The notes under the pieces were generated by a model, which was not told where the DNA came from, ran no database searches, and worked only from the letters and a program-made list of their open reading frames with translations. Both the position numbers and the translations under genes were made by a program. Shown piece after piece: positions 1-42,967 of a stretch of 42,967 nucleotides of DNA. Source of the stretch: a virus. Position 1 is the stretch's first letter. The number at the start of each line of letters is the position of its first letter. Location: the IMG/VR virus record IMGVR_UViG_3300020215_000086, positions 1-42,967 of that record; one strand, 5' to 3'.

Positions 1-233
1 GCAGCTACGCCCGCACAAGATCGGGTACTCCAGTCTTCGGCGACAATCCAAGAGCTCAATGTTGGTGCCTCGCCGGCGCTGTCCAACACGTGCTCGGAAG
101 AGCAGACATTGTAGGCTCTTGGGCTACGGCCCATCTCGGTATGACCGAAGGCGAGCTTATCCACTTCAACGACTCCCACTCCCACGAAGAAGTCCTAGCC
201 TTCATCAAGGAGAAAATGAATGCAAAGGCCTAA
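1..233 (+). CDS. DUF6197-like small protein, 5' end cut by window
   Basis: The frame is open from position 3 to a TAA at 231-233, giving about 76 residues with the N-terminus outside the window. Visible motifs are WCLAGAV near the start and, near the end, LIHFNDSHSHEEVLAFI. A WCxxGA block followed by FND and a helix 'EEVLAFI' is the pattern I associate with DUF6197-type proteins of phages and actinobacteria, whose function is unknown. The frame shows amino-acid conservation logic rather than random composition, and the next gene starts inside its last codons (ATG at 220), as is usual here. An ATG at 141 could give a 30-residue product but would lose the WC motif, so the longer partial reading is preferred. 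Confidence 0.6.
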   Translation, partial: SYARTRSGTPVFGDNPRAQCWCLAGAVQHVLGRADIVGSWATAHLGMTEGELIHFNDSHSHEEVLAFIKEKMNAKA

Positions 234-417
234 CACCGCAGCCCTCTTCGCCAAGCCTCCAGCGGATTACGACCCCAAGGTCTCTCCGCAGGATGCGGAG
301 CTCATCTCCAATTGGCTTGCCGCGCGCGAACCCACACAGTGTCCACCGGGCACCGCACAGCACCCCCACATAGCAAGCACCTGTTTCAAGCGGCACCTCG
401 GAAGCACTGTAATATGA
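220..417 (+). CDS. Small protein of unknown function
   Basis: A 65-residue frame starting inside the end of the previous gene and ending 4 bases into the next. The middle is acidic and helical with the segment ISNWLAAREPTQCPPGTAQ, a Trp-Leu helix followed by a Cys-Pro-Pro turn that I have seen in small uncharacterised phage proteins. No catalytic motif, signal peptide or membrane segment is seen. The overlaps at both ends support it as a coding gene; the function is unknown. Confidence 0.55.
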   Translation: MQRPNTAALFAKPPADYDPKVSPQDAELISNWLAAREPTQCPPGTAQHPHIASTCFKRHLGSTVI

Positions 418-572
418 AAAAACTCCGCATAGGTTTCAAAAGCAAAAACCAACTACCTCTCTTGATGATTTGGGAGGAGTATTGGCACGCAGGAGAGATT
501 GTGGATGGTCGAGTGTTGTTTAACACAATGAACCTGACAAACAAAGTTCGGAGGCTGTTCCGTGCTCGCTGA
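414..572 (+). CDS. Small basic protein, unknown
   Basis: 52 residues from the ATG at 414, which overlaps the stop of the previous gene as ATGA. The product is basic (starts MKKLRIGFKSK, ends KVRRLFRAR) with a tryptophan-rich centre (MIWEEYWHAGEIV). The next gene begins at 562, inside its last codons. A longer in-frame start at 312 exists but would run through the preceding gene and has no visible ribosome binding site. No family is recognised. Confidence 0.5.
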   Translation: MKKLRIGFKSKNQLPLLMIWEEYWHAGEIVDGRVLFNTMNLTNKVRRLFRAR

Positions 573-774
573 CCAAGTCAAGGCGCGCTTCTCCACCCGA
601 GAGCCCAACACCACGCACGAGTTCCTTCGAGTGCTGCAGTCCGCCGATCCGAGCTGCCGTCTCTCGGAGCTTCCGGGCGACGTTATCGAGGTGAAGTTCT
701 CCGACCACAGCACGCTCATCATCCCGAGTGAACCGGGACAAGAGTGGATCGTCGAATGGGAGCCCAAAGCATGA
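562..774 (+). CDS. Small protein of unknown function
   Basis: 70 residues from a GTG start at 562; the stop at 772-774 overlaps the next ATG. The N-terminal half is helical and polar and the C-terminal half is strand-like (VIEVKFSDHSTLIIP, then EWIVEWEPKA), compatible with a small alpha-beta domain. No known motif. Confidence 0.55.
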   Translation: MLADQVKARFSTREPNTTHEFLRVLQSADPSCRLSELPGDVIEVKFSDHSTLIIPSEPGQEWIVEWEPKA

Positions 775-968
775 TCGACAACCACCTTTCCCGGCCGGGC
801 TTGCAGCCCCATGAGGCGAAGGAAGCTTACTTCCGCAGCTTCAACCAATCCAGCGGCCCCGCGTTTCACGGAGACTATTTCCGTCGGCACGACAACATCA
901 TGGCCTGGATCATTATGGGCCTCTTAGCCTTCGGCCTCATTTCAATCACGGTGCTTTATGGTCGTTAA
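771..968 (+). CDS. Small single-pass membrane protein
   Basis: 65 residues from the ATG at 771 (ATGA overlap with the upstream stop). Residues 1-40 are polar; the C-terminus is one hydrophobic helix (AWIIMGLLAFGLISITVLYG), so it should sit in the inner membrane with the N-terminus preceding the helix. An in-frame ATG at 744 would overlap the previous gene further and is less likely. Function unknown; holin is possible by topology alone, but it is far from the lysis genes. Confidence 0.6.
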   Translation: MIDNHLSRPGLQPHEAKEAYFRSFNQSSGPAFHGDYFRRHDNIMAWIIMGLLAFGLISITVLYGR

Positions 969-1027
969 GACTTTCGCAAGAATCGCCAAAATCGAACGCA
1001 AGACCAACGCTGAAACGGAGCAATCCA

Positions 1028-1435
1028 ATGGCCTATGACGCAACCGACTTCACCGTCGATCCCACCCAACTGACCACGCCGCGCGAACGGCTCGTCTACC
1101 TCCGCGACTTCCTGCTGAGGCTGCCGGCTGAGCGGTTCAACATGGACTTCATGGGGTGTCCGCTCGACGCAGACAGGGGGGAGTGTGGTTCGCCCGCCTG
1201 CATTGGCGGCTGGGCGCGCGCCATCTTTCGGTATCGGAGCCTCAACATCAACGACGCTGGTCGCGAGCTTCTGGGTCTGGGCGATAGCGTCCACCCGCTT
1301 TTCTGGCCCACCGAGCGGAAGATGGCAGACGGGACGCTGGCCTACAATGCGTCACCCGCCGACGCCGCCGCCGTCCTGACCCACCTCCTCAACACCGGAG
1401 AGGTGGACTGGTCTGTCGCGAGGGCCGCGCCATGA
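1028..1435 (+). CDS. CGSPACIGGWA-motif phage protein
   Basis: 135 residues, start supported by GGAG eight bases upstream. The N-terminal half is a helix pair (ERLVYLRDFLLRLP, FNMDFMGCP) leading into a Cys-rich turn CGSPACIGGWARAIF, then LLGLGDSVHPLFWP and a C-terminal ADAAAVLTHLLNTGEVDW helix. The 'CGxxACIxGWA' motif is frequent in uncharacterised phage and bacterial proteins; the cysteines may bind a metal but this is not established. It starts the GC-rich accessory cluster 1028-3397. Confidence 0.7.
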   Translation: MAYDATDFTVDPTQLTTPRERLVYLRDFLLRLPAERFNMDFMGCPLDADRGECGSPACIGGWARAIFRYRSLNINDAGRELLGLGDSVHPLFWPTERKMADGTLAYNASPADAAAVLTHLLNTGEVDWSVARAAP

Positions 1436-1665
1436 CCGAAGAGGAAGCCAAGACGAAGGTTTGCTGCGGCCCACCCTTTGTTGCGACCGCGGCCATTGCA
1501 ATGTCTTCGGGCGGCTCGATTGCCGACGAGCGGGTGTTCGGCAAGTGCATCGCCTCTGCCTGCATGGCGTGGCGCGAACCGCGTTGGGAGACTGACGACC
1601 AGGGCTTCCCACGCCGAGTGCCATCGGGAGCGGGCTACTGCGGCCTCGCTGGAGCGCCACAATGA
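1432..1665 (+). CDS. Small cysteine-rich phage protein
   Basis: 77 residues, ATGA overlap with the upstream gene. Cysteines come in two groups: KVCCGPP near the N-terminus, then KCIASACMAWREP in the middle and GYCGLAG at the end. The combination CIxSxCMAWR plus GxCGLAG is a recurrent pattern in small hypothetical phage proteins and looks like a metal or Fe-S site. No enzymatic motif is visible. Confidence 0.65.
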   Translation: MTEEEAKTKVCCGPPFVATAAIAMSSGGSIADERVFGKCIASACMAWREPRWETDDQGFPRRVPSGAGYCGLAGAPQ

Positions 1666-1736
1666 ACCCGACCCACGAGGCCGCAAGATGGGGCAACTCG
1701 ATGCCCTCAACCCTCAACAGACGGAGCGACCCATAA
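1662..1736 (+). CDS. Possible 24-residue coupling peptide
   Basis: A tiny frame whose ATG overlaps the upstream stop (ATGA at 1662-1665) and whose TAA overlaps the next ATG (TAATG at 1734-1738). The product starts MNPTHEAARWG. It fills an otherwise 70-base gap and may simply couple translation of the two flanking genes. Its length makes coding status uncertain. Confidence 0.3.
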   Translation: MNPTHEAARWGNSMPSTLNRRSDP

Positions 1737-2449
1737 TGACTGACCTGATCGAACGGACCATCAACCGTCTGAATCCCTCCGGGGGTCAGATCGTCGTCAG
1801 CGAGCCAACCATGCGGTTGGCCCTAGAGGACACCCTCCGCCAAGCCTCAGATGCCCTCTTACGGATGAGAGAGGCGCTGGAGCCGTTTGCGAAGTTCGCG
1901 GAAGGCATGGGCCGCGTGCCTGACCATCACGCCATGACTGCTGGCTCGCCGTTGGCGCGCAAGCAGGTGACAGCTGGCGACTTCAAGCGCGCCCGTTCCG
2001 TTCTCTCTTCACTAGAGGGAGAGGGATTTAGTGTCGCGCCGTCTCGCGGTTCCGCCTCGGAGGCCCCGCACTCTGCTTCGCAATCGAAAGCCGACATCAT
2101 CGAGGCACGCGCCCGCTTGATCTACGACGGCTGGTGCGACCAGCCGGGCTGGGTGCCCTGGGTTCCGGGCGGCAACAGCATCAAGCAAGACGACGCTCGC
2201 CGACTGGCGCGGCAGGAGCACGCCGAACTTCTGAAACCCTCAACAGACGGCGCGACGCCCACCAGCACAGAGCCCCCCATCGGGAACGCCGAAATCGAGG
2301 AAGCCTTCGATGACGCAGCGAAGGCTCGCGACGAAGCGGGCTTCCTCGGCACGCCGGCCGACTGCATCCGGTATCTCGATGCCGAAGTGCGGGCGCTAAG
2401 GGCGCAGGGCGACGCCACGCGGCCCGTCGAGGATGGAGACGAGGGATGA
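1736..2449 (+). CDS. Hypothetical protein, helical, mosaic
   Basis: 237 residues from the ATG at 1736, chosen because GGAG lies nine bases upstream and it forms TAATG with the preceding frame; the frame is open much further upstream (to 1478) but that part overlaps a better-supported gene. Residues 1-95 are helical (LALEDTLRQASDALLRMREALEPFAKFAE), a type of N-terminus common in phage 'hypothetical' proteins. A low-complexity Ser-rich linker leads to a segment ARARLIYDGWCDQPGWVPWVPGGNS, then a Thr/Pro linker and a C-terminal helix. The alternating domains and linkers suggest assembly from separate pieces. Function unknown. Confidence 0.6.
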   Translation: MTDLIERTINRLNPSGGQIVVSEPTMRLALEDTLRQASDALLRMREALEPFAKFAEGMGRVPDHHAMTAGSPLARKQVTAGDFKRARSVLSSLEGEGFSVAPSRGSASEAPHSASQSKADIIEARARLIYDGWCDQPGWVPWVPGGNSIKQDDARRLARQEHAELLKPSTDGATPTSTEPPIGNAEIEEAFDDAAKARDEAGFLGTPADCIRYLDAEVRALRAQGDATRPVEDGDEG

Positions 2450-2907
2450 GCGTTCCCGTCTTCGTGTTCGGCTCCAATCTCGCAGGCCGGCATGGCGCGG
2501 GCGCGGCCCTGTTCGCCAAGCGCCACCGCGGCGCGATCTACGGCCAGGGCGTCGGTCGTCAGGGTAACAGCTACGCCATCCCGACCAAGGACGCGCGACT
2601 CAGGACGCTGCCGCTCTCCACCATCGCGTTCCCCTACGTCTGGGCGTTCTTGGAGTACGCCCGGATGCACCCTCGCACGACCTTTCAGCTCACGCCCATT
2701 GGCTGCGGCCTCGCCGGCTACAAACCGGAGCAGATCGCGCCGATGTTCAAGGACGCACCGCCCAACGTGATCCTGCCGGCGGAATTTACGGCCGCCCTCC
2801 GAGCTTGCGGAGCGACAGCGAAGCAGGCGCACGAACCGGGTTCTCCCTCAAGGGACGGCGCGACACAGAATCCCATCACCCCTATCAAGGAGGGCGGAGA
2901 GCCATGA
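2446..2907 (+). CDS. FGSN-family protein, macro-domain-like
   Basis: 153 residues, ATGA overlap with the upstream gene. It begins VFVFGSNLAGRHGAGAA, followed by QGNSYAIPTKD and later LTPIGCGLAGYKPEQIAPMF and APPNVILP. This motif set defines a small family found in many bacteria and phages, usually annotated as hypothetical. The order (G-S-N-x-x-G-x-x-G-A-G near the N-terminus, a strand ending in PTKD, a 'GCGLAGY' loop before a helix) resembles the ADP-ribose-binding loops of macro domains, so nucleotide or ADP-ribose binding is a reasonable inference but not shown. The last 35 residues are a low-complexity tail. Confidence 0.75.
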   Translation: MSVPVFVFGSNLAGRHGAGAALFAKRHRGAIYGQGVGRQGNSYAIPTKDARLRTLPLSTIAFPYVWAFLEYARMHPRTTFQLTPIGCGLAGYKPEQIAPMFKDAPPNVILPAEFTAALRACGATAKQAHEPGSPSRDGATQNPITPIKEGGEP

Positions 2908-3104
2908 GCCAGTCCGCAATAAACGCGCTCACCGGCCTGTTCGTCATCACCGGCGGCCTGGTGTGGCTGTTCGTCGCCGTCGTGGTCGTCGCCTCGGGGC
3001 TGTCCTGGCTCTTCGGAGCGATCTCCGAGGCGGCCTATGACGCCTATTTCGAGCGCAAGGCGAGGAAGCAGGCCACCCTCTCGGGAGAGGAGAGGGAAGG
3101 ATGA
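2904..3104 (+). CDS. Small membrane protein
   Basis: 66 residues from the ATG at 2904 (ATGA overlap). Residues about 9-45 are continuously hydrophobic (LFVITGGLVWLFVAVVVVAS then GLSWLFGAI), enough for one long or two short membrane helices, followed by a charged tail ERKARKQ. Probably an inner-membrane protein of unknown role. Confidence 0.55.
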   Translation: MSQSAINALTGLFVITGGLVWLFVAVVVVASGLSWLFGAISEAAYDAYFERKARKQATLSGEEREG

Positions 3105-3397
3105 GCCATGCGGGGTATACCTCCGAGCTGCGCGTCGTCGGCGTGGCGCACCTGTTCCGTCTGAAGGACAGCAAGGACCCGCGCGCCATCCCGGTGATGA
3201 TCGCAGCACCGGCCCCAGCACGGCACCACAACCTGTTCGCCCTGTGCCGTGAGGCGCAGACGCCCGACGAGAGCGGGTTCTTGCTGAGCGACGGGACCTT
3301 CGCTGATCGGCGCCGAGCGGCCGAGGTCGCCATCGCAGCGGCGCAGATCACAGAGCTCGCGCATCCCCCGTTCCTCTATTCGGAGGACTTGTGGTGA
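3101..3397 (+). CDS. Conserved phage protein, FLLSDG/LYSEDLW type
   Basis: 98 residues, ATGA overlap with the upstream stop. Features are a phenylalanine/histidine-rich middle, the run SGFLLSDGTFADRRRAAEVA, and the end PFLYSEDLW. The signature 'GFLTSxGxFxDRxEAAxIAxxAxQI ... LYSEDLW' occurs in a very common small phage family whose role is unknown. The gene closes the GC-rich cluster; the 75 bases after it contain a small hairpin (GAGGC/GCCTC at 3421-3436) and no further gene. Confidence 0.7.
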   Translation: MSHAGYTSELRVVGVAHLFRLKDSKDPRAIPVMIAAPAPARHHNLFALCREAQTPDESGFLLSDGTFADRRRAAEVAIAAAQITELAHPPFLYSEDLW

Positions 3398-3472
3398 GAC
3401 ACTTGACGACGCTTAACACAGAGGCGACCATGCCTCACCGATTGGCTTCAAAAACGTAAGAAAGGAACTCTA

Positions 3473-3709
3473 ATGTACAGCATCCCAACCAACCAGGACG
3501 CTATCAACGAATTCCTGGATTCCTTCGCCGACATCCTTATTAAGCACAACGTGCCTCCAACCGTCGAAGGCGTGCCTTTCATAGGCGCAGCTCTCGCTAT
3601 GTTCGTAGTCCAGACTTCTGAAGTTGTCTACCACGAAGATAACTGCGACAACGTGGCCGACGTGGCAAAGCAAATCCTTCCAGTTCTCCGCAAAAAGGTG
3701 ACGCAATGA
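3473..3709 (+). CDS. Hypothetical protein, acidic, helical
   Basis: 78 residues with AAAGGA upstream of the ATG. It is acidic and helical (AINEFLDSFADILIKHN, FIGAALAMFVVQTSEVVYHED, VADVAKQILPVLRKKVTQ). Base composition is noticeably less GC-rich than the cluster ending at 3397, marking a mosaic boundary. Stop overlaps the next ATG (ATGA at 3706). No family recognised. Confidence 0.6.
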   Translation: MYSIPTNQDAINEFLDSFADILIKHNVPPTVEGVPFIGAALAMFVVQTSEVVYHEDNCDNVADVAKQILPVLRKKVTQ

Positions 3710-3963
3710 TCTCTGCCTCCATCACACTCACAGGCCCTTACGTCATCCAACTCTCTCGCCTTGGCGAAGGTCCCATGGCTTTCACCAACCTCCGTTTCAA
3801 AGGCGACTCCATGATAAGCATCAACTTTCCAGATTACGCCGAAGCAAACCTCGATTTCGTCGAGCGTCTTGGCGAAGCGTGCCTGCAGCACGTGGCGCGG
3901 CATCGCGAGGTCGAGCCGCCGATGCTGGAACTAAAGGAGGAGCCCGATGCTTCGACCGAATGA
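3706..3963 (+). CDS. Hypothetical protein
   Basis: 85 residues. The N-terminal 45 residues are strand-like (SASITLTGPYVIQLSRLG, FTNLRFKGDSMISINF) and the rest is a helix (ANLDFVERLGEACLQHVARH) with an acidic tail, suggesting a small alpha-beta protein. ATGA overlap with the gene before it and a 17-base overlap with the gene after it. Function unknown. Confidence 0.6.
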   Translation: MISASITLTGPYVIQLSRLGEGPMAFTNLRFKGDSMISINFPDYAEANLDFVERLGEACLQHVARHREVEPPMLELKEEPDASTE

Positions 3964-4123
3964 ACTCCTCATGCTCGTGCGCGCTGCACAATTCGAAGTG
4001 TCAATGCGACGGACACTCATGCACATGCATGACACCTCTGTTGCTACGCGCAAACAGCTTGCAGCGCGTATCGAAGAGCTTCAAACCTGGCTTCGAGCCA
4101 ACAATTTCGACGACATGAACTGA
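3947..4123 (+). CDS. Short helical protein
   Basis: 58 residues (MLRPNELLMLVRAAQFEV to NNFDDMN), starting within the last codons of the previous gene behind an AAAGGAGG ribosome binding site eight bases upstream. It is predicted mostly helical and amphipathic with ARIEELQTWLRANN at the C-terminus. The strong ribosome binding site and overlap favour a true gene. Unknown function. Confidence 0.55.
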   Translation: MLRPNELLMLVRAAQFEVSMRRTLMHMHDTSVATRKQLAARIEELQTWLRANNFDDMN

Positions 4124-4135
4124 AAGACCGCAAGA

Positions 4136-4153
4136 TGAACCCCACGCAGGAAC
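4136..4153 (+). repeat. 18-bp direct repeat, copy 1 (helicase leader)
   Basis: An 18-base stretch TGAACCCCACGCAGGAAC, identical to 4420-4437. Together with the preceding A it spells a start codon and the residues MNPTQE, the same residues found at the start of the helicase core. Confidence 0.85.
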
Positions 4154-4156
4154 CTA

Positions 4157-5959
4157 ATGGAATATCTGGACAATCGCCCGCGCATTCCAGCGAAGATCAA
4201 ATCCATAACTCCAACCACCGGTCGAGCGAAGCAACCGATAGTCCGGATTAACTTCGAGCAATTCGATGCGCCAGCTTATCTCCGCGGCCGCCTCGTCAAG
4301 TTCGCAAGCGATCTTCACGTTGGCGACTGGTGGATTGTCTCAACCAGGCTTCGCGCCGAAGACCCTTCTTTCTGGAGTGAAGCTTATCTCGTCGAACCAA
4401 CACAGGAACCTGAAACAGTGAACCCCACGCAGGAACAACTCGCAATCGGCGAAGCCGCCAAGGGCACCGCTAACCTCATGATTAAGGCTCTCGCCGGCAC
4501 AGGCAAGACCACCACCATCAGCACCCAAGTCGTGCCCAACCTTCCACCGACCACCTCGTCCATCCTCGCTCTGGCCTTCAACAAGAAAATCCAGGAAGAA
4601 CTCAAAGCCCGCCTCCCCGTGCGAATGCCCTGGGGCGCGGAGCTCAAGGTCCAAACCCTCAACGGCATGGGCCACGGCGCTTGGTGGAGCTTTACCAAAC
4701 GTAGTGACCTTCAAGTCGACGGTCGAAAGTCCACCAATCTTCTCAAGCTCGTCTGTGCGGACATGAATGTCAGCCTCTCGAAGGAAGAGTTCGGAGCCGT
4801 CAACGACCTCGTCGCCGCAGCGAAAGCCCTGGGCTTCGTGCCCAATGGCATCAGCTTACGAACTTACCCCGTGTTCAAAGACAACGAGGAAGGCATCGAG
4901 GCTGTCTTCGATTGGGCCGAAGTCGATTGGCGCCACGATCTTGAAGTCCTCTTCCGCGCAGCACTCCAACGCAGCATCAACGAGTGTCTACGCAACGGAC
5001 TCATGGACTTCAACGATCAAATCTACATGCCGATCATCTTCGGCGCGCCGTTCCGTAAGTTCCACACGGTCATTGTCGATGAGGCCCAAGACCTTAGTGA
5101 CCTCAACCACCGCATGATACTCAAGGCCGTAGGTTCTCGCCTGATCGTGGTCGGCGACGAGAACCAAGCGATCTACGCCTTCCGCGGAGCACTGAGTGAC
5201 TCGATGGACCGGCTACGAGCCTCGCGGGAGTTTGTGGAGCTTCCGCTGACGATGACCTTCCGCTGCGCCAAGGCTATCGTCGCTCGGGCTCAAGCCTACG
5301 TTCCCGAGTACATCGCTGCACCGGGGAATCCGGAGGGCATCGTCGAAGAATGGCCCATTGACCTGACCATAGACGACGAGAACAGGTCAGGGCAGAGTTG
5401 GTCGAAAGGTGACGTTCCCAATCACTCCGCCATCATCTGCCGCAACAACGCTCCGCTCATCTCCCTGGCCTTCAAGTTCCTCCGCCAGGGGCGCGGGGTC
5501 CGCATGCTCGGCAGCGACATCGGACGCTCACTGGAGCGCGCGCTCGAACAGGCCTGCAAGCGCATGGCTCCTGACACGGCTTCACCTCAGGTTGCCGTCG
5601 CAGTTGACGTCTACTTCAATAAAGAGCTCGCCAAGGCTAAGACCGACCGCAAAAAGGACAGCCTGCAAGACCGCTGGGAGTGCGTCCGCGCCATCGTGGA
5701 CAACTCCGCTACGCTCCGTGAAGCCAAGGCCACATGTCACAAGCTCTTCGAGAACCCCGACGCCGTTGTCACGCTGTCCAGCGGCCATAAAGCTAAGGGC
5801 CTAGAATGGGACACTGTGATCCACCTGGACCCGTTCAGGATTCCGAGTCGCTTCGCCACCGGACCGGAGGCGCTGAAGCAGGAATATAACTTGCGGTACG
5901 TGATTGAAACTCGCGCGAAGACCAGACTGATTCTGGCGAACTTGGAGGACTTTCGATGA
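4157..5959 (+). CDS. UvrD/PcrA-type SF1 DNA helicase with extra N-terminal domain
   Basis: 600 residues. A superfamily 1 ATP-dependent DNA helicase: Q-motif NPTQEQ at about 89-94, Walker A ALAGTGKTT at 111-119, Walker B VDEAQD at 307-312, motif III VVGDENQAIYAFRGA at 331-345, and C-terminal motifs V (SSGHKAKGLEWDTV) and VI (YVIETRAKTRLILAN). It should unwind DNA during phage replication or recombination. Residues 1-88 are an additional strand-rich, possibly OB-like domain (RIPAKIKSITPTTGRAKQ, then GDWWIVSTRLR) not part of the usual UvrD core. The start at 4157 has AGGA upstream. An upstream ATG at 4135 opens another frame that stops at 4251. Downstream genes follow by ATGA overlap. Confidence 0.9.
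   Translation: MEYLDNRPRIPAKIKSITPTTGRAKQPIVRINFEQFDAPAYLRGRLVKFASDLHVGDWWIVSTRLRAEDPSFWSEAYLVEPTQEPETVNPTQEQLAIGEAAKGTANLMIKALAGTGKTTTISTQVVPNLPPTTSSILALAFNKKIQEELKARLPVRMPWGAELKVQTLNGMGHGAWWSFTKRSDLQVDGRKSTNLLKLVCADMNVSLSKEEFGAVNDLVAAAKALGFVPNGISLRTYPVFKDNEEGIEAVFDWAEVDWRHDLEVLFRAALQRSINECLRNGLMDFNDQIYMPIIFGAPFRKFHTVIVDEAQDLSDLNHRMILKAVGSRLIVVGDENQAIYAFRGALSDSMDRLRASREFVELPLTMTFRCAKAIVARAQAYVPEYIAAPGNPEGIVEEWPIDLTIDDENRSGQSWSKGDVPNHSAIICRNNAPLISLAFKFLRQGRGVRMLGSDIGRSLERALEQACKRMAPDTASPQVAVAVDVYFNKELAKAKTDRKKDSLQDRWECVRAIVDNSATLREAKATCHKLFENPDAVVTLSSGHKAKGLEWDTVIHLDPFRIPSRFATGPEALKQEYNLRYVIETRAKTRLILANLEDFR
4420..4437 (+). repeat. 18-bp direct repeat, copy 2 (inside helicase)
   Basis: Second identical copy, in frame inside the helicase gene, encoding VNPTQEQ immediately before the Walker A region. 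The two copies bracket the extra N-terminal domain. Confidence 0.85.
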
Positions 5960-6126
5960 AGGATCGCGAGTTCCTCAAGTGGCTTCACGCAAGGCTTGAA
6001 TATGTTCATAAGGAAAATCCCATCGTGGACTATATGTGGAAGCTACGGGCTGTAATTGCTGCCACGCCTGAAAGCCAAGAAACACCTAATATAGACCACT
6101 CAAAAGAAAGGCTTGGAATAGAATGA
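5956..6126 (+). CDS. Small conserved phage protein
   Basis: 56 residues, ATGA overlap with the helicase stop. The N-terminal two thirds, FLKWLHARLEYVHKENPIVD then YMWKLRAVI, match a small helical family common in phages of proteobacteria ('FLxWLxxRLxxVxxExxxVDxxxxLRAI'). No known function. The stop overlaps the next start. Confidence 0.6.
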   Translation: MKDREFLKWLHARLEYVHKENPIVDYMWKLRAVIAATPESQETPNIDHSKERLGIE

Positions 6127-6302
6127 AATTCTTCGGCACCCACAACGGCCGCATGATCGTGCTCAACTCTGAAGACGAAGTCACCAGCTATCACGCCCGC
6201 GCCATCGGGCAAATGCTCGGCTTCGAAAAGGTTCGCCAAAAGCATGAGGAGGTCACCGACGATCCTAGTGCTGATTGGGAGCGGGAACAGGAGGACTACT
6301 GA
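6123..6302 (+). CDS. Small protein of unknown function
   Basis: 59 residues (begins MKFFGTHNGRMIVLNSEDE, ends EREQEDY), overlapping both neighbours by a few bases. Strand-turn-strand start followed by a helix and a strongly acidic tail. The next ATG shares the last base of the TGA (TGATG). Confidence 0.55.
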   Translation: MKFFGTHNGRMIVLNSEDEVTSYHARAIGQMLGFEKVRQKHEEVTDDPSADWEREQEDY

Positions 6303-6547
6303 TGCCCGGCCCCGGCTACATCCGACCGAAACTCTACCACTGGCGTGTACTCTTCGCCCCTTGGCTCGACGTGATCCGTCGATTCCAGGGTCGAGACACT
6401 GTACGCGACTGGCTTGATTGGGCAACCTCTCACGCCGAGCCGCACGGCCTAGAAGGGGAAGTCGAATACACCTTCTGGCGCGTGTTTCTAGGTGGCTACC
6501 ACCCCAGCATATGCGCTGATTGGGCACTGGAGGATTGGGATATCTGA
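6302..6547 (+). CDS. Tryptophan-rich small protein
   Basis: 81 residues from the ATG at 6302 (TGATG overlap). It holds eight tryptophans in segments such as LYHWRVLFAPWLDVIRRF, VRDWLDWATSH and FWRVFLGGYHP, and ends in DWALEDWDI. Not clearly a membrane protein, because charged residues alternate with the aromatics. Unknown function. Confidence 0.55.
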   Translation: MPGPGYIRPKLYHWRVLFAPWLDVIRRFQGRDTVRDWLDWATSHAEPHGLEGEVEYTFWRVFLGGYHPSICADWALEDWDI

Positions 6548-6855
6548 TGAACCTCTATCTAATCTCTCAATTCATCAACCGCAACTACTACACCTACGAT
6601 TCCGCTGTTGTAGCTGCACCAGATGAAGAGGCTGCTCGAAACACGCATCCGGGTCCTTACGCTTATACTTGGGGAACCTGGACGCGCTGGAATGGTGACG
6701 AGATCGTCGGTTGGGGAATCCTACGCGAAGGACAACAGTTCACCGAAACCGATTATCCTTGCACATGGGTTTCCCCCGAGCACGTCACTGTCGAGCTCAT
6801 CGGCACCACCGATCGGGAGGCTGGAGTAATCTGCGCCAGCTTTAACGCGGGATGA
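6547..6855 (+). CDS. Conserved phage protein, YDSAVVAA family
   Basis: 102 residues from the ATG at 6547 (TGATG overlap). N-terminus MNLYLISQ followed by YYTYDSAVVAAPDEEAAR, then TWVSPEHVTVELIGT and VICASFNAG at the end. This 'YxLISQxxNxxYDTYDSAVVAAxDExxAR ... WxxPxxVxVxxIGxA ... VIxASFNAG' pattern belongs to a small beta-rich protein frequent in phages and some bacteria, function unknown. Confidence 0.7.
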   Translation: MNLYLISQFINRNYYTYDSAVVAAPDEEAARNTHPGPYAYTWGTWTRWNGDEIVGWGILREGQQFTETDYPCTWVSPEHVTVELIGTTDREAGVICASFNAG

Positions 6856-7142
6856 TGCTCGACGACCTCGGCCAAACGCTAGCCGTTGCGCAAGCCGATC
6901 TCCTCTGGCTTCGCAACTACAACGAGACCGACGACGAGTACTTCGCTCGACAGGGTATGCGTGTCCGTCGAGGCTTCCTCGCTTGCGTGCAAGAGCTTCC
7001 AACGAAAGGTCGAAGGCGTTTCCTTCGCGTTGGCTACGGTTGGGACCCGCTACCATCCGAAGCTCTGCGAAAGGCCATTGCCGAGCTAAATTCAACCACC
7101 GTGAAAGTCTATCACACAACTTTGGAGGACCTAGGACTATGA
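6852..7142 (+). CDS. Hypothetical protein
   Basis: 96 residues beginning MMLDDLGQTLAVAQADLLWLR, ATGA overlap with the previous stop. The body is basic in the middle (VRRGFLACV, TKGRRRFLRVGYG) and ends in a helix-strand pattern (LRKAIAELNS, VKVYHTTLEDL). No family recognised. Confidence 0.55.
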   Translation: MMLDDLGQTLAVAQADLLWLRNYNETDDEYFARQGMRVRRGFLACVQELPTKGRRRFLRVGYGWDPLPSEALRKAIAELNSTTVKVYHTTLEDLGL

Positions 7143-7315
7143 GCTATCGTGCAATGATACACTACAAAAACGATGAGGAAGTCTACGGCGATGAGTTCGA
7201 AGATTTTTGGGAAGCTCTTGACGATCTGCGTGAGCTCTTAAATAAGGAAGTCACGAGCGAAGAAGGCTTTGATCCCGAAGACGTTGAGTATATCCAGGTG
7301 GAGCACGTAGCCTGA
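7139..7315 (+). CDS. Small acidic protein
   Basis: 58 residues from the ATG at 7139 (ATGA overlap). Very acidic (EVYGDEFEDFWEALDDLREL, EEGFDPEDVEYIQVEHVA), predicted strand-helix-strand. Such acidic miniproteins are sometimes DNA mimics or inhibitors, but nothing here proves that. Confidence 0.55.
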   Translation: MSYRAMIHYKNDEEVYGDEFEDFWEALDDLRELLNKEVTSEEGFDPEDVEYIQVEHVA

Positions 7316-7635
7316 TGCCCCATCCTCGTGAAGCCACCGCGTATCTCGACCTGATCGAGGGTATCCTCGAACCAGCGCTCGACACCCAGGGCAAACGCAT
7401 CACGTGCCTCACTCCCGGCGATGCGTTCTCCCTAACCAAGCGTCTGCAAGCGGCGGTCAAAGCCATCCGCAAGCGGAACTCTGAAATCTACCCCGAGACC
7501 CATCCCATGTGGGGCAAGTCTGATTACGACAAGCTCGTAATCCGACAGCGCGACTGTGTGGTGGAAGTCCGGCCAGCAAGAGGAGACAATCTCGAAGAAA
7601 GACTCAACGTTGTGATAGAGGACATCATCGAATAG
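7315..7635 (+). CDS. Hypothetical helical protein
   Basis: 106 residues, TGATG overlap. Two helices (ATAYLDLIEGILEPALD, AFSLTKRLQAAVKAIRKRN), a central HPMWGKSDYDKLVIRQRD segment and a C-terminal amphipathic stretch (LEERLNVVIEDIIE). No motif recognised. Confidence 0.55.
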   Translation: MPHPREATAYLDLIEGILEPALDTQGKRITCLTPGDAFSLTKRLQAAVKAIRKRNSEIYPETHPMWGKSDYDKLVIRQRDCVVEVRPARGDNLEERLNVVIEDIIE

Positions 7636-7694
7636 TGGAGTACTTTATCCTCTTCGCACTCATCCTTTTCATTCTAGCTGTGAGGAACAAATGA
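7635..7694 (+). CDS. Possible 19-residue membrane peptide
   Basis: A GTG start that overlaps the upstream stop (TAGTG) opens a frame of 19 residues, VEYFILFALILFILAVRNK, ending in a TGA that overlaps the next ATG (ATGA). The peptide is one hydrophobic helix with a basic end. The perfect coupling at both sides is the main support; the nearest GAGG is a little far upstream. Confidence 0.4.
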   Translation: MEYFILFALILFILAVRNK

Positions 7695-8389
7695 GCAAGA
7701 AATCTCCTCAACTCGATATTGACGCCCCGGCGTCGGATCGCGTCAATACCCGAGCCCGGAAGCGACAATCCGCCACGGCGGCCACACCCGGTATTGACGA
7801 CACCCCGAATATGGATACAATGCCCAATGCCGCAACGGCCCCAACACAAACGGAGAATCCCATGCGCCAAGTGACCATCGGTGGAGTTGCCTTTTCCATC
7901 GAAGACAAGTACGCGGAAGGCCACGTACTGAACGCGAATGAGGCGGCCAGCCTCAACCAGACCCGAGCCGAGAACATCGGCAACAACTTCCGCTCGACCA
8001 TCGCCGAGGCTCGCGAGAAGGCGTACCTTGAGTCCGTCGGCCGCGAAGAGCTGGAAGCGGACGAGAAGGTTCCCTCCGACTACCCGCTGTCCGACGAGGT
8101 CAAGGCTCAGCTGCAAGCCGCCCTGACCGAGGCCGCGCAGACTTACGAGTTCGGTCAGCGTGGAGGCGGTGGCCCGCGGATCACCGATCCTGTGCAACGC
8201 GAAGCTCAGCGCATCGCCCGCGACAAGATCGAGGCCGCGATCAAGGCGAAGCACGGCAAGCTTGACGCCGTGCCGGCCGAGGAGCGTCGGAACCTCATCG
8301 AGCAGCTGGCGAACCGCGAGGACGTCCAGCGTCTGGCGAAGGCCAACGTGGAGGCCGCGAGCGAGCTGGTTGCCGACATCGGCATCTAA
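7691..8389 (+). CDS. Helical phage protein with low-complexity N-terminus
   Basis: 232 residues, ATGA overlap upstream, AGGA before the start. Residues 1-57 are low complexity (Pro/Ala/Thr/Asp-rich). From residue 58 (internal ATG at 7862-7863 region, MRQVTIGGVAFSIEDKYAEG) the protein becomes ordered: NANEAASLNQTRAENIGNNF, later YEFGQRGGGGPRITDPVQRE, then charged helices. The core motif NANEAxxLNQxxxENxxNN is one I have met in uncharacterised phage proteins with abundant charged helices. It is the last gene before the structured intergenic region. Nucleic-acid binding is possible but unproven. Confidence 0.65.
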   Translation: MSKKSPQLDIDAPASDRVNTRARKRQSATAATPGIDDTPNMDTMPNAATAPTQTENPMRQVTIGGVAFSIEDKYAEGHVLNANEAASLNQTRAENIGNNFRSTIAEAREKAYLESVGREELEADEKVPSDYPLSDEVKAQLQAALTEAAQTYEFGQRGGGGPRITDPVQREAQRIARDKIEAAIKAKHGKLDAVPAEERRNLIEQLANREDVQRLAKANVEAASELVADIGI

Positions 8390-8418
8390 GCGTTAGGGGG
8401 CCGAGTGACCCTGGTGCG

Positions 8419-8436
8419 CCCCTCTTGTGGGAGGGG
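8419..8436 (+). other. Hairpin 1 in structured intergenic region
   Basis: CCCCTC (8419-8424) pairs with GAGGGG (8431-8436) around a six-base loop. It lies 30 bases after the stop of the upstream gene and could act in termination, although no T-run follows. Confidence 0.55.
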
Positions 8437-8474
8437 TGAAGTTACCCGTAAGGATACTTGGCCCGGCCCCCCGA

Positions 8475-8512
8475 CCCCCGGAGACTAGAAGCTTCGAGCT
8501 AGTCTCCGGGGG
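8475..8512 (+). other. 14-bp perfect hairpin in intergenic region
   Basis: Arms 8475-8488 (CCCCCGGAGACTAG) and 8499-8512 are perfectly complementary over 14 bases, with a 10-base loop containing AAGCTT. It is the longest perfect stem noticed in the window. No T-tract follows, so it is not a classical intrinsic terminator; it may be an RNA processing or stability element. Confidence 0.75.
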
Positions 8513-8519
8513 CAACGGC

Positions 8520-8600
8520 CCTAGGCGGAGCGGAGATACGCCCCTCCGTGCGCAAGCGGCAGCCACAAGCCCCCCAGCAACCCGGCTGCTTCCGCCTAGG
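8520..8600 (+). ncRNA. Candidate three-way-junction RNA element
   Basis: A closing stem CCTAGGCGGA (8520-8529) pairs perfectly with TCCGCCTAGG (8591-8600). Inside it are two more stems: CGGAG (8531-8535) with CTCCG (8544-8548), and GCAGCC (8559-8564) with GGCTGC (8584-8589). A C-run at 8571-8576 in the last loop could pair with G-runs nearby. The arrangement is that of a three-way junction ending 22 bases before the ATG at 8623. No protein frame here has coding character. It could be a leader that controls the recombination operon, a packaging or replication site, or a small RNA. Confidence 0.5.
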
Positions 8601-8622
8601 CCCCTTGCCCCTGGAGTCTTCC

Positions 8623-8841
8623 ATGTCAGAAGAGTTCGATATCGTCACGATCCGACTCCGTAAGGGAGACCGGGATCGTCTCCGCACTTACTTCCACCCC
8701 ATGGACTACAACAAAGTAATCCGAGGCTGGGTGAGTAAGCTTGTCGACAACATCGAAGCTCGCGGCCGTGCTATTGCGCAGTTTGAAGGCGTGGACGTCG
8801 AGATCAACACAGAGGAGCTAGACGACGATGCCAGTTCGTGA
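8623..8841 (+). CDS. Small protein, possibly ribbon-helix-helix
   Basis: 72 residues, GGAG upstream of the ATG at 8623. The start EFDIVTIRLRKGDRDRLRTYF gives a short strand followed by two helices (YNKVIRGWVSKLVDNIEA), the outline of an Arc/MetJ ribbon-helix-helix DNA-binding domain; the tail is acidic. First gene after the structured segment, so an autoregulatory role is conceivable. The fold is inferred from pattern only. Confidence 0.6.
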   Translation: MSEEFDIVTIRLRKGDRDRLRTYFHPMDYNKVIRGWVSKLVDNIEARGRAIAQFEGVDVEINTEELDDDASS

Positions 8842-9034
8842 AATGGTTTGGGACCCTCCGGGCGGGCGAAGCCAGGCCCTCACTGTGACCGTCGATGGGC
8901 CTGATGCACTATCGCGTCAGTTCGTGCGTGCGGTTCAGGCAGCCCTGACGGGCAACGACAACGGAGAGCGCGCCACGTTCCTAACGAACATCGGGGACAA
9001 GAGCATCCTGTTTCGGGTGAACGAAGATTCTTGA
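8828..9034 (+). CDS. Hypothetical protein
   Basis: 68 residues starting within the last codons of the previous gene, with GGAG upstream. Strand-like beginning and end (ALTVTVDGPDALS, KSILFRVNEDS) around a helix (RQFVRAVQAALTG). No known family. Confidence 0.55.
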   Translation: MPVREMVWDPPGGRSQALTVTVDGPDALSRQFVRAVQAALTGNDNGERATFLTNIGDKSILFRVNEDS

Positions 9035-9065
9035 TCCTTATATCCAACGAGCACTGGAGAACTCC

Positions 9066-9290
9066 ATGCCTGAGTCCCCGCTCAATGAGCCAACAATCTC
9101 CGAGCTCTTCGCCCTGCCGCCGGCGGAACTTTCCGACGCCAACTTCATGCGGATCATCGAGCAGTACCGCTCGGAGCGCCATTCCTGGAACCAAAAGGAA
9201 AAGGAAAAGACCGCCAAGAAAGGTGCACCGAAGGTTGCAAAGGGTTCGGTCACTGGGCTGACGCTCGACGATTTGGGGCTGGACCTATGA
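9066..9290 (+). CDS. Hypothetical charged protein
   Basis: 74 residues, GGAG upstream. N-terminal ISELFALPPAELSDANFMRI and helix IIEQYRSERHSWNQKEKE lead to a lysine-rich stretch and a C-terminal peptide TGLTLDDLGLDL. That terminal acidic-hydrophobic peptide resembles short docking tails of proteins that bind replication partners, but the partner is unknown. Confidence 0.6.
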   Translation: MPESPLNEPTISELFALPPAELSDANFMRIIEQYRSERHSWNQKEKEKTAKKGAPKVAKGSVTGLTLDDLGLDL

Positions 9291-9484
9291 GAACCGAGGC
9301 TCAAGAAAAAGCCCAGGCCCGCGCTTGGCGCATTCGCCAACTCCGAATGCTTTATTCTCAAGCCTGGTGTCTCGACCCCGCGCGTGCTTTTATGCTTCAG
9401 GATATGATCGAGAAGCAACTGACTGAGCTTGGAGCCAAGACTGAAGCACAGCGTCGGGAGGAATACTATGCAAGCCTCGACTAG
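9287..9484 (+). CDS. Small basic helical protein
   Basis: 65 residues, ATGA overlap with the upstream gene. Helical and basic at the N-terminus (AQEKAQARAWRIRQLRMLYS) with ARAFMLQDMIEKQLTELGAK in the middle. Overlaps the nuclease start at 9468. Unknown function. Confidence 0.55.
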   Translation: MRTEAQEKAQARAWRIRQLRMLYSQAWCLDPARAFMLQDMIEKQLTELGAKTEAQRREEYYASLD

Positions 9485-10373
9485 CCCCATCTTCCATGGC
9501 CCCTATCAAATCATCTGGAACTCCACCTCCCTCAACGCACTCAAAGACTGTGCGTACAAGTACAAACTTCAAATCCTTGACGGCTGGTGGAGCAAGGACG
9601 CTAACATCCACATCACCTTCGGGCTGGCCTACCATAAGGCCATCGAGATTTACCACTTCGCCCGAGCCCGAGGCGCTTCTCACGACTTGGCGACCCTCGA
9701 AGCCGTCAAGCGTGCAATGCACGACACCTGGCCAGACATGCTTCTCGACTCGAAGAAGTCCCGCCAGAACCTAATTCGCACCATCGTCTGGTACTTGGAG
9801 CAATTCGGTGAGGACGATCCAATCGAAACCCTTATCCTCACTAACGGTGAGCCGGCGGTTGAAGTCACTTTCGCTGTTGACCTGGGCGTGGCCTCCCCCT
9901 CGGGTGATAACTACTCCCTTGCCGGCCACCTGGATCGTATTGGCCGCTTTGCCGGTGATCTCTACTATACAGATCTCAAGACTACTGGTGCTGCGTTGGG
10001 AGACTATTACTTCGAGAATTTCTCTCCCGACAACCAGATGTCGTGCTACAGCTTCGCCGGCAAAATCCACACGAACCTTCCACTGAAAGGCGGCATCATC
10101 GACGCCGCTCAAATCCTCGTGGGAGGCTCTCGTTTCCAACGGGGCTTCGTCAACCGAACCGAGGCTCAGCTTGAAGAGTGGCGAGACGACCTGCACTTCT
10201 GGCTCTCCCTTGCCGAGGTCTACGCGAAGCGTGAACACTATCCAATGAACGACCGATCCTGCCGCATGTGCGACTTCAAGCGCATCTGCGCCATGGACCC
10301 GAAGGTTCGAGAAAGCTTCCTGGCCTCGAACTTTTCCAAGAGAGTCATCAACCCACTGGAGGTGCGGACGTGA
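9468..10373 (+). CDS. Cas4/RecB-like PD-(D/E)XK nuclease with Fe-S cysteines
   Basis: 301 residues from the ATG at 9468, chosen because GGAGG lies seven bases upstream; an in-frame ATG at 9429 lacks one. Nuclease motifs are present in order: GLAYHK with His56, Glu132 in VEVTF, Asp156 in GHLDR, Asp169 and Lys171 in TDLKTT, and QMSCY (Q190, Y194). A single N-terminal cysteine (Cys28, in LKDCAYKY) and three C-terminal ones (Cys265, 268, 274, in CRMCDFKRIC) match the 4Fe-4S arrangement of Cas4/AddB-type exonucleases. It probably resects DNA ends to feed the annealase-like ATPase and single-strand binding protein encoded next. Confidence 0.88.
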   Translation: MQASTSPIFHGPYQIIWNSTSLNALKDCAYKYKLQILDGWWSKDANIHITFGLAYHKAIEIYHFARARGASHDLATLEAVKRAMHDTWPDMLLDSKKSRQNLIRTIVWYLEQFGEDDPIETLILTNGEPAVEVTFAVDLGVASPSGDNYSLAGHLDRIGRFAGDLYYTDLKTTGAALGDYYFENFSPDNQMSCYSFAGKIHTNLPLKGGIIDAAQILVGGSRFQRGFVNRTEAQLEEWRDDLHFWLSLAEVYAKREHYPMNDRSCRMCDFKRICAMDPKVRESFLASNFSKRVINPLEVRT

Positions 10374-11728
10374 GATTTCGCCTCCGACCCCGCTCAGTCA
10401 AGGCTAAACGTTGGGACGTCAAACTCGTTGGCGTTTGGCCTCGCTGGTCGTCCCAAGACTACTACGCCGTTCCGCCCGTCGGCTTCATCCGAGTCGGCCC
10501 ATCGTTCAAGCAGATCAACCCCGGCGATTGGCTGATTGAGGACGACGGAGCCTATTACCCGGTTCCGCCCAAGGAGTTCCGGGAGCGGTTCGTCCGCGAA
10601 GCTGGTGGCTACCATATGAAGACCTACTTTGTGGATGCCTTTGAGTTTCGGCCGCAACCTTCGGAGAAAGGCGAATACGAAATCGCGGCTCCCGAGTGGT
10701 TCCACGAGGCCATCTCCATTCCTGAACGCTGGAACGTTCTCGCCGGCCGCTTCTATCTAAAGATTGCCGAGCTCGTCACCGTCGAGCTTGAGCCTGGCGA
10801 TTTCGTTATGAGGCTTGCTTCTGGCGCAATCCTCCCGCTCAAGCCCGAACCCTTTCACCGGGTATTACGAGGAGGTCTAATGCCATCACTAGCTGACCAC
10901 CACAGTTCCGAATACACGAAACTTCTCCTCATAGGAGACTCCGGTGGAGGGAAAACCGGCGCACTCGCAAGCCTCGCCAAGGCCGGATACCAGCTACGGG
11001 TTCTGGACTGTGACAACGGCCTTGATATTCTTGCCAATCTTCTTAGTTCTGATCGTGCTGCTCTATCTCGTGTTCAGTACGTGACTGTGACCGAACCTAT
11101 CAAGGCCATAGCGGGCACGGCCAGGATCGAACGAGCAGAAGGCTGGACAAAGTGCATGAATGCTTTGTCGAAATGGCCTGATGACGGCTCCACTCCATCC
11201 GAGTGGGGGCCAGACACAGTCCTCGCCATCGACAGTCTGACTTTCTTGTCGAAGTACGCCATGAACCATGTGCTGATGGCCAATCAGCGCTTGAACGCCC
11301 AACCGTGGGAGGGCGATTGGAACCAAGCACAAAACCTCATCCGCAAGGTACTGGAAATGCTTTACTCCGATTCGTTCAAGTGCAATGTGGTTATGAACTG
11401 CCACATCACACACATTGGCCGCAAGGTTGAATCCTTGAACGATAAAGGCGAGGTCGTTTCCAAAGAAGAGGACATCAAGGGATATCCTATGTCCCTTGGC
11501 AAGGCTCTTTCCCCTACGATTGGCACCTATTTCAACCACGCTCTTATGGCGCGAAGCCGAGGTTCAGGCGCCGGAGCCAAGCGTATCCTTCACACCAATA
11601 CTCAAGGTATTGTGGAACTGAAGACCGCCGCGCCAGGGAAGGTGAAATCCGAATACCCTATCGAAACCGGACTCGCAGACTACTTCCGCGACGTCCGGGG
11701 CAGCACACCGAAGGCTGCCGCCGCGTAA
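10370..11728 (+). CDS. PGDW-PGDF tandem domains fused to Sak4-like ATPase
   Basis: 452 residues from a GTG at 10370 that overlaps the nuclease stop (GTGA). Residues about 1-80 and 83-168 are two divergent copies of one small phage domain: each has an aromatic-rich strand (VKAKRWDVKLV; FVDAFEFRPQP), a PGDW/PGDF turn (51-54; 142-145) and a PxxF end (PPKEFRERF; KPEPFHRVL). That pattern fits the common 'RKKPVxIEAxQW ... PGDWI' phage family. Residues 171-452 are a RecA-fold ATPase: Walker A GDSGGGKT (189-196), Walker B TVLAIDSL (283-290), then NVVMNCHITH. This part resembles phage AAA_24/Sak4 single-strand annealing ATPases. Context (nuclease before, single-strand binding protein after) supports a recombination role. 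Confidence 0.85.
   Translation: MRFRLRPRSVKAKRWDVKLVGVWPRWSSQDYYAVPPVGFIRVGPSFKQINPGDWLIEDDGAYYPVPPKEFRERFVREAGGYHMKTYFVDAFEFRPQPSEKGEYEIAAPEWFHEAISIPERWNVLAGRFYLKIAELVTVELEPGDFVMRLASGAILPLKPEPFHRVLRGGLMPSLADHHSSEYTKLLLIGDSGGGKTGALASLAKAGYQLRVLDCDNGLDILANLLSSDRAALSRVQYVTVTEPIKAIAGTARIERAEGWTKCMNALSKWPDDGSTPSEWGPDTVLAIDSLTFLSKYAMNHVLMANQRLNAQPWEGDWNQAQNLIRKVLEMLYSDSFKCNVVMNCHITHIGRKVESLNDKGEVVSKEEDIKGYPMSLGKALSPTIGTYFNHALMARSRGSGAGAKRILHTNTQGIVELKTAAPGKVKSEYPIETGLADYFRDVRGSTPKAAAA
10869..10882 (+). promoter_or_regulatory. Internal ribosome binding site and ATG for ATPase part
   Basis: GAGGAGGT at 10869-10876 followed by ATG at 10880, in frame with the fusion gene. From here a 282-residue protein comprising only the ATPase could be made. 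The sequence CTAATG also holds an out-of-frame TAA, as in the TAATG couplings seen between other genes. Confidence 0.65.
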
Positions 11729-11732
11729 TTCA

Positions 11733-11778
11733 ACGGCACCGCCGTGAATAAGACTGTCGCTTGGGCAACGCCAGTCTT
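11733..11778 (+). other. Two small hairpins between ATPase and SSB genes
   Basis: ACGGC/GCCGT (11733-11745) and AAGACTG (11750-11756) with CAGTCTT (11772-11778). The 86-base gap 11729-11814 contains no gene. They may modulate mRNA stability or partial termination before the highly needed binding protein. Confidence 0.4.
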
Positions 11779-11814
11779 CCCATTCTGCCCCCATTAGAGA
11801 GACGGAAACTCCTC

Positions 11815-12249
11815 ATGGACTTTAACAACCTGCTCGACCAAAAGGTCGGTGAAGTCGAAGCTCCGAAGACGTTCCCGCAGGGAACTGTCACCCTCGAGGT
11901 CAAGTCTCGGAAGTTCGACAAGTCGAAGAACAAGCAGACTCCTTACGTGGAGTTTGAGTTCGAGACCGTCGGCGTGGACGACGACATCGACCAAGAGCAA
12001 CTGCCCGATAACTGGCAGGGCAAGAAGTGGGACGACCAGTTCTATCTCACGCCCGATGCACTGAAGCGGCTTGAGGAGTTCCTCAAGATGGCTGGCGTGG
12101 AAGAAGGTCTGTCGCTCCGCGACGGCATCGAAGCCGTGGCCTCGGGCGGCCATTTCGTCAAGGCCCAGGTGGTCCACGAAATGTTCACTCGCAAGTCTGG
12201 TGAGCCTGGTGTCAAGGCCAAGCTCGGCATGTACGCCAGCGCTTCTTAA
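11815..12249 (+). CDS. DUF669-like single-strand DNA binding protein
   Basis: 144 residues from the ATG at 11815 (the longer frame from 11761 has no ribosome binding site). Begins MDFNNLLDQKVGEVEAPKTF and continues FPQGTVTLEVKSRKFDKSKN, YVEFEFETVGVDDD, DDQFYLTPDALKRLEEFLKM, and ends VVHEMFTRKSGEPG, then VKAKLGMYAS. The pattern 'P.G.Y...V.....k.sk......l.v.l.v..G' with an embedded helix matches DUF669-type phage proteins, thought to bind single-stranded DNA through an OB fold. Pairs with the Sak4-like ATPase, a known association for this recombinase class. Confidence 0.72.
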   Translation: MDFNNLLDQKVGEVEAPKTFPQGTVTLEVKSRKFDKSKNKQTPYVEFEFETVGVDDDIDQEQLPDNWQGKKWDDQFYLTPDALKRLEEFLKMAGVEEGLSLRDGIEAVASGGHFVKAQVVHEMFTRKSGEPGVKAKLGMYASAS

Positions 12250-12260
12250 CTACGGAAGGT

Positions 12261-12278
12261 GGGGGGCTTCGGCCCCCC
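12261..12278 (+). terminator. UUCG-tetraloop hairpin
   Basis: GGGGGGC (12261-12267), loop TTCG, GCCCCCC (12272-12278): a very stable seven-pair stem 12 bases after the stop of the binding protein. No T-run follows, so it may be a partial terminator or a 3' stabiliser. A near copy lies at 34225-34242. Confidence 0.6.
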
Positions 12279-12285
12279 TCCAACC

Positions 12286-13917
12286 ATGCATAACACTACC
12301 ATACTTCTTAACTACATTCGACGATACGGAGCTTTCTCAGAGCTCGATGTAGTTAAGACGTTTGGCATGCCAAGGGGTACACTCTGGTGGCTGTATAAGT
12401 CAGGTCAGCTGACACGATTCAAGTTCGACGGCCGCTATCTCTACTGTTTGCATCATCAACTCCCAGGGGCTCCAATGAAAACAACTGAAGTAGACATTTC
12501 CCTCATTGTCGTGCCGGAGGATCGCCAGCGTGAAGACCTCGGAGACATTGAGGAGCTTCGCCAGTCGATTGCTAACGCAGCCAAGGCCCGAGGCGTTAGG
12601 TTCCAAGACGGCCTGATTAACCCGATTTTGCTTTCCGGGCTGACGCTAGTTGCAGGTCAACGACGACTCGAGGCCCACAAGCTTGAAGGCGTCACCACGA
12701 TCCACACTATTGATTGGGCCGACCTTCCTGAAGAGGATCGAGAACTCCTCGAATACGAAGAGAACGCAAAGCGTCAAAACTTGCATTGGGCGGAGCGCGC
12801 CAAGGCTGTACAGCGCATCCACAAAGCCATGCAGAAAAAGAATCCCAAGTGGTCGGCCGTTGATACGACTCGATATCTTGGATATAAAGTACAGAAAGGC
12901 GGCAAAGGTGCCGGCAAAGAGGTTCCGGCCATTGCAATTCAACAGGCTTTAGCTCTGGATGGACTCATCAATGATAAGCTCGCCAAGGCTCCGACCCTTG
13001 AGTCGGCCTACAACACAGTTGCACGAGTCCAGCGCAGAGCGTTCGCGGATATTACAAACGAGATTCTGGCAGGACCAAGCGTTGCTCCTGTGTCAGACCC
13101 TGTGCCAAAAAGTGGGAGTTCGACTGGAGTCCGGGATGCTGTTCTTGCCTCGGGGCATGTGTCAACAGTGTCCGCTCCGAGTACCGATAAGCCCACCGTG
13201 TCTGTCGAGGCTGTCGTTCAAGGAGACTTTCTTGAATGGAGTGCCAGTTATTCTGGCCCAAAGTTCAACTTCATCCATTGCGATTTCCCCTACGGGATAA
13301 ACATCGACTCCTCCGATCAAATGCGCCACGACAACGAGAAGCTCTACGGAGATTCCGAGGACATCTACTGGGCGCTCTGCGAAGCCTTCATGAAGAACCT
13401 GGATCGCTTTGCGTACCCCTCGTGCCATGTGATGTTCTGGTTCTCGATGGAGAAGTACATTGAGACGATTCAGTTCTTTGAGAAACACTCAGAGAGTACC
13501 GGCCTCGTGTGGCAACGTAAGCCACTTGTTTGGCACAAGTCTTGCGGCAGCGGCATGGTCCCCGACCACCGACGGCGCCCTCGCAACACCTATGAAGTTG
13601 CCCTCATCGGTGCCCGGCAGGATCGCTTTATTCACAAGCCCGTCGCGTCGTCATACTCCTGTCCAGTAGCCTCAAAGCGGCTTCACCCGAGCGAAAAGCC
13701 GGTGCCGATGCTTTCCCACTTCTTCGAGATGTTCGTGGACAGTGAAACCTCGATGCTTGACCCAACAGCTGGAGGCGGGGCTGCGCTTCGCGCTGCCGAC
13801 GCTATGGGAGCGAAGCGACTGATCGGTGTGGAGCTCGATCCACAATTCGTCGCCGTGGCAAACGCGGAGCTTCGCAAAGCCCGTGCGCTGCGCAAAATCA
13901 GCGAGAAGCTGACATGA
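12286..13917 (+). CDS. HTH-ParB-DNA methyltransferase fusion
   Basis: 543 residues from the ATG at 12286. Residues 1-60 look like a winged helix (ILLNYIRRYGAFSELDVVKT, RGTLWWLYKSGQL). Residues 64-200 are a ParB/Srx nuclease-like domain: INPILLSGLTLVAGQRRLEA and EENAKRQNLHWAERAKAV. Residues about 310-543 are an amino-methyltransferase: catalytic motif IV reads DFPYG at 333-337 (usual DPPY), HPSEKP near 467, motif I DPTAGGGAALRA near 490 and GVELDP. Motif IV before motif I fits the beta class of N6-adenine/N4-cytosine enzymes. Probable role is DNA modification to evade host restriction. The ATG at 12475 with AGGGG upstream is an alternative start lacking the winged helix. Confidence 0.83.
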   Translation: MHNTTILLNYIRRYGAFSELDVVKTFGMPRGTLWWLYKSGQLTRFKFDGRYLYCLHHQLPGAPMKTTEVDISLIVVPEDRQREDLGDIEELRQSIANAAKARGVRFQDGLINPILLSGLTLVAGQRRLEAHKLEGVTTIHTIDWADLPEEDRELLEYEENAKRQNLHWAERAKAVQRIHKAMQKKNPKWSAVDTTRYLGYKVQKGGKGAGKEVPAIAIQQALALDGLINDKLAKAPTLESAYNTVARVQRRAFADITNEILAGPSVAPVSDPVPKSGSSTGVRDAVLASGHVSTVSAPSTDKPTVSVEAVVQGDFLEWSASYSGPKFNFIHCDFPYGINIDSSDQMRHDNEKLYGDSEDIYWALCEAFMKNLDRFAYPSCHVMFWFSMEKYIETIQFFEKHSESTGLVWQRKPLVWHKSCGSGMVPDHRRRPRNTYEVALIGARQDRFIHKPVASSYSCPVASKRLHPSEKPVPMLSHFFEMFVDSETSMLDPTAGGGAALRAADAMGAKRLIGVELDPQFVAVANAELRKARALRKISEKLT

Positions 13918-14777
13918 TCGGAACTCGCGTTTGTCCTCACTCTGACAAGATATGCGACTACGGTATAGACTGTCCCTATACTTGCGCCACAGGCAGGTAT
14001 GACGGTAATAAACGAGTTGCACATCGCATGTGCCCTGATCTTGTCAAATGCCCCTCTAGTCCTCAATGCGAAGAAGGCTTTCTATGCCACCGTGTTGCCC
14101 TATCGGAAAACCTGATGCAAAGATCATACTCATTGGAGAAGCTCCAGGTGAAGAAGAAGAACGACTCGGGCTTCCGTTTCAGGGCGCCTCCGGCCAAGAG
14201 CTCGCCCGTTGTCTCAATGAAGCTGGATTCTCCGTCAGCTTCTCGGATCGAAGAGACTCTCAAGAACGACGCACCCCTGCATGGGATACCTCTCCCTTCC
14301 ACGTGCTTAACGTATTTCCTGAAAGACCTCCAGATAACGCTCTGGAGCAATGGCAAGTGGGTCGAAAGGAAATACCAAGCACATATGATCTTCCACCAAT
14401 GGCTAAAGGTCGATTCCTGCGGCCCGACAAGTGTCATCATGTCCACGCCCTACACGATTACCTTTCCACTCTTAAGCCCAACCTCATTGTCGCGGTTGGT
14501 GGAGTTGCTCTCTGGGCTATTACTGGAACGTACGGTATTAAGTCGTATCGCGGGAGCATTGTACCGTCGAGGTTTGGAAAAGTCTTACCAACCCTTCACC
14601 CCGCCGCAATTTTGCGATCTTGGTCGGATCGACCAGTCCTTGTGGCTGACCTTGCGAAAGCACGATTTCACGGTGAGTTTAGCGGCTACAATCGGCCTTC
14701 CCGCCGTATTCTCATTCGCCCGACCATTGAAGAGCTTCTCGCCTTCGAGCGTGATTACCTCGCAACCGCCTCGTTAA
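13914..14777 (+). CDS. Cysteine-rich protein; 3' part overlaps the next gene
   Basis: The ATG at 13914 overlaps the methyltransferase stop. The first 58 residues carry eight cysteines (7, 14, 20, 24, 40, 46, 52, 58), the last four exactly six apart, typical of a metal-binding module. The frame has no stop until 14777, but from about 14084 it lies out of frame over the UDG-exonuclease gene, where its composition loses protein character (Ser/Leu-rich). So only about 13914-14090 is well supported; the real product may be 287 residues, or a minus-one frameshift may join the cysteine module to the UDG domain. Confidence 0.45.
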   Translation: MIGTRVCPHSDKICDYGIDCPYTCATGRYDGNKRVAHRMCPDLVKCPSSPQCEEGFLCHRVALSENLMQRSYSLEKLQVKKKNDSGFRFRAPPAKSSPVVSMKLDSPSASRIEETLKNDAPLHGIPLPSTCLTYFLKDLQITLWSNGKWVERKYQAHMIFHQWLKVDSCGPTSVIMSTPYTITFPLLSPTSLSRLVELLSGLLLERTVLSRIAGALYRRGLEKSYQPFTPPQFCDLGRIDQSLWLTLRKHDFTVSLAATIGLPAVFSFARPLKSFSPSSVITSQPPR

Positions 14778-15175
14778 TCTCCACCGACGTCGAGACTTCT
14801 CATGGACAGATCACCTGTGTCGGGTTCGCTCCTAACCACAATCTGGCTTGTGTTATTCCTTTTTGGGATAGCAGTCGGCCTGACGGTTGCTATTGGGAAA
14901 ATGCAAAACTCGAATTCCAAGCTAAATCAGTGGTTAAACGAGTGCTTGACTCCCCCGTGCCGAAGCTCTTCCAAAACGGAATGTACGACATTCAATACTT
15001 CCTCCGAGAAGGGATGCAGGTACGTAATGCTATCGAGGACACTCTCATAAAGCAGCACGCACTGTTTCCAGAGCTATCAAAATCGCTCGGCTTCCTCGGC
15101 TCGATCCACACAGACGAGCCGGCTTGGAAGCTCATGCGCCGGAACAAAGCCGACACGGTGAAGCGAGATGAGTAG
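14084..15175 (+). CDS. UDG-like domain fused to N-part of PolA 3'-5' exonuclease
   Basis: 363 residues from the ATG at 14084 (GAAGAAGG upstream; an ATG at 14066 has none). Residues 10-190 resemble family 4 uracil-DNA glycosylases: GEAPGEEEERLGLPFQG at 18-34, VAVGGVALWAITG near 137-148 and LHPAAILRSW (His172). Residues about 205-363 are the start of a DNA polymerase A proofreading exonuclease: Exo I STDVETSH (Asp235, Glu237) and Exo II FQNGMYDIQYF (Asn298, Asp302), ending SKSLGFLGSIHTDEPAW...DTVKRDE. Exo III is missing; it is in the polymerase gene at 15505. SPO1-type polymerases have UDG, exo and pol in one chain, so this is the N-terminal half of such an enzyme. Confidence 0.85.
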   Translation: MPPCCPIGKPDAKIILIGEAPGEEEERLGLPFQGASGQELARCLNEAGFSVSFSDRRDSQERRTPAWDTSPFHVLNVFPERPPDNALEQWQVGRKEIPSTYDLPPMAKGRFLRPDKCHHVHALHDYLSTLKPNLIVAVGGVALWAITGTYGIKSYRGSIVPSRFGKVLPTLHPAAILRSWSDRPVLVADLAKARFHGEFSGYNRPSRRILIRPTIEELLAFERDYLATASLISTDVETSHGQITCVGFAPNHNLACVIPFWDSSRPDGCYWENAKLEFQAKSVVKRVLDSPVPKLFQNGMYDIQYFLREGMQVRNAIEDTLIKQHALFPELSKSLGFLGSIHTDEPAWKLMRRNKADTVKRDE

Positions 15176-15518
15176 GACCTGCCAACAAGAAGGCTGTGGC
15201 CGGCGTTACTACGCTCGGGGCCGCTGCGAACATCACTACAAAATGTTTCGTCAGTCTCCAGAGTTCGAGCGCCAGGGCGTTCAAAGCTCCCTCGAGCTTA
15301 CGACCTTCGGCGAGAACGTCAGGCTGATCCTGGAAAAGCGTGGCTGCACTATGACAGCGCTAGCCCGCCGAGCTGGAATCGACCGTGCGGTGCTCTTCCG
15401 TGCGATCTACAAGACCTCGATGTCCCCGAAGCTGAACTCTCTCCAGTTTATAGCGGACGCTCTTGAGATTCCTCTGTGGCAACTTTTGAAGCCGGAGGCC
15501 TTCAGTGCCCTGGATTGA
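15168..15518 (+). CDS. Zinc-finger plus XRE helix-turn-helix protein within polymerase
   Basis: 116 residues. Starts at ATGAGTAG, overlapping the stop of the exonuclease part by eight bases; its own stop overlaps the polymerase start. Residues 4-24 (CQQEGCGRRYYARGRCEHH) have the CxxxxCx(n)CxxH layout of the small zinc finger that precedes many HNH homing endonucleases and phage regulators. Residues about 45-110 are an XRE/Cro helix-turn-helix (FGENVRLILEKRGCTMTALA, then RRAGIDRAVLFRAI). No HNH or GIY-YIG catalytic site is present. It may be a transcription regulator, or a remnant of a mobile gene that split the polymerase. Confidence 0.75.
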   Translation: MSRTCQQEGCGRRYYARGRCEHHYKMFRQSPEFERQGVQSSLELTTFGENVRLILEKRGCTMTALARRAGIDRAVLFRAIYKTSMSPKLNSLQFIADALEIPLWQLLKPEAFSALD

Positions 15519-17166
15519 CACCGGACAACTTACCCAAGACGACTACATCGAGGACGGGAAAAACGAACCTACTCCGCTCGACGTCATGACGCAGTACTGG
15601 CTGTACAATGGCCTCGACTGCGCAGTGACCTGGGAAGTCAACACCGCCCTCGACCGCATTCTCGACAAGTACCCCGAGTGTCAGCTCATCTACAAGTTCG
15701 AGCGCGCTATGCAAGCGCCAGCTCTCGATATGATGCGTCGGGGCTTCAAGGTCGATCAGCACTGGCGCGCAGAAATGATCGACGAGGTCGGGGCGGAGTT
15801 AAAGAAGTACGAAGGTCGGCTCAACGCCTTAGCGGAAGTAATCTGGGGTCGCGAGCTCAACGGGCGAAGCCCGCCGCAACTGAAAGCCTTCTTTAAGGAC
15901 TGGCTCCGCATCCCCATCCCCATCACCCGGAAGAAGGGCGAGGAAAAAGAATCCCTCGACCGCAAAGTCCTGGAGAAACTCTATGAGCAGTACTTCTATG
16001 CCAAGCCAATCATTTCGCACATCCTGGCAATTCGAGATAAAACAAAAACCCTGGGGACACTTCGAACCGGCATTGACAGTGATGGTCGATTTAGAACTTC
16101 GTTCAACGTCGCAGCAACTGAAACTGGACGATGGAGTTCAAGCGAGAATGCGTTCGGTACTGGAGGAAACCTTCAGAACATTACTGAACGAATCCGACGC
16201 ATGTTCATTGCAGATGACGGTTATAAGCTCGCGTACATTGACTTGGAGCAAGCCGAAGCCCGAGTAGTCGCTCTCCTAGTCTACGAGTGTCTCCTCCGCA
16301 TGGAAGCCTGGTGCGCCGCATTTGGCTTTGAAGTTCCCGCAATCTGTTCAGCAAAGGAACTCTATCTCGACGCCTGTGAGTCGGGGGACTTGCACACAAC
16401 GGTAAGCATGCTCACGTGGCCCGAGTTGGGTTGGTCCACAGATGAAAAACCTCTTGCTAATGACGGGAATCACCTCGCATACAACAGGCGAGTCGCTGAC
16501 GATTCCAGCCGCCCATTCTACCGAGACTTTACTTATCGCGATATTGCTAAGCGCCTGGGTCACGGTAGTAATTACCGTGGCTCTCCTTTTGGTATCGCTC
16601 AGGTCGTCGGGAAGATCGAGGCGAAGATCGTTGAAGCGTTCCAGAAGAAATACTTCGCCGCCTTCCCAATCGAGTCCTGGCACAAAGACGTAGTCGAAAA
16701 GGTACAGCTTTATGGAGTCATTACAACTCCCCTTGGTCGGCGGAGGCAATTCTTCGGACGACGATACGAGGATGCTACTCACAGAGAGGCGATTGCTTAC
16801 CAACCTCAGTCGATGGTTGGCGACCTCCTCAACCTTGGCCTATGGCGAATTTGGAACCACTACAAGGGTTCGAGAGAGGCGCAGCTTCTCGCCCAAATCC
16901 ACGACGCCGTAGTTATCCAATACATAGATAACCCTGCAATCGAGAAAAGGGTCATTGAGACATGCAGTCGTCTGATCCAGACGCCAGTCCAACTTGGCCA
17001 GCGTACACTAACAATCCCTAACGATGTGAAGGTCGGGTGGAACTTCGCCAAAGCCGACCCCAAGCTGTTCGCCGACGGCAACCCCGACGGCCTCAAGAGT
17101 TACAAGGGACAAGATGACAGACGCCGGTCAAAGGCGCTTGGATTACTGGATCGACCGATTCGTTGA
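15505..17166 (+). CDS. Family A DNA polymerase, C-part (Exo III and polymerase)
   Basis: 553 residues from a GTG at 15505 with GGAGG upstream. Residues 31-43 (YWLYNGLDCAVTW) contain Exo III (Tyr34, Asp38), so the exonuclease active site is completed only with the upstream protein. Then come TGRWSS (207-212), motif A YIDLEQAEAR (Asp246), motif B RDIAKRLGHGSNYRG (Arg345, Lys349, Tyr357; His replaces the usual Phe) and motif C QIHDAV (His466, Asp467; Ala replaces Glu). This should be the replicative polymerase. The last 53 bases overlap the helicase start. Intact palm and finger motifs suggest it is active, presumably in complex with the 14084 product. Confidence 0.9.
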   Translation: MPWIDTGQLTQDDYIEDGKNEPTPLDVMTQYWLYNGLDCAVTWEVNTALDRILDKYPECQLIYKFERAMQAPALDMMRRGFKVDQHWRAEMIDEVGAELKKYEGRLNALAEVIWGRELNGRSPPQLKAFFKDWLRIPIPITRKKGEEKESLDRKVLEKLYEQYFYAKPIISHILAIRDKTKTLGTLRTGIDSDGRFRTSFNVAATETGRWSSSENAFGTGGNLQNITERIRRMFIADDGYKLAYIDLEQAEARVVALLVYECLLRMEAWCAAFGFEVPAICSAKELYLDACESGDLHTTVSMLTWPELGWSTDEKPLANDGNHLAYNRRVADDSSRPFYRDFTYRDIAKRLGHGSNYRGSPFGIAQVVGKIEAKIVEAFQKKYFAAFPIESWHKDVVEKVQLYGVITTPLGRRRQFFGRRYEDATHREAIAYQPQSMVGDLLNLGLWRIWNHYKGSREAQLLAQIHDAVVIQYIDNPAIEKRVIETCSRLIQTPVQLGQRTLTIPNDVKVGWNFAKADPKLFADGNPDGLKSYKGQDDRRRSKALGLLDRPIR

Positions 17167-18325
17167 GCATACGGAAGGCTTCCCGACACCACTAATCTAC
17201 CGACGTTGGGGGGCCATCCACACGCTAGCAGGATTGCTAGAGCGTAGAGTTTGGACAGTAACCGCGGGGCGCGAGCTCTATCCAAACCTCTTCGTTCTAT
17301 TGGTCGGCCCGCCGGGCGTTGGAAAAAGTGATATTCTTCGAGAGGCTTCCAAAATGTGGAAGTCTATGCGAGACCTTGCGGGAGGACGGAAACTACATGT
17401 TGCACCTGACAACGTTACGAAGGCCAAACTCATCAAGACGCTCGAAGCTGCTAGCACGCGGCTGGTGCTTTCGGACACCCAACTATTGGAATACCATAGT
17501 CTCCAGGTCGTATCCTCTGAGTTTTCTGTTTTTCTCCCCGAGTACGACAAGACGTTTATGTCGGTGCTCACGCAGCTGTTCGATTGCCTTGACGACTACT
17601 CCGAAGGGCGAATCTCTACCGGAGACACAGCCATTCCCAATCCGCAACTCCACATGATTGGCGGCACCACTCCGGGTTACATGGCTACGACCTTCCCAGA
17701 GGCAGCTTGGACCATGGGGTTTTCCTCCCGTCTCATCATGGTCTATCACGGTGAGGCGGTCGAGGTCGATCTGTTTGGAGAGCAGAAGCGAAGCAACTCT
17801 CTTTGGGACGACCTTGTTCACGATGCTAAGCTCTTCATGAACCTCTACGGGAAGCTGGAATGGACGCCCGAGGCTATCGAGCTCATTACCTCATGGAACA
17901 AAACCGGCCGCCTCCCGGTTCCGTCGCACCCCAAGCTCACGACCTACAACACTCGCAGGATCATTCAGGTTATCAAACTCTGCATCATTGCGAGCGTTTC
18001 CCGGAGTAATGAACTCATCATCCGCGAGGACGACGTCGCGACCGCGATCGCCTGGCTGCTCGAAGCCGAGCAATTCATGCCAGAGATTTTCAAGGAGATG
18101 GGAGGCGCTCAAGGCGGAACTGGTGGGCTGCTCTTGGATCTCCACCATTGGGCCATGAGCGAATACACGAAACGAGGTAAGCCGTTGCGCGAAGGCCTCG
18201 TGATCGGCTTCCTCGCACAGCGAGTCCAATACACGAATCAGATCGTACCGCTGCTGCAACTGGCGATACGAAATGGTATGTTTGAGGTGAATGACAACTT
18301 GTGGACCCCGAAAGGAGGACAGTAG
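17114..18325 (+). CDS. DUF3987-like P-loop ATPase, probable replicative helicase
   Basis: 403 residues; the ATG at 17114 follows AGGGA and overlaps the polymerase by 53 bases. The N-terminus (LIYRRWGAIHTLAGLLERRV) leads to Walker A LLVGPPGVGKSD (62-73) and an acidic Walker B-like stretch (SSEFSVFLPEYDKTF, LTQLFDCLDD). Later are GGTTPGYMATTF and a helical C-terminal domain. The 'RRW...LERRVW ... LYPNLFVLLVGPPGVGKS' signature belongs to phage proteins related to DUF3987/primase-helicases, usually beside the polymerase. A primase active site was not seen. Confidence 0.75.
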   Translation: MTDAGQRRLDYWIDRFVEHTEGFPTPLIYRRWGAIHTLAGLLERRVWTVTAGRELYPNLFVLLVGPPGVGKSDILREASKMWKSMRDLAGGRKLHVAPDNVTKAKLIKTLEAASTRLVLSDTQLLEYHSLQVVSSEFSVFLPEYDKTFMSVLTQLFDCLDDYSEGRISTGDTAIPNPQLHMIGGTTPGYMATTFPEAAWTMGFSSRLIMVYHGEAVEVDLFGEQKRSNSLWDDLVHDAKLFMNLYGKLEWTPEAIELITSWNKTGRLPVPSHPKLTTYNTRRIIQVIKLCIIASVSRSNELIIREDDVATAIAWLLEAEQFMPEIFKEMGGAQGGTGGLLLDLHHWAMSEYTKRGKPLREGLVIGFLAQRVQYTNQIVPLLQLAIRNGMFEVNDNLWTPKGGQ

Positions 18326-18637
18326 ATGGAGTTCAATGATCCAAAGAACGTCCTCACAGAAACTAAACTGAATGAAATGATGGGACTGGTGTTCGGTCCC
18401 GTTATCAGGGAAAGTGCTTATATTCCTCACGATGAAGCTTACAAGGTTAAACACCTTGGACGTGAGTACATTTATTGTGGTCCTCGTTTCAAACGAGCCC
18501 TGGATTGGGAAATCACCGAGTCTAAAAAGTGGTCCGGCCGCAACTGGCGCAGGATCAAACGTGAGCGCAGAAAGTGGATGAAAGGAGCCAAACGTGGCAA
18601 TCAAGGCAATCTTTCCCGGAGCACGAATCAAATTTGA
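18326..18637 (+). CDS. Small basic protein
   Basis: 103 residues behind AAGGAGG. Helical N-terminus (VLTETKLNEMMGLVFGPVI), middle HDEAYKVKHLGREYIYCG and a very basic tail (WRRIKRERRKWMKGAKRG), suggesting nucleic-acid binding. The last 44 bases overlap the WYL gene. No family identified. Confidence 0.55.
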   Translation: MEFNDPKNVLTETKLNEMMGLVFGPVIRESAYIPHDEAYKVKHLGREYIYCGPRFKRALDWEITESKKWSGRNWRRIKRERRKWMKGAKRGNQGNLSRSTNQI

Positions 18638-18830
18638 CTACGAGAATCACAGAGGCGAGCGGGCTAGTCGTCAGTGCGTTTTCATCGGGCTCGATTATGG
18701 CTCTAACAGTTATTATCCCACCGATCGTTGGCTGCTTCGCGGATGGGATATAAGCCGTAATGACTATCGATCCTTCGATCTGAATAAGATCGAGAATTTG
18801 GAAATGGCTTGGTCGAATCAAGGAGGCTGA
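18594..18830 (+). CDS. Stand-alone WYL-type domain protein
   Basis: 78 residues from a GTG at 18594 behind AAGGAG. The order IKFDYENHRGERASRQCVF, then YYPTDRWLLRGWDISRNDYR and SFDLNKIENL reproduces the WYL domain: 'Y.n..g....R', a tryptophan-leucine strand with 'GWD..R' and a closing 'R.F.L..I'. WYL domains bind nucleotides or nucleic acids and usually regulate transcription or defence systems. Here it is isolated, with no helix-turn-helix attached, so it may act as a sensor or competitor. Confidence 0.68.
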   Translation: MAIKAIFPGARIKFDYENHRGERASRQCVFIGLDYGSNSYYPTDRWLLRGWDISRNDYRSFDLNKIENLEMAWSNQGG

Positions 18831-18831
18831 A

Positions 18832-19035
18832 ATGGCAAGAAAACTACTCTGTGATCGCTGCGGCGACGACGCCCCAGACACTGATGAAACAAGGCAACAA
18901 TGGGTTGGACTTCTGTTGCACAAAGTCGAGGTCGTTGCGGTCCCGATCAAGGACTACGACCTCTGCAAGAAGTGCTCCAACGAGGTGCGACGTTGGTTGC
19001 AAACTATTCCAACAGGACCAAAAGGAGGGCAATGA
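18832..19035 (+). CDS. Zinc-ribbon protein
   Basis: 67 residues behind AAGGAGG. Two CxxC knuckles, CDRCGDD near residue 7 and CKKCSNEV near residue 45, flank a strand-rich middle; a typical small zinc ribbon. Might bind DNA, RNA or a replication protein. Confidence 0.7.
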   Translation: MARKLLCDRCGDDAPDTDETRQQWVGLLLHKVEVVAVPIKDYDLCKKCSNEVRRWLQTIPTGPKGGQ

Positions 19036-19418
19036 TGGACTTCGCTCTAGCGATCAACACACTCGCCAAGAATATCTTTGATGCCAACCGAGAGGTTGGT
19101 TGGTGGGACGGGAGTCAGCGAGTTGGAGGAGATAGTGTTGTACTCGATCGTTATCTCATCCCCACCAAGATCGCCTTGATGCATTCGGAGCTCTCTGAAG
19201 CACTCGAAGGCTTCCGCAAAGGGCTTCAAGACGACCACCTTCCGCATAGACTAATGGTCGAGGTCGAGTTCGCCGACGCCATCATCCGTATTCTGGACAC
19301 CGCAGGATACCTTGGTCTCGACGTCGGTGGAGCCATAATCGAAAAACTCGCCTACAACGCACAACGAGCAGATCACAAGCGTGAAGCTCGTCAACAACAA
19401 GGAGGTAAATCCGTATGA
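19032..19418 (+). CDS. MazG-like nucleotide pyrophosphohydrolase
   Basis: 128 residues from the ATG at 19032 (second ATG at 19035 also possible) behind AAGGAGG. The acidic helices HSELSEALEGFRKG and VEFADAIIRILDTAG hold the ExxE and ExxD metal-binding motifs of all-alpha NTP pyrophosphatases; the C-terminus EKLAYNAQRADHKREA also matches phage MazG-like proteins. It should hydrolyse nucleoside triphosphates to monophosphates, cleaning the nucleotide pool or lowering alarmones. Confidence 0.82.
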   Translation: MMDFALAINTLAKNIFDANREVGWWDGSQRVGGDSVVLDRYLIPTKIALMHSELSEALEGFRKGLQDDHLPHRLMVEVEFADAIIRILDTAGYLGLDVGGAIIEKLAYNAQRADHKREARQQQGGKSV

Positions 19419-19639
19419 TGCAAGACCAACTAACCCGAGCGGAACGTATTCGGCTCGAAGCTCTGTCTCAGGCCATATCCATTGGCGGCCTACCAATGGA
19501 CCAGGTTGAGGCCCAACGAAACAAGGAAATGCACGAGCGTGGGGAGAATCCAATTCTCACCCTCGAGGTCTTGCTCGTCCGTGCTGAGCGAATTGCAAAG
19601 TGGTTAACTGAAGCCAACGATTTCAAGCACGCAAATTGA
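19415..19639 (+). CDS. Last gene of the plus-strand block, unknown
   Basis: 74 residues behind AAGGAGGT, ATGA overlap with the MazG-like gene. Helical (RIRLEALSQAISIG, LEVLLVRAERIAKWLTEAND), no recognised motif. It resembles small helical proteins encoded beside phage nucleotide enzymes. Confidence 0.6.
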   Translation: MMQDQLTRAERIRLEALSQAISIGGLPMDQVEAQRNKEMHERGENPILTLEVLLVRAERIAKWLTEANDFKHAN

Positions 19640-19641
19640 AA

Positions 19642-19665
19642 GAGGCCGAACTTTCATCCGGCCTC
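19642..19665. terminator. Bidirectional terminator-like hairpin at convergence
   Basis: GAGGCCG (19642-19648) and CGGCCTC (19659-19665) form a seven-pair stem two bases after the plus-strand TGA. It lies between converging operons. T-tracts are weak on both sides. Confidence 0.7.
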
Positions 19666-19683
19666 AATCAATACGACTTCTGC

Positions 19684-19723
19684 GGGGCTCGCGTATTTAT
19701 TCGAGTGCTTCTATGCGAGCCCC
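19684..19723 (-). terminator. Second hairpin at end of minus-strand operon
   Basis: GGGGCTCGC (19684-19692) pairs with GCGAGCCCC (19715-19723), nine pairs with the lipoprotein stop codon in the loop. Likely 3' end structure of the late transcript. Confidence 0.55.
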
Positions 19724-19963
19724 CAACTCGTCCAGCCGTGTCAGAATTTGCTGCAAAGCTGGATCATTAGCCCCCGGCATTGGACAGTTTCGCTCAAGGA
19801 ACACCGAGCCCTGACTCCCGAGCGCAGACAGGGTGATATTCACCCTATCCACGTGGCCGCAGTTTGGGTCCGTAGCGATCTGCTTGGCGGCTTCTGCCCA
19901 CGAGCCTCCGTTGGTAAGGCAGCCGCCAAGCAGAAGCGCTGGAACTAGCAGCAATACTCTCAC
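19697..19963 (-). CDS. Small lipoprotein next to lysis genes
   Basis: 88 residues. The N-terminus MRVLLLVPALLLGGC is a lipoprotein signal with a lipobox LGGC and lipid-bearing Cys15. The mature part holds two more cysteines and ends in a short amphipathic helix (LQQILTRLDELGARIEALE). Position directly after the holin and endolysin suggests a role in outer-membrane disruption, such as an outer-membrane spanin, but it is not proline-rich and no inner-membrane spanin partner overlaps it. Confidence 0.7.
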   Translation of the reverse strand: MRVLLLVPALLLGGCLTNGGSWAEAAKQIATDPNCGHVDRVNITLSALGSQGSVFLERNCPMPGANDPALQQILTRLDELGARIEALE

Positions 19964-20130
19964 TTGACGACACCTTTCTTTTGCAGCACGCTCCAGACGA
20001 TCGGCACGATCACCATAACCGCACCGACAAGTTCGTTCGCCGTGCCCTCATCAATCAGCCCTCGCGCGACAAGCACGCCACCCGCAGCACTCGCAACGTG
20101 ACGAAGAACTCCCAAAGATGCACTAAGCAT
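19960..20130 (-). CDS. Putative holin
   Basis: 56 residues from the ATG at 20130 (the in-frame upstream ATG at 20214 lies inside the endolysin). A helix LRHVASAAGGVLVARGLIDE and a hydrophobic helix ELVGAVMVIVPIVWSVLQKK make a two-helix membrane protein with a lysine-rich end. 'LRHxxxxxGGxLVAxGxxDxGTxxxxxGAxxxxxxxxWSxxxKK' is the layout of small phage holins of the Pam3_gp28-like type. It sits directly after the endolysin. Confidence 0.7.
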   Translation of the reverse strand: MLSASLGVLRHVASAAGGVLVARGLIDEGTANELVGAVMVIVPIVWSVLQKKGVVK

Positions 20131-20140
20131 TAGTTTCTCC

Positions 20141-20632
20141 TTATTTTGTGGCCTGGAAATGCATGGCGTCAGGCGTCGGCCACAAACCGCCCCAGCGCCA
20201 ACCTTCGAGCTCAAAAGCCTTCACCACCTCTTCTGGCATCATTCCGGCTCCCGGAACCCATCGTCGCCGCCAGGAGTTTTTGATCGGACTAAGATCAATT
20301 GCAGCGCCGAACGAATGCGTTGAAAGTGATACACCGCCACGCTTTGCTCGAAAATTGTATCCACCTCCGTAGAGGTGCAGTCCAAATCGCTCTCGCTCGA
20401 AGGGATCGAAGGTCTCGGCGATTTGGGTAAGGGCCCGTTCAAGCGAGTCCTTACAAAGTCGATGAATCCTAATCCCTTTGACAGGCACTGACGTGTCCCA
20501 CGCCAACACCATATTATAGGGCGGAACCAGCTTAACAATGTTGGCGTCCTCCCATTTCCTGTTCGGAACCCCGTCTCGATCCGGATCAGGGTCCCCGTAG
20601 AAGACCCTCATCTCGCTTTCTTTGGGCCACAT
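20141..20632 (-). CDS. Endolysin, M15-type D-Ala-D-Ala peptidase
   Basis: 163 residues with GGAGG eight bases upstream of the ATG. Zinc ligands of the M15/VanY fold: His106 in STHSFG, Asp113 in AAIDLS, His158 in DAMHFQ, with Asp155 as probable catalytic partner and GWRWGGLW before it. Two GG/GY loops precede the first ligand. It should cleave peptidoglycan cross-bridge peptides in the periplasm. No signal peptide, so release depends on the holin. Neighbouring holin and lipoprotein make a lysis cassette. Confidence 0.88.
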   Translation of the reverse strand: MWPKESEMRVFYGDPDPDRDGVPNRKWEDANIVKLVPPYNMVLAWDTSVPVKGIRIHRLCKDSLERALTQIAETFDPFERERFGLHLYGGGYNFRAKRGGVSLSTHSFGAAIDLSPIKNSWRRRWVPGAGMMPEEVVKAFELEGWRWGGLWPTPDAMHFQATK

Positions 20633-20651
20633 TATCTGTCCTCCAGTAGCT

Positions 20652-22301
20652 TCATGCGACCGTCACCGAGACCGGCGAGGCGACATAGGGCTCGAACGTC
20701 GCCTTCGTAAAGGTGACAGCGCCCACGTTGAATGTGGCTACCTGTGCTATAAGATTTCCTGGTACCACGTTGAAACTGTGTTTCAAAGTAGAGTCATAGT
20801 GGATCAGCGCCTGCGATCCGGTGAGGCTAAGCCGGATTTCGAAGGGGAAGGCGGGGAAGTCAGCGTTCGCGCCTTCCGTGTCAGAGTTCGACACATAGCC
20901 GCGAATTTCATTTCCTGACGCTGAGCCTATTACCGCAGGGCCATCTCGACCACTACCCGATAACAGGTCGTCCAGCAACGCCACGCCCGCGTTCGTTTCG
21001 CACCCGGTAACCTCCACCCGCATCACGCCGGTCGCCACGCCGAGCGACTTGGAGAGCCCGTCCCACGAGCTGGCGGTGTCGTCATCGACCGTGATCCGGC
21101 CGTTATCGAAGGTCACGACGGGGGTGCTAATGGCCGTCCAGATGTTGGTGTCCCATGCACCAGTTGTGGAGAAGCGGTTGGCCGTGCTGTCGTGGCCGTA
21201 GCCTTGCGCCCGCGTGGTCCCGCCCGCCTCCACTACGTTCTCCACGAACGCGTGTGAGCCGTTCGCGACACCAACGTCCATGCCGGTGATCGACTGATGG
21301 GTGATCGAGTCGGCAGTGGCGCTCTTGGCCTCGCCGGAGTGGCCAGACCACACCCGCTTAATGATCGTCGAGTAGGGCGCGAGGATTGTCCGCACGTCCG
21401 CGGCGTTCAGCGGCTGGTAGCTGGCCGGATCGCCGGTCATGGCGACCAGCGGCTTCTCGTTGAAGACGTGGACCTTCTGCCCGGCAGTGTTCGCTGCACT
21501 CAGTTCATTACTTAGGAAGGTGCGGACCTTCGGCGGGACATAGGCGACTTCGTGGTTGCTCGATCCGGGCTGGAAGTCGTCGTTGTCGTTGTCGCTGTTG
21601 AACCAGGGATCGAGGAAGATCAGCCGGGTGTCGCCTATCACCACGGAAAAGTAGGTGTCGCTCATCCCCGTAAAGGCCAACCATTCGGCCTTTGTGAGAT
21701 AGTCGATGTCGTGGTTGCCGAGCCCGAAATAAACCGGGATGTCGCCCAGCCGGGCGAGCTCGGCGTTGATCGCCGCCCACGCGGCTTCGTCCGCCGCCTT
21801 CGACCCGCCACCGGCCCCGTCGAACCCGGCCGTCGTGTCGCCTAGGATGATGACAGCATCCGGCGCGGTCTGTTGGGCGTGATCGATCGCCGCCGCGAGG
21901 CCGGACGTGCCGCCCTCGAAGCTGGTCATGATGAGGAACCGCTCACCACCAGCACGCGGCAGACGTCCGTCGTCAAACAGGTTCGGATACACCGCCGCGC
22001 CGTCGCTCAGGATCGAGGTCGCCACGCCGTACTCCGCGTAGAGGCTTCCAGAGCCCGCAGTCGGGATGCGGACTTTCCAGGTGGAAGTAACGCCGGAGGT
22101 GTAGGACAGGCGGTACTGATCGAGCTGGGTGCCGTTGGCCAGCTTCAGGCGCACGTCGCGGAAGTCGCTCGCCATGCCCGAGGTGTACGGGACGGTGACC
22201 GTCACGACCTCGTCGTTGGCTGTAGTCGTGTAACTGGCTTCAGGGAAACCGTCCGACAAAACTCGCCTCGACGTTATACCAAGAGTTAATCTAAGTCTCA
22301 C
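20652..22301 (-). CDS. Tail protein with phosphoesterase-like domain
   Basis: 549 residues from a GTG at 22301. Residues 30-92 look like a DUF2341 beta domain (FRDVRLKLANGTQLDQYRL, GSGSLYAEYG). Residues 118-330 resemble calcineurin-type metallophosphoesterases: ILGDTTAG (154-155), YFGLGNHDID (195-198), VHVFNEKPL and WSGHSGEA. The first motif (DxH) is replaced by TSFEGG and the fourth histidine pair is altered, so catalysis is doubtful. The C-terminal 200 residues are strand-rich and Gly/Ser-rich, fit for a fibre or receptor-binding domain. Codon use is more GC-rich than in neighbours, pointing to recent acquisition. Confidence 0.72.
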   Translation of the reverse strand: MRLRLTLGITSRRVLSDGFPEASYTTTANDEVVTVTVPYTSGMASDFRDVRLKLANGTQLDQYRLSYTSGVTSTWKVRIPTAGSGSLYAEYGVATSILSDGAAVYPNLFDDGRLPRAGGERFLIMTSFEGGTSGLAAAIDHAQQTAPDAVIILGDTTAGFDGAGGGSKAADEAAWAAINAELARLGDIPVYFGLGNHDIDYLTKAEWLAFTGMSDTYFSVVIGDTRLIFLDPWFNSDNDNDDFQPGSSNHEVAYVPPKVRTFLSNELSAANTAGQKVHVFNEKPLVAMTGDPASYQPLNAADVRTILAPYSTIIKRVWSGHSGEAKSATADSITHQSITGMDVGVANGSHAFVENVVEAGGTTRAQGYGHDSTANRFSTTGAWDTNIWTAISTPVVTFDNGRITVDDDTASSWDGLSKSLGVATGVMRVEVTGCETNAGVALLDDLLSGSGRDGPAVIGSASGNEIRGYVSNSDTEGANADFPAFPFEIRLSLTGSQALIHYDSTLKHSFNVVPGNLIAQVATFNVGAVTFTKATFEPYVASPVSVTVA

Positions 22302-22302
22302 G

Positions 22303-22596
22303 TTAGGCGTCCTTCACAGAGCATTCTTCGTTGGCGATTGTGACAGCGAATTCCCTCGTCTCGCCATCTAGCATAAGATAGCCCAGCTGATCGACACCAG
22401 CGGTAGGATTGTCGCCAAAAGCCACGTAAACGTTTCCGCCTGTGCAAGTCAGCACCCAGATATCTCCGATCTGGCCTGCAATTCCTGCCACGTCAGTGTC
22501 GGTTCCCGAGGTTGTAACCGTTTCCGCATCCTTCGGAATGGACTTCGGAACCGGCTGCGTGCTGGGTTCAGTCAGTGCAATATGAACAGTCGTCAT
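22303..22596 (-). CDS. Small beta-rich virion-type protein
   Basis: 97 residues, shares the ATG/stop junction with the 1304-residue gene. Thr/Val-rich with repeated strands (DIWVLTCTGGNVYVAFG, LGYLMLDGETREFAV). Resembles small Ig-like or decoration-type proteins near fibre genes. Location or function is not shown. Confidence 0.6.
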   Translation of the reverse strand: MTTVHIALTEPSTQPVPKSIPKDAETVTTSGTDTDVAGIAGQIGDIWVLTCTGGNVYVAFGDNPTAGVDQLGYLMLDGETREFAVTIANEECSVKDA

Positions 22597-25500
22597 CAGC
22601 GTTCTCCAATTGATGCATACGCCTGTCGTTGAGCCGCGGAGAAGTTTCTCTCAAGCATGCCCTTAGAGTCCTTGTCGATCCGGGCGTTAGCGGAACGCAG
22701 GACTTTATCTATATCGAGGCCGTCAACCAAAGCGCGACCCAGGATGTTCTCGACTTCTTGAGCCTCGCCTTCTTTCAGAGCTTGTGCAAGCGCGGTGCCG
22801 TAGCGTGCGACTCGACGTTGCTGCTCTGAACGATCTTTGATTAGAGCTTCAAACTCTACAAAGCCCCGCTCAATTTCCGTCGGCTGGAAACCCGCAACAA
22901 ACAGCGCTTTGTTCCACGGATTGACTTCTTCGTCAATGATCGGATAGCCTGTGGTCAGGGATTCCAAGCCCGGATTATCGTAGACCTGAAGTCCTCGGTA
23001 GAGTATCTTGGGGGCAAAGGCCCTGGCAAGCGCTCCGCGAGCAAGCTCACTGGAGCCTGGATGTTCTCCCGTGGCCTGCCAATGGTCAAAACCAGTCCCA
23101 ACCGAGCGTCCCAAGGCTTTCGCACGCTCCCAAATAGCAAAGCTGAAGAGCATATTGGCGTCGCGAATTGGGTTAGAGGTGGCCGACGAGAAGCTGACAC
23201 CGAGAGTGGCTGGGAGTCCCATGTAGAGGGCGTCGCCTCCACGCTGACCGACGCCTGCATAGAGGGCTTCGAGCAAGTTCTTTTCATGGACTGCTTCCGC
23301 GTAGCCGTTGGCAATTGTGGGGAGAAGCGGAACTGCGGCAATACCACCAATGACTCCGGTGGTCGCCATTTGCCAGGCGAGTGGGGCCATGTTGCCTCGC
23401 GTGGCTTCGCCAGCATAAAGCATCATGTTGCTGATATAATGCGTGACCCAGTTCTTCATCGAGCCGAACAGCCGTCCGACGGGAGACGTCAGCACCATCG
23501 AGCGATCAGCCATAGCGTAGTTATACATGGTCCGCTCGGTGAAACGCTTCGCGAAGAGGTACAACGCGTCGTCAGTTAGTCCCAACAGGTCTCGTCCTGT
23601 CGCGTAAGCGGTGCTGAAAGCCACGCTTCGAGCAAGTCGTTCAGAAGCGCTGGGCATCCAGGCAGAGAGGCTGGCAATGAACTCAGGGAGGCCTTTTCCT
23701 TTGTCTCGCAGGGCGTCTCGCATTCGCATAATTTGGGCGGAACGCTGCCCTGCGAACTCTTCCAGAAATTTGGGATCAATGACTCCTTCACTAGTCGCCT
23801 TTCCGTAAAACTTCAGAAATTGCGGGTCCTTGCCAAATAACGTGGCCGTGCCTTTGGCCATGAGTTTCAGCGGATCAAGCGCCGACATAATGCCGACGGC
23901 CTTCTGTCCGCGGAAGAGCTGATACGAGTAATAAGCTGCCTTGCTTTCCGGCGCCCCGTGCATGACAAAGGCCAGTTCCGGCAACACCGTCTGAAACACG
24001 CCAAGCAGGTTTGTAACCGGGTGAGCAAAGTTCGCGAAGCCGAGCTGCAAATGCCAGAATGCAGCATTCGTGGCGTCGACAATTTTCCCCGCAGCACCTT
24101 GACCAAGAATCGGCGACAGCACTGGATCGACCGCCCGGTTAATCAACTGTGTGATAGGACCGGATTCCCCACGAAGCTGATTCAGCCGCTCGGTAAGCGC
24201 CTTGAACGTACGAGAGTCCGTTTCCCCGAGCTGCTTCATCGAACCCTGGAATAGGGCGTCGAATGCGTCTTGAGCCTCTTCGCGGTAAACCGCCTGAATA
24301 TTCCGGTGGAGCTCTTCGATCAGTTCTTGCCGCGTGCCGAACTGACCGAAGTCCCACTTAAATCCTCGAACACCTTGGGGCTTTTTTACAAAAGTCTTCA
24401 ACTCCGGCGGAATGTTACGGTGGTCACCATCCCAGATTTTGCCTCTTCGTAGGCCAGTAACGTTTTCACGAGCGAGAGCTTCCTCAATCTGCGCCGCTCG
24501 TAATTCCACTGCTCGTACGTTATTGCCGTCAGCAACAGCGATAAGATTCCCGCCTTCGTCGGTAAGCCCCATTTTAAGAGAGCCCTCCCACTTCCGAGGG
24601 AACAGGCTCCGCACGCCCTTGGGAAGACTTTTGCCCAAAGCCTTTTTAGTAGCGGCAAGCGACCCAACAACTTCGGCCTCCGTAGCCATGACGACTTTGT
24701 ACGTGTTGTAGACTCGATCGGAAATCTCGCCTTTCGCGTAGAAGTCGTCTAGAATTAGCGAGTCGGGCCGATACGCCACGAGCTTGTAGAACTGCGGAAC
24801 TTCAGCTTCGTCGAGCTCATTGATCAGGCCACGAAGTCCCGCCCGCTCGGTCGGACGCGAGCCCTCCCAAATTGTCGTGACGACGTCCTTGACGTCTTTA
24901 AGCTCTCGCTTTCCGAGCATCACGTCGGAGGTCTTTAGATCGGCAGCGTTGTAGAGGTCCTTTGCTCCCGACCACACCCAATTAGCCATTGGGCTTCGGG
25001 CGAATTGATTCAGCGTAGGCGTAAGATAGTGCTCAACGACATCCCGTAGGCCTTCAGAAACCGGACCCCGCAACGGCTCGAGAGCCTTTGCAAGTTTGCC
25101 TGTTCGTTGCATTTCAGTGTATTCAACGAACGGTAGGTTCTTATTCCGGTTGTGGCCGATTTTGAGGATTTGGCCTCCGGCGTCATAGTTAACAGTATCC
25201 GCTGGAAGCCACGAGGAATATCGCTCGTCAAGCCGCTTCCACATGCGAAGCTCTTTCGAGAACGCCGAGGGATCATCGGTTTTGAAAGCCAGCCACCGGG
25301 TCGCTCGTGGCGGCGGAGGACGAAGCCCTTTGTTCAATGCAGAATACAACATCGTCGAGCCGATGCTCCGCGGATCGGAGCCGGTCTCTCGAATGAAGCT
25401 CTTAAACACATTGGCGGTCGACTCCCCCGCAGCTCGCTGCTCAAGCCACGGCCTCATCCATTCTTGATACCCGGCCTTTTTGGCTTCCGCCGGAGCCTCA

Positions 25501-26510
25501 GGCAGTCGCCGCAGAACCACGTAGTTCCCATCGACCTCACGCCCAATGCTCCAGTCTCCAACTCGTGTAAGCTTGCTTGAAATCCGATCCAGTCGATCAA
25601 CGGCCTTATCCGTCCGAGCTTCTACGATCCGGAAAAACTGACCCATCAGGGGAAAGTCTTCTGCGAGCTCCGCCTCCGTCGCCGCAGCTTGCCAGGACGC
25701 CTGGTCTTTAAACCCAGTCTTTCCAGAGTGCGTAAACTGCCTAATGATGGTCTCTTTATTCCGGCTTAGTGCAGTACGAACGTCGTCTGGACGAAAGAAG
25801 TTTCGCTCCAACTCTCGGGCCAGGTCACCTCCCCCTTCTCCCTCGATTGCCGCGACATGGCGCTGGCGAGGGCCAGGTAACTCAGTGCGAGAATCGACAA
25901 GCCAATTGGCAAAGCGGCTCTGAGCAGCGAGCGCATCAGTCACTTCTCCCTGTTCTAGCGCAGTACGAAGCTGGCGAAGGCGGATTTGGAGCGGAGCACC
26001 ACCATCGACAGTCGGCGCAATGTCAGCAAGGCTTCGTTGCGGGAGTGTTTTCCCAGCAGATTCCACTGCCCCGATGAGCCCTCCGACGCCGGCCCCGAAA
26101 CCAAGGTTAAGCCCTGATTGCAGCAGCTGCTCGCCGAAGGGCTCTCCCCCAACGGACGACGCGATTCCAACTCGCGCCGCTTCAAAAGGCGCAAAGCGCA
26201 CAACTTCCTGCGCTGCTCGCGTAGCGATAGGCGCACGAGCGAGTCGGCCTCCGGCTGCCAAAGCCTGCACGGAATTCTCGATGAGCGGAATCGCTTTGGC
26301 GCCCTTAGCCCAACCGATGTAGGGCACAGACGTACCAAGCAACTGTGTAGTAAAGCCGCTGATCGGATGGCCGCGTCGCCAGGCTTCCACTTCGGCCGCG
26401 GGGTCCATGCCGAAGAGTTCTGGAATCGACGAGATAGTCGACTGAACAAAGCCGGTAAAATATCCAGGACCCGGCTTCTCTTGCTTCGTTCCGAGGTCGA
26501 ACAGTCCCAT
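22596..26510 (-). CDS. Very large internal virion protein
   Basis: 1304 residues, TAATG coupling with the upstream gene. Mostly helical and charged with glycine/alanine-rich hydrophobic stretches (AAGGRLARAPIATRAAQEVV, MATTGVIGGIAAVPLLPTIA) and many Arg/Glu helices. A patch VGRLFGSMKNWVTHYISNMM recalls the conserved segment of PLxRFG-type phage polyvalent proteins. No enzymatic motif was recognised. Size, position after the transglycosylase protein, and composition match T7 gp16-like proteins that are ejected to form the DNA channel across the envelope. Confidence 0.75.
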   Translation of the reverse strand: MGLFDLGTKQEKPGPGYFTGFVQSTISSIPELFGMDPAAEVEAWRRGHPISGFTTQLLGTSVPYIGWAKGAKAIPLIENSVQALAAGGRLARAPIATRAAQEVVRFAPFEAARVGIASSVGGEPFGEQLLQSGLNLGFGAGVGGLIGAVESAGKTLPQRSLADIAPTVDGGAPLQIRLRQLRTALEQGEVTDALAAQSRFANWLVDSRTELPGPRQRHVAAIEGEGGGDLARELERNFFRPDDVRTALSRNKETIIRQFTHSGKTGFKDQASWQAAATEAELAEDFPLMGQFFRIVEARTDKAVDRLDRISSKLTRVGDWSIGREVDGNYVVLRRLPEAPAEAKKAGYQEWMRPWLEQRAAGESTANVFKSFIRETGSDPRSIGSTMLYSALNKGLRPPPPRATRWLAFKTDDPSAFSKELRMWKRLDERYSSWLPADTVNYDAGGQILKIGHNRNKNLPFVEYTEMQRTGKLAKALEPLRGPVSEGLRDVVEHYLTPTLNQFARSPMANWVWSGAKDLYNAADLKTSDVMLGKRELKDVKDVVTTIWEGSRPTERAGLRGLINELDEAEVPQFYKLVAYRPDSLILDDFYAKGEISDRVYNTYKVVMATEAEVVGSLAATKKALGKSLPKGVRSLFPRKWEGSLKMGLTDEGGNLIAVADGNNVRAVELRAAQIEEALARENVTGLRRGKIWDGDHRNIPPELKTFVKKPQGVRGFKWDFGQFGTRQELIEELHRNIQAVYREEAQDAFDALFQGSMKQLGETDSRTFKALTERLNQLRGESGPITQLINRAVDPVLSPILGQGAAGKIVDATNAAFWHLQLGFANFAHPVTNLLGVFQTVLPELAFVMHGAPESKAAYYSYQLFRGQKAVGIMSALDPLKLMAKGTATLFGKDPQFLKFYGKATSEGVIDPKFLEEFAGQRSAQIMRMRDALRDKGKGLPEFIASLSAWMPSASERLARSVAFSTAYATGRDLLGLTDDALYLFAKRFTERTMYNYAMADRSMVLTSPVGRLFGSMKNWVTHYISNMMLYAGEATRGNMAPLAWQMATTGVIGGIAAVPLLPTIANGYAEAVHEKNLLEALYAGVGQRGGDALYMGLPATLGVSFSSATSNPIRDANMLFSFAIWERAKALGRSVGTGFDHWQATGEHPGSSELARGALARAFAPKILYRGLQVYDNPGLESLTTGYPIIDEEVNPWNKALFVAGFQPTEIERGFVEFEALIKDRSEQQRRVARYGTALAQALKEGEAQEVENILGRALVDGLDIDKVLRSANARIDKDSKGMLERNFSAAQRQAYASIGER

Positions 26511-28408
26511 TATTGATACTTCATCATCAGCGGACCGACAAGGCCCTTACCTGTCGCTTCTTGCATCAGGCGAGCCATGCCGTCGGGATTCTCTCGAGAC
26601 TGACGGTTGAGCTCTTTGACGATATAAACCAGCTCCGCACGCTTGGTGTCGCCACCGTAGAGGGCGGCGAGTTTCAAAATCTCAGCCTGATGCTTCTTCG
26701 GATCGCCTCCAAGAATATCCATCTTATACGGCGACTCGACGATTTCATCCGCCAAGACTTCCAAGAACGCAGCATCCCCTCCGGGGTAGCCGCTCTGTGT
26801 GCGACGCAAAGCTAGAAGGTATTCTTCCGCTTTGGCCTTCTTCTTGTCGGGCCAGCCTTCAAACAACTTGCCGTCGGCTCCAGAGAAGAAGCTCCGCCCA
26901 CCCTGAATCCGCTGAAGCGCTTCGGCTTTCAGTTCCATCAATTGGTTGCCCACATAGTAGATTGAGCGTTGAACTGACTGACCGTCAGGAGATGCGGTCT
27001 GTACTTGCATCATGCCGTTCGCGTCAATATCCAGTTTGCCGAATTGAGCAATCCTGAGCTTGTGTTCCCACAGATTACCTTTGTTCTGCCAATCAGTTTC
27101 AAGCGCAGCGTTCTTCTCCCGCGCACGCGTGCTTGCCTTTGTGAGCTCCAAATCGACGGCCTGACCTTGCCACCGCAGCATGTCTTGCTGAGCTTGGCGC
27201 TCGAGTTGCCGCTCAAGTTCTTTTCCTTGGGCCAGCCCAGCAAAGCCGCCCGCTCCCATCCGCGCCAGCATTCCAGGAATGCCGCCTTGCGAAGAGCTGA
27301 TACCTTGCGCCCAACCCGCTAAAATCAGATCACGAACTTGCTCTTGTGTTTCGCCCTCGATCTGTCGGGCCGGCCGCATGGAGGCAAGAATCTCTTCCGC
27401 ACGCGAGAAGTCTGTCGGAACGGGCATCGGTCTGTCGGGTGGAGGTCCCGGAAGCTGGACGGTTTGCGAAGCCAGCAGGGTTCCGCCGGAGGACGGCTTT
27501 CGTTGGAGTCTTTGCTTAAACGTTGCGACCGTCGTTGCCGCACCTTGAGGGAAGATTGGCGCGTTTGCCTTGATGTAAGAAGCGGGTAGTACAGCACCAA
27601 CACTTGCATCCGGGGGCAGTTTTGCGACAGTAGCAGCAAGCGGTCCTCCAAGAAATACTCCCATGTACAACTCTTCAGGCGTGGGCTTACGTCCAAGCCT
27701 CGGCGTCATTTCAGTAATCAGGTCCTCGCCATGAAACGGCGCCACAGCGTCGGAGACTTTTTCATTAAACCGCAGGTCCAGCACCCGCTTCTGCGTAGCC
27801 GCGTCGGGGATATAATACCTGCCGGATTTATCCTGTTGGATAAGTGCGGGCACTCCCCTGAGTTCGGGGATTTTATCCCCGTGGCGCTTGATCGTGGCGA
27901 GCCAAGTCTGCTCGATGAACTGATGCTTCCCGCTGGCGGTTGAATTCGGATTTTTAGCCTTCGGATCGCCACCGCTCTCACGCGCAACCCACAGCTTCAT
28001 CAACTCGCTTTCGCCCGTCGGGCTGAACGCCGCAGACTGCGGTTGCTGAGGGCTGACGCGCTGACGTTCTGCAGCCTGACGTTTGTCGTGCACAGCTTTG
28101 GGATTGTTCCACCAGGAATCGAATTGCTTCGCTACGGGCGCAACGACTTCATCCAGCCGAACAGGCGGGTTGGCTGCGAAGTTGTTAACCTTCCCAGGAA
28201 CGTTATAAAGCCAGTCACTCGCTTTACGCAGCAAAATCTCTGGCGAGGTCATCGTCGTCGGGTCGACTGGAGTCTGCCGCAGATCAACCGGCCCCCACTC
28301 GTAAGAAGGTGGATTCGGCTGCGAGGTCCAGAACGGGCCCCAAAGCTTCTTGGCGTTCTCCCAGGTCTTTTGCCGCTCAAGCGACGGTTCGTAACTGAAT
28401 ACTCCCAT
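26510..28408 (-). CDS. Internal virion protein with lytic transglycosylase domain
   Basis: 632 residues. Residues 133-175 hold the soluble lytic transglycosylase signature: catalytic Glu144 in ARESGGDP, then NSTASGKHQFIEQTW; further on is YMGVFLGGPLAA. A helical coiled region (LERQLERQAQQDMLRWQGQA) fills the C-terminal half. It should locally open peptidoglycan during DNA entry. TGATG coupling upstream and TAATG downstream join it to the other large virion proteins. Confidence 0.82.
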   Translation of the reverse strand: MGVFSYEPSLERQKTWENAKKLWGPFWTSQPNPPSYEWGPVDLRQTPVDPTTMTSPEILLRKASDWLYNVPGKVNNFAANPPVRLDEVVAPVAKQFDSWWNNPKAVHDKRQAAERQRVSPQQPQSAAFSPTGESELMKLWVARESGGDPKAKNPNSTASGKHQFIEQTWLATIKRHGDKIPELRGVPALIQQDKSGRYYIPDAATQKRVLDLRFNEKVSDAVAPFHGEDLITEMTPRLGRKPTPEELYMGVFLGGPLAATVAKLPPDASVGAVLPASYIKANAPIFPQGAATTVATFKQRLQRKPSSGGTLLASQTVQLPGPPPDRPMPVPTDFSRAEEILASMRPARQIEGETQEQVRDLILAGWAQGISSSQGGIPGMLARMGAGGFAGLAQGKELERQLERQAQQDMLRWQGQAVDLELTKASTRAREKNAALETDWQNKGNLWEHKLRIAQFGKLDIDANGMMQVQTASPDGQSVQRSIYYVGNQLMELKAEALQRIQGGRSFFSGADGKLFEGWPDKKKAKAEEYLLALRRTQSGYPGGDAAFLEVLADEIVESPYKMDILGGDPKKHQAEILKLAALYGGDTKRAELVYIVKELNRQSRENPDGMARLMQEATGKGLVGPLMMKYQ

Positions 28409-29739
28409 CAGTAGCCCGAAGCCCCTCCAAGAGCCGAACCAATGAGCGAAAGCATCTGCGGGTTACCGCCCATGAGTTGGGACAGCAAGTACCCATTCAT
28501 CCCGCCACCAACTGCCCCTTGAAACATCGAGGCGCTTCGCGGAGTTGAGCTCGTCTGCGTTTGGCTGGAGTATCCGCCGCCCGTCAACACGCTAAGCATC
28601 CGCATAAGCGGGTCCCAAGCTGCGTCCCTGTTGATTCCCCAACGCTGAAGCTCTGCGTCAAGTGCCGCTTGATCCCACTGTTGTTCCTGGTCGCCGGCTT
28701 GGCCCATGATCTGCCAGCCTTCGAGCCCCGTCCGGTTCGCCCGGTCGAGGGTTTCGATGCCCTGCATGTCGCGTTGCGTAGCCGTGTCGTACCGCTGAAG
28801 CCCCATGTCGCCGGCACCAAGTCCTTGCATTAAACGCTCCAGGCCCGTGTCGCCGATCGCCAAACCTTCGCGCGTGCGATCCAGTGCAGTATCGCCAAGG
28901 CCCAGAGCCCGAAGCCGGGTGTCGAGGCCAGCTTGCGTCCCCCAGATCGCATCTTTGCTAAGTTGGTTCGCTTGGCCGTAAAGCTGCGGCGCCTGCATCA
29001 TGCGGTCGCGCTCTTGGCCATAGTTCTGGAAGTAGATGCCTTGCGCATCGCGTCCAGCTTGCGCCAGCGCTCCCTCCATCGCACGCGAGATAATCAGGTC
29101 CGTACGGTCTCCGCCGTAAGTTCCGTTCGCAAGCGCTCCGTTTTTGATCGCCGGGTTGGCTTGTTCCCAGAAGTTCCGGAACGTGTCATACTGTGCTGCG
29201 TTGACCGCACCTCGGATGTACGGGTTTGAATCCGCCGTGAGGTACTTTCCGCTAACAGTGTCGTCGGCCAGGCTTCGGGTCAACCCGGTGCCGTAGGTCA
29301 TTCCGCCGCCAAGTCCTCGAATGAAGTCCGCGGCGTTGTTAAATTCCGGTTGAGCTCCGCGATACGCACTGGCTTGCGTTTCCCATTGAGGAGCTGCGCC
29401 TTGGTAGCGTTGACCTTGTTGCTGGAATTGCGGAGCAACGCCGAAGTAGCCTCGACCTTGGTCTCGATAACCTGCGCTGGTGGCCTCAAACTGCGGAGCC
29501 AAGCTCCGAAGTCGATCCCCGACGGCTTGCCAACCTCCTGCCGTGCTTCGCACGCCTGACAGTGCATCGCGTTGACCCTGGTTCGGGCCAGCATGAATTT
29601 GGCTTGGAGGCGGAGTCGATCCAGCACCCTGCCAAACACCCGACGCCGCCTTGTAGAGGTCGGTCATGTAGGGCTTGGCGCCATCCCAGGGCTCTTGAAT
29701 GATCTTTTGAGTTCCGCCGCTAGAAGAGCCACCGCTCAT
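28408..29739 (-). CDS. Repeat-rich virion protein
   Basis: 443 residues. Starts MSGGSSSGGTQKIIQEPWDG, a type of N-terminus seen on podovirus ejection or core proteins. Two arrays of 14-residue repeats are visible: residues 102-143 (units such as APQFQQQGQRYQGA and APQWETQASAYRGA) and 268-337 (units such as GDTALDRTREGLAI and GDTGLERLMQGLGA). The C-terminus is Gly/Ser/Met-rich. ATGA coupling with the gene before it. Likely packaged in the head and ejected with DNA. Confidence 0.72.
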   Translation of the reverse strand: MSGGSSSGGTQKIIQEPWDGAKPYMTDLYKAASGVWQGAGSTPPPSQIHAGPNQGQRDALSGVRSTAGGWQAVGDRLRSLAPQFEATSAGYRDQGRGYFGVAPQFQQQGQRYQGAAPQWETQASAYRGAQPEFNNAADFIRGLGGGMTYGTGLTRSLADDTVSGKYLTADSNPYIRGAVNAAQYDTFRNFWEQANPAIKNGALANGTYGGDRTDLIISRAMEGALAQAGRDAQGIYFQNYGQERDRMMQAPQLYGQANQLSKDAIWGTQAGLDTRLRALGLGDTALDRTREGLAIGDTGLERLMQGLGAGDMGLQRYDTATQRDMQGIETLDRANRTGLEGWQIMGQAGDQEQQWDQAALDAELQRWGINRDAAWDPLMRMLSVLTGGGYSSQTQTSSTPRSASMFQGAVGGGMNGYLLSQLMGGNPQMLSLIGSALGGASGY

Positions 29740-30110
29740 TGATTTAGCTCCATGATCGACGCGATCGGTTTCGCGCCCATGCGCTCATAAAATTTCCTAA
29801 GGACTGGATGCGACACAGCACACTGCACGTGGTCGCGGCCAGCCCGCTTCGCTATTGTTTGGAGCTTTGTCCGGATCGCCTCGGCGCAAAGGGTAAGACC
29901 TTTACCGGCAATCCCGTCGACCCACAGAGCCTTCTTAGTTAACGACGTAAGAAGAACTCCTTCACAATCTCCACTTATCCGCCACAGCGCGAGGCCCTGA
30001 TCTACGACAGCTTTCAACAGGTCCTCGGCCGTCTGGCCGTCGTATCCAATGCTATCTAGCTGGGCAAGATAATGCAAGTCCGACTCGCGTACATTCGCCA
30101 AAAGAAGCAT
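29736..30110 (-). CDS. GNAT-like acetyltransferase fold protein
   Basis: 124 residues from the ATG at 30110. Strands and helices in the GNAT order: ALWRISGDCEGVLLTSL, LWVDGIAGKGLTLCAEAI, KLQTIAKRAGRDHVQCAVSH, then PVLRKFYERMGAKPIASIM. The YxxxGA end matches 'FYxxxGF' of GNATs; the usual R/QxxGxG/A acetyl-CoA loop is weak, so activity is uncertain. A gene of this type recurs among podovirus tail genes. The frame is open further upstream over the collar gene, which is a shadow. Confidence 0.6.
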   Translation of the reverse strand: MLLLANVRESDLHYLAQLDSIGYDGQTAEDLLKAVVDQGLALWRISGDCEGVLLTSLTKKALWVDGIAGKGLTLCAEAIRTKLQTIAKRAGRDHVQCAVSHPVLRKFYERMGAKPIASIMELNQ

Positions 30111-30126
30111 TTGAATATTGACGGTT

Positions 30127-30423
30127 TTACTCGGCACGAATGATTTCCCCTGCCACATTCGGAACAGTAAACGTCGCGCCGCCACCTCCAATAACTTTCG
30201 CCAGCTGCGGATATCTTGTTCGAGGATACGACGCGCCGTCGCAGTCAAGCCAACCCGCCGGCATAGTCGCCGAAGGGTATGCAACTTGCGCTCCGATCGG
30301 CGGGTTCTTTCGAGCGAGAGCCTCCAAGTCGATGTTGTTGTCACTCATCCAGCGGCTGAAAGCGTCGGCCCACGCTTCAACGCTTGGATAGTTGCGGAAC
30401 AGCGGAGGGGGTTGAGCGCTCAT
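30127..30423 (-). CDS. Tail collar-domain protein
   Basis: 98 residues. The N-terminus (NYPSVEAWADAFSRWM) is helical; residues 45-98 match the phage tail collar domain: PIGAQVAYPSATMPAGWLDC, then DGASYPRTRYPQLAKVIGGG and FTVPNVAGEIIRAE. Such domains sit at the junction between fibre or hub and tip. Overlaps the tail hub stop by four bases. Confidence 0.8.
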   Translation of the reverse strand: MSAQPPPLFRNYPSVEAWADAFSRWMSDNNIDLEALARKNPPIGAQVAYPSATMPAGWLDCDGASYPRTRYPQLAKVIGGGGATFTVPNVAGEIIRAE

Positions 30424-31871
30424 CGAGAGAACCCTCCAGCTTCGCCATGAATTTGAAACCCGCCGAGACGGAATGAACTGCCTGCGGCAGCCGAGATTTT
30501 AAGTTGCATGTTGTTGGCAACTCGGTTTCCGTTGTCAATGTAGAGCTTGCCTTCATCGAGGCCGGCGTTCGTATACGTCTGCTCGTAAGAAGCGGTTTCT
30601 GAGCTATCGTCCAGGAAAGCCAATTGGATCGTTACCGTGCCTGTAACATCCAGATCGAACTGAATCATCTGGAAGGTCTTTTCGATTTCACGGCTTCCGC
30701 AATCGAGAGGCTTTGTTTCGATGTAACTCGCTACTGTGTCGCCCGAACCCTGGATGTAAACAGTCGATTCGTTACCCAGGATGCAGTCGTCGAAAACGTC
30801 GGCTTCCTCTCCGAAACGCATTCCCTCATTGAAGATTGAAAAGGCCCTGGTTTTGTAGCCGTAGCCAATCGTGACCCAAGTGCCGTCAAGCAGTGACACA
30901 GTCCAGCACACCATTTGCGCGCCTTCGTCGTGATAGCCTCGAATGCGGTTGCTCAAGCCCCAATTCACATTGGCCTTTAACCACGAGCGGATCACAGGTT
31001 CATCAACGTAATCGAAGGAAATTCCGTCAGTCCAGAAAATCCCACGACGATGCAGGCCCCAATTAAGGCGGTTGTGCGAAATGACGCTGCGAGGATTTAA
31101 TGCGCCAATGCCTGTAAGTGCGGGCGAGAATGCAAAAACATCAGCCCCGCCAACATGGCGACACTGAACCATTTGGTCTTGCGAGTAGATCGCACAGTTT
31201 GGGCCGAGCAGCACGCCAGCACGAATACGGGAATCGAAGTCTCGGATAGGGTTGCTGCCAGCGTTCGAAGACAGGCTCGGCGTCCAGTCCGCAGCGTCGT
31301 CCATGTTGTCGAGGTCGGACCAGTACACCCGCCGGCCTGAAAGGTTCGTGTCAGCCAGAAAGAAATGGCTCATGTACTTCCACGCGACGCGCGCGTAGTC
31401 GATGTTGCCTCCGGTCACAGCCGGAACGAGGCTCGACATCGAGCCGGTGTTTTCATCTAGCTTAACGTTGTTCACACCGTCAGTGCTGATGATGTGGTCG
31501 CCCCAGGGAACTAGGAGACAATCAGTTTGATCTTGCGTGAGAATCTGTGTAAAACTGCCGCTCGCAGGCTGGGTGGCAAGTAGACTTGCGACTTCGTACT
31601 CCGTTTGCGGGCCGATGTAGCGGAACACGCCCGTGGTCGTGGCGATGTAAAGGCGTTTACGCGCGAGCGTGAAGCTCTGCGCCACATCGAGCGGCGAGCC
31701 TGTGAGCGTGCCACCAAGCACAAGCTCCGAGCGCGCCGGGGCGCTACGGGCGCTGGCATTCTCGAATCGTACGCTGCGGCCATCGCGCCACAGCGGAATC
31801 TGCTGCGGCATTAGCCCAGGACAAATGCCCGAAACCACCAACTCTGGCGAGGTTTCCCAGAGCTTTTTCAT
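30420..31871 (-). CDS. Tail hub/nozzle protein, P22 gp10-like
   Basis: 483 residues. Begins MKKLWETSPELVVSGICPGLMP... and continues RKRLYIATTTGVFRYIG, DNMDDAADWTPSLSS, SQDQMVQCRHVG and HRRGIFWTDGISFDYVDEPV. These 'A..TxxGVYR', 'YWSDLDN...W' and 'GxxWTDG' elements belong to beta-propeller tail proteins related to P22 gp10 stabilising protein and T7 gp12. It forms the tail nozzle below the adaptor. Confidence 0.82.
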   Translation of the reverse strand: MKKLWETSPELVVSGICPGLMPQQIPLWRDGRSVRFENASARSAPARSELVLGGTLTGSPLDVAQSFTLARKRLYIATTTGVFRYIGPQTEYEVASLLATQPASGSFTQILTQDQTDCLLVPWGDHIISTDGVNNVKLDENTGSMSSLVPAVTGGNIDYARVAWKYMSHFFLADTNLSGRRVYWSDLDNMDDAADWTPSLSSNAGSNPIRDFDSRIRAGVLLGPNCAIYSQDQMVQCRHVGGADVFAFSPALTGIGALNPRSVISHNRLNWGLHRRGIFWTDGISFDYVDEPVIRSWLKANVNWGLSNRIRGYHDEGAQMVCWTVSLLDGTWVTIGYGYKTRAFSIFNEGMRFGEEADVFDDCILGNESTVYIQGSGDTVASYIETKPLDCGSREIEKTFQMIQFDLDVTGTVTIQLAFLDDSSETASYEQTYTNAGLDEGKLYIDNGNRVANNMQLKISAAAGSSFRLGGFQIHGEAGGFSR

Positions 31872-32593
31872 TCGAGAAGCTCCAATACAACACCAATCTG
31901 GTCGTAGCCCGGTGTAAAGTTAGTCCAGGCTATCGAACTAGAATCTGTGTAATCGGCCAAAAGATCAGAGGCGCTACTCATAACAATACCTGCACTCTCC
32001 GTTGCGCGCGAGGTCCAGCCAACTGGATCAGCTGGGGTTCCAGACGGATCACGATCCGTTACAAAACAGACGAGCCCACGGTAGGCGGCAGATTTAGCAA
32101 AGCCTCCAAGAGTAAGCGTGCTACCGCTTTCCACACCACTGCTACGAAGAGCGCAGTTTGAAACGCCTCGATAAACTTCTGTAAGCACTACACCAGCATT
32201 CAGCCCCATACCGAAGCCGGTGAACGTGGGCGGGCTTGAAATATCGCTCGCAGTCAACACCTTGACGTAAAAAGCCGAAACGTAGCTATACCAGTCCGTG
32301 CTCCACGCTCGCACGACCTTGGTCCAGCCTGCTTCGTCGTCGGGGGCAAAATTCCCGCAATATCCTGCAAACACGATCGCGAGATCACCATCCGAAGCTC
32401 CAGTAAAATCTGGAGTGTAGCTAGTGTTGACGCCGTCGCCTATGTGCGTCAGCACATGAGTCGCGTAGACAGGAGGATCAGGTTCCGGCTCCGGCTCCGG
32501 GTCCGGACTCGGATCGCTGCTGCCGCCAGGACGGAATGAGCGCACGGGCCTGCTGTACGCCATCCCCTTGTGCATAGGACGATTATGGCTCAT
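31868..32593 (-). CDS. Tail appendage-like protein with Pro-Glu linker
   Basis: 241 residues. A short head (MSHNRPMHKGMAYSRPVRSF) and a PDPEPEPEPDPP linker (about 30-41) lead to a beta-rich domain: GDGVNTSYTPDFTGASDGDL, FYVKVLTASDISSPPTFT and GLVCFVTDRDPSGTPA. The domain type (GxxxS...AGDLaivf...W) is common in tail fibre or surface proteins of phages. Function in host contact is inferred. Confidence 0.62.
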   Translation of the reverse strand: MSHNRPMHKGMAYSRPVRSFRPGGSSDPSPDPEPEPEPDPPVYATHVLTHIGDGVNTSYTPDFTGASDGDLAIVFAGYCGNFAPDDEAGWTKVVRAWSTDWYSYVSAFYVKVLTASDISSPPTFTGFGMGLNAGVVLTEVYRGVSNCALRSSGVESGSTLTLGGFAKSAAYRGLVCFVTDRDPSGTPADPVGWTSRATESAGIVMSSASDLLADYTDSSSIAWTNFTPGYDQIGVVLELLE

Positions 32594-33018
32594 CCGACGG
32601 TGTAGTGCTCAAGCAGGGCGCTGACGACGATACCGGCAGCCAAGGCCACCGCACTCGCAGCCCATAAGCTGTGGCTTGCCGGCAGGAATAGCGGCTCGTC
32701 AAAGTTGCCAAAGTTGGTAAACTCAGTCACTGTAATAACTTGGTTTGCGTTATAGGTGTACGCGGCCATGAGAACGGAGTCGATCAGATAAAGAGTCGTT
32801 CCGTTGTCGGGCGACACGTAAAGTTGCAGCTGGGCCGCCGATGCAAGAGTGTCTCGTGGCAGCGCCCAAACTTTCTTCACGAGCGAGCCGTCTGCTGCGG
32901 CGTCAGCAATCTTAACCGCATCGGTCGAGCCGCTACGCGCAGCCTTTGCCGCCGTTAGGATCGCGAACTTGATCCCGTTGTTCTGCGGCAGAACGTAGTT
33001 GTTACCAGTTTTTGCCAT
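32590..33018 (-). CDS. Small structural protein
   Basis: 142 residues. KTGNNYVLPQNNGIKFAIL, then SPDNGTTLYLIDSVLMAAYT and EPLFLPASHSLWAASAVALA. Beta-rich with a Gly/Ala end (AAGIVVSALLEHYTVG). Matches the composition of small tail-associated proteins; overlaps the next gene by four bases. Confidence 0.62.
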   Translation of the reverse strand: MAKTGNNYVLPQNNGIKFAILTAAKAARSGSTDAVKIADAAADGSLVKKVWALPRDTLASAAQLQLYVSPDNGTTLYLIDSVLMAAYTYNANQVITVTEFTNFGNFDEPLFLPASHSLWAASAVALAAGIVVSALLEHYTVG

Positions 33019-33027
33019 TGGTGTCTC

Positions 33028-33441
33028 CTAGCTCAAGAAGGCGTGGCAGAAGAGGAAATCTTCATCAATGTCCGCAACTACCGCGGCTTCAAGATCAGCA
33101 ATTCGTTCCTCGTGGTCCTCGATGTCGGAGGCGAAGCCTTCCAGCTGCGCCGCAGTAGGCGCAAGCCGCACACGCGAACCGACCTCCCAAGCGCGTGAGT
33201 TGGTCGATTCTTGGGCTCGTGTGCAGGTGAACGTAGTACCGTTGACATCGGTGACCTTGACAATCTCGGGGCTATTTTCGCCGTCGAAAATTGTCAGGAA
33301 GAAGTAGTTCCCATCGGAATCCGTCAGCGTCGGAAAGAGCGACGTGTCGGCGGAGTTAATCACCAGGCTGGTGTCTCCGACGTCGAAGTACTCTTCAACC
33401 GTGGACTCTGCAAAGTTTTTGAACTTCGGAAGGGCTACCAT
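33028..33441 (-). CDS. Tail fibre N-terminal-like protein
   Basis: 137 residues. NYFFLTIFDGENSPEIVKVT and FTCTRAQESTNSRAWEVGSR are the pattern of small beta proteins that begin fibre assemblies ('FLTLFDGxxPEIVkVT ... RAQEGTxAxAW'). The C-terminal helix DIEDHEERIADLEAAVVAD may be a coiled-coil trimer. TAATG overlap with the small gene upstream. Confidence 0.72.
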   Translation of the reverse strand: MVALPKFKNFAESTVEEYFDVGDTSLVINSADTSLFPTLTDSDGNYFFLTIFDGENSPEIVKVTDVNGTTFTCTRAQESTNSRAWEVGSRVRLAPTAAQLEGFASDIEDHEERIADLEAAVVADIDEDFLFCHAFLS

Positions 33442-33566
33442 TATCTCACCCTAGGCTGAATGACCGGACGAGCAAGCCGCGGAAGCGTGCCACCAAGGGT
33501 TTGAAGTCCCACGGCCTCTGGCACACGCTGCGGCACTCGACCATCACGGATTTTAATGTTAGTCAA
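33441..33566 (-). CDS. Short basic protein with TTG start
   Basis: 41 residues starting TTG inside the last codons of the adaptor gene and ending in TAATG with the fibre-like gene. Sequence is basic and Pro-rich (MTNIKIRDGRVPQRVPEAVG, ending LARPVIQPRVR). The precise couplings and lack of other content in the 117-base gap argue for a real minigene. Confidence 0.5.
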   Translation of the reverse strand: MTNIKIRDGRVPQRVPEAVGLQTLGGTLPRLARPVIQPRVR

Positions 33567-34215
33567 GGTCGATGCCTCCCTCAGGAGTAAAGAGCATCGC
33601 AGAAGCGTAATCGCTGTCGGCCATTTCCTCGTCAGCTATCAAGAGGCTGCGGTAGGCTTCGTCCCGCATGCCCTGAAGCGATTGGCGCTGCCGCGAGTCT
33701 CGCAGGATGTGGGCCAGCCCCATCATAGCTTCATAGAACAGAGCATCTTCGCCGTTCTTGAGGAGCCAGTTCGTGGCGGAATCTTCCGTCGGCCAGGAGG
33801 TGTACTGATCGAAGAAAACATGAACTGTCCATTCTTCGTCAGGAATCTTGTTGAAAATCAGCCGACTAACGCCGTCGAGCTCATACCGCGTCGGCATACC
33901 CTCTTCTAGGGCAGTTTCTTCGTGATCAAGCCCACGCTTGACACGGTAGTATTCAGTTGTGCCGTCGCCATCAGCGTCTGCGGCGATGCGAACAAGCTTT
34001 ATCCGTTTGAACTCGTTCGGCGTGTCGATCACCCGAGGGTCGTCGGACTCCAAATCGAAGGTGAAAGTGCCGAATTTCTTCATGTACTGATATGTTCGAT
34101 TCTGCTCGATCTTTCGCGCAGCAGCTCGAATCGCATCAGTAATATCGTCGTCGACAGAGGTTCCCTTACCGATAGCTCGGCGAACCCTGGACTTCAATTC
34201 AGCTAAAGTCGCCAT
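33559..34215 (-). CDS. Head-tail adaptor protein
   Basis: 218 residues. N-terminal helices (MATLAELKSRVRRAIG, DITDAIRAAARKIEQNRTY), a strand domain (FGTFTFDLESDDPRVIDTP, MPTRYELDGVSRLIFNKIPD), and C-terminal helices (ALFYEAMMGLAHILRDSR). This is the layout of phage adaptor proteins such as P22 gp4/T7 gp11 relatives and the SU10 adaptor. It should dock under the portal. Confidence 0.78.
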   Translation of the reverse strand: MATLAELKSRVRRAIGKGTSVDDDITDAIRAAARKIEQNRTYQYMKKFGTFTFDLESDDPRVIDTPNEFKRIKLVRIAADADGDGTTEYYRVKRGLDHEETALEEGMPTRYELDGVSRLIFNKIPDEEWTVHVFFDQYTSWPTEDSATNWLLKNGEDALFYEAMMGLAHILRDSRQRQSLQGMRDEAYRSLLIADEEMADSDYASAMLFTPEGGIDLD

Positions 34216-34224
34216 GGGGCCGGA

Positions 34225-34242
34225 AGGGGGCCGAAGCCCCCT
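34225..34242 (-). terminator. UUCG-type hairpin after capsid genes
   Basis: On the minus strand AGGGGGC, loop TTCG, GCCCCCT. It lies between the decoration-like gene (stop 34252) and the adaptor start (34215), an ideal place for a partial terminator that separates abundant head transcripts. Very similar to 12261-12278. Confidence 0.65.
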
Positions 34243-34251
34243 CCCTTCTCC

Positions 34252-34668
34252 TTACGCTTCAGGATCGTACGGGACCAGCACAGCCGTAGCCGTGACCTTG
34301 CCCGTAGTGTCCGCAGCGTCGAGGCCGAAGCCGAACGCCGTACCCTTCGGAATGCGCCGCAGGACAACAGTGGCGTCGTCCATATCGAGCTCGGCAGAGC
34401 CTGTGGTGAACAGGGTGTCGAGCGGAACGCCGTCGATATAGGCATCCGGGTCAGCGATGCTTCCAAGATTCAGCCCGGTGCTCGTGTGGGTAAACTGAGT
34501 GTCCACATGAACGTGCACAGAGTGAATGTAGAGATCGCAGGGCGCAACCCAAATAGTACCTTGTTGCGCGGAGGCCGCGTTGGTCAGGCGACCGGAGGTG
34601 ATGATGAGCCGGCCAGAACCGTCCCAAACCTCCGAGCCCGAACGGTGAGCGTCAGAACGAGGTGACAT
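34252..34668 (-). CDS. Decoration-like structural protein
   Basis: 138 residues. Polar N-terminal tail then a beta-rich body: TIWVAPCDLYIHSVHVHVDT, GLNLGSIADPDAYIDG and TAVLVPYDPEA. It sits right after the major capsid gene, the usual place for a head decoration or minor head protein. A 12-base gap separates them. No sequence family is recognised with certainty. Confidence 0.65.
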   Translation of the reverse strand: MSPRSDAHRSGSEVWDGSGRLIITSGRLTNAASAQQGTIWVAPCDLYIHSVHVHVDTQFTHTSTGLNLGSIADPDAYIDGVPLDTLFTTGSAELDMDDATVVLRRIPKGTAFGFGLDAADTTGKVTATAVLVPYDPEA

Positions 34669-34680
34669 TGAGTTCTCTCC

Positions 34681-35904
34681 TTAGGAGTCAGCGATGCCTT
34701 GGTTCAGGCGGTGAATGACCATGTGGGTCGACTCGTGATGGGTTTCCATCGAGATTTCCCCGATGTAGCCCGACTTCTCGCCGTCAAGGCCATTGGACTG
34801 GAGGTCCTTCTGGTACTTGATGTCGTCGTCCTGGAACGTGACGAAACTGAGGTTCGCCATGTCGAGGATAACCAGCGAGGAGTTCAGGCCGTAATAAGCC
34901 GAGCCGCCCGTCGTTCCGCCCGTCTGCTGGTTGAACAGCGGATGGGACTTGAGCACCAGCTCTCCGTACGGAGTCACAAGCCGGGTGACTTGCATCCCGT
35001 ACTCTTTGACCCCGTTGTGGATTTGGTAGCTGGTGTTCTTCCGCACGACTTGTTGGATCGCCGTCAGAACTCGGTTGCCGCAGAAGCCCATCTTTTCAGA
35101 CGAGCCGTAGAGGAACGCAGTCTCCAGCCAACCTTCGAGCTCCGTCATGTTGAAGGTGCCGTCAGTGTTGGTCACGACGTTGGTCGTGATCTTCGAAAGA
35201 ACTCCGTCCATCGTGCGGACAGGCTTGCCGTTGAGCGTGCTTTCCGACCGCTTGCCCTGCCATAGCGCACGCTCGACATCGTTCATCATGTCTTCCATGC
35301 ACTCGCGTTTGGCTTCCTTGATCGCGTCGCCAGTGCGGAGACGGGTCTTGGCAGCCGTACGCGTGGCTTCCAGCGTGGACCGGAAAATCTGCGTGTAGTT
35401 GTAGACCTTCGTCGGGTCATGGCTCACGCCGGTCGGAGCGAGCGAACCTTCTTCGAAGGCCGAACCAATGCAGATGAAGTTCGGGTTCACGCCAGCGCCA
35501 TTGTAGGTGATGGCCTCGGTGGTAGAGCCAGCGAAGCCCCGAGTAACGACGAGCTCAGTGTCGGAAGTCGGGTCCTGACTAACGCGCACGATTTCGCTGT
35601 TTTGCTCGGACTTGAGCAGATCGCCGACCTTGAAGCCCTTGGCGCCGGAAACCACCGTCAAGGTCGAGTTCGTACCAGCGGTGGCATCGGCCAGGTTCGC
35701 GTTGAGAGCAACGCGCCGGGTCTGCATGCCCTTTTCCCACCAGTAGAACTCAGGGTCGTCAACCTTGCGCTTCTTCATGAGCGAAGTGAGCGCGGTCAGC
35801 GGAGCCGTACCGTTCGGCTTGAGGAGCATAATGCCCTCGCGCCAGTTCTTGGGGCGTTGGTCCGCCACAAAGTTTGAAGTGTCTCGAAGGCCCTGAATGG
35901 CCAT
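34681..35904 (-). CDS. Major capsid protein, SU10/DUF5309-like
   Basis: 407 residues, GAGG before the ATG. The start (GLRDTSNFVADQRPKNWREG) is followed by WWEKGMQTRRVAL, KVGDLLKSEQNSEIVRVS, a helix AKTRLRTGDAIKEAKRECME with VERALWQGKRS, and a C-terminal half with LVTPYGELVLKSHPLF and GYIGEISMETHHESTHMVIH. This order fits HK97-fold capsids of the SU10 type. Position between scaffold and adaptor, and no long delta domain (scaffold is separate), support it. Confidence 0.87.
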   Translation of the reverse strand: MAIQGLRDTSNFVADQRPKNWREGIMLLKPNGTAPLTALTSLMKKRKVDDPEFYWWEKGMQTRRVALNANLADATAGTNSTLTVVSGAKGFKVGDLLKSEQNSEIVRVSQDPTSDTELVVTRGFAGSTTEAITYNGAGVNPNFICIGSAFEEGSLAPTGVSHDPTKVYNYTQIFRSTLEATRTAAKTRLRTGDAIKEAKRECMEDMMNDVERALWQGKRSESTLNGKPVRTMDGVLSKITTNVVTNTDGTFNMTELEGWLETAFLYGSSEKMGFCGNRVLTAIQQVVRKNTSYQIHNGVKEYGMQVTRLVTPYGELVLKSHPLFNQQTGGTTGGSAYYGLNSSLVILDMANLSFVTFQDDDIKYQKDLQSNGLDGEKSGYIGEISMETHHESTHMVIHRLNQGIADS

Positions 35905-35916
35905 GGTTACGTCCTC

Positions 35917-36900
35917 TTAAAATCCAAGGACTTCCCGGATTTCGTCCGAGATGTCCGGGGTTTGCGATACCCGCACCGACGATCCAGGCGAAAACGGCTG
36001 AGGCGTCGGAGGCGGAGGTGTGGGGTTTGGCGGAGGCTTCAACTGGACGCCAAGCTTTGCGAGAGTTTCGGCCACCTTTTCTCCAAGCTTCTTCCCGAAC
36101 TCAGGCGTGTACCGTTGGACTTTCTCTTCCTGCGCGAGGCGCAGGGCGAGTTGTCCGATCCACGGCTTGATTTCAGGAACATTCAACTCAGGGAACTGCC
36201 GGACGTAAAAGTCCTCGTGCATGTCCACGGTTTCCCGTTGGGCCTGAGTGTAGGCTTGGAAGTATTGCGGTAGGCCCTGTTCAACGAACTCGGCCATTTC
36301 AGCACGAACCCGCTTGTAGACTTGGTTCATGGTGCCTTGAACGAGTAGGTTGACAGCAACTCTACGTTCAGCCTGATCTTCCGAGGCGAGAGCATTCACC
36401 AAGGTGTCAGGGACTACGACATCTGCGAAGTAGTTCTCGGGCTCCGCGGAAGCGGACTCCGAAGAGCCTCCCGCAGGCGCGGACGGTTCCGCAGGGGCAG
36501 CAGCTTTCTCAATAATGGCCTTAAGGCCAGCGAGAAGCTCGTCGTTACCCGAGGCCGCCGGCGGAGTCTCCGGTTGCGAAGGCGCAGGCTGCGTCTCTTC
36601 GCCCGTCGGAGGGGTCGGGGTCGGGGCAGGTTCCGGCGTGGCCGGAGGGGGTTCTGCGGACGTATCCGCAAAAGGATCAAAGTCGAAAATGTCGCCAAGG
36701 GCTTTCGAGCCGAAGGCGTTGTCGGCGGCGTCAGGATTGGGCTCGGGGGCCGCAGGCGCTGGCTCTGGCGCAGCGGGAGGGGGTTCCGCTGCGGGCACCA
36801 TGCCGTCCGGAGACAGATAGACCTGCGGCCCTCGAACTTGTAGCGATAGGCTCGGAACGTTTCCGAGGCTATTCGGAATCTGACGTAGACGCTCGTTCAC
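35917..36900 (-). CDS. Capsid scaffolding protein
   Basis: 327 residues. Residues 36-155 are low complexity, rich in Pro, Ala and Glu (PAAEPPPAAPEPAPA); the rest is helical (NLLVQGTMNQVYKRVRAEMA, KKLGEKVAETLAKLGVQL) with another Pro-rich stretch and a short basic-acidic end (ISDEIREVLGF). This layout and the position directly upstream of the major capsid gene are typical of podovirus scaffolds. Confidence 0.78.
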   Translation of the reverse strand: MNERLRQIPNSLGNVPSLSLQVRGPQVYLSPDGMVPAAEPPPAAPEPAPAAPEPNPDAADNAFGSKALGDIFDFDPFADTSAEPPPATPEPAPTPTPPTGEETQPAPSQPETPPAASGNDELLAGLKAIIEKAAAPAEPSAPAGGSSESASAEPENYFADVVVPDTLVNALASEDQAERRVAVNLLVQGTMNQVYKRVRAEMAEFVEQGLPQYFQAYTQAQRETVDMHEDFYVRQFPELNVPEIKPWIGQLALRLAQEEKVQRYTPEFGKKLGEKVAETLAKLGVQLKPPPNPTPPPPTPQPFSPGSSVRVSQTPDISDEIREVLGF

Positions 36901-37117
36901 GGATTAGCTCCTCGATTCGGTCGAGCACTATGAGCCCGCCCTTGATTTGGCCTTGGAGCTTCCGAGCCTCGTTCAACCCCTCAGGGGTTTCGAAGTCTTG
37001 GTTGATTAAATGGGTGCTGCGGGATTCCATTTCCTCGCGCACGATGTCGAGAGCTTGGCGAAGCGCGCCACCCACGACTAGCAGGTCCTGTAAGTGTATC
37101 GCTTTTTCCCTGTTCAC
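36869..37117 (-). CDS. Small helical protein between portal and scaffold
   Basis: 82 residues, start overlapping the portal stop as ATGA, stop overlapping the scaffold start by 32 bases. Helical throughout (AIHLQDLLVVGGALRQALDI, KLQGQIKGGLIVLDRIEELI). Could be a head-assembly helper; unknown. Confidence 0.6.
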   Translation of the reverse strand: MNREKAIHLQDLLVVGGALRQALDIVREEMESRSTHLINQDFETPEGLNEARKLQGQIKGGLIVLDRIEELIRERASTSDSE

Positions 37118-39033
37118 GACATCATCCCTACAGGCACTGCGTCAGCAGACGGTTCCGGCGCCACTTGCACCTTGAAGCTTTCGATGTTTTCCGCACCTCC
37201 TAGCTTTGCGACCCACTCGAAAATCTTGGGAACTGAGAACTGAGAGCGGAGCTCAGGGTCCTGAGCGACTCCCATCAGGATTTCTTTCCAGATTTCAAGC
37301 AACGCCACCCGATCTAACGGGAGTGTACCATCATGGGTGGGGAAATAGAAGTCGCCCATGATGTCGGCGGGTCCAATAACCGACGGCCCGTCAAGACCGG
37401 ACTGTCCAAGCACCGAGACATAAACTTCTTGCGAGAGCTTGGATTGTAGGTTTAAGCTCATCTGTTCTGTGAGGTCGGTAATCCCGTTGGCTGAAATCAA
37501 TCTCGCTTGGGCTGCAAGGCGGGAGCTTCCAGCCTCGATTGATGTACGAACCTCGGTTGCGGTCTTTCGACCTCCGGGGTCTTGCAGCCCGCGGATATTA
37601 TCGCCAACGCCCGTAATCGTATCGGCGACTCGTTGGAAGATTTGCAGCGCACCGAAGTGTCCTTGTGTTACGTCTTGGATTTGGAGCTGCATGACGGCTT
37701 GCCGCACGTCCTGGCCGATAGCAGAACGCTTCAGCCGAATGAGTTTGCCCGGCTCAGGATTCTTGAGGTCCTGCTGCTCGATCATCGAGGGATCGTAGAT
37801 GAACGAGTTGTTCAGCGCGGCACGGACGTTGTGGATGTGGGAGTTCAAGAGCCAGGAAAGAGTATCCTGGATAGGACCAACGAAATCGACAAGGCCAGGC
37901 TGGCCAAAACCGTAGCCGAAAGTGTTAGGCTCGGAGACGGCCACAGGATGCATATCGAATTCAGCATCGAGAGGTTCGAGCTGCACGATCTGCTGCTTGT
38001 TAACGATGCCGATGAGCCAACGCTCGGGGAAGGTTGACGGGCCAAGACCAAGCTCCTTCGGGATGATAATGCAAGACCCCTGGTCGAACTGGTAGTATGG
38101 CAAGCCCGCATGGCTGTTGCTCATAGCGGCAACGCCGTCCCCGCCAGTCCATCGACCCCGAGCACTTTCATTATTTCCACTGTTCCAGCCGATCGCCGAA
38201 GGACTCAGCGGGGTGACCTTCTCGATATAGCGGATTTGACCTTGGGCTTGGGCAGAAAGCAGCTCGTGCTTACCGACGAAAGCCCGCCAGAAGACATACT
38301 CGCCTTTGCGGGCGACCTGATCCATGGGGACGTTGGGATCGGGGAAGAACATGAAGGGATCGACAGCCTCGACCTCGTTCCCTTCGAAAACCAGCTTGTT
38401 GACTTGCTGGCGCTGATACCCGGATTGATCGCCCTTTATCCGAGCGATGAGGCCCGGAAGGCCCGAGGGCGGCACTAGGATCGAGCGCTTCGCCATCTTG
38501 CGCTTCCACAATGTACGGAGAACGCTGACGCCGTAGACTTGACCGTCCATGAAGAACTGAAACAGCCAGCGCACGAGCCGAGTTGTATCGGCATTCCACT
38601 GCAAAAGCCGTTCCTGGTTCAGCGCAGCCCGCACGGACTCCTTTTTTGAGGAGGCCACCTGGAACATCGGCTTCCGCCCGCAGAAGGTGTGCAGGTGGTA
38701 AGTCACGATAGTCCAAGCGTTCGCGTAGGCGTACGGGAACGTGATGCTGACGGGCGACGGCGGCTTCTTGTCCTTGTTCATTTGCTCAAGGATTCGCTCG
38801 TAATCCGGCAGGTCGATGTACGCCTGCATCTTGAGCTCGTTCGCCCGCCAGCGGGAGTGAAAGACTTTCATCCGCTCTTCACTGGCACGGAGCCGTGCGG
38901 AGAAGTACTGAAGCAGCTTGTCGTGGTACTGCTTGTCCGCCAAGCGGTCCATGACGGGCACGTCAGTTTGCGTGGCGACAGGAGGCATCGGGGCGCCACG
39001 CTCGAGGCCGAGGAAGAGGTCTTGCTGATCCAT
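37114..39033 (-). CDS. Portal protein
   Basis: 639 residues. Helical N-terminus (KLLQYFSARLRASEERMKVF), YANAWTIVTYHLHTFCG, DPFMFFPDPNVPMDQVARKG, VSEPNTFGYGFGQPGLVDFV and QDTLSWLLNSHIHNVRAALN, PGGRKTATEVRTSIEAGSSR. The set, with the 'FFPDP' and 'RTATEV' elements, marks SU10-like portals. It forms the dodecameric DNA channel at the head vertex. TAATG or ATGA junctions with both neighbours. Confidence 0.87.
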   Translation of the reverse strand: MDQQDLFLGLERGAPMPPVATQTDVPVMDRLADKQYHDKLLQYFSARLRASEERMKVFHSRWRANELKMQAYIDLPDYERILEQMNKDKKPPSPVSITFPYAYANAWTIVTYHLHTFCGRKPMFQVASSKKESVRAALNQERLLQWNADTTRLVRWLFQFFMDGQVYGVSVLRTLWKRKMAKRSILVPPSGLPGLIARIKGDQSGYQRQQVNKLVFEGNEVEAVDPFMFFPDPNVPMDQVARKGEYVFWRAFVGKHELLSAQAQGQIRYIEKVTPLSPSAIGWNSGNNESARGRWTGGDGVAAMSNSHAGLPYYQFDQGSCIIIPKELGLGPSTFPERWLIGIVNKQQIVQLEPLDAEFDMHPVAVSEPNTFGYGFGQPGLVDFVGPIQDTLSWLLNSHIHNVRAALNNSFIYDPSMIEQQDLKNPEPGKLIRLKRSAIGQDVRQAVMQLQIQDVTQGHFGALQIFQRVADTITGVGDNIRGLQDPGGRKTATEVRTSIEAGSSRLAAQARLISANGITDLTEQMSLNLQSKLSQEVYVSVLGQSGLDGPSVIGPADIMGDFYFPTHDGTLPLDRVALLEIWKEILMGVAQDPELRSQFSVPKIFEWVAKLGGAENIESFKVQVAPEPSADAVPVGMMS

Positions 39034-39767
39034 TACTTTTTGCCTCTGAAACGTTCGTCGTACCAGGGATATTTGCCGCGATACGGAGTGATCGGCGACA
39101 TCAGGTCGTCTTTATCGCGATAGACTTTACCTTGCCAATACTCGATTTTTGGGCCGAAAAGCCGCTCGTACATTGCCTGTTCGAGCTCATCATAAGACCC
39201 TGCAAGAGGTCCACCATTATTTCGTGTTGCAGCTATGTCAGCGTCGAACTCTTCTTTACGAATGTCAGCTTTTGCCTCTCGACCACGCTTAACAGAATCC
39301 TCAGCAAAGCTACCCTTATACAGCCACTCGCGGAAGGAGTCGCGGACGTTCTTGGGACGATCAGCCGGGACGTTGCGAATGTCTCCTTTACGGCGGGCTA
39401 GTCCTAGGAGATATTCGACATTCTTCAAGTCTTCAAGGCGCTCGAAAGCTTGATCTAGCTTATCGTGGATCGCCTTTTGATTGCGGAGCTCTTCAAACGC
39501 CTCTTCAAGTTCATCGCGGTTGAGTGCGCGCAAGGCGTTAAGCTTTTCAACTCTACCAGCTTTCGGTCCTGGCATCACGAAAGGCACAGCAAAACGCACA
39601 GCTTTGTCAACCGTCGACTCCGGCTGCGGCACTGAGAACAGCTGATCGGGCAGAAGCTGCGTGTATTCCTTCGGAACGAGACCGCGACCAAAGTTAATCG
39701 AGTCGTTGGCCGCGTCAGCCGCTGCGCCAGCCCAGGTCCGCCACGCTTCGCGTTGCTTATCAGACAT
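39033..39767 (-). CDS. Unknown helical protein before the portal
   Basis: 244 residues. Start MSDKQREAWRTWAGAAADAA, a Pro-rich turn (VPFVMPGPKAGR), long charged helices (NRDELEEAFEELRNQKAIHD, KLDQAFERLEDLKN) and a Tyr/Arg-rich end (EYWQGKVYRDKDDL, RGKYPWYDERFRGKK). Coiled-coil character suggests a virion or assembly protein. No family recognised. Confidence 0.65.
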   Translation of the reverse strand: MSDKQREAWRTWAGAAADAANDSINFGRGLVPKEYTQLLPDQLFSVPQPESTVDKAVRFAVPFVMPGPKAGRVEKLNALRALNRDELEEAFEELRNQKAIHDKLDQAFERLEDLKNVEYLLGLARRKGDIRNVPADRPKNVRDSFREWLYKGSFAEDSVKRGREAKADIRKEEFDADIAATRNNGGPLAGSYDELEQAMYERLFGPKIEYWQGKVYRDKDDLMSPITPYRGKYPWYDERFRGKK

Positions 39768-39861
39768 CGAGCATCGCCTTTAAGAGTTCAACATCGTAAT
39801 AGCGCTGAAGCTCTGGATCACCTTCGATTGCGGCGATAAGCTCCTGAATGATTTCAGCCAC
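39760..39861 (-). CDS. 33-residue acidic peptide
   Basis: GTG start at 39861 overlapping the stop of the gene before it, and a TGA overlapping the start of the 244-residue gene. Peptide VAEIIQELIAAIEGDPELQR then YYDVELLKAMLDV, an amphipathic helical pair. Supported by the couplings and by the strong helical pattern. Confidence 0.5.
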   Translation of the reverse strand: MAEIIQELIAAIEGDPELQRYYDVELLKAMLDV

Positions 39862-40042
39862 GAGATTTCAACTCCTCGCGAATAGCGTCGCACGCAGCGC
39901 GGGACAGCCCAGGCTCGTAGTAGTCGACCAGCACCGGAAGCTCCAAATTGAAAGTGTTGGGCATCTTGCGGTATTCGTAGTCTTCAATCGAGATGAGCTC
40001 TCGCTTCTTGAAGTCCACGTTGATGATGCTAAGCTGGACCAC
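39854..40042 (-). CDS. Small protein of unknown function
   Basis: 62 residues. Strand-rich (MVQLSIINVDFKKRELIS) and then a helix ending LSRAACDAIREELKSRG. It overlaps both neighbouring small genes by a few bases. No motif. Confidence 0.58.
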   Translation of the reverse strand: MVQLSIINVDFKKRELISIEDYEYRKMPNTFNLELPVLVDYYEPGLSRAACDAIREELKSRG

Positions 40043-40277
40043 CGCCCCCTCCGAAAAGCTGAGCCATCAGCGCGGCCTCATCGGGCGCAGCTTGCGCGCC
40101 GGAATGCAGGTCACACGTGGTTTCTGGCGTCGAGGGAAAACCGAAATCGCACTGGCCCGGACCTTTGAAGTGCTGACACGTAGCACAGCTCATCGCAGGG
40201 TCTTCGGCCGGACGGAACCGAGCCTGCTCCGGCGTCATTTGCGGAGCTCCACCCATCGCGGTCATCATTTCGCTCAT
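40029..40277 (-). CDS. Four-cysteine protein
   Basis: 82 residues from the ATG at 40277 (the frame extends upstream to 40340 over another gene). Cysteines CATCQHF, GQCDFG and TTCDLH form a C-x2-C-xn-C-xn-C site, similar to the small iron-sulphur-like or zinc proteins common upstream of phage portals. Ends in a Gly-rich tail (AQLFGGGGGPA). Confidence 0.62.
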   Translation of the reverse strand: MSEMMTAMGGAPQMTPEQARFRPAEDPAMSCATCQHFKGPGQCDFGFPSTPETTCDLHSGAQAAPDEAALMAQLFGGGGGPA

Positions 40278-40531
40278 CGAATTAGCTCCACTAGGATCGA
40301 AACTCCAACGCCCATGGCCACCATGACCACGATAGCCCAAAGCTTCGCATCGAACTTGTCAATCTTTGTGTCGAGGTTAGCGCAGACCTTCTCAACCGAA
40401 TCGAACTTCTTGCCGACCTCGGACTTGAACTCGTTCCAACGTTCCGTGCGACTCGCACGCTCACGCAGGCAGTCGTTCTCGTGGTTGTCCATGCGTTGCC
40501 TCAAAAGCAAAAGCTCCGGATCAGGGGGCAT
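40274..40531 (-). CDS. Coiled-coil protein with C-terminal membrane anchor
   Basis: 85 residues from the ATG at 40531, inside the terminase tail. Charged helices (LLLLRQRMDNHENDCLRERA, KKFDSVEKVCANLDTKIDKF) precede one hydrophobic helix (LWAIVVMVAMGVGVSILVEL). This coiled-coil plus C-terminal helix layout resembles XhlA-type lysis accessory proteins. Far from the lysis genes, so the role is unclear. Confidence 0.62.
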   Translation of the reverse strand: MPPDPELLLLRQRMDNHENDCLRERASRTERWNEFKSEVGKKFDSVEKVCANLDTKIDKFDAKLWAIVVMVAMGVGVSILVELIR

Positions 40532-42149
40532 GTCGCACGCTTCCTCTGACAACTTTTTCGAGTGGCTCGTACTCATCTTCAAACGGGTCCTTTGATGGGT
40601 CCGCAGCCAGGGCCGCAAACGGATCAAGAAGGGTAACTGCCATCGCGACTGCGTCTGCGTCGTCGAAGCCCCCGTTAGGCCAATCCAGCAATTGCTGCAG
40701 CAGGACGGGGAAATCCCGCTGATGGCGAATGTAGCGAGCTGCGTAACGGGGCTGAAGCACCCCTTCGATTCGCTCGGTCTTCTTGGTGGAGTGGCGAATC
40801 GGCTCGATTTCGAAGTACCGATGGCGTCGGAACATTTCCTCACGGAGGAGGTGTATCAGCGCGGCTTGATACGCGATGGCCTCAACGCCGTGACGGGTGC
40901 AGTCCCAGCGGGACGCAAGCTCAAAGTACTTGTCAACCTGCTCTCTCGGGTCCGCGCCTACGCGCCCCCACACGTCGAGGACGTGAATCAGTCCTTTGGC
41001 AGTAATGCCGACAACAGCGATTGCCGTGCGATCCGCTCCGATCTTATCCGAGATAGCAGGATCGATGACAATGGCTCTCGCGATGCAGGATTCGGGGTCG
41101 ATGGGCTCGATGATGGAGTTGAAGTATTCGGTTTTGAACTTGGCTGCGTCGTCATCGCGGGCCTCGGAGGCAAACTCCATGTAAAAGCGGTTGGCCTTGC
41201 CTTTGGAAGCAAAGCTTCGGCGAGTGGCTTCCCAGCCAGCCTCGTCCATGTTCTCGGGCCAGAGCCAAGAGCCGTCGGGCAGCTTGGCGCCAAAGCGAAT
41301 GAAGGTCCAGTCTTCGTCGGAGGCCAACTTCGTGAGCAGGGCTTCACGATGGAGCAGCGTGCCCATCACGGTGAAGGTCGCGGAGCGATCAAGCCTCGGA
41401 ATCACCGGGAGCAGGGAGCTCATGAACCAGGTGAGGCACTTGTCGCGCTGCTCTGGAGTCGAGACGCTTTCCTCGTCTTCGAGGTCGTCGACGTTGACAG
41501 TGTCGGGACGAGCGCCCTTGTTGTTTAGGCCTCGGACTTGCCCGCCTCGGCCGCGAGCCGTGAAGAAAACCTCGGTAGTGGTTTCAAACTCCTCTTGCGT
41601 CCAGCGGAGACTGGAATTCCGATCCGGCTTCACCGAGCCGAAGAGCTCAAGAATTCGCTCGTTCGCTTCGAGCTCAGCTTTGATGTTGTCGAGCTGCTTC
41701 GCTGCGTGGCCAGCCGTCTCGGAGACCATAAGCGTGAACTTAGTAAGCTTGAACAAGACCTTGAAGATGTTCACGGCGTTGGTCAGGGTGGTCTTGGCGA
41801 AGCCGCGCGGCATCATGATGCAGGTGTGCTGGCCGATGCGCAGGTCTACGGCCACGAGGGCTTTCCTCTCATCGTAGCGCTTAGCGAAGAGAGGCTCCTT
41901 CGTCCCGTCGGCGTGCTCCCACACGAACCACTGTATAATCTTGTCGAGATCGGCTTCAGTCCACTCGGCCTCTTCGTCGGCCCAGGACTCTTTGCCGAAG
42001 TTCAACAGGAAATCTGTGCGACGCAACAGGATGGCCACGATCCCCCGATGGACCCAAGGCATTTTCCTCGGGAACCAATGCGGCAGCAACACGCGGAAAG
42101 CGAGGATTGGGTCCGCGTAGAGCTGAGCAAGAATCGTGGCGTCGGGCAT
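40521..42149 (-). CDS. terL: Terminase large subunit
   Basis: 542 residues. ATPase: Walker A-like MPRGFAKTT at about 113-121, Walker B VNVDDLEDEES, coupling motif MGTLLHREALL. Nuclease: IVIDPAISDKIGADRTAIAV (acidic cluster) and WPNGGFDDADAVAMAV with the terminal acidic pair. It pumps DNA into the procapsid through the portal and cuts the concatemer. No small-terminase gene was recognised in the window. Overlaps the 85-residue gene by 11 bases; the small gene before it ends at its ATG. Confidence 0.9.
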   Translation of the reverse strand: MPDATILAQLYADPILAFRVLLPHWFPRKMPWVHRGIVAILLRRTDFLLNFGKESWADEEAEWTEADLDKIIQWFVWEHADGTKEPLFAKRYDERKALVAVDLRIGQHTCIMMPRGFAKTTLTNAVNIFKVLFKLTKFTLMVSETAGHAAKQLDNIKAELEANERILELFGSVKPDRNSSLRWTQEEFETTTEVFFTARGRGGQVRGLNNKGARPDTVNVDDLEDEESVSTPEQRDKCLTWFMSSLLPVIPRLDRSATFTVMGTLLHREALLTKLASDEDWTFIRFGAKLPDGSWLWPENMDEAGWEATRRSFASKGKANRFYMEFASEARDDDAAKFKTEYFNSIIEPIDPESCIARAIVIDPAISDKIGADRTAIAVVGITAKGLIHVLDVWGRVGADPREQVDKYFELASRWDCTRHGVEAIAYQAALIHLLREEMFRRHRYFEIEPIRHSTKKTERIEGVLQPRYAARYIRHQRDFPVLLQQLLDWPNGGFDDADAVAMAVTLLDPFAALAADPSKDPFEDEYEPLEKVVRGSVRHAP

Positions 42150-42346
42150 CAGCCCAGCAACTCCACGCTAACGCGAGCGATGCGGTGCGGCGGGTAATAG
42201 CTCGTCACGCCTTTTCGGCTGAACTTACAGCCCTCGGCGAGGAACTTCGCCCGCTGTTCGTCAGGATTGGCCGTGGCCACGGACTCAAAAATGTCCTGAT
42301 CGACGAAAGCGGTGACCTTAAACATTGGGGGCTTTTTCGGAGGCAT
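42149..42346 (-). CDS. Small protein before terminase
   Basis: 65 residues from the ATG at 42346 (TAATG with the preceding gene). Strand-rich start (MFKVTAFVDQDIFESVATAN), then RKGVTSYYPPHRIARVSVEL. Position suggests packaging, yet it lacks the helix-turn-helix expected for a small terminase. Unknown. Confidence 0.58.
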   Translation of the reverse strand: MPPKKPPMFKVTAFVDQDIFESVATANPDEQRAKFLAEGCKFSRKGVTSYYPPHRIARVSVELLG

Positions 42347-42939
42347 TAGCGTACTCCAGGGGGTTTGATTTGAGGAATCCTGCCGTTCCGCGGCATCCAC
42401 CAGGGCTGTACAAGGCCGAAGGGCGGAGGGTTGGGAACTTCAAGCTCATCGCGAGGCCAACGCGGCGAAGCCGGCTCGATAGCCGGACGCGGCTGCGGGC
42501 GAACGAGTGGCGAGGCCCAGGGATTGAGCAAAGCTCCCATGCCCATGCCGCTGAGGCCTCCGGGCACGCCGCCAGTGAATCGCCCGATGCCAGCTCCGCC
42601 AAGAATCGAGCCCATCGCCTGTGTAGGCGTCGCCCCCATGCGTTGCATCTGGTTAATCATGAGTGGAGCTTGCATAGCGCCTTGAGGGCCTGCAAGAGCT
42701 CCGCCGAGTCCTGCTTGGATTGCCAGGGGTCCGGCTTTCGCTAGAAGCGGTGCAGCTGCACCAAGCTTCATAGCCGTTCCGAGGCCCGCTCCGGCCATGG
42801 CTTTGGCTGCTCCGCCAGCGCCGATGGCGCCCAAGCCTGAACCGACTGCGGCGCCGAGACCACCGAGGCCGACGATCGGAGCCCAAAAGGGTGCGGTGGC
42901 TAAAGCTCCCAGGGCAGCAACAGGTTTCCACCACTTCAT
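42346..42939 (-). CDS. Gly/Ala-rich membrane-like protein
   Basis: 197 residues. Residues 1-130 are a chain of Gly/Ala/Leu segments (ALGALATAPFWAPIVGLGGL, GAVGSGLGAIGAGGAAKAM) with membrane-like hydrophobicity; the last 60 are Pro-rich (LVRPQPRPAIEPASPRWPRD). Similar proteins in podoviruses are virion components or membrane-active ejection proteins. ATGA overlap with the partial gene at the window end. Confidence 0.58.
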   Translation of the reverse strand: MKWWKPVAALGALATAPFWAPIVGLGGLGAAVGSGLGAIGAGGAAKAMAGAGLGTAMKLGAAAPLLAKAGPLAIQAGLGGALAGPQGAMQAPLMINQMQRMGATPTQAMGSILGGAGIGRFTGGVPGGLSGMGMGALLNPWASPLVRPQPRPAIEPASPRWPRDELEVPNPPPFGLVQPWWMPRNGRIPQIKPPGVR

Positions 42940-42967
42940 TGACCAGCTTCCTCTCGCTTCGCCTTCC
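42936..42967 (-). CDS. C-terminal end of a gene cut by the window
   Basis: A minus-strand frame ending KAKREEAGQ and a TGA that overlaps the next ATG (ATGA). Only nine codons are visible, so the product cannot be named; the coupling and charged helical end support its reality. Confidence 0.45.
   Translation of the reverse strand, partial: KAKREEAGQ

Follow-up and report, generated by a model that had tools for sequence, protein, structure and literature searches.

A phage family A DNA polymerase encoded in two genes, with the break inside its proofreading exonuclease

The divided polymerase locus and its relatives

The window analyzed here is a stretch of 42,967 nucleotides from the virus record IMGVR_UViG_3300020215_000086 (IMG/VR). 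It encodes a family A DNA polymerase with a DEDDy exonuclease, for which all residues of Exo I, Exo II and Exo III and of the polymerase motifs A, B and C are present, distributed over two polypeptides (Table 1). The order of the domains, uracil-DNA glycosylase (UDG), exonuclease and polymerase, is that of SPO1-type enzymes, which are single chains, unlike the enzyme of the window.

Table 1. Genes and domains of the divided polymerase locus in the window
Feature	Position	Strand	Content	Profile match
N half (putative N subunit)	14084..15175	+	family-4-like uracil-DNA glycosylase domain and exonuclease core	Pfam UDG; PHROG 17, 472-805
Intervening gene, 116 aa	15168..15518	+	zinc knuckle and Cro/C1 helix-turn-helix	Pfam HTH_26; PHROG 5351
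C half (putative C subunit)	15505..17166	+	Exo III helix, then complete polymerase domain	Pfam DNA_pol_A; PHROG 17, 802-1232

The three open reading frames lie where the original prediction, made from the sequence of this genome alone, had placed them, and the catalytic residues that it had assigned to each half are also found there. Two ATG codons, at positions 14066 and 14084, are candidate starts of the N half, and the latter is the better one, since a Shine-Dalgarno match (AAGG) is found 6 nt upstream of it and none in front of ATG 14066. With numbering from 14084, Exo I corresponds to D235/E237 and Exo II to N298/D302, and the protein ends with the tail WKLMR....DTVKRDE. The C half starts with GTG, preceded 6 nt upstream by its own Shine-Dalgarno sequence (GGAGG), and carries Exo III as Y34/D38 in YNGLDC, followed by intact motifs A, B and C. 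The middle ORF shares 8 nt with the end of the N half and 14 nt with the start of the C half. The profile of PHROG family 17 (DNA polymerase) matches the two halves end to end, and they are thus consecutive pieces of one protein with nothing missing. The ORFs and this profile together bear out the claim that the residues of one exonuclease are parted between two polypeptides with a third gene between them. Judging from the sequence, the break lies in the loop preceding the Exo III helix. Upstream of the locus, positions 12259-13917 form one ORF whose N-terminal part matches ParB-like partition proteins and whose C-terminal part matches an N6/N4 DNA methylase.

What had first been seen as an oddity of one genome is an old trait of a whole clade: the split itself stands, but its isolated status does not. 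The same break is found in the cultured and completely sequenced Caulobacter phage Kuura, with two other small genes in the gap. Profile scans of IMG/VR yielded 85 loci, in each of which a script located both halves and checked for one open frame. At 90% identity, the loci that are split and show both halves fall into 49 clusters, the window and Kuura included, and the identity between these clusters is 32-89% (median 43%), while 17 more distant relatives have the fused form. A further scan, seeded with polymerase-domain peptides only, returned at least 596 confirmed relatives; the set analyzed consisted of the best 80 of these together with 16 loci from bacterial metagenome-assembled genomes, and all 79 loci showing both halves were split. 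The two sets share some contigs, and their counts are therefore not additive; the same split is present in more than 100 other contigs besides the window and Kuura. Contigs of metagenome-assembled genomes gave no matches in the first scan, and in the second five loci with both halves of the split form, plus distant relatives. Scanning viral contigs with the polymerase of the window alone gave no matches, and two-sequence alignments with Kuura were used instead. In a comparison with 50,697 named phage records, the polymerase halves of two members and the N half of one had Kuura as their top hit; those further named relatives that were examined were either fused or split at another place. The phage group with the split is large and mostly uncultivated.

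In a tree of 59 concatenated sequences, from which the junction columns were excluded, one branch (SH-aLRT 91) separates all split forms from the rest, the window and Kuura are sisters (support 95), and no reversal to one chain is seen. Cellular Pol I is fused, as are the outgroups, and the fused form is therefore taken as ancestral. The split thus appears, from these sequence comparisons, to have arisen once and long ago, the support of 91 for the single-origin branch being less than full. Order and strand of the two halves are constant among the split loci, whatever the gap content.

Exonuclease residues, chain ends and predicted fold

The alternative that survives best, although an unlikely one, is that the products of the two genes have ceased to make up a single exonuclease, the C half being a proofreading-deficient polymerase and the N half a lone glycosylase/nuclease or a decaying remnant. 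The halves are indeed separate genes with their own starts, and phage PolAs that have lost their exonuclease exist, as passages of a 2024 survey of 6,560 phage PolAs report (PMC11348598). However, the Tyr and Asp of Exo III, which a lone C half could not use, are invariant on the polymerase gene. As a control for bias, the motifs on each half were scored in loci fetched with seeds from the other half: Exo III was intact in 27/27 loci fetched with N-half seeds and Exo I/II in 31/31 fetched with C-half seeds. A regular expression applied to the polymerase-seeded set recovered Exo III in 79/79 loci, Exo II in 78/79 and Exo I in 77/79, the exceptions to Exo I/II being L147, in which the N half is itself in two pieces, and L187, where the contig end cuts it. 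Decay would have erased these residues at such divergence. Two independent enzymes are thus disfavored, since the polymerase gene carries an invariant Exo III.

L085, which shares its contig with L147, has a further break within the N half (6001-7454), leaving the polymerase in three pieces: a UDG ORF ending ..RIYPNAI is followed by about 350 nt with a helix-turn-helix-like ORF and then by an exonuclease ORF that begins at Exo I with M-AIDIET. Note also that the glycosylase motif GEAPG reads GEAWG in the relative L044 and GDCPT in Kuura, and the activity of the UDG domain may have been lost in part of the split clade.

Both new chain ends are conserved. The N half stops 12-18 residues past an invariant WK in nearly all loci, and its end is mostly K-R/K-D-E, as in the KRDE noted at the outset. 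That this tail is selected as a Shine-Dalgarno sequence is disfavored, since its Arg is encoded by AGG and CGN alike (AGG 12, CGN 14, AGA 1); this codon usage suggests that the peptide, and not a ribosome-binding site, is under selection. The C half starts 20-25 residues ahead of the Exo III Tyr in most loci, with an M.II.T motif, and 33 residues ahead of it in the window.

Joint modeling was carried out on L044, in which 135 nt separate the N stop from the C start and the frame is the same, and which could therefore be read through its stops as a tethered chain. The alignment contained paired rows of other split loci together with read-through and C rows, and the phage-record row was left out. 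The chain predicted by AlphaFold2 has a mean pLDDT of 85.6 and a pTM of 0.81; the N tail and linker (351-406), including the conserved KRDE tail, are disordered, and beyond them the model shows a short strand (410-413) and the Exo III helix (426-451). The best Foldseek match is Klenow (8oo6; also 1kfs), with a TM of 0.75 normalized to Klenow over 705 alignment columns, beyond what the C half alone could supply, for a model that is a single chain with an artificial linker, made by a program that has seen Klenow. When the C half alone was modeled with the same rows, the strand was gone and the mean confidence around Exo III was about 74, compared with about 91 in the tethered chain, most of the rest being little changed. 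The Exo III segment is thus predicted to be better defined with the N half present, and the models fit docking of the head of the C half and its Exo III helix on the N half.

The junction as an insertion slot

The gap from N stop to C start ranges from -4 nt (an ATGA overlap) to about 2.8 kb, and in ten lineages of the first set it is at most 2 nt. In the close relatives L063, L072 and L069 it measures -4, 142 and 621 nt, respectively, and homology ends at or just before the N stop and restarts at or just after the C start. On the plus strand, 183 junction ORFs were found in 130 loci, the largest family being present in 41 loci and 72 ORFs being singletons; the cargo is mostly unrelated between lineages. 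Its families include DUF7768/DUF1937/DUF4406 (related to nucleoside deoxyribosyltransferases), MazG, Endonuclease VII and HNH_3.

The third gene seen between the halves in the window is thus real, and it is one of many unrelated, replaceable junction genes. Its N-terminal zinc knuckle resembles the one in a phage HNH family (PHROG 5351, matched only at positions 6-43 of 171) and its C-terminal part is a Cro/C1 helix-turn-helix, without a nuclease core; it is not of the Aeh1 nrdA type, with an endonuclease gene between the halves; among the other junctions, a few contain HNH or Endonuclease VII genes. A role as required third subunit was rejected, as no homologue was found at the other examined junctions and ten lineages have practically no gap. 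The gene is replaceable cargo, outside the polymerase proper.

The deoxyribosyltransferase-like DUF7768/DUF1937 gene recurs at the junctions of 41 loci (e.g. L021, 2093-2431), directly 5' of the polymerase half in nearly all cases and usually touching its start codon, and was apparently acquired several times. It was considered as the original insert and rejected: parsimony requires 11 changes and places it as absent at the ancestor. For the junction as such, parsimony makes the filled state ancestral, with eight changes since, and the split may conceivably have begun with an insertion there. In L069, a 64-aa junction ORF (4373-4567) ends with GPWWPEGTDTIKRDE, a partial duplicate of the N-half tail, and adjoins an Endonuclease VII gene; the duplicate looks like a footprint of cargo entry.

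An intron, an intein, or programmed frameshifting or bypass could in principle still yield one contiguous chain, the first two having been named beforehand as findings that would overturn the split. Such elements are common in phage polymerase genes, and the relative L041 has an intein elsewhere, in its polymerase half: this C half (from locus 5974) is 808 aa long, its motif B being interrupted by about 300 aa that resemble an intein (..KRGGHA / CVTGDHEVLTRGGW ... KISVTGN / SNYG..). However, the window contains no match to an Rfam intron family, and no slippery heptamer is present at either junction; the gap varies freely in length, reaching about 2800 nt, its contents are unrelated, and some lineages have nothing but an ATGA overlap of the two ORFs. 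Moreover, a Shine-Dalgarno match of at least 4 precedes the C start in 29/65 loci, against 40/325 control positions, and the two new ends are conserved in the manner of protein termini. A chain rejoined by intron, intein or recoding is thus disfavored and must be regarded as very improbable. Sequencing or assembly error, for which one could only argue that the window is a single metagenomic virus record, is excluded by the same break in Kuura and in the many other contigs.

A proposed two-subunit replicase and known split systems

Most probably, then, the two genes encode two subunits of one UDG-exonuclease-polymerase A replicase, in which the proofreading site is built in trans. Both subunits would be translated from one gene cluster with fixed end points. 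The exonuclease core, with Exo I and Exo II, and the glycosylase-type domain would come from the N subunit; in the C subunit, the Exo III helix would be the first large folded element, ahead of the entire polymerase domain. The subunits would dock non-covalently, so that the Asp/Glu of Exo I, the Asp of Exo II and the Tyr/Asp of Exo III form one metal-binding site and the enzyme proofreads. The stop-start junction would be a slot in which unrelated small genes are gained and lost, occupied here by the zinc-knuckle/helix-turn-helix gene. A natural split enzyme that must reassemble, as proposed in the original prediction, is thus the best-supported reading, favored by the clade-wide split, the conserved residues and the Klenow-like joint model, with reassembly and proofreading being what we infer from these.

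A further and doubtful idea is that the split is adaptive, assembly through the ratio of the halves, or through proteins encoded in the slot (nucleotide-processing, MazG, DNA-binding), tuning proofreading and making the mutation rate shiftable. If this were true, the junction would be a regulatory and gene-capture locus within the replicase genes.

The proposed arrangement would mean that throughout a large clade of phages one catalytic site has been kept as a composite of residues from two independently translated proteins, and that selection acts on both new chain ends. It offers a natural system in which to ask how polymerase and proofreading parts meet, whether proofreading can be titrated, and why the replicase has not been re-fused. 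It also corrects annotation: with the N half of Kuura annotated as 'hypothetical', a polymerase lacking a complete proofreading domain is what surveys would record for phages of this kind.

Phage polymerases that are split have been reported before, whereas the break site and the spread found here appear to be undescribed. No description of a break inside the exonuclease site was found in the open-access literature, a scope outside which most subscription papers fall, and passages of the survey cited above describe none either (PMC11348598). The closest known system is Kuura, whose genes 026-029 (OQ067476.1; PMC9959647) share with the window the break, the gene order and tail residues, and differ in the gap genes; the polymerase passages of the Kuura paper make no mention of the split. 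Unsplit UDG-exo-PolA enzymes (ctMlz233, MW202489; Microcystis phage Mel-JY34, PP438425; SPO1 type) have the domain order and motifs of the window in one chain, with a loop of 15-20 residues where the split forms have their two new ends.

Other divided polymerases are broken elsewhere. In Vibrio phage vB_VspS_VS-ABTNL-3 (MF497422), a related UDG-exo-PolA is encoded in two ORFs (L008, 2956-6090) with a small overlapping ORF of 185 aa between them, and the break is in a palm loop after LQNLP, outside the exonuclease. In most of the MEP401-type OM43 phages, PolA is likewise encoded in two ORFs separated by a small ORF of unknown function, the exonuclease is whole on the first ORF, the break is inside the polymerase domain, and the authors suspect an intron (PMC10580990); in the window, by contrast, the break is ahead of Exo III and the C half holds DNA_pol_A.

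That split phage enzymes can work in pieces is known from the NrdA of Aeromonas phage Aeh1 and from gp43A/43B of phages 25 and 44RR, essential enzymes in two polypeptides that are still functional or co-purify, the gp43A/B of Aeromonas phage 25 doing so with activity (PMC2988022). These are a ribonucleotide reductase and a family B polymerase, unlike the family A enzyme of the window, and at the Aeh1 and phage 25 breaks there is a homing endonuclease gene, whereas the intervening gene of the window is without a nuclease core. Relative to these known splits, the novelty lies in where the break is, in its apparently single and ancient origin, in the very large size of the clade and in the cargo slot.
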